40,391 bases of DNA, from assembly GCA_029974315.1 (NCBI GenBank), contig JARKSE010000031.1, forward strand, positions 1 to 40,391, read 5' to 3'. Below the pieces are notes generated by a model. It worked only from the letters and a program-made list of their open reading frames with translations, ran no database searches and was not told the DNA's origin. The translations under genes and the position numbers were made by a program. Origin of the DNA: Paludibacteraceae bacterium. Its GTDB lineage: Bacteria > Bacteroidota > Bacteroidia > Bacteroidales > Paludibacteraceae. Below, piece by piece: positions 1 through 40,391 of the stretch; the first letter of the stretch is position 1; each line of letters opens with the position of its first letter.

Positions 1-150
1 AAACAGACGGATATGAATGAACACCAGTTGCCAACACGCGGTATAGTTAATTGCCGGTGCAGTGTGTATTCGAGCGGCACAACTCGTATCAAAAGTAGTT
101 GTAACTTGATAGGTAAGTCCTTCGAAATCGGCAACTAACCATACCGCCAT
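1..150 (-). CDS. partial ORF, unknown function, truncated by window edge
   Basis: Minus-strand ATG at 148-150, a few nt after the recQ stop; open to the window edge: MAVWLVADFEGLTYQVTTTFDTSCAARIHTAPAINYTACWQLVFIHIRLF... No family recognised. Confidence 0.35.
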   Translation of the reverse strand, partial: MAVWLVADFEGLTYQVTTTFDTSCAARIHTAPAINYTACWQLVFIHIRLF

Positions 151-153
151 CCG

Positions 154-2082
154 TTATTTCACAGCGAGTTTCATCGCGGTCGTTTGGGTCAATTTTTGAT
201 GATCGAGTAAATGGCGAATCACTTGCAACACCTCTTCTTCAGGCGCTTGCAGTTGTTTCATCAGTTGTGTGATAGACAAGGGCGTTTCTGTCAACAGCGT
301 TACAATCTGCTCTTCCAATTGCACAAAACGTGCCTCTTTCATAGCGCGCGCTTTATGCGCCAAGCAAATATCGCACTGTCCGCATGGCAACGTGTGTTTT
401 TCGCCAAAATAGTTGAGCAACACGCGACTGCGACACACCTCTTTTTCGTTGGCATACGCCAGCACCGAAGCAATACGGTTCACATAACGCTCGCGACGTT
501 CTTCATAGGCCTCTTTGGGAATCACCAACTTGGAACTGTCCTCACGCGAACGCGTATAAATCAAAAAGGGCGTTTTCTTAAAAGGAACGTAAGTGACAAT
601 ATGGTTTTTGTCCAACGTCATCAATTGCTCATAAATGGTTTGACGCGAACGACCTAACCGTTTACCAATCAACTCTTCGTTGATATGAATCATGTCGGTA
701 AACACACCTGTGTACGAACGTAAAATAACCTCTATCAATTCGTCGAGCGCTGGGTTTTTTGTCCGAAATTGATACAACTCCTCACGTTTTACAGTGAACA
801 TCAGTTTCGACGGATTATCCACCTCTTCAGTCAACTCCAAATAACCTGCTAACTCTAAAATTTTCAGAGCGTTATAAGTTGGATTTATAGGTAAATGACA
901 AGTCGTACAAAACAGTTGCAAATTAAACGGATAAACAGCTTGAAACGCCGAACCTACACCTATTTCAAAATAGTCTGCCAGCGCTTGATATGTGGTTTTG
1001 ATGCGTTCTTTATCGGGAAATGTATCGCTAATACGTTTTTTGAGTTTGGTTTCATCTGTTTTGTTGTAAAGCAATATTGCATACGCCCGTTGCTCGTCAC
1101 GCCCCGCACGTCCCGCTTCTTGGAAATAGGCTTCTAACGTATCGGGTAAATCAAGGTGAATAACAGTGCGAACATCAGGCTTATCGATACCCATACCAAA
1201 GGCATTCGTAGCCACAATGACACGACACTCACCCGACTTCCACGCTTGCTGTTTGTAATCTTTTTGTTCATCCGCTAATCCTGCATGGAAATAATCAGCC
1301 GAAATGTTTTGTTGCACCAAAAACTCTGCAATCTCTTTCGTCTTTTTGCGACTCCGCACATACACCACCGAAGTTCCAGGCACACGATGCAAAATATGTA
1401 CTAACTGCTCCAATTTATCCTCAACATAACGCACTACATAAACCAAATTTTTGCGTTCAAAACTTTTTTGAAAGAGATTTTTTTGAGGAAACTTCAAACG
1501 CTCCTGTATGTCGTCCACCACATCAGGCGTAGCTGTAGCCGTAAGTGCTAAGACTGGAACATTGGGCAACAATTGGCGAATTTCAGCTATTTGTAAATAG
1601 GAAGGACGAAAATCGTAACCCCATTGTGAAATACAGTGCGACTCGTCTACTGCAATCATACTCACAGTAAGATGTTTCAGACGAGTTTTGAATAAATCGG
1701 TAGCTAAACGTTCGGGCGACACATACAAAAATTTATAATCACCCAATTCGCAATTATCAAATGCCGCCAAAATTTCGTGCTGCGCCATACCAGAATAGAT
1801 TGCTGTGGCTTTTATCCCGCGCTGTTTCAAGTTTTCCACCTGATCTTTCATCAATGCAATGAGTGGTGTTACCACAATACAAATACCTTCCATAGCCAAA
1901 GCTGGTACTTGAAAAGTGATTGATTTTCCGCCACCAGTAGGCATCAATCCCAACGTGTCTCGCCCACTACCAATAGACTCAATAATATCAAGTTGCAGCG
2001 GACGAAAATCGTCGTACCCCCAATACTCCTTGAGAATATCGTGATACGCTGTATGTGTTGGATTGGAAGTTGATGCGCTCAT
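154..2082 (-). CDS. recQ: ATP-dependent DNA helicase RecQ
   Basis: Motifs MPTGGGKSITFQVPAL, DESHCISQWGYDFRPSY, ATNAFGMGIDKPDVR, QEAGRAGRD and Zn-binding C..CGQCDIC. The ORF reaches 2124, but the internal ATG at 2082 (MSASTSNPTHTAYHDIL) is the more likely start. Confidence 0.95.
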   Translation of the reverse strand: MSASTSNPTHTAYHDILKEYWGYDDFRPLQLDIIESIGSGRDTLGLMPTGGGKSITFQVPALAMEGICIVVTPLIALMKDQVENLKQRGIKATAIYSGMAQHEILAAFDNCELGDYKFLYVSPERLATDLFKTRLKHLTVSMIAVDESHCISQWGYDFRPSYLQIAEIRQLLPNVPVLALTATATPDVVDDIQERLKFPQKNLFQKSFERKNLVYVVRYVEDKLEQLVHILHRVPGTSVVYVRSRKKTKEIAEFLVQQNISADYFHAGLADEQKDYKQQAWKSGECRVIVATNAFGMGIDKPDVRTVIHLDLPDTLEAYFQEAGRAGRDEQRAYAILLYNKTDETKLKKRISDTFPDKERIKTTYQALADYFEIGVGSAFQAVYPFNLQLFCTTCHLPINPTYNALKILELAGYLELTEEVDNPSKLMFTVKREELYQFRTKNPALDELIEVILRSYTGVFTDMIHINEELIGKRLGRSRQTIYEQLMTLDKNHIVTYVPFKKTPFLIYTRSREDSSKLVIPKEAYEERRERYVNRIASVLAYANEKEVCRSRVLLNYFGEKHTLPCGQCDICLAHKARAMKEARFVQLEEQIVTLLTETPLSITQLMKQLQAPEEEVLQVIRHLLDHQKLTQTTAMKLAVK

Positions 2083-2126
2083 AAAAACATATTTAAAATA
2101 GGAGCAGTGTAGCGCACACCACAATT

Positions 2127-2795
2127 TTACCCTTCAAGGGCTTCGTTGAGAAAATCATTGAACGGTTTCATAGCACGAAATACGCTCAATGCTTTTTCAT
2201 GAAAATCGGAAGCTATAAATTCTGCATCACTCACAGGATGTTGCACTATAAAATGTTTGAATTTAAGCCATTCCGCTGCTGGAGAATCTGACGCGAAACC
2301 AGTTGGAACACGCTTTAACGCCTCTGGAGAAACAATTTCATCAAACGCATTTTTAAATGCTTGTACATTGGTAATGGCTACCAACTCTTCGTAGTGAATA
2401 TCTATCGATTCGCGCAACCGCTTCAGCGCAGCAGGCTCTGGGCAATAAATACCTCCACTAAAAAACGATGCATCTGGTTGTATGTGTAAATAGTAACCGC
2501 TTAGCAAACTTTTACGACCGCCATGAGGTGCTATATAAGCACCAAAATGATTTTTATATGGCTGTTTATTCGGCGAAAACCGAATATCGCGATAAATACG
2601 GAAAATACACTCATCAGGCATGAGGTATTTTACACGTTCATCAAATTCGCCAATGCGTGCAATAAACCATGCAACCTCTTCACGAAACGCCTCTAAAGCA
2701 TCTGTGTATCGCTCCTTATTCGCTGCAAACCAGTCGCGATTATTGTTCCCCACTAAATCGTGCAGAAATTTTATAATGAGTTGATTTTTAGTCAT
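2127..2795 (-). CDS. DUF2461 (TIGR02453-type) family protein
   Basis: DWFAANKERYTDALEAFREEV, FRIYRDIRFSPNKQPYKNHFGAYI, GYYLHIQPDASFFSGGIY are typical of DUF2461. The start overlaps the upstream stop by 4 nt. Confidence 0.88.
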   Translation of the reverse strand: MTKNQLIIKFLHDLVGNNNRDWFAANKERYTDALEAFREEVAWFIARIGEFDERVKYLMPDECIFRIYRDIRFSPNKQPYKNHFGAYIAPHGGRKSLLSGYYLHIQPDASFFSGGIYCPEPAALKRLRESIDIHYEELVAITNVQAFKNAFDEIVSPEALKRVPTGFASDSPAAEWLKFKHFIVQHPVSDAEFIASDFHEKALSVFRAMKPFNDFLNEALEG

Positions 2796-4045
2796 TCACT
2801 TACCACAAAACGTGCTGTCAAACGGTTACGTTGCTCAACAAATACCAATCTCTCGCCTACCAATTTATCGACAATTTCTTTGGTGTAGTGACGAATGGTT
2901 ATCAATTCCACATCAGTATTGTATAACACTTCATACTCATCTTGCAACTCAGTTACTAGATTTTTAAATAGCGCAGGATTGTGGTCAATACATAATGAAA
3001 AACTGATTGCCGATGTTTGTATTAAACTCACTTTCAAACGATAACTTGCCAAGATAGCAAAAATTTTGCTCAATTTTTCTTCAGCGATAAATGAAAAATC
3101 TCTGGGTGTTAACGTCAGTAGCACTTGGTTAGCTTTGTTGATATACACCGGTGGCAACTCCATTTTAAACGAGTATTCATTAATAACAGAGCCCTCTTTA
3201 GTTGGATCAACAAATGATTTTACACACAACGGAATTTTTTTGTTTTGGAGCGGTTTTACCGTTTTGGGATGAATCACACTCGCACCACAGTAGGAGAGTT
3301 CTATAGCCTCTTTGTACGATAGTTTTGGGATAACTACAACTTCTGAATACATTTTGGGATCTGCATTCATCACGCCGGGCACATCTTTCCAAATTACCAC
3401 ACTTTCAGCATCGAGTAAATTGGCTAAAATCGCTGCTGTATAATCGGAACCTTCGCGCCCCAATGTCGTTGTTTGATTGGTAATAGTCCCTGCAATAAAT
3501 CCTTGAGTGATATAGTAATCAACTCCCTTAAAATCAAATGCTTCACAAATTAATTGATTGGACAATTCAATATTTACATTGCCTTCACGGTAGTTGTCGT
3601 CTGTTTTAAGTGAGGAACGAATATCTACAAATTTCACATTATCGCCTTGCGATTTAATATATGCCGCCACAATAGTTGTTGAGATAAGTTCACCAAACGA
3701 CACAATGCGGTCATATTCATAATCATAACTCAACGATGGTTTTTGTTTGGTTATGTCACGCAACTCTGTGTAAAGCAAATTCAGTTTAGCATCAACCTCT
3801 GTGCGGTCGATAAAGAGCTCTTTTACAATATCCTCGTGATAATCAACTATGGTTTGTATATTAGCTTCCAAATCTGGCTTACGATTAAAAAAACTATTTA
3901 ACACTTCCTCTAAAGCATTAGTTACCTTACCCATAGCCGAAACTACAATAACTAATTTCTCGTTTTGAGCACGTATGATTTTGTGAAGATTACGAACGCC
4001 TTCTGCATTTTTTACAGAGGCACCACCAAATTTAAAAACTTTCAT
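2792..4045 (-). CDS. aspartate kinase (monofunctional, with ACT-like C-terminal region)
   Basis: MKVFKFGGASVKN, FGELISTTIVAAY, GREGSDYTAAILANLL, IWKDVPGVMNADPK. Confidence 0.92.
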   Translation of the reverse strand: MKVFKFGGASVKNAEGVRNLHKIIRAQNEKLVIVVSAMGKVTNALEEVLNSFFNRKPDLEANIQTIVDYHEDIVKELFIDRTEVDAKLNLLYTELRDITKQKPSLSYDYEYDRIVSFGELISTTIVAAYIKSQGDNVKFVDIRSSLKTDDNYREGNVNIELSNQLICEAFDFKGVDYYITQGFIAGTITNQTTTLGREGSDYTAAILANLLDAESVVIWKDVPGVMNADPKMYSEVVVIPKLSYKEAIELSYCGASVIHPKTVKPLQNKKIPLCVKSFVDPTKEGSVINEYSFKMELPPVYINKANQVLLTLTPRDFSFIAEEKLSKIFAILASYRLKVSLIQTSAISFSLCIDHNPALFKNLVTELQDEYEVLYNTDVELITIRHYTKEIVDKLVGERLVFVEQRNRLTARFVVSE

Positions 4046-4091
4046 AGAGTCAACTAGTTACATTATACAATATTTGTTTTAAACAACGTCA

Positions 4092-4099
4092 CAAAGATA
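4092..4099 (-). promoter_or_regulatory. Bacteroidetes -7 element (TATCTTTG) for the aspartokinase operon
   Basis: Minus strand ATTG-N20-TATCTTTG matches the Bacteroidetes TTG...TAnnTTTG consensus. Confidence 0.55.
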
Positions 4100-4173
4100 T
4101 GTGATAATATTGGATTTTACAATAAGTTTAACAGACTGTTTTACCCGTTTTTCGCTACCTTAACTGCAAAAAA

Positions 4174-4207
4174 TTAAGCGGGCTTAAGAACACTTATCTT
4201 AGCCCGC
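4174..4207 (-). terminator. intrinsic terminator after the ferritin gene
   Basis: GCGGGCTTAAG / CTTAGCCCGC stem; minus-strand 3' side runs into TTAATTTTTT. Confidence 0.65.
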
Positions 4208-4230
4208 CAACATAACATTAACTGTTATTT

Positions 4231-4752
4231 TTATGGCGCTGGAGTTTGTGTTGTATCTACAAAAACACGTGCACCTAACTCTTTATCTAAGTGGTAGATA
4301 CCACCGCTTTTTTCGCCTAACAATTTTATTTGATCAATAATATCGAGTACGCTACTCTCTTCTTCTGTTTGTTCGTCGATAAACCACTGTAACATACTCG
4401 TTGTTGCATGATCTCTTTCAGCCAAAGCAACGTCATAACACTTATGAATCAATTCGGTAACCAAACATTCGTGTTTATAGGTTTCTTCAAACACGTGCAA
4501 CATACTATTCCACTTTTGATCCACTTTTTCAATCGGCTCAAGCTTTACATTACCCGAACGCGTCAACACATAATCATAAAATTTGAGTGCGTGAGATGTC
4601 TCTTCTTGAAATTGAACACGCATCCAATTAGCACACCCTTTCAAACCTTGTTGGTCACACCACGCCGACATACTTAAATACAAATATGCAGACCAAAATT
4701 CTGCGTTGATTTGTTTATTCAAAATCTCTTCAACCTTACTGTTAATTTTCAT
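4231..4752 (-). CDS. non-heme ferritin
   Basis: LNKQINAEFWSAYLYLSMSAWCDQQGLKGCANWMRVQFQEETSHALKFYDYV; Ftn-type ferroxidase residues. Confidence 0.94.
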   Translation of the reverse strand: MKINSKVEEILNKQINAEFWSAYLYLSMSAWCDQQGLKGCANWMRVQFQEETSHALKFYDYVLTRSGNVKLEPIEKVDQKWNSMLHVFEETYKHECLVTELIHKCYDVALAERDHATTSMLQWFIDEQTEEESSVLDIIDQIKLLGEKSGGIYHLDKELGARVFVDTTQTPAP

Positions 4753-4801
4753 AATCTATAGTTTTTTAAAATTAATATCACATACAGCCATTACGCGACT
4801 A

Positions 4802-4809
4802 CAAATATA
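4802..4809 (-). promoter_or_regulatory. Bacteroidetes -7 element (TATATTTG) for ferritin
   Basis: Minus strand TTG-N20-TATATTTG upstream of 4752. Confidence 0.55.
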
Positions 4810-4882
4810 CAGCAAATTTTATCAAAAATCAAGAGTTTTGATTGCTCATTTCAAAGAAAGATAAAATAAATAAAGGAACTGT

Positions 4883-4912
4883 TTTGTGGTCAGAAAAAAT
4901 ATAGTATCTTTG
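4883..4912 (+). promoter_or_regulatory. Bacteroidetes promoter for rplS
   Basis: TTTG (4883-4886), N18, TATCTTTG (4905-4912). Confidence 0.7.
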
Positions 4913-4923
4913 CAGTCCGTTTC

Positions 4924-4966
4924 GTGTAGCCTCTGATAGGAAAAGGGATACCTGTGAATGCTGCAC
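4924..4966 (+). ncRNA. candidate structured 5' leader of rplS
   Basis: Two nested stems: GTGTAGC (4924-4930)/GCTGCAC (4960-4966) and ATAGG (4936-4940)/CCTGT (4951-4955), between the promoter and the rplS ATG. Confidence 0.5.
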
Positions 4967-4994
4967 TAATGTTCAATCAAATCTTTTTATAACA

Positions 4995-5342
4995 ATGGAT
5001 TTAATTAAAGTTGCAGAGCAATCTTTGGCTGTTGAAAACAATCATCCAGCATTCGAAAGTGGTGATACTGTTACAGTTGCTTATCGCATTAAAGAAGGTA
5101 ACAAAGAGCGTGTTCAGTTGTATCGTGGTATTGTTATTAAAATTACAGGACACGGTGACAAAAAACGTTTTACTGTTCGCAAAATGTCGGACAACGTTGG
5201 TGTTGAACGTATTTTCCCACTGGACTCTCCTTTTATCGAAAGCATCGAAGTGAACAAAGTTGGTAAAGTCCGTCGCGCAAAATTGTATTATTTGCGTTCG
5301 CGTACTGGTAAAAAAGCACGTATTAAAGAAAAACGTGTCTAA
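4995..5342 (+). CDS. rplS: 50S ribosomal protein L19
   Basis: [33 protein letters not shown] ... [23 protein letters not shown]. Confidence 0.97.
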
Positions 5343-5370
5343 TTTGCCCTTTCAATTTAGAATTTCTCAA

Positions 5371-5400
5371 AAAGTCGTTCCCAAAAGAACGACTTTTTTT
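5371..5400 (+). terminator. intrinsic terminator after rplS
   Basis: AAAGTCGTTC-CCAAAA-GAACGACTTT followed by a T tract. Confidence 0.9.
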
Positions 5401-5447
5401 ATGGACAAGTTAAGATAAACCACTTGATAAAGAGAAGAAGATTGTAT

Positions 5448-5478
5448 TTTGCAGTTGAAAATTATATCATTACCTTTG
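5448..5478 (+). promoter_or_regulatory. Bacteroidetes promoter for the ABC-2 permease gene
   Basis: TTTG (5448-5451), N19, TACCTTTG (5471-5478). Confidence 0.65.
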
Positions 5479-5499
5479 TATTCAAAATAGAATACTTCT

Positions 5500-6807
5500 A
5501 TGAGTAAAATAGGACTTGTTATCGCTCAAGAATATAAAAATCGTGTGGCCAAAAAATCATTTTTGGTGCTCACATTTCTAATGCCACTGCTGTTTGTAGC
5601 GCTCATTTTTACACCGATATGGCTTGCTACATTGACTGATGGCGAGATAAAACAGATTGCTGTTGTTGACCAAACAGGCAAATACGCATCAGTGTTTACC
5701 GACAATGATGCATACACTTTTGAACTCATAGGTGAACCTGTCGATAGTTTGCGAACCAGCGAAAAACGCAGTGATTACGAAGCTATTGTTGTTATTTCAA
5801 AAGATTTAGCCACAACGCCAGAAGCTGTTACAATTTACTCCGAAAAACAGGTCAACATCGAATTAAAAAACTTCATCGAACAAGGGTTAAACAGTTTTGT
5901 CGAAAAGGAAAAACTCTTGTCGCACAATATTCCCAACATCCAAGAAATTATTGACGAATCACAAGCGAACATACGCGTAAACACCATAAAATGGAGCGAA
6001 GATGGTAGTGAAGAAATTTCATCATCTGAAATCGCAGTTGCTATTGGTATGGTTTTCACCATGTTGATTTATATGTTTATTTTCACTTATGGTGCACAAG
6101 TGATGAGTAGCGTGGTACAAGAAAAAATAAACCGCATTGTAGAAGTACTTATTTGCAGTGTTAAACCTTTTGAATTGATGATGGGAAAAATCATCAGTAT
6201 TGCTTTGGTTGGTCTAACACAATTTGCTATTTGGTTGTTCCTCACTGTTGGTTTAGTTGCTGTTGCTGGACAATTTTTAGGAAACTCTATCACTCCTGAA
6301 ACCGCTGTCAGCGTTGAACAGATGAGCGAGGTTGCACAAGCCAGCAGCAAACTTAACTTCGACAACGTTATGGCTATGATTATGTCAGTAAATCCGCTTG
6401 AATTGATTTTTTATTTCATCATCTATTTTATTGGCGGATATCTGTTGTATGCCTCTATTTTCGCAGCTATTGGTTCTGCGGTGGATAATGAAACCGACAC
6501 TCAACAGTTTATGTTACCAGTAACTATTCCCATTATATTCGCCATTTATGCAGCTATTTATGGTGCACAAAATCCAGACGGTCCGTTAGCACTTTGGTGC
6601 TCTATGATTCCTTTTACATCCCCCATCGTAATGATGGTTCGTTTGCCGTTGGGTGTACCGATGTGGGAAAAATTACTCTCTGTGACCATTTTGATTATCT
6701 CTTTTATTGCCACAACATGGATGTCGGCAAAAATTTACCGTACGGGAATTTTGATGTACGGCAAAAAAACAAGCTGGAAAGAGATGTGGAAGTGGATCAG
6801 GTATTAG
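5500..6807 (+). CDS. ABC-2 type transporter permease (NatB-like)
   Basis: N-terminal TM, large extracytoplasmic loop, then YGAQVMSSVVQEKINRIVEVLICSVKPFELMMGKI, typical of ABC2_membrane_3/NatB. Confidence 0.9.
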   Translation: MSKIGLVIAQEYKNRVAKKSFLVLTFLMPLLFVALIFTPIWLATLTDGEIKQIAVVDQTGKYASVFTDNDAYTFELIGEPVDSLRTSEKRSDYEAIVVISKDLATTPEAVTIYSEKQVNIELKNFIEQGLNSFVEKEKLLSHNIPNIQEIIDESQANIRVNTIKWSEDGSEEISSSEIAVAIGMVFTMLIYMFIFTYGAQVMSSVVQEKINRIVEVLICSVKPFELMMGKIISIALVGLTQFAIWLFLTVGLVAVAGQFLGNSITPETAVSVEQMSEVAQASSKLNFDNVMAMIMSVNPLELIFYFIIYFIGGYLLYASIFAAIGSAVDNETDTQQFMLPVTIPIIFAIYAAIYGAQNPDGPLALWCSMIPFTSPIVMMVRLPLGVPMWEKLLSVTILIISFIATTWMSAKIYRTGILMYGKKTSWKEMWKWIRY

Positions 6808-6829
6808 GAAAACCTTTAAAGATGAAATT

Positions 6830-8521
6830 ATGAAACCCATTATTGGAATTTCAGTCAATTATAAAGAACAAACATCGCGCATCGCCGACGCTTACGTACA
6901 AGCTGTACATTTGGCAGGTGGTGTTCCTTTATTAATTCCCGTACTAGACGATAAAGAAACACTTGAAGAAGCTATGCGTCAGGTTGATGGTTTGTTATTA
7001 AGCGGTGGTGCGGATATCGACCCGTCATATTTCAATGAAAAACCAATTCCCGAACTTGGCGACGTAGATCCAAAACGTGATTTTTATGACTATGCTTTGA
7101 TTGATTTTGCTAGTCGTCATCAACTACCGATTTTGGGAATTTGCCGTGGTGTGCAGGTCCTCAATGTCTATTTTGGGGGAACGCTATATCAAGATATTTA
7201 TGCGCAAAACAGTGCAAAATTGCTCAATCACGATCAGTCAGAAGCCCGTCACATTGAGACACATACGGTTACAGTCAAGGCTAACTCTAAACTTAGTCAA
7301 ATTGTTGGTTGCGAACAACTTGGTACAAACACCTTTCATCATCAAGCCATAAAAGATGTTGCGCCAAATTTTAACTCTGTTGCTACCACCTCAGACGGCA
7401 TTTGCGAAGCCATAGAATCGACACATTACCCTATTATCGGTATACAATGGCATCCCGAAAATTTGGCAGTGACCAATAAAAAAGCGCACGTAGCACTTTT
7501 TAAATGGTTGGTCAATGAAGCAACACTCTTTCGCGAAGCACGCATTTTGCATGACACACTCGTTTCTGTTGATTCACATTGCGACACTCCTATGGTTTTT
7601 ACCAACAATATGAATCTCGGCGAACGCACCGAATCTGCATTAGTCGATTTTGTGAAAATGGGTGAAGGACGCTTAGATGCGATATTTATGGCTGCTTACA
7701 TTCCACAAAAAGAACTTGACGGAACCGCCACCAAAGCTGCTAACGATTTGGCTAACGCTATTTTGGAGCGCATACATACACAACTCCAAACCAATAGTGA
7801 CAAGGCTATGTTAGCTCTCACTGCTGATGCTATTGAAGAAGCAAAAAAACTCGGCAAAAAAGCCGTTACACCGGCTTTAGAAAATGGCTATGCTATTGGC
7901 ACCGATTTAAGTCAAGTTGAGCATTTTTACAATGCAGGTGTGCGCTACATCACGCTTTGTCACAATGGCGACAATGCCATTTGCGATTCTGCTGCTAAAA
8001 GTCAGCACACGCATAACGGCATAAGCAATTTTGGTAAACAGGTAATTGCAGAAATGGATCGTTTAGGTATCATGGTTGATATTTCGCACGCTGGAGAAAA
8101 AAGTTTTTGGAACGCTTTGACATATTGTAAAAATCCTATTATTGCATCACATTCGTCGGCACGAGCCTTGTGCGACCATCCACGCAACCTAACCGACGAA
8201 CAACTTAAAGCATTAGCAAAAAAAGGGGGGGTCTGCCAAGTTTGTCTTTACGACGGATTTTTATCACAAACAGAGGCGTCGCTCACAACGGCTATTGATC
8301 ATATTGATCATATTGTAAAAACCGTTGGCATTGATTTTGTAGGTGTTGGTTCAGACTTCGATGGCGGAGGCGGCATTTTAGGATGTCAAGCCAGCAACGA
8401 ACTTATAAACATTACAAAAGAGTTATTACGCAGAGGCTATTCTCACAACGATATTCGCAAAATTTGGGGCGAGAACATACGCCGTGTTATGCGACACGTC
8501 GAAGCTAATGCTCAACTATAA
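6830..8521 (+). CDS. fusion protein: N-terminal class-I-glutamine-amidotransferase-like gamma-glutamyl hydrolase (peptidase C26) and C-terminal membrane/renal dipeptidase-like domain (peptidase M19)
   Basis: C26: LLSGGADIDPSYF, ILGICRGVQVLNVYFGGTLYQDI, IIGIQWHPEN. M19: VDSHCDTP, CHNGDNAICDS, MVDISHAGEKSF, IIASHSSARALCDHPRNLTDEQL, VGVGSDFDGGGG. One continuous frame. Confidence 0.93.
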   Translation: MKPIIGISVNYKEQTSRIADAYVQAVHLAGGVPLLIPVLDDKETLEEAMRQVDGLLLSGGADIDPSYFNEKPIPELGDVDPKRDFYDYALIDFASRHQLPILGICRGVQVLNVYFGGTLYQDIYAQNSAKLLNHDQSEARHIETHTVTVKANSKLSQIVGCEQLGTNTFHHQAIKDVAPNFNSVATTSDGICEAIESTHYPIIGIQWHPENLAVTNKKAHVALFKWLVNEATLFREARILHDTLVSVDSHCDTPMVFTNNMNLGERTESALVDFVKMGEGRLDAIFMAAYIPQKELDGTATKAANDLANAILERIHTQLQTNSDKAMLALTADAIEEAKKLGKKAVTPALENGYAIGTDLSQVEHFYNAGVRYITLCHNGDNAICDSAAKSQHTHNGISNFGKQVIAEMDRLGIMVDISHAGEKSFWNALTYCKNPIIASHSSARALCDHPRNLTDEQLKALAKKGGVCQVCLYDGFLSQTEASLTTAIDHIDHIVKTVGIDFVGVGSDFDGGGGILGCQASNELINITKELLRRGYSHNDIRKIWGENIRRVMRHVEANAQL

Positions 8522-8542
8522 ATTAAACCAAATAACATAAAT

Positions 8543-9025
8543 ATGAAAAAACTTATTGGAGTCATTGCCTTATTTTGCAGTGTGGGTTTATTTGCTCAAA
8601 CTACCGATTCTGCAGCTGTGCGTACGAGTGCGCCAGAAACCTTATTTAGTACATTGGCAGAACCCGACAGTCAAACCAATGCTGTTATCAATGTGTATCT
8701 AAAACCTATTATGCAAAAAGCTATTGAAGCACAAAAAGGGAGTGGTGCTAATGAAACACAACGTGGTTTTCGGGTGCAACTTTTTTCGAGCAACAATGCG
8801 CAACGTGCCAGAGGTGATGCGTTTAATGTGGAAAAAACCATTTTAGATAAAATGCCAAATTTACCCGTGTACGTAACCTACACATCTCCTTTTTGGAAAG
8901 TACGCGTAGGTAACTGCACTACACATGCAGAAGCACAGACGTTACGCCAATATCTTATCGAAAACTTTCCTGAATTTCAAACAGAGACCTATATTGTACC
9001 CGATCAAATAGTACTAAATCAATAA
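8543..9025 (+). CDS. secreted SPOR-domain protein
   Basis: Signal peptide [39 protein letters not shown] ... [22 protein letters not shown]. Confidence 0.85.
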
Positions 9026-9033
9026 CAAAGATT

Positions 9034-9609
9034 ATGAGCAACACATCGGTTGAAGCCAAAACCGTACAGATAGCGGAATATTATGCAAAAATACTGGAGT
9101 TGTTAGGTGAGGATACTCAACGCGAAGGTTTACTCCGCACACCGCATAGAGTAGCTAAAGCGATGCAATTCATTACACAAGGTTACCTGCAAGATCCCGA
9201 AGAGGTGTTGCGCAGTGCCATGTTCCACGAAGAGTATCAGCAAATGGTGATTGTCAAAGATATTGAATTTTTCTCAATGTGCGAACATCACATGTTGCCA
9301 TTTTTTGGTAAAGCACACGTGGCTTATATTCCAAACCAAACCATTACAGGATTAAGTAAAATTGCGCGTGTGGTCGACATTTATGCCCATCGCTTACAAT
9401 TACAAGAACGATTGACTTTACAAATAAAAGAGTGTATACAAAACACACTTAATCCTATGGGAGTTATGGTGGTTATCGAAGCACAGCACATGTGTATGCA
9501 GATGCGTGGCGTACAAAAACAACACTCTGTTACCACAACCTCCGATTTTACAGGAGCTTTTCAGAGTGCCAAAACACGTGAAGAGTTTATCAATCTCATA
9601 AAACCATGA
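9034..9609 (+). CDS. folE: GTP cyclohydrolase I
   Basis: [60 protein letters not shown]. Confidence 0.96.
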
Positions 9610-10082
9610 AAACAACAGTTATAACAGATACACAAGAGATAGAGAATGTTATACGTTCGTGTTCAAGTTGCGTCGTATCGTTTGGTGGCGATGCCCCCTA
9701 CGCTTTACCTATGAATTTTGCCTACGCCTATCCCTACATTTACATGCATTCGGGACCTGAAGATGGACATAAACTAAGGTTATTAGCAAAAAATCCAAAA
9801 GTATGCGTGGTATTTACATCTCCCGATCAAAAGCTGATATACCAACATCCAAACGTTGGTTGTAGTTACAGTATGAATTCAAAAAGTGTTATCGCATTTG
9901 GTGCTGTAGAATTTGTAGAAGAACTCGATGAAAAACGCCAACTGATGGATGTTTTTATGAAACAATATACAAAGAACAACGTATCGTATAGCGATGTTGC
10001 CATTGCCAATGTGAAAATGTGGCGCATAAAAATAGAACAACTCACTGCTAAACATTTTGGACAATCGAAACGTCAATATTAA
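9606..10082 (+). CDS. pyridoxamine 5'-phosphate oxidase-fold flavoprotein (NimA-like family)
   Basis: [43 protein letters not shown]; 4-nt ATGA overlap with folE. Confidence 0.8.
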
Positions 10083-10106
10083 ATCTATTCTATTATACAC
10101 AGGAAA

Positions 10107-10143
10107 TAAAAAATCCCTTTTGAAATCAAAAGGGATTTTTTAT
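10107..10143. terminator. bidirectional terminator between convergent genes
   Basis: AAAATCCCTTTTGA-AA-TCAAAAGGGATTTTT, flanked by A and T tracts. Confidence 0.88.
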
Positions 10144-10160
10144 TTATGCTCACCTGTTTA

Positions 10161-11465
10161 CTATGCACGGATTATTTTTGCCCCAATAGCATTTAAACGA
10201 TTTTCAATATCCTGATAACCACGGTCTATCTGCTCAATGTTGTCGATGCGACTCACACCATCGGCACTCATAGCTGCAATCAACAACGCAATACCGGCAC
10301 GAATATCGGGCGATGTCATATTATTTGCGCGTAAAGCTACTTTGTGATCATGTCCTATAACAACAGCACGGTGTGGATCGCACAAAATAATTTGTGCGCC
10401 CATATCGATAAGTTTATCTACAAAAAACAGACGACTTTCAAACATTTTTTGATGAATTAGTACACTGCCTTTTGCTTGTGTTGCCACTACTAACAGCACA
10501 CTCAATAGGTCTGGTGTAAGTCCAGGCCAAGGGGCATCAGCTAATGTGAGAATAGAACCATCTAAAAATGATTCAATTTGATACGACGATTGTGCTGGGA
10601 TAAAAATATCATCGCCTTGCTGTTCTAGCACAATACCTAATCGGCGAAAACTATCTGGAATGATACCGAGATTATGATATGACACATTTTTAATCGTAAG
10701 TGCACTACCTGTCATAGCGGCAATTCCAATAAAACTACCAACTTCAATCATATCTGGTAAAATACGATGCTCGGCACCATGTAACGCAGGAACACCTTCG
10801 ATTGTTAACAAATTAGAAGCAATGCCCGAAATTTTTGCCCCCATTGCATTTAGTAAAAGACATAACTGTTGCAAATAGGGCTCGCAAGCCGCATTATAAA
10901 TTGTCGTTGTCCCTTTGGCACACACAGACGCCATGACAATGTTGGCTGTACCCGTTACTGACGCTTCATCAAGCAACATATACGCTCCCGTTAACTGTTT
11001 TGCTTCCAAAACAAAAGCTTGCTTTTTCTTATCGTAATTTAAGTCAGCACCTAAATTTTGAACACCTACAAAGTGCGTATCTAAACGACGACGACCAATT
11101 TTATCGCCACCGGGTTTGGCGTAAGTCACTTTACCTAAACGTGACACAAGCGGACCGATAAGCATAACTGAACCACGTAGTTTGGCACATTTTTGTAAAA
11201 ATTCATCGCTTCCTAAAAAATCAGTATCAAGCGTTTCGGCTTTAAAACTATATTTTGATGTTGTAAGCTGTTTTACCTGCACGCCCATATCGCGCAACAA
11301 TTGAATTAAATTGTTAACATCCAAAATATTGGGGATATTATCCACAATCACCTCTTCGGTAGTCAACACTGTTGCACAAATAATCTGTAACGCTTCATTT
11401 TTAGCGCCTTGCGGATGAATGTCGCCATGTAATTTATGTCCGCCTTCAATAATAAAAGATGCCAT
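10161..11465 (-). CDS. murA: UDP-N-acetylglucosamine 1-carboxyvinyltransferase (Cys-to-Asp active-site type)
   Basis: QGAKNEALQIICATVLT; loop KPGGDKIGRRRLDTHFVGVQNLGA; DEASVTGTANIVMAS. Confidence 0.95.
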   Translation of the reverse strand: MASFIIEGGHKLHGDIHPQGAKNEALQIICATVLTTEEVIVDNIPNILDVNNLIQLLRDMGVQVKQLTTSKYSFKAETLDTDFLGSDEFLQKCAKLRGSVMLIGPLVSRLGKVTYAKPGGDKIGRRRLDTHFVGVQNLGADLNYDKKKQAFVLEAKQLTGAYMLLDEASVTGTANIVMASVCAKGTTTIYNAACEPYLQQLCLLLNAMGAKISGIASNLLTIEGVPALHGAEHRILPDMIEVGSFIGIAAMTGSALTIKNVSYHNLGIIPDSFRRLGIVLEQQGDDIFIPAQSSYQIESFLDGSILTLADAPWPGLTPDLLSVLLVVATQAKGSVLIHQKMFESRLFFVDKLIDMGAQIILCDPHRAVVIGHDHKVALRANNMTSPDIRAGIALLIAAMSADGVSRIDNIEQIDRGYQDIENRLNAIGAKIIRA

Positions 11466-11496
11466 GTAATAAATTTTAGGAGTTAAAAATGAGGAA

Positions 11497-12507
11497 TTAA
11501 ATATAGTTTACTTCAGGCTCTATTGTGATACCAAATTTATTGCTAACCGATTTACAAATAGCGTCTGCCAACAAACAAATATCTCCAGCGGTTGCGTTGT
11601 TTTTATTTATCAATACAAGCGGTTGTTTTTCATACACACCAGCGCCACCAAATGTTTTACCTTTCCAGCCACACTGTTCAATAAGCCACGCCGCAGGAAT
11701 TTTTACCAATCCTCCATCAGCCCTATAAAACGGCATTGTGGTGTATTGACGACGCAATTGGTTGAAATGCGACTCTGCAATCAGTGGGTTTTTGAAAAAA
11801 CTGCCCGCATTTCCAAGTTTACTTGGCTCTGGCAGTTTGCTTTTACGAATAGCAATAACGGCGTCTCGTACAGCTTTTACAGTAAGCGGATTTATGCTAG
11901 CAACTGATTCTGACAAGTTACCATAATCGAGCTTAAATTGTGGTATTTTATCCAGTCGGAACTCAACAGCGGTAACCACATATTGGTTTTTCAACGTTGT
12001 TTTAAAAATGCTTGTTCGGTAGCCATATTCGCATTCTGACACATCAAAAAGTCGTGTTTTGCCCGTAGCAATTTCTACCGTTTCCACGTGTGAAATAATA
12101 TCAGCCACCTCCACGCCATAGGCACCAATATTTTGTACAGCGCTCGCACCAACTTCACCGGGAATGTACGATAAGTTTTCAGTACCTCCCAAACCACGCT
12201 CTGCCACTGTGGCGCAAAAATCATCCCAAACAACACCAGAGCCTACACGTACATAGATGTGCTTGTCGGTTTCGCGAATAGTTTCATAACAACAGATTTT
12301 GGAGTGAATCACCACACCATCAAAATTCTTAGTAAAGAGCAAATTACTGCCGCTACCAATAGCCAACAGTGGATGTTGCTTCACCATATCCATTTGTAAC
12401 AGCTCTACTAACTCCGCCACACTATGGTACTCCACAAAATAGCGCGCTTTTACGTCAATACCAAACGTATTGTGGTTTAAAAGTGAATAATTTTCTTCGA
12501 TTTTCAT
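11497..12507 (-). CDS. murB: UDP-N-acetylmuramate dehydrogenase
   Basis: NTFGIDVKARYFVE, LAIGSGSNLLFTK, GLGGTENLSYIPGEVGASAVQNIGAYGVE, LGNAGSFFKNP. Confidence 0.95.
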   Translation of the reverse strand: MKIEENYSLLNHNTFGIDVKARYFVEYHSVAELVELLQMDMVKQHPLLAIGSGSNLLFTKNFDGVVIHSKICCYETIRETDKHIYVRVGSGVVWDDFCATVAERGLGGTENLSYIPGEVGASAVQNIGAYGVEVADIISHVETVEIATGKTRLFDVSECEYGYRTSIFKTTLKNQYVVTAVEFRLDKIPQFKLDYGNLSESVASINPLTVKAVRDAVIAIRKSKLPEPSKLGNAGSFFKNPLIAESHFNQLRRQYTTMPFYRADGGLVKIPAAWLIEQCGWKGKTFGGAGVYEKQPLVLINKNNATAGDICLLADAICKSVSNKFGITIEPEVNYI

Positions 12508-12524
12508 CTATTGCCGCTTTTCTG

Positions 12525-12532
12525 CAAAGGTA
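12525..12532 (-). promoter_or_regulatory. -7 element (TACCTTTG) immediately upstream of murB
   Basis: Minus-strand TACCTTTG about 18 nt before the murB ATG. Confidence 0.5.
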
Positions 12533-12632
12533 AGTATTTTTAAGAATTAAATGAAGTAATAGACAGTTTTTACAACTGAAAGCCTTTATGCCCTTATTTT
12601 AGTGCTCCTCCTGTAAACCGGAATAACTGTTG

Positions 12633-13706
12633 TTAAAACCATCTCTTTTTCCACAACCACCAGATAACTCCTAAAGCTACCACACCCATTACGCCCCAAG
12701 CAAATAAGTAACCATACTGCCACGATAATTCTGGCATAACTCTAAAATTCATACCCCACACACCTGCTAAAAACGTCAACGGAATAAAAATAGCTGACAC
12801 TACCGTGAGGCGACTCATAATTTGGTTCATACGCAAATCGTTATTTGCCAAATACAAATCAACTAATGCCGTTATAGTCTCTTTGGCATTATCAATCAAC
12901 TGAAACACTTGTAATAGTTGGTCGCGTGTGTCTCTGTAGTATATTTTATTGCTATCTTTCACATAGTTCGACTCCAACAAAATAGAAAAATCAGTACGCA
13001 GTGGTCCCAAATTTTTACGCAACAACATATAATCTTTGCGCACTAACTGAATTGCACGCCCCACCGCCACATGATCGCCACCAAACTCCATGAGTTGATC
13101 TTCCATATCGAGCATTTGATCACGTTGTGTATCCAAAATAGCTAAATAAGAATCAATAATGCTACTGAACAATAAATCATACAAATAGTCAACCGACTCC
13201 GAACGCACTTTACCCGTGTTAGTGGTAAGTGCTTTACTAATTTCAGCAAACAAATTACTTTGCGATTCTTGAAACGAGATAATTACCCCTTTTTTCATCA
13301 ACAAACTAACGTGCTCTTTATCGAGAGTGTGATGCTCATTATACGAAAAAACATCTAATACTGTCAAAAAACCGTAATCAATCTCTTCAATTTTGGCTAT
13401 ATGACGTGTATTCAACACATCTTGCATCCACACGTTGGGCAACTCAAAGTGTCGGCACAGTTTCCCAATGAGATTCACATCTGACAAGCCACGCACACAT
13501 AACCAATTTACCTTAGTGGGCTCCATCTGGTTTAAAACAGTCAAATCGTCGCCCGTGTGCGTTTTTATGCCCGACTTATCGAATACAGTAAGTTCTAAAC
13601 ATGTGCCCTCATGAATATCGCCCGTATATTGCAACTGTTCGTACAACAAGTTGTCGCGCTGGCGAATGCGTGGACGACGTGTCGGTTTTTGTGATTTCTG
13701 CTTCAT
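12633..13706 (-). CDS. corA: magnesium/cobalt transporter CorA
   Basis: C-terminal LTFLAGVWGMNFRVMPELSWQYGYLFAWGVM with GMN signature. Confidence 0.94.
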   Translation of the reverse strand: MKQKSQKPTRRPRIRQRDNLLYEQLQYTGDIHEGTCLELTVFDKSGIKTHTGDDLTVLNQMEPTKVNWLCVRGLSDVNLIGKLCRHFELPNVWMQDVLNTRHIAKIEEIDYGFLTVLDVFSYNEHHTLDKEHVSLLMKKGVIISFQESQSNLFAEISKALTTNTGKVRSESVDYLYDLLFSSIIDSYLAILDTQRDQMLDMEDQLMEFGGDHVAVGRAIQLVRKDYMLLRKNLGPLRTDFSILLESNYVKDSNKIYYRDTRDQLLQVFQLIDNAKETITALVDLYLANNDLRMNQIMSRLTVVSAIFIPLTFLAGVWGMNFRVMPELSWQYGYLFAWGVMGVVALGVIWWLWKKRWF

Positions 13707-13762
13707 GTGTGTTGTAATTTGACTTAGTAAAATAGATTTTAGTCCCTCTCTTTTTTAGATGT

Positions 13763-16558
13763 TTAATGTGCCTCTAACCAATTTTGACCTATACCAACAT
13801 CCACTTTTAGAGGCACTTTTAGTGCAAAAGCACCTTCCATTTCTGTTTTAATAAGCGTTTTAACCTGTTCTAATTCGGCTTGTGGCACATTAAAGTTTAG
13901 TTCGTCATGCACCTGTAAAATCATTTTAGTTTGTAATCCTTCTTCTTGTAAACGATGATGAATACGCACCATAGCCAATTTTATAATATCGGCTGCAGAA
14001 CCTTGAATGGGTGCGTTAATGGCATTACGTTCAGCAAAACCACGCACGTTGGCATTTTTAGAATTGATATCAGCCAAAAAGCGTTTACGCCCAAAAAGGG
14101 TTTCTACATAACCTTTTTCGCGCGCTTTTTCGATACTACTATCCATATAAGCTCTCACCTCTGGGAATGTCAAAAAATAGCCATCTATCAACTCTTTCGC
14201 TTCTGAACGAGGAATGGACAATCGCTCCGACAGTCCAAATACCGAAATTCCGTAAATAATACCAAAATTTGCTGTTTTGGCTTTGCGCCTCATATCTGCT
14301 GTAACTGCTTCAATGGGTACATGGTAAATATTAGCCGCAGTAGCTGCGTGAATATCTTGATTCGAAAGAAAAGCACGAACCATATTGGTGTCGTTGCTCA
14401 AATGTGCCATTATACGCAATTCTACTTGCGAATAGTCGGCACTTAAAAACACGCAACCGGGTTCAGCAATAAACGCTTTGCGAATCTCCTTACCCTGATC
14501 GTCGCGAATAGGAATATTTTGCAAATTCGGATTACTAGAACTCAAACGCCCTGTCGCTGTAACTGTTTGGTTAAACGATGTGTGCACTTTGCCTGTTTTG
14601 TTGTTAATCAACTTTGGCAGTGCGTCAATATAGGTGCTGAGCAATTTTTTAAGCCCACGATACTCCAAAATTTGACCAATAACAGGATGTTTAGAACGCA
14701 ATGCTTCCAAAGTTTCTTCATCAGTAACATATTGACCTGTTTTGGTTTTCTTGGCTTTCTCCACCACTTTAAGTTGGTCAAATAAAAATTCTCCAATCTG
14801 TTTGGGCGAACTGACGTTAATATTTTCACCAGCAATTTTTTGAATATCCCGTTCAATTTTTAGCATAGTGTTCGTGAGCACTTGAGACGATTGCGCCAAA
14901 GCAAAATCATCAATCAACATACCATTGCGCTCCATTTGTGCCAACACACGCACCAGTGGCATCTCTATATCGTAAAATAACCGTTGTAAGTTATTCTCTG
15001 TAATTTGCGGTTCTAAAATTGTTTTCAGTTGCCACGTAATATCAGCATCTTCAGCTGCATATTCTGCTATCTTTTCCAACGGTACTTGCCGCATATTAAG
15101 TTGATTTTTTCCACGTGGTCCAATCAACTCTTCGATATGAATAGTATGATAATTCAACAAAATTTCAGCCAAATAATCCATACCATGTCGTAATTCCGGA
15201 TTGAGCAAATAGTGCGCTATCATAGTATCAAACAGTTGTCCTTTGAGCGTAATACCATAATTTTCGAGCATCATCAAATCGAATTTCATATTGTGCGCAA
15301 TTTTCCCGATACGCTCATCCTCAAATACCGATTTAAAATTGGACAACAATTGCACCGCTTCAGCACGATTTTCGGGTATAGGAACATAGTAAGCCTTATG
15401 CGCTTCTACGGCAAAAGACAAGCCTACCAATTCCGAATCCAACACCTCCAATGATGTGCTTTCTGTATCAAAGGCGAATTCGCTAACTTGCAATAAAAGC
15501 TTGCATAAATCCGTAATTTCTTGGTCTGTTTGCACCACTTTATATGTGTGTTCCATTGTGGACGCCGTAGCAAAAAAACTCTCAACAGTTTCAGAACTTA
15601 TTATGGTAGGCGATAAAACTGAAATATTTTCCGTTAGAGGTTCATCAAAAAGTGACCCTTGTAACGAATCAACCTTTGGCGAAACAAGTTCTGCACCTCG
15701 CAACTTTGTAAGATAGCTACGAAACTCCAGCTCCGTAAACAACTCAACAAGCTTTTCTGTGTTGGGCTCTTCTCTGATGAGTTGTGATTCATTCAACTCT
15801 ACTGGCACATCAGTTTTAATTGTTGCCAAGAAACGAGAAAACTCTATTGCTTCTTTGTTTTCTTCTATTTTAGTTTTTAGAGCGCCTTTGAGTTGGTTTG
15901 TATTTTGAAGTAGATTATCGATTGTGCCAAATTCGTTCAATAATTTAACCGCGGTTTTTTCGCCAACTCCAGGACAACCCGGAATGTTATCAGATGAGTC
16001 ACCCATCAACCCTAATAAATCTATGATTTGTGACACGTTCTCCAAACCCCATTTTTCAAGCACTTCGTTTACACCAAGCGTATCAAATCCTGTACTACCA
16101 AATTTCGGTTTGTAGATAAAAATACGTTCTGAAACCAGCTGTCCATAATCCTTGTCAGGCGTCATCATATAGACTTCAAAACCCTCCTTTTCAGCCTTTT
16201 GAGCCAATGTCCCAATAACATCATCAGCTTCAAAGCCAGAAACTTGAATTACAGGAATGCGATAAGCTTCTACAATTTGTTTGATTATAGGAATTGACTT
16301 GCGAATATCTTCAGGTGTGGCTTCACGTTGTGCTTTATAGTCAGTGAAAGCCTCGTGACGAAAAGTTGGTCCGGGCGGATCAAAAACTACTGCAATATGG
16401 GTGGGTTGTTCACGCTTCAACACATCTTCAAGCGTATTAACAAAACCGTAAATTGCACCCGTGTTCAAGCCTTTAGAGTTAGTTCGTGGTATTCGTAAAA
16501 AAGCGTAATAAGCTCTATAAATTAAAGCGTATGCATCGAGTAGAAATAATTTTTTCAT
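13763..16558 (-). CDS. polA: DNA polymerase I
   Basis: 5' nuclease domain (MKKLFLLDAYALIYRAYYAF), FAFDTESTSLE exonuclease motif, SADYSQVELRIMAHLS, RRKAKTANFGIIYG, QVHDELNF. Confidence 0.97.
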   Translation of the reverse strand: MKKLFLLDAYALIYRAYYAFLRIPRTNSKGLNTGAIYGFVNTLEDVLKREQPTHIAVVFDPPGPTFRHEAFTDYKAQREATPEDIRKSIPIIKQIVEAYRIPVIQVSGFEADDVIGTLAQKAEKEGFEVYMMTPDKDYGQLVSERIFIYKPKFGSTGFDTLGVNEVLEKWGLENVSQIIDLLGLMGDSSDNIPGCPGVGEKTAVKLLNEFGTIDNLLQNTNQLKGALKTKIEENKEAIEFSRFLATIKTDVPVELNESQLIREEPNTEKLVELFTELEFRSYLTKLRGAELVSPKVDSLQGSLFDEPLTENISVLSPTIISSETVESFFATASTMEHTYKVVQTDQEITDLCKLLLQVSEFAFDTESTSLEVLDSELVGLSFAVEAHKAYYVPIPENRAEAVQLLSNFKSVFEDERIGKIAHNMKFDLMMLENYGITLKGQLFDTMIAHYLLNPELRHGMDYLAEILLNYHTIHIEELIGPRGKNQLNMRQVPLEKIAEYAAEDADITWQLKTILEPQITENNLQRLFYDIEMPLVRVLAQMERNGMLIDDFALAQSSQVLTNTMLKIERDIQKIAGENINVSSPKQIGEFLFDQLKVVEKAKKTKTGQYVTDEETLEALRSKHPVIGQILEYRGLKKLLSTYIDALPKLINNKTGKVHTSFNQTVTATGRLSSSNPNLQNIPIRDDQGKEIRKAFIAEPGCVFLSADYSQVELRIMAHLSNDTNMVRAFLSNQDIHAATAANIYHVPIEAVTADMRRKAKTANFGIIYGISVFGLSERLSIPRSEAKELIDGYFLTFPEVRAYMDSSIEKAREKGYVETLFGRKRFLADINSKNANVRGFAERNAINAPIQGSAADIIKLAMVRIHHRLQEEGLQTKMILQVHDELNFNVPQAELEQVKTLIKTEMEGAFALKVPLKVDVGIGQNWLEAH

Positions 16559-16593
16559 GAGAAAAACAGATAAATGTAACCAAATCCATTTTA

Positions 16594-16601
16594 CAAAGGT
16601 A
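16594..16601 (-). promoter_or_regulatory. -7 element (TACCTTTG) for polA
   Basis: Minus-strand TACCTTTG about 36 nt before the polA ATG. Confidence 0.5.
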
Positions 16602-16604
16602 CAA

Positions 16605-16642
16605 AAAACTCCACAAAGCTCATGTGTTTTGTGGAGTTTTTA
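16605..16642. terminator. terminator hairpin after the membrane-protein gene
   Basis: ACTCCACAAA...TTTGTGGAGT with A/T tracts on both sides. Confidence 0.8.
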
Positions 16643-16662
16643 TAATAGGGAAACCGATCCCG

Positions 16663-17484
16663 TTATTCAGTTTTTTTAGCTGTCGGTTTTGAGGTTGATG
16701 ATTTTTTAGCTGCTGACTTTTTTTCTGTTGTTTTTTTGCCAACGGGTTTCGATGTTGCTGATGTGGATTCAACCGCAGGCTCTTCTACAACAACTGGCGC
16801 AGGAGTGGGAGCTGATGTAGATTCAACTATCACCGGATCTGATTCTGTTAATTTACGATATACAACAGCCCATACTCCTAATGACACAAATTGATAAAGT
16901 AACACTACAATAACAATCATGAAAATTGCCCAACATGGAACACACGACTCCGCCAAACAACCCAACGGCTCATAACTACAACCATTAGCAAAATCGACTA
17001 AAGCAAAGAGAGGATACAATAAAATAAGTGTAACTACCAATCCTAATACAAGTTCTATAAAAAACAACGTCCACTTATATCCATCAGTTAACTTGTTACT
17101 TTGAACTAACGCTTCGCCTGGCGACAATCCCTTGTCAAGTAACAGATATACTGCTAACGACCACGCTAATGAAATTACAACAAATGGGAAAAAACCGAAT
17201 AAAATTAATGGTACAATAGCAATAGAAATAAAACCTAATAGTAAGAAAAATTCTCCCATATATTTTCGATATTTAGCATCAAAAATAAAAAGAGGCGAAA
17301 TCACTTTGCCCTTACTCAACTCGATAGGAATTGCACTCATGGCAATAGTTGTACCCACATTAAGATAAGGAATCCAAATGGTAAGCACATACAAAACAAC
17401 AGCACCTAACAAGGATAACGAGTTTTTCAAACCTAATGAAAAGCCTTCACTAATAACACCAAAAACAGTAATTTTCTTTTCCAT
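16663..17484 (-). CDS. polytopic membrane protein with Pro/Ala spacer and Lys/Ala-rich basic tail
   Basis: Several hydrophobic segments, then VESTSAPTPAPVVVEEPAVESTSATSKPVGKKTTEKKSAAKKSSTSKPTAKKTE. Confidence 0.75.
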   Translation of the reverse strand: MEKKITVFGVISEGFSLGLKNSLSLLGAVVLYVLTIWIPYLNVGTTIAMSAIPIELSKGKVISPLFIFDAKYRKYMGEFFLLLGFISIAIVPLILFGFFPFVVISLAWSLAVYLLLDKGLSPGEALVQSNKLTDGYKWTLFFIELVLGLVVTLILLYPLFALVDFANGCSYEPLGCLAESCVPCWAIFMIVIVVLLYQFVSLGVWAVVYRKLTESDPVIVESTSAPTPAPVVVEEPAVESTSATSKPVGKKTTEKKSAAKKSSTSKPTAKKTE

Positions 17485-17546
17485 AACAAAATTATTTTAA
17501 GATGAATGAATTATCTATCGAATAAAAATAGTGAAAATTTATTAAA

Positions 17547-18818
17547 TTAGACTTGCAAATAAAGTGCCTGTTTTGATATGTGGCATTGCAAACATTTATG
17601 CAAATCGCAATAGGCACGTTTTAGCTGAATGAGCGCTTGTGAGTCATATGCTGAATGCGCTTTTATACCACAATTTGCGAATCCTGAAACAATGTTATTT
17701 TGCTCTGCCGCTAAAGTACTCAACAAATCGAAAGCACGCCGTGTCAACTCCTCGTTATTATTCACCTTGCCATAATGAAATAAAAACGGTACTACAGTGT
17801 TAATCAACACATTGTCAATCGACGACTTAGAAAGTTTTTTGGACACAGATTTACTAGACTCACCAAACAGATAGTGCGTAAGCCAATAATCGGACACTTC
17901 ACATTGAAACAGCGGACGCAATTGATTATAAGAAGTTGTTTCGAGAATTTTAGAAAATAATTTACTCGACTGGTGAATCAAGGTGGCAAATTGTGCCAAG
18001 CGCACGGTAGGGAAATTAGCAGGACGAAGACGTAATAATTTCCACAACGCATAATCAATTGGTTCTAATTGATATTTGACACGCAAAAACTGATATTCTT
18101 TCTTCAATTGAACCACATAAGCGTCACTTGAGGTCGTTTGTTCCAGCAGACCTGCCTGACCAAACAGCAATGCTTCCAACTGCATCAAACTATTTTTGTG
18201 TTTTGCCAAAATCGTTAATGGCAACGATTTGGCTAATAACTCAAATGCTAACCCATTGGTTGCAAAACCAAAATTACGAGCTAAAACAATATAAAACACC
18301 GCTTCCCAATTGTTGGTGGTTTGATTTAATAAGGTTTCAATCATGTGCGTTTTCTGCTCCAAACGCTCAACCAGCAAACGATCGAGCCAATTGTAAAGAT
18401 GAACAGAAGATACTTTTCCCACATGTTGTTCACACGCAACAAATGTTTTTTGCCGCTGTAAACTTTCATACTGTTCAAACAAATGAGGAGAAAATTTTAA
18501 ACAAATTTGGGGAATTTCGCTACCATCAATACGATAAATAGCTGTGTCAATGTCAAACACTACGTGTAAAATAACCGAATTATATGCTGGATTTTGTGTG
18601 TGCTCATGTCTCAACCAATCACTCGATTTTTGATGAAATTCCACATTACCCGCCCATAATGTATTGCCTATCTTCACTTTTGCATTAAATACATCGGGGC
18701 CAGCATCGGTATTAAGTTGCCCTACATCGATAATTTCAACAGCCTCACCTTGCGAAGTTGACTGCAAAGGCGAAAACATTTTTTGAAACCACACATACTG
18801 TAAAAATTGCTCAGTCAT
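17547..18818 (-). CDS. DUF2851 family protein
   Basis: MTEQFLQYVWFQKMF, IIDVGQLNTDAGPDVFNAKVKIGNTLWAGNVEFHQKSSDWLRHEHTQNPAYNSVILHVV is the typical N-terminus of DUF2851. Confidence 0.9.
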   Translation of the reverse strand: MTEQFLQYVWFQKMFSPLQSTSQGEAVEIIDVGQLNTDAGPDVFNAKVKIGNTLWAGNVEFHQKSSDWLRHEHTQNPAYNSVILHVVFDIDTAIYRIDGSEIPQICLKFSPHLFEQYESLQRQKTFVACEQHVGKVSSVHLYNWLDRLLVERLEQKTHMIETLLNQTTNNWEAVFYIVLARNFGFATNGLAFELLAKSLPLTILAKHKNSLMQLEALLFGQAGLLEQTTSSDAYVVQLKKEYQFLRVKYQLEPIDYALWKLLRLRPANFPTVRLAQFATLIHQSSKLFSKILETTSYNQLRPLFQCEVSDYWLTHYLFGESSKSVSKKLSKSSIDNVLINTVVPFLFHYGKVNNNEELTRRAFDLLSTLAAEQNNIVSGFANCGIKAHSAYDSQALIQLKRAYCDLHKCLQCHISKQALYLQV

Positions 18819-18843
18819 AGGCTTTCGATTTAAATATCAGTCA

Positions 18844-18851
18844 CAAAGATA
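18844..18851 (-). promoter_or_regulatory. -7 element (TATCTTTG) for the DUF2851 gene
   Basis: Minus-strand TATCTTTG about 26 nt before the ATG. Confidence 0.5.
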
Positions 18852-19039
18852 ATTGTTTTAATATGTTATCTCACAAAATTAGCGCAATTTTACATTACTA
18901 TTTTTCACAAGTTATGAATGACAAAACGTAAAAATAAAACGTTTCAATAAAAAAATATCGAAAAACGATAAAAATATTTGGTTATTCAAAAATTAATCAC
19001 TTCCTTTGTAGCGTAAACCATAAATACTTTTAACCCCAA

Positions 19040-19705
19040 ATGCGTATGAAACGTTTTAAAATTCTATCTACCTTGCTTTTAGTCAGTTTTTTAATAGCTG
19101 TTTTTCAAAGCACAGTTATGTCTTTTGTTGAAGGTTTCAATTTAGGATATGGCATTGCCTCTTTTGAACTCGAGAACCATGTACAATCTGAAACATTTAC
19201 CTATTTGGATTTAAAACCTAAAACAGATGACATTACACCAAACACACACAACATCAAGGATAGCACGGCGCTTTTTCTCATACCAACAAAAGCATCAGTT
19301 GTGGCTTTTTATCCTGAAACCCACCAAAAATCTGTGGCCGAAATCGCTATTTCTGTTGTGAACGGCTTACTAAATTTAGGAATTCTTGTCTGTTTTGTCT
19401 ATGTTTTGGTGATATTTATTAAAATTGTTTTATCGTTTCGTCGCTCCGAAGTGTTTGAAGATATAAATATCAAACGTATCAATATTATTGGTATTGGTTT
19501 TTTAGTGCTTGGAGCACTGAGCAGCGCTTGGCAAGGTTTAAGCATTTTTATGGCACGGCAAGCCATTGAATTGACTGATTACACTATCAGTTACGCCAAT
19601 ATTATTGATTGGGACGACATCGTTATGGGATTAATTATTTTACTCATGAATGAGGTTTTGCGTTTAGCAACTGGATATAAAAAAGAGCAAGATTTAACTA
19701 TTTAA
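19040..19705 (+). CDS. DUF2975-like membrane protein
   Basis: Four predicted TM segments; layout (LVIFIKIVLSFRRSEVFEDINIKRINIIGIGFLVLGALSSAWQ) typical of DUF2975; followed by a small HTH gene. Confidence 0.7.
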   Translation: MRMKRFKILSTLLLVSFLIAVFQSTVMSFVEGFNLGYGIASFELENHVQSETFTYLDLKPKTDDITPNTHNIKDSTALFLIPTKASVVAFYPETHQKSVAEIAISVVNGLLNLGILVCFVYVLVIFIKIVLSFRRSEVFEDINIKRINIIGIGFLVLGALSSAWQGLSIFMARQAIELTDYTISYANIIDWDDIVMGLIILLMNEVLRLATGYKKEQDLTI

Positions 19706-19723
19706 TAGCAAGAGGAAACTACT

Positions 19724-19927
19724 ATGTCAATTATTGTGAATTTAGATGTAATGATGGCTAAACGAAAAATGTCACTCAATGAACTATCAGAAAAAGTTGA
19801 TGTGACACCCGCCAATCTCTCGATTTTAAAAACAGGGAAAGCGAAAGCCATTCGTTTTAGTACACTTGAGGCTATTTGTGAAGCCCTCGACTGCCAACCC
19901 GGCGATATTTTAGAATATGAAAAATAA
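19724..19927 (+). CDS. small XRE/Cro-CI HTH regulator (YozG-like)
   Basis: MSIIVNLDVMMAKRKMSLNELSEKVDVTPANLSILKTGKAKAIRFSTLEAICEALDCQPGDILEYEK. Confidence 0.92.
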   Translation: MSIIVNLDVMMAKRKMSLNELSEKVDVTPANLSILKTGKAKAIRFSTLEAICEALDCQPGDILEYEK

Positions 19928-19965
19928 CTTATAAACAACTTTTTAATCACTTTATTAAAACAATT

Positions 19966-22914
19966 ATGAAGACAAAAATTTATGCATTGATTATTGGCTT
20001 ACTTACGCTGGTGACGAGCCTGTTTGCACAGCAAGATCCAAGCAGAGGTTTGACTCAATACAAGTTGGAAAACGGTTTAACCGTTTTATTGTGGGAAGAT
20101 CATAATCAACCCGACGTGCACGGACGCATTGTAACCCGTGCAGGAGCACTTGATGAGCCTGCTAATTATACAGGTTTAGCTCACTATTTAGAACACGTAT
20201 TGTTCAAAGGAACCAAAAACATCGGCGCACTCGATTGGGAAAAAGAGAAACCTTTGTACGAAGAAATCATCAAACTGTATGACCAATTAGTCGCTACAAA
20301 AGATGAAAAAATGCGTGCTGAATTGGTTAAAGTTATCAATGAAAAATCAATGGAGGCTGCTCAATATGGCGCAACAGATGATTTTTCAAATTTAACGGAA
20401 GGTATGGGTGGCGAAGGTTTAAATGCGTTTACTAGCTATGATTTAACTGCCTATTTCAATAACTTCCCTTCGTTCCAAATGGAAAAATGGTTAGAATTAA
20501 ATTCAGAACGTTTAATGGATCCTGTATTCCGTTCTTTCCAAGCTGAATTGGAAAATGTGTTCGAAGAATACAACATGTATCAAGATGATAACAATACGCA
20601 TATTACAGAGTTTTTGTTCGACAATTTGTACAAAGGACACCCTTATTCACGCGATGTGATTGGTACATCTGAACACTTAAAAAATCCAAGCTTAAGCGCA
20701 CTGATCAATTTTTTCGAAACATGGTATGTGCCTAATAATATGGCGTTAGTTTTGGTTGGGAATTTTGACACAGAAACCGTAAAACCAATGATTGCTGAGA
20801 AATTTGGTCGCTTAAAAGCCAAGGAATTACCAGAACGCCCAACTTACAATCCTACTACATTCGAAGGGAATCCTAAAGTTTCAGCTAAATTAGGTTATTA
20901 TCCTCAAGTTGTTTGGGGTTACAATGGTGTGAAAAAAGGAGATAAGGATGAATTACTCCTAGATTTTACGTTGTCATTGCTTAATAACGAACACAGCACA
21001 GGTTTACTCGATAAACTGATGTTGGACGGTGATATTCAAATGGCTGTGGCATACAATGATGCACGTCGTGATTTAGGGCGTGTTTTAGTGATGGCTGTAC
21101 CTTATTTTGATATTGCACAAAATATGTACGAATCAAATAGTGCTACTGAAAAAATCATCATGAAAGAGGTGGACAAACTCAAAAACGGCACCTTCGAAGA
21201 TTGGCTTTTTGAATCAGTAAAAGCACAATTTTTACAGTCGTATAAAGTTATGTTCGAAAGACTTTCGTCGAAAGTTGAAATTTTAACCTATGCGTTTGCT
21301 TACAACGAACCTGTCGACTCTTATTTGAAAATGAATGAACGTGTCAACGCCATCACGCGCGAAGACATACAACGCACTGCACAAAAATATTTAAACGGTA
21401 ACCACATTACAGTAACAATCGAAAAGGGAACGCCTAAAAAGAATAAATTGAAAAAACCAGACATCAAACCTTTAGACCCTCCCAAAGGTGTAGAGACAGC
21501 TTACGCTCAAAAAATTAAGGCGATGCCTATTGGTAACGTAGAAGAAAAGTACAACAATTTTGATGATGTCAAAAAAGTAAAACTTTACAAAGATGTTACG
21601 TTATTCAGTTCTGAGAATAAAGTAAATGATGTATTTACATTGACTTTGAAATATGGCGTTGGTACTGAAAAAATGCCAAAATTAAAATATGCAACCGCTT
21701 TGATGAATACCGCTGGTGCCTTACCTGATGTTGAAGCACAGACTTTACGTCGTCAGTTTAGTGAACTTGGTGCATCCTGTTCTTATGGTGTTACAGGTAG
21801 CTATTTTTACATTCAACTAACTGGTGATGAAAAAAACTTAGCTGAAATTTGTAAATTAATGACACGCCAAACTTTGTTCCCAAAATTGGACAACAAACAG
21901 CTGGAACACATTATTGGTGGAGAACTCAATTCACGTATGATAGAAAAGAAAAACCCAGATATGCTATCAGATGCTTTAATGGAATATGTTCTTTACAAAG
22001 ACAAGTCAGAATATATTGACCGTATCGACGTGAAAGATATGTTCAATGTCACAGTTAATCCTGATGGCGATGTATCAGTAAATTATCTTTTAACTATTCC
22101 TGAATTAACAAAAGCTATTATTGATGCAACAAGCTATGAGTTAGATATCCACTTTGTTGGACAAACACCTGTTGAACAAGCTGCTGAAATATTAAAAGCT
22201 AATTTGCCTTTGAAAGAAGGTTTGACAAAAAGTGAATCTCCAATCATCAGAGACCGCGTAAAATACGACAAGCAAACCACCATCTATTTCTTGCCAAACA
22301 AAGAGGTACAACAAGCTAAAATTTACTTCTATGTTAATGGTCAACCTTATGACATTGCAGAAGACGTAGATTACGATGCGTTTAATCAATATTTTAGCGG
22401 TGGTTTCAGCGGATTGGTTATGAACGAAATTCGCGAAAAACGCTCTATGGCTTATACAGCTTATGGTCAAATGGTAACACCTCCTGTAACTGGAAAAGAT
22501 ACTTATTTGATTGGTTATGTTGGTACGCAAGGCGACAAAGTTGCTGATGCTGTAGATGTTTACATGGATTTACTAACTAATATGCCACTCTATCCAGAAC
22601 GTTTGGATAACATTAAAACCTATTTACGCCAATCGTCATTAACAAATAAACCTTCATTCCGCGAAGCAAGTTTTGTATTTGATGCATGGCAAAAACTAGG
22701 GTACACCGAAGACCCAGCTAAAATAAATATGCCAAAAATTGATGATTTAAAATTTGAACAAATCTCCAATTTTTACAACAAATATATCAAGGACCAACCT
22801 ATTGTTGTTGTAATTACTGGTGATGCCAAAACAATCAATTTGAAAGCTATTCAAGCTAAATGGGGTAAAGTGACTAAACTAAGTCCTTCACGATTATTCA
22901 AAGGAGGATTTTAA
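19966..22914 (+). CDS. secreted M16 family zinc metalloprotease (two M16 units)
   Basis: Signal peptide, then GLAHYLEHVLFKGTKN (HxxEH) and AELENVFEEYNMYQDD; second M16-like half at the C-terminus. Confidence 0.94.
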   Translation: MKTKIYALIIGLLTLVTSLFAQQDPSRGLTQYKLENGLTVLLWEDHNQPDVHGRIVTRAGALDEPANYTGLAHYLEHVLFKGTKNIGALDWEKEKPLYEEIIKLYDQLVATKDEKMRAELVKVINEKSMEAAQYGATDDFSNLTEGMGGEGLNAFTSYDLTAYFNNFPSFQMEKWLELNSERLMDPVFRSFQAELENVFEEYNMYQDDNNTHITEFLFDNLYKGHPYSRDVIGTSEHLKNPSLSALINFFETWYVPNNMALVLVGNFDTETVKPMIAEKFGRLKAKELPERPTYNPTTFEGNPKVSAKLGYYPQVVWGYNGVKKGDKDELLLDFTLSLLNNEHSTGLLDKLMLDGDIQMAVAYNDARRDLGRVLVMAVPYFDIAQNMYESNSATEKIIMKEVDKLKNGTFEDWLFESVKAQFLQSYKVMFERLSSKVEILTYAFAYNEPVDSYLKMNERVNAITREDIQRTAQKYLNGNHITVTIEKGTPKKNKLKKPDIKPLDPPKGVETAYAQKIKAMPIGNVEEKYNNFDDVKKVKLYKDVTLFSSENKVNDVFTLTLKYGVGTEKMPKLKYATALMNTAGALPDVEAQTLRRQFSELGASCSYGVTGSYFYIQLTGDEKNLAEICKLMTRQTLFPKLDNKQLEHIIGGELNSRMIEKKNPDMLSDALMEYVLYKDKSEYIDRIDVKDMFNVTVNPDGDVSVNYLLTIPELTKAIIDATSYELDIHFVGQTPVEQAAEILKANLPLKEGLTKSESPIIRDRVKYDKQTTIYFLPNKEVQQAKIYFYVNGQPYDIAEDVDYDAFNQYFSGGFSGLVMNEIREKRSMAYTAYGQMVTPPVTGKDTYLIGYVGTQGDKVADAVDVYMDLLTNMPLYPERLDNIKTYLRQSSLTNKPSFREASFVFDAWQKLGYTEDPAKINMPKIDDLKFEQISNFYNKYIKDQPIVVVITGDAKTINLKAIQAKWGKVTKLSPSRLFKGGF

Positions 22915-22930
22915 TCGCTCTTTTAAAATA

Positions 22931-22970
22931 AAAAAGGCTGCAACACACCATATTGCAGCCTTTTTATTTT
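22931..22970 (+). terminator. intrinsic terminator after the M16 gene
   Basis: AAAAAGGCTGCAA-CACACCATA-TTGCAGCCTTTTT. Confidence 0.9.
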
Positions 22971-23044
22971 TACATCACACATCTATTAGATACTTTTTGA
23001 CTATTTATAACCTTATTTTGTATAGAACTTTCAAAAAAAAATCT

Positions 23045-23052
23045 TATTTTTG
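23045..23052 (+). promoter_or_regulatory. -7 element (TATTTTTG) for ndk
   Basis: TAnnTTTG match 28 nt before the ATG at 23081; -33 box not clear. Confidence 0.4.
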
Positions 23053-23080
23053 TCTCCCGACCTATTTTAATCAATATTTT

Positions 23081-23542
23081 ATGGAAAAAACACTCGTCAT
23101 CATCAAACCTGGCGCTGTTCAGCGCGAATTAGTAGGAGAAATCATCAAGCGCTTCGAACGTAAAGGACTCAAATTATGTGGACTCAAAATGATTCAATTA
23201 GATGATTCTATTTTAGCAGAACACTACAGTCATTTAGTTGATAAACCATTTTTTCCCCGTATCGTAAATTCGATGAAAGCTTCTCCTGTTATTGTTTGCT
23301 GCTGGGAAGGTTTAGATTGTGTACAAGTTGTACGCAACATGACTGGCGTAACCAACTCTCGCAACGCAACTCCGGGTACTATTCGTGGTGACTTTGGTAT
23401 GAGTATGCAAGAAAATATTATTCACACTTCCGATTCTGTTGAAAACGCCGTGATTGAGTTAAACCGTTTCTTTAAACCTGAAGAACTATTTAATTATTCT
23501 AAAGTTGGTCACAGCTTTTTATATGCAACAGACGAAAAATAA
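23081..23542 (+). CDS. ndk: nucleoside diphosphate kinase
   Basis: MEKTLVIIKPGAVQRELVGEIIKRFERKG; NATPGTIRGDFGMSMQENIIHTSDS with catalytic His. Start reassigned from 22997 to the ATG at 23081. Confidence 0.95.
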   Translation: MEKTLVIIKPGAVQRELVGEIIKRFERKGLKLCGLKMIQLDDSILAEHYSHLVDKPFFPRIVNSMKASPVIVCCWEGLDCVQVVRNMTGVTNSRNATPGTIRGDFGMSMQENIIHTSDSVENAVIELNRFFKPEELFNYSKVGHSFLYATDEK

Positions 23543-24432
23543 TGGGTGATTTTAAATTTTTTCTTACTGGCTGCCTCTTTTTGTGCGGATTATTTAACTA
23601 TTCATACGCCATCTCACCTGTTTTTGAGGACAATGATTCCATAAGTTTTTTTGAACTTGATGATATTGATGCTCACCGAGATTTTGTGGCTACAAAACAG
23701 TTTATAGATTCGATTGATATCTACAGTAATCCTGCGTGTGAATTATATAACTATTCGTGGACTTCAGAACGATTGAACCCTTATCGTATAAAAATAGATA
23801 GCTTACCCGATTCGGTTTTTATTGATTGTACTGATTTTGTTTATCCACTCCAAAGTAATCGCATAACCTCTAATTTTGGTATGCGTAGATACCGCTATCA
23901 TTACGGAATTGATTTAGGCGTAAAAGTAGGCGATACAATTCGAGCTACTTTTGGTGGGAAAGTGCGCATTGTCGATTACGAACGAAAAGGTTATGGACAT
24001 TACGTAGTTATCCGCCACAACAATGGATTAGAAACCGTATATGCTCACTTATCAGAAGTTTTGGTGGATATCAACCAAACTGTCACAGCTGGCGACATCA
24101 TTGCTTTAGGAGGAAATACGGGACACTCGACAGGACCTCACTTACATTACGAAATACGATTTTTAGGAAACGCTTTCAATCCAACAAAATTGATTGATTT
24201 TGGAACTAAGCACCTTCGCAAAAAAGAGTATTATATTACAAGAAAGGACACTTATAGTCATTCACAAGAACTTAAAGCGCTTGCACAGGCACGTTACCAC
24301 AAAGTAAAACCTGGCGACAATCTTTCCAAAATTGCCAGACGCTATGGAGTGACTGTAAAACAACTCTGTAGATTAAATAAAATTAGCACAAATACAATTC
24401 TCAGAGTTGGAAGAAAAATACGCTATAGATAA
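23542..24432 (+). CDS. M23 family peptidase with C-terminal LysM
   Basis: NFGMRRYRYHYGIDLGVKVGD...GPHLHYEIRF; LysM: YHKVKPGDNLSKIARRYGVTVKQLCRLNKI. Confidence 0.94.
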   Translation: MGDFKFFLTGCLFLCGLFNYSYAISPVFEDNDSISFFELDDIDAHRDFVATKQFIDSIDIYSNPACELYNYSWTSERLNPYRIKIDSLPDSVFIDCTDFVYPLQSNRITSNFGMRRYRYHYGIDLGVKVGDTIRATFGGKVRIVDYERKGYGHYVVIRHNNGLETVYAHLSEVLVDINQTVTAGDIIALGGNTGHSTGPHLHYEIRFLGNAFNPTKLIDFGTKHLRKKEYYITRKDTYSHSQELKALAQARYHKVKPGDNLSKIARRYGVTVKQLCRLNKISTNTILRVGRKIRYR

Positions 24433-25775
24433 TGTTTGATTTAGCTATAATTGGAGGAGGTCCAGCTGGTTACACTGCAGCCGAACGCGCTGCTCAACGT
24501 GGTTTGACTGTTGTTTTATTTGAAAAAAAACAATTGGGTGGCGTCTGTTTAAATGAAGGCTGCATTCCTACAAAAACACTACTCTACAGTGCTAAACTCT
24601 ATCAAAACGCTCAAACAAGTTCAAAATACGGTATCACGCTAGACCTTTTAGCGTTTGATTACGAAAAAATAGTCGCTCGAAAAAATAAAATTGTGCGTAA
24701 ACTCAATGCTGGTATACGTGCAAAAATGAGTGAAAATAACATTACCGTAATAAACGGCGAAGCTGCTATAAAAAAGGCTACTACGCACATTGAAATAGTT
24801 TGCAACAATGAATTAATTGAAGCAAAAAACTTGATTTTAGCTACTGGTTCATCTCATGTCATTCCACCTATTAAAGGATTGGATTCTACGTCTTTTTGGA
24901 CAAACACTGAAGCGCTCGAAATTAAATCTGTTCCAGAATCGCTTGTTATTATTGGTGGCGGAGTTATTGGATTGGAGTTTGCTGGGTTGTTTAATACGTT
25001 TGGCACTACCGTCACAGTCATAGAAATGGCACCAGAAATTTTACCGGGAATTGATTCTGAAATTGCCACTTTGCTACGCACGGAATATGCCAAAAAAGGA
25101 ATTACATTTCACATCAATGCGCAAGTTCAAGAAGTAACTAACCAGAATGTTATATTTGCCACCAGCGAGGGGACAGAAAGCATCGCTGCTAACCAAATTT
25201 TATTATCGGTTGGGCGCCAACCTTATCTTGAAAACTTAGGATTAGAATCAGTTCTGTTAGAACGTTTTCACAAAGGAGTTGCCGTGAATCTTCACATGCA
25301 AACCTCACACCCTCATATTTATGCCATCGGTGACATTACAGGATTTTCAATGTTAGCTCACACAGCTTCACGCGAAGCTGAAGTTGCCATTAATCATTTA
25401 TTAGGAATTGACGACGAGATGAATTACGGCGCTGTTCCTGCTGTGATATACACCAATCCTGAAGTTGCTGGAGTTGGTGCTACAGAAGATGCGTTGAAAG
25501 CTAAAGGAAACAAATATCAAGTAGCAAAATTGCCCATGACATTTTCAGGACGTTTTGTTGCAGAAAACGAAGGTGGAAATGGGTTATGTAAACTTATTTT
25601 CAACGAGCAACAGCAACTTATTGGAGCACACATGATTGGAAATCCCGCATCAGAATTAATTGCTATTGCGGCCTTAGCTATAGAGCAAGAACTGACTCTT
25701 GAGCAATTTAAAAAGCTGATTTTCCCCCACCCCTCTGTTGGTGAAATTTTCAAAGAGACGCTCTTCTCACTCTAA
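24432..25775 (+). CDS. lpdA: dihydrolipoyl dehydrogenase
   Basis: GGGPAGYTAAERAAQRG, GGVCLNEGCIPTKTLL redox motif, C-terminal HPHPSVGE-type motif (FPHPSVGEIFKE). Confidence 0.95.
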   Translation: MFDLAIIGGGPAGYTAAERAAQRGLTVVLFEKKQLGGVCLNEGCIPTKTLLYSAKLYQNAQTSSKYGITLDLLAFDYEKIVARKNKIVRKLNAGIRAKMSENNITVINGEAAIKKATTHIEIVCNNELIEAKNLILATGSSHVIPPIKGLDSTSFWTNTEALEIKSVPESLVIIGGGVIGLEFAGLFNTFGTTVTVIEMAPEILPGIDSEIATLLRTEYAKKGITFHINAQVQEVTNQNVIFATSEGTESIAANQILLSVGRQPYLENLGLESVLLERFHKGVAVNLHMQTSHPHIYAIGDITGFSMLAHTASREAEVAINHLLGIDDEMNYGAVPAVIYTNPEVAGVGATEDALKAKGNKYQVAKLPMTFSGRFVAENEGGNGLCKLIFNEQQQLIGAHMIGNPASELIAIAALAIEQELTLEQFKKLIFPHPSVGEIFKETLFSL

Positions 25776-25788
25776 ACTTACACAGGTT

Positions 25789-25986
25789 TTAAGCTTCAAT
25801 AGAAGCTAGCATTTTTTCAATAGCTTCATCTGTTGTGTGAAGTATCTCCTTACAACGCTGTACAAGCGCAGTTGCTTCTTTTACTTTTGCCGACAACTCA
25901 TCAATGCTTAATTCGTTGCGTTCCAATTGTTTTACAATTGTGTCGAGTTGCGACATAGCTTCCTCATAGGTTATTTCTTTTTTCAT
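25789..25986 (-). CDS. xseB: exodeoxyribonuclease VII small subunit
   Basis: TYEEAMSQLDTIVKQLERNELSIDELSAKVKEATALVQRCKEIL. Confidence 0.93.
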   Translation of the reverse strand: MKKEITYEEAMSQLDTIVKQLERNELSIDELSAKVKEATALVQRCKEILHTTDEAIEKMLASIEA

Positions 25987-27236
25987 ATCTTAGTTGTTTT
26001 ATCAATTATCGAAGTTATTTTACCGTCACTAAAATAGGTCTCTACCTCATCGCCCACCATTAATTGATCTACAGAACTTACCTTTTTACCCTTTTTCTCC
26101 GTATAAGAATAGCCACGCTTCAATACAAAATACGGATCGGACATTTCTACAAATCGACTCTTCAAATCAAGTTGTTTTTCTTCACTTAAAATGACTTGTT
26201 TTACAGCTTGTTTTATGCCAAACGTTTGTGCCTGTAAATCTAATTGCACCCTGCTTAGTCTCTGTTTTGCTTGTTGTGGCAAACGCATCACTTGCGCCTG
26301 CTGTCTATTCTGAGCATCAGTAATTAATAGTCGCACTTGATTTGCCAATGAACCCACTAAATCTGTAACAAAAACATCGGCATCTTGCAAACTATTCACT
26401 AAAAACTCAGCGGCTGCCGTAGGAGTTTTTACACGCGTGTGTGCTACCAAATCAATAATAGTATCATCACGCTGGTGCCCAATTCCACTAATTATCGGTA
26501 GTGGAAATTGTGAACAATGTAGCGCCAAATTATAGTTGTCAAATGCTGCCAAATCTGACGTTGAACCACCACCACGAATTAATACCACCACATCAAACAA
26601 CTCTTGATTGTCGGCAATTCTTCCTAATGCTGATATTATTGACTGCTCGGTTTGTGAACCTTGCATCACTGCAGGAAAAAGCTTGATGTAAAATTGATAG
26701 CCAAATGTGTTGTTTGAAAGTTGATCTTGAAAATCGCCAAACCCTGCGGCAGATGCTGATGAAATTACAGCAATACGTTGTGGAGCAAATGGCATCTGTA
26801 GCTGTTTATTCATATCAACAACGCCTTCATCAGTCAAGCGACGAATAATTTCTACACGGCGCACAGCCATTTCTCCCACTGTGAATGTAGGATCAATATC
26901 GCGCACATTCAAACTCATGCCGTACAGTTCATGAAACTCAATTTGGCATAGCACCAAAACTTTCATACCAACCGCTAACGATGTACCTGTTGACGATTCA
27001 AAATAAGGTTTCAGCATACGATAGGTAAACGACCAAATCATCGCTTTTTGTCGGGCTACGATCGTGTCTGAATCTGACGATTTTTCAACAAATTCTAAAT
27101 AACAATGTCTGTTAGCATTCTCGTGCAATTCGGCAATTTCGGCACGTATCCAAACGGGCATAGCAAACGACAGTTTAAGCGTTTGTTTGACCTGTTCATT
27201 GAGTTCTAAGAGAGATAAAGAGTGCTTTGGGGACAT
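25983..27236 (-). CDS. xseA: exodeoxyribonuclease VII large subunit
   Basis: RIAVISSASAAGFGDFQDQL, VVLIRGGGSTSDLAAFDNYNLA, ISGIGHQRDDTIIDLVAHTRVKTPTAAAEFL. Confidence 0.95.
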   Translation of the reverse strand: MSPKHSLSLLELNEQVKQTLKLSFAMPVWIRAEIAELHENANRHCYLEFVEKSSDSDTIVARQKAMIWSFTYRMLKPYFESSTGTSLAVGMKVLVLCQIEFHELYGMSLNVRDIDPTFTVGEMAVRRVEIIRRLTDEGVVDMNKQLQMPFAPQRIAVISSASAAGFGDFQDQLSNNTFGYQFYIKLFPAVMQGSQTEQSIISALGRIADNQELFDVVVLIRGGGSTSDLAAFDNYNLALHCSQFPLPIISGIGHQRDDTIIDLVAHTRVKTPTAAAEFLVNSLQDADVFVTDLVGSLANQVRLLITDAQNRQQAQVMRLPQQAKQRLSRVQLDLQAQTFGIKQAVKQVILSEEKQLDLKSRFVEMSDPYFVLKRGYSYTEKKGKKVSSVDQLMVGDEVETYFSDGKITSIIDKTTKI

Positions 27237-28810
27237 TATTTACGAATAATTTTATAGACAAAGACGCTGTCTAAGTGATTCAATTTCAAACAATAAACAC
27301 CTTGGTGTAAAGTCGAAAAATCGATATATTCCGAAATTCCTGAAGAGTGCTTACAACCTTGTACGTCGAATAATTCCCACTGTATATCATGGGTGGTGGA
27401 AATAGATAAAAAAGTTTCAACTGGATTAGGAAAACAAATGGGTTTTACATCTGCGCTATTAGAAAGTTTATTCCCCACCACCGACAGATATGCCGAACCA
27501 AAATCAGGGATACCATAACCGTATTGTTCATCAGGAGCCGTATAGCGATCCGATGCTTCAAGAAGCAGTTGTAATAGTTCTATATTTGTTTTCGACGGTA
27601 AAGCCTGCCACAAACAAGCTACAGCGCCTGCTATAATGGGCGACGAAAAAGAAGTCCCGTTGGAAACCGTAACCACATTAGTACTATTTACAACAGCTGC
27701 TGAGGTTCCCATGGCACACACTTCGGGTTTAATTCTCCCATCCGATGAAGGACCAACAGAACTAAAAGAACTAAACGTTTTGTCCGCTTTTACAGCACCG
27801 ACAGCTAAAATACTATCTGCATCTGCTGGTGTAGAGATGTAGTGCCAAGGCAGTGCGCCTTCGTTTCCTGCGCTAATACACAACAACATACCACGGCGCG
27901 CAGCCCAAGTTGCCGCCAAGCTATTTCGAGCTGTACGCCCATTTAAATCAACGTAAGAAAAATTCTGACTGGGATCATCAAACTCGCTATAACCTAACGA
28001 TGAGTTGATAATATCAACACCTAAACTGTCAGCAAATTCTAAGGCAGTCACCCAATTATCAATTTCTAAACGTGATTCAGAAGCATCATCTTCGGTACGA
28101 AAAAGCCAATAAGATGCATCGGGCGCAGTACCCAAATATTGATTAGGAATATTTGCCGCCATAGTCGATAAAACAGCTGTACCGTGTGCTCCTTGATGAA
28201 ACACAGATCCCGAGGGATTAACAAAATCGCGTGTCCCTAACAAACGTCCATGCAAGCGTAAACTATCAAATGCAGTTATTGTATTAACATTTTCAAAACC
28301 GTTATCCAATAGAGCAATCTGTAATCCTTCTCCTCTAAAACAAGCATTGTGCAGCACGGACAAATTTAACATTTGATGTTGTACGCCGGAGTTTATATAA
28401 TTTGAACTAGTTGCAATAACACGATTTTTATGAACACCACGCACAGGAGTTAATGGCGCCCAAGTTAGTTCCACCGAATCGACACACACTAAACTTTTAA
28501 TGGCGTTATACTGCTCATTCGTAGCTAAAACAGTTACACCATTAAACCATTTAGACGTATGTATAACAGATGCGCCCGTTGCTGTAATCGCCTTGACGTA
28601 TTCCGTATTAACTGGAAAATCCATCGAGTCAATAGGACAATTATGTTTCATGCGCCGCGCGATAGCACGTTCTGACAAAAACTCTTGAGGTTGTGATAGG
28701 CTAAAAGGAGAATTAGCCTTATCGTGTAACATTACAAAATAATAGTTCTGAGCTGTAATCGAAAACACACAGCCCCAAAAGCAAAATAATATGTAAAAAA
28801 CACGTTTCAT
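27236..28810 (-). CDS. secreted S8 (subtilisin-like) serine peptidase with T9SS C-terminal sorting domain
   Basis: IALLDNGFENV (Asp), HQGAHGTAVLSTMA (His), SNGTSFSSPIIAGAVA (Ser); C-terminus PICFPNPVETFLSIS...GVYCLKLNHLDSVFVYKIIRK. Confidence 0.93.
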   Translation of the reverse strand: MKRVFYILFCFWGCVFSITAQNYYFVMLHDKANSPFSLSQPQEFLSERAIARRMKHNCPIDSMDFPVNTEYVKAITATGASVIHTSKWFNGVTVLATNEQYNAIKSLVCVDSVELTWAPLTPVRGVHKNRVIATSSNYINSGVQHQMLNLSVLHNACFRGEGLQIALLDNGFENVNTITAFDSLRLHGRLLGTRDFVNPSGSVFHQGAHGTAVLSTMAANIPNQYLGTAPDASYWLFRTEDDASESRLEIDNWVTALEFADSLGVDIINSSLGYSEFDDPSQNFSYVDLNGRTARNSLAATWAARRGMLLCISAGNEGALPWHYISTPADADSILAVGAVKADKTFSSFSSVGPSSDGRIKPEVCAMGTSAAVVNSTNVVTVSNGTSFSSPIIAGAVACLWQALPSKTNIELLQLLLEASDRYTAPDEQYGYGIPDFGSAYLSVVGNKLSNSADVKPICFPNPVETFLSISTTHDIQWELFDVQGCKHSSGISEYIDFSTLHQGVYCLKLNHLDSVFVYKIIRK

Positions 28811-29898
28811 TAGGCTATAAACCCACCGCCAACAACACGATTATTTTGATATAATACTACCGATTGACCAGGCGTAACGCCCCAAACAGATTCTTTAAAC
28901 GTAAGTGTTGCCACGGATCCATTCACTTCAACCGTTGCCTCTATTGGCGCACTTTTATAACGGATACGAGCCAGTACCTTGTTGTTTCTCGCCAATAGTT
29001 CCATCGATGTAAATCGGCAATTTTTAGCACGCAAAGTTGTGGTAAATAATTCGTCACGATCGCCAAGAATTACACTGTTTTTTGCAGCATCAATACCAAG
29101 TACATATTTAGGAGTACCGAAGGCAACGCCCAATCCTTTACGCTGTCCAACTGTATAATTCGGAAATCCGTGATGCCGACCAACTACCTCTCCTCGTGTA
29201 TTCACAAAATCGCCAGGTTTACTTATTTTGTCAAAATCATCCACATTATCCGACAGAAACTGGCGATAATCATTGTCGGGAATAAAACAGATTTCTTGAC
29301 TTTCTGTTTTTTGAGATAACTTTTCAAAACCACGTTCGAGTGCCATTTTACGCACTTCTTGTTTTGTAAATCCACCCAACGGGAATAGCGTACGTGCTAA
29401 ATTTTCCTCAGTCAACATCCATAAGAAATAAGTTTGATCTTTTTGTGTATCAACAGCATTTCCCAAAAACCAATGCCCTTTTTCATGAATCACTTGAGCA
29501 TAATGCCCCGTAGCAATATGCGAGCAACCAAACTCATCAGCCATGTTGAGCAACTCACCCCATTTTATCGAAGAATTACATAGCACGCACGGATTTGGTG
29601 TTCGTCCTTGCATATATTCATCTATAAAATTACGAATGACGTGATCTTGGAATGTTTGTCGAAAATCCAAAATATGATGTTCAAATCCTAACTTTTCGCA
29701 CATATGTTTAGCCTCCATAATAGAATCGATACTACAACAGCCCTTGTCTTTGGCTAAACAACTTTCCTTAATGCTGTCATACGTACGAAAGGTAACACCA
29801 ACTAATTCATAACCTTGCTCTAAAAGCAACATAGCTGCCATAGTACTATCGATACCGCCGCTCATTGCCATCAACACTTTATCTTTTTTTGGTGCCAT
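28810..29898 (-). CDS. mnmA: tRNA-specific 2-thiouridylase MnmA
   Basis: VLMAMSGGIDSTMAAMLL, GRTPNPCVLCNSSIKWGELL, QKDQTYFLWML, ESQEICFIPD. Confidence 0.96.
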   Translation of the reverse strand: MAPKKDKVLMAMSGGIDSTMAAMLLLEQGYELVGVTFRTYDSIKESCLAKDKGCCSIDSIMEAKHMCEKLGFEHHILDFRQTFQDHVIRNFIDEYMQGRTPNPCVLCNSSIKWGELLNMADEFGCSHIATGHYAQVIHEKGHWFLGNAVDTQKDQTYFLWMLTEENLARTLFPLGGFTKQEVRKMALERGFEKLSQKTESQEICFIPDNDYRQFLSDNVDDFDKISKPGDFVNTRGEVVGRHHGFPNYTVGQRKGLGVAFGTPKYVLGIDAAKNSVILGDRDELFTTTLRAKNCRFTSMELLARNNKVLARIRYKSAPIEATVEVNGSVATLTFKESVWGVTPGQSVVLYQNNRVVGGGFIA

Positions 29899-29922
29899 AA
29901 TTACTTAATTTGCATCCTTATA

Positions 29923-29930
29923 CAAAAGTA
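29923..29930 (-). promoter_or_regulatory. -7 element (TACTTTTG) for the mnmA operon
   Basis: Minus-strand TAnnTTTG about 25 nt before the mnmA ATG; no clear -33 box. Confidence 0.4.
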
Positions 29931-29962
29931 CGAAAAAGTTCCGATAAAGAAGTTTGAATACA

Positions 29963-31993
29963 TTAAATCTTCCATTGTAAATGTATGCGAAAATCTGTAC
30001 GATGATTTCCTTGAATTGTTTCTCCACCCGTCCCTATTTGCTGACGATTATCTGTATAATAAGTTTGAGCCACTCGTAAAAAAACTCTCAATTGCGCATT
30101 AATTTTATAATCCACATTCAGATACCAACGATTACCAACTCCGTATAGCGCAGGCGTATAGAATGCATAAGGCACATCACGCTCATACAGATAAAAACGA
30201 TTTTCATAAGCTGGTGCATCAAAAAACTCATACCTTGCTGCTAACGTCAAATCAATCCATGGCAACGTATAAACCACGTCTTGCGTTATCAAAAATCCAA
30301 ATGTTGGATCAACTGCACCTAAGCGCACACAGTTCCATTCTACGACATTTTTAAAGCTCACGTGATCTACTTGATATGCAATCATATATCGTAATGATGC
30401 TTTTTGCTGATCGCTCACTAAAGTTGAGGGTTGTTCGTCAGGAAGTTTCAGATTTTTCTCTTTTTGTTCAAAACGAAATCGTCCATACATCTCCACGTGA
30501 CGATTGGGCATATACTCCACCTGCAACAAAGTTTCATATCCAGAAGATGGTTTGTTTACTTGATAAGCCAACCACGATGCATGAAATAAATCGGCGTACG
30601 CTGACACTTTCCATTGGCGTACAGGTTTAAGTTCTGCACCCATGTACACTCCATTTTCATTATTTGTACGACTACTTTCGCCAAACCCATTGGAGAAAAA
30701 GAGATCATATTTTTTCGAATAAAAACGCTGTAACACTGCTAAATTCAACACTGAAACCGGAGCAAATAGCAATCCATTCAATGTGGCTACACCACCAGCA
30801 TCGTTTACAGCTGTTTCGCCAAAAAATCGGAAAAAACGCCATGCAAAAAGGTAATCAAGACTTCCTGCGAATTGTGATTTTCCACGAAAATAATAGAGTT
30901 GATAAGGATTAGGCTCATAGTCAAGAGGAGTGTTGAGCCAGGTTTGAGTAGCGGTTAAACCTAAACGAAAAAAACGATGACGATACGTCAAATTTCCGCC
31001 TAGCACTTGTTGATTAACAGTACGTTTCCGTTCAAAATCGGTAGGTAAACGATGTAATCCGTCGGTTTTAAACGACGAAAAACTACCACCTGACGTGTCG
31101 GCATCCATCTGACGAAATGAATAAAAAGCAGAAATTTTAAAATCATCAAATTCAGCCGTGGCACCAACTCCTCTAAAGAAATTGTATTCATCTGTTGAAG
31201 CATGCCGCTTCAACCCTTGCGAACGTGTAGTGATATTAGTTACCAAACTCGATTTTCCAAGTCGCATATCCTGCTGCATCACCAAACCTTGACCAAAATT
31301 GGCACGATAATCGCCCACAACAATGGACGAAAATTTCCATAGTTTATTGATTTGTAAAAATCCTGAATAAGAATCGTAACCTTTGTTATAGGTCCCATAA
31401 AACGGTTCGCCTGCGTCTTTTTCGGCTGTCAAACCGAGTTGTAACTTATCAGAGCTTTTTAAACGATATTTAAGTGATGTATAAAATGGATCGCCCAAAT
31501 AAGATGGTGTCACATCGGGCGAGTAACCATGTTTTGGTTCAAATGTACCATCAAATCTTAGTATCAACTCATGACGACTGGCTCGCATCACATCACGAAA
31601 ATTCCAACCGCCTGCCGCCTCATGAGCAGAACCAACAGTAACAAATGGCAGTAACATTTGTATTGTAAACAGATCCATACCTTCAACCAGTTGCAACTCG
31701 TAAATGGTGCGCATAGAATCTACTTTATAGATGTAGTAAGAGAAATTTTCAATTTGAATATCCGACAGAAAACGCAGTTGTGCTAACTGATCCGGCGTTG
31801 TATTATTAAGATTTATAGGGTTTTCATAAAAGGCGATTAACTCATCGTATAGGTCGCTATAATCTATATCAGATTCATTGGTTTCCATCAGTTGACCGTA
31901 AATCTTTTCAATGACATGCTCTATAGCAAACTCTTGTCCCGTTCCATAAACGCACAACAAAAGCGAAACAAGTATGAAGCCTAAGCGTTTCAT
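29963..31993 (-). CDS. exported protein: ComEA-like helix-hairpin-helix region followed by a large predicted outer-membrane beta-barrel
   Basis: Signal peptide; NPINLNNTTPDQLAQLRFLSDIQIENFSYYIYKVDSMRTIYELQLVEGMDLFTIQMLLPFVTV (tandem HhH); remainder rich in alternating aromatic beta-strands ending FRIHLQWKI. Confidence 0.8.
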   Translation of the reverse strand: MKRLGFILVSLLLCVYGTGQEFAIEHVIEKIYGQLMETNESDIDYSDLYDELIAFYENPINLNNTTPDQLAQLRFLSDIQIENFSYYIYKVDSMRTIYELQLVEGMDLFTIQMLLPFVTVGSAHEAAGGWNFRDVMRASRHELILRFDGTFEPKHGYSPDVTPSYLGDPFYTSLKYRLKSSDKLQLGLTAEKDAGEPFYGTYNKGYDSYSGFLQINKLWKFSSIVVGDYRANFGQGLVMQQDMRLGKSSLVTNITTRSQGLKRHASTDEYNFFRGVGATAEFDDFKISAFYSFRQMDADTSGGSFSSFKTDGLHRLPTDFERKRTVNQQVLGGNLTYRHRFFRLGLTATQTWLNTPLDYEPNPYQLYYFRGKSQFAGSLDYLFAWRFFRFFGETAVNDAGGVATLNGLLFAPVSVLNLAVLQRFYSKKYDLFFSNGFGESSRTNNENGVYMGAELKPVRQWKVSAYADLFHASWLAYQVNKPSSGYETLLQVEYMPNRHVEMYGRFRFEQKEKNLKLPDEQPSTLVSDQQKASLRYMIAYQVDHVSFKNVVEWNCVRLGAVDPTFGFLITQDVVYTLPWIDLTLAARYEFFDAPAYENRFYLYERDVPYAFYTPALYGVGNRWYLNVDYKINAQLRVFLRVAQTYYTDNRQQIGTGGETIQGNHRTDFRIHLQWKI

Positions 31994-32808
31994 TTAAACT
32001 GATATTGTAAAACACCCATCATGGTTAAACCCAACGGATAGCGATATTCGGTATGTAAATGAAATCGAAAACCGTCAAAAGCAACAGCAGCACCCAATGT
32101 TGGTACAAAATAATCAGAACCATAACCGCCTACACGCACCATAAATTCATCGAAAGGTGCATATTCAAAACCTGTTGCCCAACGCACCGATGAATGTACC
32201 TCTTTATCAACTTGAACTAACCACGACACTTTTTCGTGCAACCGATAATTAGTACCAAGACTAAATACAGATGGCAACGATTTTGTAAGTAAATCAGTTT
32301 TAATTTTTGAAAATACCGGATTAAACACATTTATACCAATCATAAAATTAGGTAAAACCTGAAGCTGAACCCCAACTTGTGTCGTAAATGTACCACGATA
32401 ACGCTCTGAAGACGACAAGTAAAGCGTATAATAATCAAACTCCACGCCTATATTCAACTTCTCTCCAAAACTACGCGATACGGTAATTGCTGACAATATT
32501 TCATTATACGAAGCATAACCAAAATAAGAAAACGAAGCACCAATATTGATATATTTTGTTGGTACAGCAACACTTGCTACTGCATTTCCTAACTCACGAG
32601 TGATATATCTGTTTTCATACAACACTGTGAGGATTAAATTTTTACTTTGCCCTAAAGCAGCCGGATTTTGAAACGGTTGCCAATCGGAATTATAGGCTAC
32701 GAAAGCATTGCCGGGTGCATAAGAACTCGGTACAATGGTAGCAACTTGTGCATGAAGTGATAAAAAACCCCAAAATAAGAGCAATAAAAACAGATAAATT
32801 CTACCCAT
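31990..32808 (-). CDS. predicted outer-membrane beta-barrel protein (PorV/PorQ-like architecture)
   Basis: Probable start at the internal ATG (MGRIYLFLLLLFWGFLSLHAQ signal peptide) rather than 32916; N-terminal NPAAL motif and barrel pattern ending LTMMGVLQYQFK. Confidence 0.65.
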   Translation of the reverse strand: MGRIYLFLLLLFWGFLSLHAQVATIVPSSYAPGNAFVAYNSDWQPFQNPAALGQSKNLILTVLYENRYITRELGNAVASVAVPTKYINIGASFSYFGYASYNEILSAITVSRSFGEKLNIGVEFDYYTLYLSSSERYRGTFTTQVGVQLQVLPNFMIGINVFNPVFSKIKTDLLTKSLPSVFSLGTNYRLHEKVSWLVQVDKEVHSSVRWATGFEYAPFDEFMVRVGGYGSDYFVPTLGAAVAFDGFRFHLHTEYRYPLGLTMMGVLQYQFK

Positions 32809-32907
32809 CGGCACACTTTTTGTCGAACTATTTAAAAGCAGATAAAAATAGATAATTGTTTTAAAACATGCAACTGTATCCGAACAAATCACTAATTTTG
32901 TGCTATT

Positions 32908-33519
32908 ATGAAACATTGGGTTTTCTTGCTTTGTTTGCTGGGCGTGATTCCATTTGAATTATCAGCTCAAACAACCATTTTAAAAAACACCGAAGGTAAA
33001 GTGGTTGGTTACCGTGTGCCTATAGAAGTACAAGGCAACGATACCATTTTTCTCTTTAATTTACCCAATGTCTATATTTTTCCTCCTATGAAATTTAAAA
33101 ATAGACAGCAGGAAAAATATTATTGGAAATTGGTACGTGACGTCAAGAAAACACTCCCTTACGCCAAATTGGTAACACGGGTAATAAAAGAGACTAACGA
33201 CACACTCTTGCGCATAAATAGCAGTCGTGAACGCGATCGTTATATGAAAAAATTTGAAAAAGAGATTTACAAAAAACATGAAGGCGAATTCAAAAAAATG
33301 ACGTTTAGCCAAGGTAAACTACTTATTCGACTTATCGACCGAGAGTGCGAAGCTACTTCGTATGAGTTGATAAAAGCTTATCGTGGCAGTTTTACGGCTG
33401 GTTTTTACCAACTCTTTGCAAAAATGTTTGGCGCCGATCTTAAATCAGAATATGGAAGCGGTAAAAACGATGAGCTTATCGAGCGGATTATTCTGCAAGT
33501 AGAATCAGGACAGCTATAA
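32908..33519 (+). CDS. DUF4294 domain protein, exported
   Basis: Signal peptide; [31 protein letters not shown]...[47 protein letters not shown]. Confidence 0.85.
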
Positions 33520-33556
33520 AAAAATACTTTCGATTTACAACATAAACTTTTCAACC

Positions 33557-34507
33557 ATGGCTAAAATTGCAAAACAGTTAACTGAACTTATAGGTAACAC
33601 TCCACTTTTAGAACTGTCCAAATTTAATGCATATCACCATTTGGAAGCAACGATTATTGCAAAATTAGAGTCGTTCAATCCTGCTGGATGCGTTAAAGAG
33701 CGCATTGCCTTAGCTATGATTGAAGAGGCTGAATCCAAAGGGTTACTCAAACCCGACAGTGAAATTATTGAACCTACCAGTGGAAATACCGGCATTGGAT
33801 TGGCCATGGTAGCCACAATAAAAGGCTATAAACTCACGCTCACTATGCCCGAAACGATGAGCTTAGAACGTCGCAATTTACTCAAAGCTTTTGGTGCAAA
33901 TTTAGTGTTAACTCCGGGCACAGAAGGAATGAAAGGCGCTATAAACAAGGCACTTGAACTCCATAAAGCTACCCCAAACTCGTTTATACCGCAACAGTTT
34001 GAAAACAGCGCTAATCCTGCTGTTCATAGAAAGACTACTGGCGAAGAAATTTGGCGAGATACTGAAGGCAGAATCGATATTTTTGTTGCCGGTGTAGGAA
34101 CTGGCGGAACCATTAGTGGTGTTGGTGAAGCACTACACACTCATAATCCTAATATTCAAATAATTGCAGTAGAACCTGCCGACTCGCCTGTTCTCTCTGG
34201 TGGAAAAGCTGGCGCACACAAAATACAAGGCATTGGTGCAGGATTTATACCCCAAAATTATAATTCGTCTGTAGTAAATGAAGTGCTTACAGTAAGCAAC
34301 GATGATGCTATACGCACAGCTCGTGAACTTACAAAAAAAGAGGGATTGTTGGTCGGCATCTCATCGGGAGCGGCAACATACGGCGCTTTACTTCTGGCTA
34401 AACGCCCCGAAAACAAAGGAAAAGTTATTGTAACTCTGCTGCCTGATACCGGAGAGCGTTATTTATCTACTATGTTGTATGACTTCGATGGCTATCCTCT
34501 GACGTAA
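33557..34507 (+). CDS. cysK: cysteine synthase A
   Basis: [61 protein letters not shown]. Confidence 0.95.
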
Positions 34508-34515
34508 AACTCAAA

Positions 34516-35052
34516 TCAAAAAGCTGTTGCTACTATTGTCCACACATCTCTTACGTAGATGTAGATAAAAACAATTCCTATAAGCAGTTTCAACACGGTG
34601 CCTGCTAAGAAACCAATAAACGTTCCAAATCCAATTTTTAAAGCTATTGGAGAAGGTTTTCCTGCTATCAGTTCACCCATCACTGCGCCTACAAAAGGGA
34701 AAATAAGCATTCCCCAAGGTGGCAGAATAAACAAACCTAAAACCATTCCCAATGTACTGCCCCAAGTACCATATTTACTGCTACCGTATTTTTTAGTGCC
34801 CCAAATAGGTAAAAAGTAATCGACAATTTGAATGATTACAACAACAATACCCCAACCGATAAGAAATGACCATGAGTAGTCTATGAGTGTTGTTAAATGT
34901 AATAACACAATACCTAAATAGCTTAAGGGAATACCCGGTAAAACAGGTAAAATACTTCCCAAAAACCCTACGATAATAAGAATAGCAGCAGTAATAATTA
35001 AAAATAGATCCATGAGTGATGAGTGTAAATTTCTATCGACAAAAATACTCAT
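34516..35052 (-). CDS. DUF456 family membrane protein
   Basis: LGSILPVLPGIPLSYLGIVLLHLT; GSKYGTWGSTLGMVLGLFILPPWGMLIFPFVGAVMGELIAGK. Confidence 0.9.
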   Translation of the reverse strand: MSIFVDRNLHSSLMDLFLIITAAILIIVGFLGSILPVLPGIPLSYLGIVLLHLTTLIDYSWSFLIGWGIVVVIIQIVDYFLPIWGTKKYGSSKYGTWGSTLGMVLGLFILPPWGMLIFPFVGAVMGELIAGKPSPIALKIGFGTFIGFLAGTVLKLLIGIVFIYIYVRDVWTIVATAF

Positions 35053-35061
35053 TTCTTATGA

Positions 35062-35096
35062 TAAAAAAGTGAGATTTATGGAATCATAAATCTCAC
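35062..35096 (-). terminator. strong intrinsic terminator (minus strand) closing the candidate ncRNA
   Basis: Perfect 13-bp stem AGTGAGATTTATG (35067-35079)/CATAAATCTCACT (35084-35096), 4-nt loop, U tract on the minus strand. Confidence 0.85.
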
Positions 35097-35218
35097 TAAA
35101 GAGCAATAGAGCTGCCTCAACCCTAAATGTATCCCACTTACATCCTTATTATGTTACTTTTAGCCAAAAAAGTGGGGACTAAAAGCCTAAGGCAATACCA
35201 AAGTTGCTCGTGTGCAAT
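35062..35218 (-). ncRNA. candidate small structured RNA, 6S-like (possible 6S-Flavo type)
   Basis: Intergenic. Nested stems 35203-35208/35100-35105 (GAGCAA/UUGCUC), 35189-35193/35112-35116 (UGCCU/AGGCA), 35169-35175/35132-35138 (CCCACUU/AAGUGGG), with a 13/15-nt central bubble. Own promoter-like and terminator elements. Confidence 0.55.
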
Positions 35219-35224
35219 TGCATA

Positions 35225-35254
35225 GCAAATATGCAATATTTTTATTAAAGCAAA
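35225..35254 (-). promoter_or_regulatory. promoter-like element for the candidate ncRNA
   Basis: Minus strand TTTTG (35254-35250), N17, CATATTTG (35232-35225); one mismatch to TAnnTTTG. Confidence 0.45.
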
Positions 35255-35315
35255 ATAAGTCACATGGAATCTTTGAACTCATTGTTTTTTGAGCTAAACT
35301 TGTGTGGCTTAAATA

Positions 35316-35354
35316 ATAAAAAAGATCCCCCCTGTTAACAGGAGAATCTTTTTC
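35316..35354 (-). terminator. terminator directly downstream of tRNA-Leu
   Basis: Minus strand AAAAAGATTCTCCCTGTTAACAGGGGGGATCTTTTTT. Confidence 0.8.
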
Positions 35355-35355
35355 G

Positions 35356-35440
35356 TACTCGGAGCGGGACTTGAACCCGCACAGCCGATAAAGGCCAAAG
35401 GATTTTAAGTCCTTCGTGTCTACCATTCCACCACCCGAGC
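35356..35440 (-). tRNA. tRNA-Leu (anticodon TAA)
   Basis: Minus strand GCTCGGGTGGTGGAATGGTAGACACGAAGGACTTAAAATCCTTTGGCC...GGGTTCAAGTCCCGCTCCGAGTA; type II with variable arm; CCA not encoded. Confidence 0.95.
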
Positions 35441-35461
35441 ATCTTTTTTTTAAAAAGATGG

Positions 35462-35534
35462 AGCGAAAAACGGGACTCGAACCCGCGACCCCAACCTTGG
35501 CAAGGTTGTGCTCTACCAACTGAGCTATTTTCGC
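35462..35534 (-). tRNA. tRNA-Gly (anticodon GCC)
   Basis: Minus strand GCGAAAATAGCTCAGTTGGTAGAGCACAACCTTGCCAAGGTTGGGGTCGCGGGTTCGAATCCCGTTTTTCGC. Confidence 0.95.
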
Positions 35535-35655
35535 AAAACATATAACTTGATAAACAAAGCGCATCCGCTTATAATCAAAGCGGATGCAAATGTACGACTA
35601 TTTTTTGAGTTACAAAAATTGTAGCACGATTTTTTTGCTTTTTTATTTGTAGAAC

Positions 35656-36258
35656 CTACATGTGATCGTAAGCATCGAGTATTTGCCCGTGCGGTTCATC
35701 TGTTAATGTGCCCTTATCATGTTGAGGATCGTATGATTCTTCCATATTTAATAATATCTCAACACGATGGCTTGGCACTATGCCTACTTTTTTAGCATAC
35801 TCTTCTAACAATTTATCCATCACCTCTGCAGTAAGGTTAACGGGATGCCCTTGCCAGCACACAATGCCCTGTGGATCAACAATCATCACATTAGGAATGC
35901 CTCGCACACCTACGGTTGCTTGTAAGCGTCCTCTTGTATCAATAGCACTATAATAGTTCATGCCTCTAAAATTGCGTACTACAGATTCTGGCTCTTTTGA
36001 CAAACCAATAATTACAAATTTTTCGGCATATTTTTCAGCTAAAGCGTTCATGTGAGGAATCGACACTCTGCAAGGACCGCACCACGTTGCCCAAAAGTCA
36101 ATGACAATAAACTTGCCTTGTAAATCAGGAACTGGTGAAATCCACTTCTCAATTATTAAATTTGGAGTTGGCTGACCAACCAAATTAGTATATGCTTGTG
36201 CCCGAACTGCAAATGATGAGACAAGAAACAAACAGATCAACAACAGATTTTTTTTCAT
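35656..36258 (-). CDS. TlpA/ResA-like thioredoxin-family protein, exported
   Basis: Signal peptide; GKFIVIDFWATWCGPCRVSIPHMNALAEKY; GIPNVMIVDPQG. Confidence 0.93.
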   Translation of the reverse strand: MKKNLLLICLFLVSSFAVRAQAYTNLVGQPTPNLIIEKWISPVPDLQGKFIVIDFWATWCGPCRVSIPHMNALAEKYAEKFVIIGLSKEPESVVRNFRGMNYYSAIDTRGRLQATVGVRGIPNVMIVDPQGIVCWQGHPVNLTAEVMDKLLEEYAKKVGIVPSHRVEILLNMEESYDPQHDKGTLTDEPHGQILDAYDHM

Positions 36259-36274
36259 ACTTTTTTACTCTTTT

Positions 36275-37159
36275 TTATTGACGAATACAATTACAGTTAT
36301 GTACGTCTTTGAAACGCCAACCAACCTTAACTCCAACGATAATAGGAATACTATTAGTTGAAAGACTTGAATAATAACCATTATATTGGTAACTATTTAC
36401 ATTCTGAATTGTTGTAAACAGAGGTTTTGGATCTTTATTTACAAACATATTATTTGCTCCATGTTCGATGTAGCCAGCCACATACATCTCATTTTTATTA
36501 TCCAAATGTAAAATAGCTCCAAATTGGATTTGCGCTGTAACCAATAAACTTGATTCTATTTTACCTTCAGGCAAAAGCGTGTTATACATCCCAAAACCAT
36601 GTTGGGGTAAATTTTCAATCCACGTTCCACCCCATTGTTCATACCAACCTTTGGTAATAATATCGCCTTGTGTCACTTTATACGATGCATAAAACGGCAC
36701 GTAGAGCTTTAAACCAAAAGAACCAAACCAGCCCGATTTACGATACGGTTTGTATTGATAAAACACATTAACAGGAATGGCTGCTGAATAGACTTGCTGC
36801 CGCTCTGTCCAGTTTTGAACTCTGGTGTTCAACAAGTAAGCACGCCCTTTATCATCTACTGAAGGAAATTCGTATTCACCGTTCAACACACGTGTACCTT
36901 GAAAGGTTGAAAAACCAGCACCAAAACTCATCCCCCATCCTTGACGAGGATGAAACAAAATAGCATATTTGGCACCCAAATCAAAGTTACCTCCAGCGAC
37001 CAATCCGTTTTCAAATCCCCCATAAGGCATAGCAACAGCCCCTCCGCCTATCTCTAAATCAATATAGGCAGGAGTACGTCCATAAACACTCGTACAAAGA
37101 GCTGATACTAAAGACATCAAAATGATTCCTATTTTTTTCATATACATGTCTTTTTTCAA
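36275..37159 (-). CDS. predicted outer-membrane beta-barrel protein
   Basis: Signal peptide; IDLEIGGGAVAMPYGGFENGLVAGGNFDLGAKYAILFHPRQGWGMSFGAGFSTF...IPIIVGVKVGWRF. Confidence 0.7.
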   Translation of the reverse strand: MKKDMYMKKIGIILMSLVSALCTSVYGRTPAYIDLEIGGGAVAMPYGGFENGLVAGGNFDLGAKYAILFHPRQGWGMSFGAGFSTFQGTRVLNGEYEFPSVDDKGRAYLLNTRVQNWTERQQVYSAAIPVNVFYQYKPYRKSGWFGSFGLKLYVPFYASYKVTQGDIITKGWYEQWGGTWIENLPQHGFGMYNTLLPEGKIESSLLVTAQIQFGAILHLDNKNEMYVAGYIEHGANNMFVNKDPKPLFTTIQNVNSYQYNGYYSSLSTNSIPIIVGVKVGWRFKDVHNCNCIRQ

Positions 37160-37178
37160 TTATTGGACTTGATTTCGC

Positions 37179-40100
37179 TTATTCGGATACTACAAATTTC
37201 TCTGTAAATATTTCGCCTGTGTGCATTCGAACACGAACTAAATATACTCCAGGAGGCGATTGTATCAAGATATCATTTTCTGCATTTACATCTGGAGAAC
37301 TATAAATTGAACGACCAATAGCGTCAAATATTTCAAGCTCTGAACCAAATAATTGATCTTCGGTAAACGGAACTACCACTCGCAATACTTGATTTGACTT
37401 AATTGGGCTCGGAGCTAAAGCTATATTCTGTTTCGTATTCAGTGTGAGTACGCACGATGCAATAGCTTGACCTGTGGTGGTGTAAGCCACTACGTAATAG
37501 TCGCCATAGAATCCTCCTAACTCAGAATAGTACTGTAATGAAGCACCCGTTACACGCTGATTATTCTTATACCATTGATAAGCAGTAAATTCGTGACTGC
37601 TGTTATCGCAAATTAACACGTCGTCCCACATTTGAACAATCATATTGTCGCGGTGTATGCCAAACGATACGAGATATTCGCCACTTTGACATCCTGCTGC
37701 ATTGGTCAACGTAATACGTACTTGGTAAATTCCATAAGGCGCCATAGTAGGAGCTGGGAATGAAATATACATGCTTGTAAGCGCAGCTTCTTCTACATTG
37801 ATAAAACCTGCTGCCAATGCCGCTGAATTGAACGTCAATGAGTAATTAGTTGGATTTCCACCCAATACAGTGTAAGGAATTACTACATTACCTGTACCTT
37901 GACACGTTGGTTGAGGTGGATCAAACTTAGCGTGTGGCGATTCTGACAAGAAGACTTCCACACTAACTACATCAGAAGTTCCCCAAGGTGTGGTTACTCG
38001 TACAGTATAAGTACCTGGAGATGAAACCGTAATGCTTTGTGAAACAGCTCCAGGTGGATTTACCCACATGTAACGATAACCTTCTTCAAAACTACCATTT
38101 GCTGTTAACACTGTTGAGTTTCCAGAACAGATGTAGTTCAAGCCCGTAATAATAGCTTCAAATGGAACCACTGTGATAGTAACAGGAATTGTAGCACGAC
38201 AGCCATTTTCACCTATCGCGGTTAACGAATAGGTTGATGTAACAGCTGGTTGTAGTTGAATAACAGCCTCTTCGCCTATCAACACACCGCCAGCATCACG
38301 CCATTCGTATTGGACACCACCTGTGGCTGTTAATTCCGTTGCCTGTCCCTCATACACCACCAAGCTACCTGTAATAGCAGGTGTTGGTTTTGGATATACA
38401 GTAATAGTAACTTTTGTTGTATCCGACAGATTTTCGCAATGCAGTCTATTAGATGCAATTACCCAATACGTTGTGGTAACAACTGGAGTTACTGTTATTT
38501 GACTACCTATTTGACCAGTACTCCAACGATACAATACACCTTCGCTATCATACTGACTTGTGGCTTGCAATGTAATCGTTTCACCAGGACACACATTAGT
38601 TCCGGTTGGAACGGTAATTTGAACAGAACTTGCTGTAGGCACTTTCACTACTTCGATATGAGCTGTTGCAACACTTGAACAACGATTATCTGTACTAGAA
38701 ATAGCTTCTACGATGTAATCTATTCCATCCACTTCTGGATAAACCGTAATCGAGGTGGAATTGAACCATTGTTTTCCTTCTTTTGAAGTCCACATATATG
38801 AACCCGTAGGAGAACCTGATGCACGTAAAACAACCGCATCGGCACTACCTTCACAAATTTCAGTTTTACTTACTGTTACCGAAATTTTATCCATAGGTGT
38901 AACACGTACTTCATACGATTTAACCAATGAACATCCACTATTGTTGGTAACCGTCAAATAATAAGTTGTTGTTAAACGTGGACCTACTTTGATAGATTGA
39001 CTTGTACCCCAAACTTTACCATCGGTATCGGTCCATGAATACGTATTATGACCAGTATCAGCATCTTGAGCTGCCAATATCACTGAATCTCCTTCGCATA
39101 TCATTACCGATGTAGTGTTTTCATCAAAGATATTAGCACCACTTGCGTCTATAGTGATATTACTTGGAATTGGATTTACTTTCACAGCACGTTCTTTACG
39201 TACTTTACAACCAGCTTCGTTATAAATATCAACGAAATAGGTTACCGTACCTTGTGTATGTGGTAAATTCTCAAATATATTCACATTGCTCGATTGTAAA
39301 ACAGTATAAATAGTACCATCCGTTTTACCAAAATCGTAACGTGTGAAACCATACGTAGCTTCTAATTTAACTACGTTATCTACGCACGCTTCGCCCGAAG
39401 CTGAAGATATCACTTTCAATTCTGTATTTTCTGGTACACCAGCAACTGATACTGCATGAAGCACTTCTGACGATACACAACCAGTCAATGGGTTTCGAGC
39501 TGTCACACGGAAGTTCATCATACCTGCAGTTGTTGGAGAAATAGTCAATGTTGTTCCGGTTTTAGTTTCATTGCCATAAACCCAAGTAACTACAGCATCT
39601 GCAGGACTTGTTGTTGCCACCAATGTGAACGAACCACCAACATCACCTAAACAGAATAAGGTTGGACCGGTCACACTTAATGTTGGAAGCGGATTTACCA
39701 CAACTGAATAGTTAACTGAAGTAGTACAACCTGCTAAGTTAGATACTTGAACATAATATGTGGTATTTCGCGTTGGTTTCACAGTCAACTTGTTACCGTT
39801 AACAATCACATCCGTACCATTATTTATTAACTCATTACCTTCACTGTCAGTCCAACGATATGACAGACCATCTTTATAAGATGCTGTTAACGTCACAGGA
39901 GTTAATGCACAAACAGGATTTGGTAGAGAAGGTACAATCGTGATATCTGTTGGAATAGTCATTACAGTCACTTTATGAACCGTAGCAACCTTACAGAAGG
40001 TCACTTTATTTGTTACAGTAACCGTATAGGTCGTGGTAGTATCAGGCGTTACCTGAATAGCAGCCGAAGTATTTCCAGCTATGGCTGCACCTGTGGAAGC

Positions 40101-40391
40101 CACCCATGCAAAACTATATTTAGTCGGTGCCAAAGCTGTACCGTCAGCCGCTTTGACTGTAAGCGTAATACGTTCACCTTTACAGATAGCCGAACCATCA
40201 GGAGTTACGGTAGCCGCCGAAGACGTTACCGCAATGGTTGGCATAACATGTACATCTACCACTTTAGTCACTTCTCGGTAACATTGTGCCGACGTTGATG
40301 TGTTAGTTATGCGCAACGTGTACGTAGTGGTTACTTGTGGATGTACTTTCACACTCGATTGGTTTGGATTAGAAATCACTTCACCAGAGTT
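37179..40391 (-). CDS. large secreted surface protein with Ig-like repeats and T9SS C-terminal sorting domain (5' end outside window)
   Basis: Repeats with ICxGexxTLTA ... TTTYxVTVTNxxGC; C-terminus ELEIFDAIGRSIYSSPDVNAENDILIQSPPGVYLVRVRMHTGEIFTEKFVVSE. The frame reads through the GTG at 40379, so the listed start is an edge artefact. Confidence 0.9.
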   Translation of the reverse strand, partial: NSGEVISNPNQSSVKVHPQVTTTYTLRITNTSTSAQCYREVTKVVDVHVMPTIAVTSSAATVTPDGSAICKGERITLTVKAADGTALAPTKYSFAWVASTGAAIAGNTSAAIQVTPDTTTTYTVTVTNKVTFCKVATVHKVTVMTIPTDITIVPSLPNPVCALTPVTLTASYKDGLSYRWTDSEGNELINNGTDVIVNGNKLTVKPTRNTTYYVQVSNLAGCTTSVNYSVVVNPLPTLSVTGPTLFCLGDVGGSFTLVATTSPADAVVTWVYGNETKTGTTLTISPTTAGMMNFRVTARNPLTGCVSSEVLHAVSVAGVPENTELKVISSASGEACVDNVVKLEATYGFTRYDFGKTDGTIYTVLQSSNVNIFENLPHTQGTVTYFVDIYNEAGCKVRKERAVKVNPIPSNITIDASGANIFDENTTSVMICEGDSVILAAQDADTGHNTYSWTDTDGKVWGTSQSIKVGPRLTTTYYLTVTNNSGCSLVKSYEVRVTPMDKISVTVSKTEICEGSADAVVLRASGSPTGSYMWTSKEGKQWFNSTSITVYPEVDGIDYIVEAISSTDNRCSSVATAHIEVVKVPTASSVQITVPTGTNVCPGETITLQATSQYDSEGVLYRWSTGQIGSQITVTPVVTTTYWVIASNRLHCENLSDTTKVTITVYPKPTPAITGSLVVYEGQATELTATGGVQYEWRDAGGVLIGEEAVIQLQPAVTSTYSLTAIGENGCRATIPVTITVVPFEAIITGLNYICSGNSTVLTANGSFEEGYRYMWVNPPGAVSQSITVSSPGTYTVRVTTPWGTSDVVSVEVFLSESPHAKFDPPQPTCQGTGNVVIPYTVLGGNPTNYSLTFNSAALAAGFINVEEAALTSMYISFPAPTMAPYGIYQVRITLTNAAGCQSGEYLVSFGIHRDNMIVQMWDDVLICDNSSHEFTAYQWYKNNQRVTGASLQYYSELGGFYGDYYVVAYTTTGQAIASCVLTLNTKQNIALAPSPIKSNQVLRVVVPFTEDQLFGSELEIFDAIGRSIYSSPDVNAENDILIQSPPGVYLVRVRMHTGEIFTEKFVVSE
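38000..40391 (-). repeat. tandem degenerate Ig-like protein repeats (coding)
   Basis: Recurring TTTYTLRITN, TTTYTVTVTN, NTTYYVQVSN, TTTYYLTVTN, TTTYWVIASN, TSTYSLTAIG, each preceded by a C-G-[DE]-type strand. Confidence 0.8.

Follow-up and report, generated by a model that had tools for sequence, protein, structure and literature searches.

A candidate orphan structured RNA with paired hairpin loops, next to tRNA-Leu in one Paludibacteraceae genome and within a phage-like element in its sister genome

In the window analysed here (the whole stretch of 40,391 nucleotides from a Paludibacteraceae bacterium), the minus strand carries a compact predicted transcription unit between the terminator of a tRNA-Leu gene and a DUF456 gene; the rest of the window resembles ordinary chromosome. 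The unit and its neighbours are as follows, where G001 is the sister genome, the only other genome of the genus that was compared:

35355-35440, minus strand: tRNA-Leu (UAA), the upstream neighbour, with its own terminator at 35354-35318
35255-35226, minus strand: promoter-like element TTTTG-N17-CATATTTG, read directly, and kept in the G001 copy
35221-35062, minus strand: predicted RNA gene of about 155-160 nt, 75% identical to G001:C49:49814-50021 and in no Rfam family
35097-35068, minus strand: intrinsic terminator from the terminator scan, a perfect 13-bp hairpin followed by a T-run to about 35062
34516-35052, minus strand: DUF456 gene (ORF call), a separate gene downstream of the RNA, not detected in G001

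A preliminary description of this region, made from the window alone, had read it as a non-coding interval with a minus-strand promoter-like element and a strong terminator, and these three observations are all sound. The Bacteroidota-type promoter consensus is TTTG / TAnnTTTG; the second box of the element matches it at 7/8 positions, though a scan of the window shows that matches to this consensus are not in themselves rare, and the G001 counterpart reads TTTG-N20-TATCTTTG. The 5' leader GCAAUUGC (35221-35214) is conserved in both copies, and we infer the exact start of the RNA within the 35221-35062 unit. The terminator hairpin is near-palindromic and may serve both strands; terminator-like sites in the region number five against 0.4 expected, and the G001 copy has a hairpin of different sequence at the equivalent place. 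No credible conserved ORF is present (the window and G001 copies have zero ORFs in common), which speaks against a coding reading, and a tRNA or tmRNA is likewise rejected, as ARAGORN finds just the tRNA-Leu and a tRNA-Gly. The predicted RNA folds better than 200 of 200 dinucleotide shuffles (z -3.85, a value that includes the terminator and is helped by it). Elsewhere in the window, positions 37179-40379 encode a big repetitive surface-type protein with Ig-like repeats and a C-terminal end resembling a sorting signal, in a frame that extends nearly to the window edge.

The G001 homologue is 75% identical over 196 nt (E 1.6e-28), with homology spanning promoter through terminator and 27 base changes between the copies. 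The two sequences share the following predicted structure:

35209-35101, minus strand: structured core, every pair kept in both copies, with RNAalifold concurring
35209-35204 with 35106-35101, minus strand: helix P1, with double change(s) relative to G001
35200-35198 with 35109-35107, minus strand: UGG/CUA helix, kept in both copies
35194-35190 with 35117-35113, minus strand: helix P2, with double change(s) relative to G001
35185-35177 with 35165-35157, minus strand: hairpin P3, 9 bp, with one double and two one-sided changes
35144-35139 with 35131-35126, minus strand: hairpin P4, 6 bp and a 7-nt loop, with two double changes
35176-35171 (CCCACU) with 35138-35133 (AGUGGG), minus strand: kissing (loop-loop) helix, 6 bp, with one double change and none broken

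All 35 predicted pairs stand in both sequences and none is broken. Six are changed on both sides, and P1, P2, P3, P4 and the kissing helix all contain at least one of these; such compensatory changes in predicted helices are what is looked for in a structured non-coding RNA. The strands of P3 are CUUUUAGUC/GGCUAAAAG in the window copy and CUUUUAACC/GGUUGAAAG in G001, those of P4 are GAUGUA/UACAUU and AAUACA/UGUAUU, respectively, and the complementary loops of the two hairpins are CCCACU/AGUGGG and CCUACU/AGUAGG. When partners were slid by one to three columns as a control, only 33-52% of positions paired and at most one double change appeared. When the 27 changes were placed at random, none of 200,000 trials kept every pair, and when 15 of the 27 were forced into paired columns the chance of this outcome was 1e-5. 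RNAalifold, which cannot draw loop-loop pairing, recovers P1-P4 unaided, and the G001 copy folded alone gives P1, P2, the 9-bp P3 and P4, and no rod with a bubble. The window copy folded alone prefers a different rod (-30.7 kcal/mol) over P1-P4 without the kissing contact (-22.2). The covariation rests on two sequences, and the fold was assembled while viewing both, a bias in its favour; however, P1, P2 and the loop-loop pairing were first named from the window alone, whereas P3 and P4 came out of the fold of the G001 copy by itself, so each helix has been tested on a sequence that was not its source. These comparisons support the view that the locus is a real structured RNA gene.

The preliminary description had arranged this RNA as a rod with a closing stem, a large open bubble and an apical stem, and had likened it to 6S RNA. 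Its stems GAGCAA/UUGCUC and UGCCU/AGGCA are present and kept in the homologue. The CCCACU/AGUGGG pairing is also present and kept, but as the kissing contact rather than as the apical stem of a rod. The bubble does not survive the comparison, as its strands form the covarying hairpins P3 and P4; nor does the promoter mimicry proposed for it, since the promoter-like UACAUUUAG overlaps the 3' strand of P4, which is paired. The unpaired parts that are conserved lie elsewhere. Of these, the asymmetric internal loop that separates P1 from P2 is the most strictly conserved, being identical in both copies (it falls within GCAACUUUGGU and GGCAGCUCUAUUGCU), and the linker CAUAAUAAG is likewise conserved and unpaired.

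If the locus were a 6S RNA (SsrS), it would be a decoy of the RNA polymerase holoenzyme that mimics a promoter, and its length and closing stem are similar to those of 6S. At curated cut-offs Rfam gives zero matches at the locus, and the 6S models RF00013, RF01685 and RF01693 give none even at E<=10; the scan against 6S and 6S-Flavo models was the check that the preliminary description had itself suggested. Rfam lists the 6S RNA of the Bacteroidales as RF01693 ('6S-Bacteroidales RNA suggested'); it was first described as the Bacteroidales-1 motif (PMC2864571). G001 carries a clear RF01693 match (88.3 bits against a cut-off of 60, C22:255456-255635) as well as, on another contig, the homologue of the window RNA, so that two distinct RNAs coexist there. 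The preliminary description had held that a 6S RNA elsewhere in the genome would count against its reading, and the sister genome has exactly that. RF01693 passes its cut-off in 18 of 41 close genomes and can be detected in 31 of them at E<=1. A 6S gene would be the only one of its genome and widespread in the family, but the window RNA is present in 2 of 358 genomes of the family. It is in favour of a 6S identity that no 6S was found in the window genome, whose assembly is 82% complete; but the phosphoglucomutase-like gene that lies 5' of the 6S in G001 is cut here by the end of contig C117 (base 8546), and the 6S gene is probably merely absent from the assembly, its slot lying beyond the contig end. 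With the would-be bubble strands paired as well, we reject the 6S reading and give it almost no chance of being correct, while the part of the original claim that stands is that an unannotated structured RNA gene lies here. Sub-threshold matches to 6S-Flavo (RF01685) in the Bacteroidales coincide with RF01693 positions (five of six such matches in relatives also match RF01693 at the same place), hinting that the two models describe one 6S lineage.

The genomic surroundings of the two copies are different. The G001 copy is found about 3 kb into a 20.75-kb element (G001:C49:46834-67636) bounded by a 53-bp direct repeat at a tRNA 3' end (46834 and 67584); the anticodon of this target tRNA, read by eye, is CGU (Thr). 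The element encodes a tyrosine integrase, a GH24 lysozyme, many small membrane proteins, a capsid-like protein and an ATPase-like protein that weakly matches a terminase, with no recognised tail genes among those scanned, and from this gene content we infer that it may be a tailless phage. The capsid-like protein gave no match among solved structures, and no relatives were found for three element proteins in the viral contigs searched or for two element proteins in phage records. Related elements are present in other genomes of the family, some of which share the ATPase and the capsid-like protein (about 28-38% identity), and the RNA was not detected in five such elements from four genomes. 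A second G001 element (C46, ATPase at 65705-66232) has genes in common with the 20.75-kb element, including a protein at 81% identity, and is without the RNA. The G001 RNA has its own promoter and terminator and sits between two opposite-strand genes, so that the next gene runs against it.

The slot that the RNA occupies in the window can be recognised in G001 by its neighbours; it lies between tRNA-Gly and tRNA-Leu there, with the same thioredoxin-like gene on one side and cysK on the other. The G001 slot has neither the RNA nor DUF456, which is nowhere detected in that genome, but a LuxR-type regulator gene instead (1792-2433 of the compared locus). The interval from tRNA-Leu to cysK is a variable slot, with DUF456 and the RNA in the window and the LuxR-type regulator in G001. 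The location of the RNA therefore differs between the two species, as the G001 slot is without it and the RNA is there in a tRNA-integrated element. No partner protein is common to the two neighbourhoods. The divergence of the RNA (75% identity) is near that of orthologous neighbours (77-81%), and the RNA may thus be as old as the species split.

Two readings bear on the window's arrangement in particular. One is that the RNA acts in cis on the DUF456 gene, as its leader or attenuator; this gene is on the same strand and starts about 10-50 nt beyond the terminator, more likely at the in-frame ATG at 35013 than at 35052. DUF456, however, seems to own a TATTTTTG box 3' of the RNA terminator; G001 has the RNA with no DUF456 detected and an opposing gene next to it. 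As the position before the same gene is not conserved, we reject this reading and consider it highly improbable. The other is that the window copy is the functionless, decaying relic of an element since lost. Integration at tRNA 3' ends is common, and the RNA lies about 130 bp beyond one such end, with zero phage genes left, in a slot that differs from that of G001. On the other hand, no duplicated tRNA end is found nearby, and the pairs, promoter and terminator are intact even though a quarter of the sequence differs, which makes such decay improbable in our judgement.

The RNA is very rare. A covariance model built for it was positive in only the window genome and G001 when applied to all 358 family genomes and to samples of 393 (order), 396 (phylum) and 272 (class) genomes; these samples overlap, for about 1,300 distinct Bacteroidota genomes, and the strict filters used can lose distant members. 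One weak extra match (23 bits, in G1361) was discarded, as it runs antisense to the coding gene in which it lies and does not keep all the pairs. In viral contigs, pattern scans, the covariance model and inspection of matches turned up chance matches only; blastn against phages and plasmids gave nothing useful, and a search of the literature on prophage-encoded RNAs of Bacteroides found nothing relevant. We propose on this basis that the RNA is a new orphan structured RNA family with two members, absent from Rfam.

Comparison of the two loci shows a free-standing, independently bounded and probably non-coding RNA that keeps its predicted fold in unrelated gene contexts. The best reading of these contexts is that the RNA is an accessory cargo gene, standing alone next to tRNA-Leu in the window and lying inside a tRNA-integrated phage-like element in G001. 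In both genomes it would be transcribed alone from its own promoter and ended by its own terminator. Its core would consist of the outer helix P1, the invariant asymmetric internal loop, P2, and the hairpins P3 and P4 with their loops paired; the kissing contact would lock the tertiary shape, and the locked shape could offer the internal loop as a site for a protein of host or phage, which would be sequestered or modulated. The RNA would then act in trans, and not by promoter mimicry. That it is such a trans-acting scaffold, whose tertiary fold and internal loop present a protein or ligand site, is a model to which we give about an even chance.

A base-pairing regulatory sRNA, whose conserved linker or leader pairs with host or phage mRNAs and whose structure serves mainly for stability, would also have its own promoter and terminator, and the conserved unpaired stretches CAURAUAAG and GCAAUUGC could be its seeds. 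But the internal loop, with its stricter conservation, is flanked by a helix on either side, and covariation is seen in the tertiary contact, which is beyond the needs of a simple antisense RNA. We regard this alternative as possible but rather unlikely; a protein or ligand scaffold fits better than an antisense seed because the internal loop is strictly conserved between helices and the hairpin loops are engaged.

The element in G001 suggests a further alternative, in which the RNA is an assembly part of a phage-like particle and its complementary loops link molecules head to tail, as in the phi29 pRNA, whose molecules are joined when two different loops pair (PMC7357161). Two different hairpin loops do covary here as partners, and the element encodes a packaging-ATPase-like protein. 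Against this, no match comes from the Rfam library, where a phage pRNA would be listed; the RNA was not detected in related elements that have the ATPase; in the window the RNA is on its own, and the ATPase is unmatched in that incomplete genome; and the loops are able to pair within one molecule. We think such a role improbable. The broader idea, that this is a phage-borne RNA class which assembles by loop-to-loop contacts and serves the assembly or host takeover of a (probably tailless) Bacteroidota phage-like element, with a lone chromosomal gene kept in the window species, is a speculation that we consider slightly less probable still.

To our knowledge, the RNAs of Bacteroidota phages have been little described. 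If the preferred reading as an accessory trans-acting RNA is correct, it would add a family absent from Rfam whose kissing-loop tertiary contact has covariation support, and would tie an RNA gene standing alone in a chromosome to a phage-like element integrated in a tRNA gene. The locus also illustrates that a single-sequence fold (here a 6S-like rod) can mislead, and that one homologue sufficed to replace it.

Several known systems resemble this RNA in part. RF01693 (Bacteroidales-1 / 6S-Bacteroidales) and RF01685 (6S-Flavo) RNAs are likewise free-standing, of similar length and with a closing stem, and occur in the Bacteroidales, but the window RNA has no sequence or model match to them, coexists with RF01693 in G001, and has two kissing hairpins where they have an open bubble. 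Like the phi29 pRNA it has an outer helix beyond which lie two hairpins with complementary loops, and it is carried by a phage-like element; it has six loop pairs against four in phi29 (PMC7357161), does not match the Rfam model for phage pRNA, is undetected in related elements rather than present throughout the group, and occurs also outside any element. A similar mode of working is possible even so, as it is compatible with a lack of membership in the phi29 type. The purine riboswitch aptamer shares the layout of a stem, a junction and two hairpins with paired loops, but the window RNA is without an Rfam match to it, has an extra helix and an internal loop, and ends in its own terminator with no same-strand gene downstream in G001. 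Finally, the G001 unit, between opposite-strand genes with its own promoter and terminator, is like the cargo genes ('morons') of phages, from which it differs in being an RNA rather than a protein gene and in lying outside any element in the window genome.
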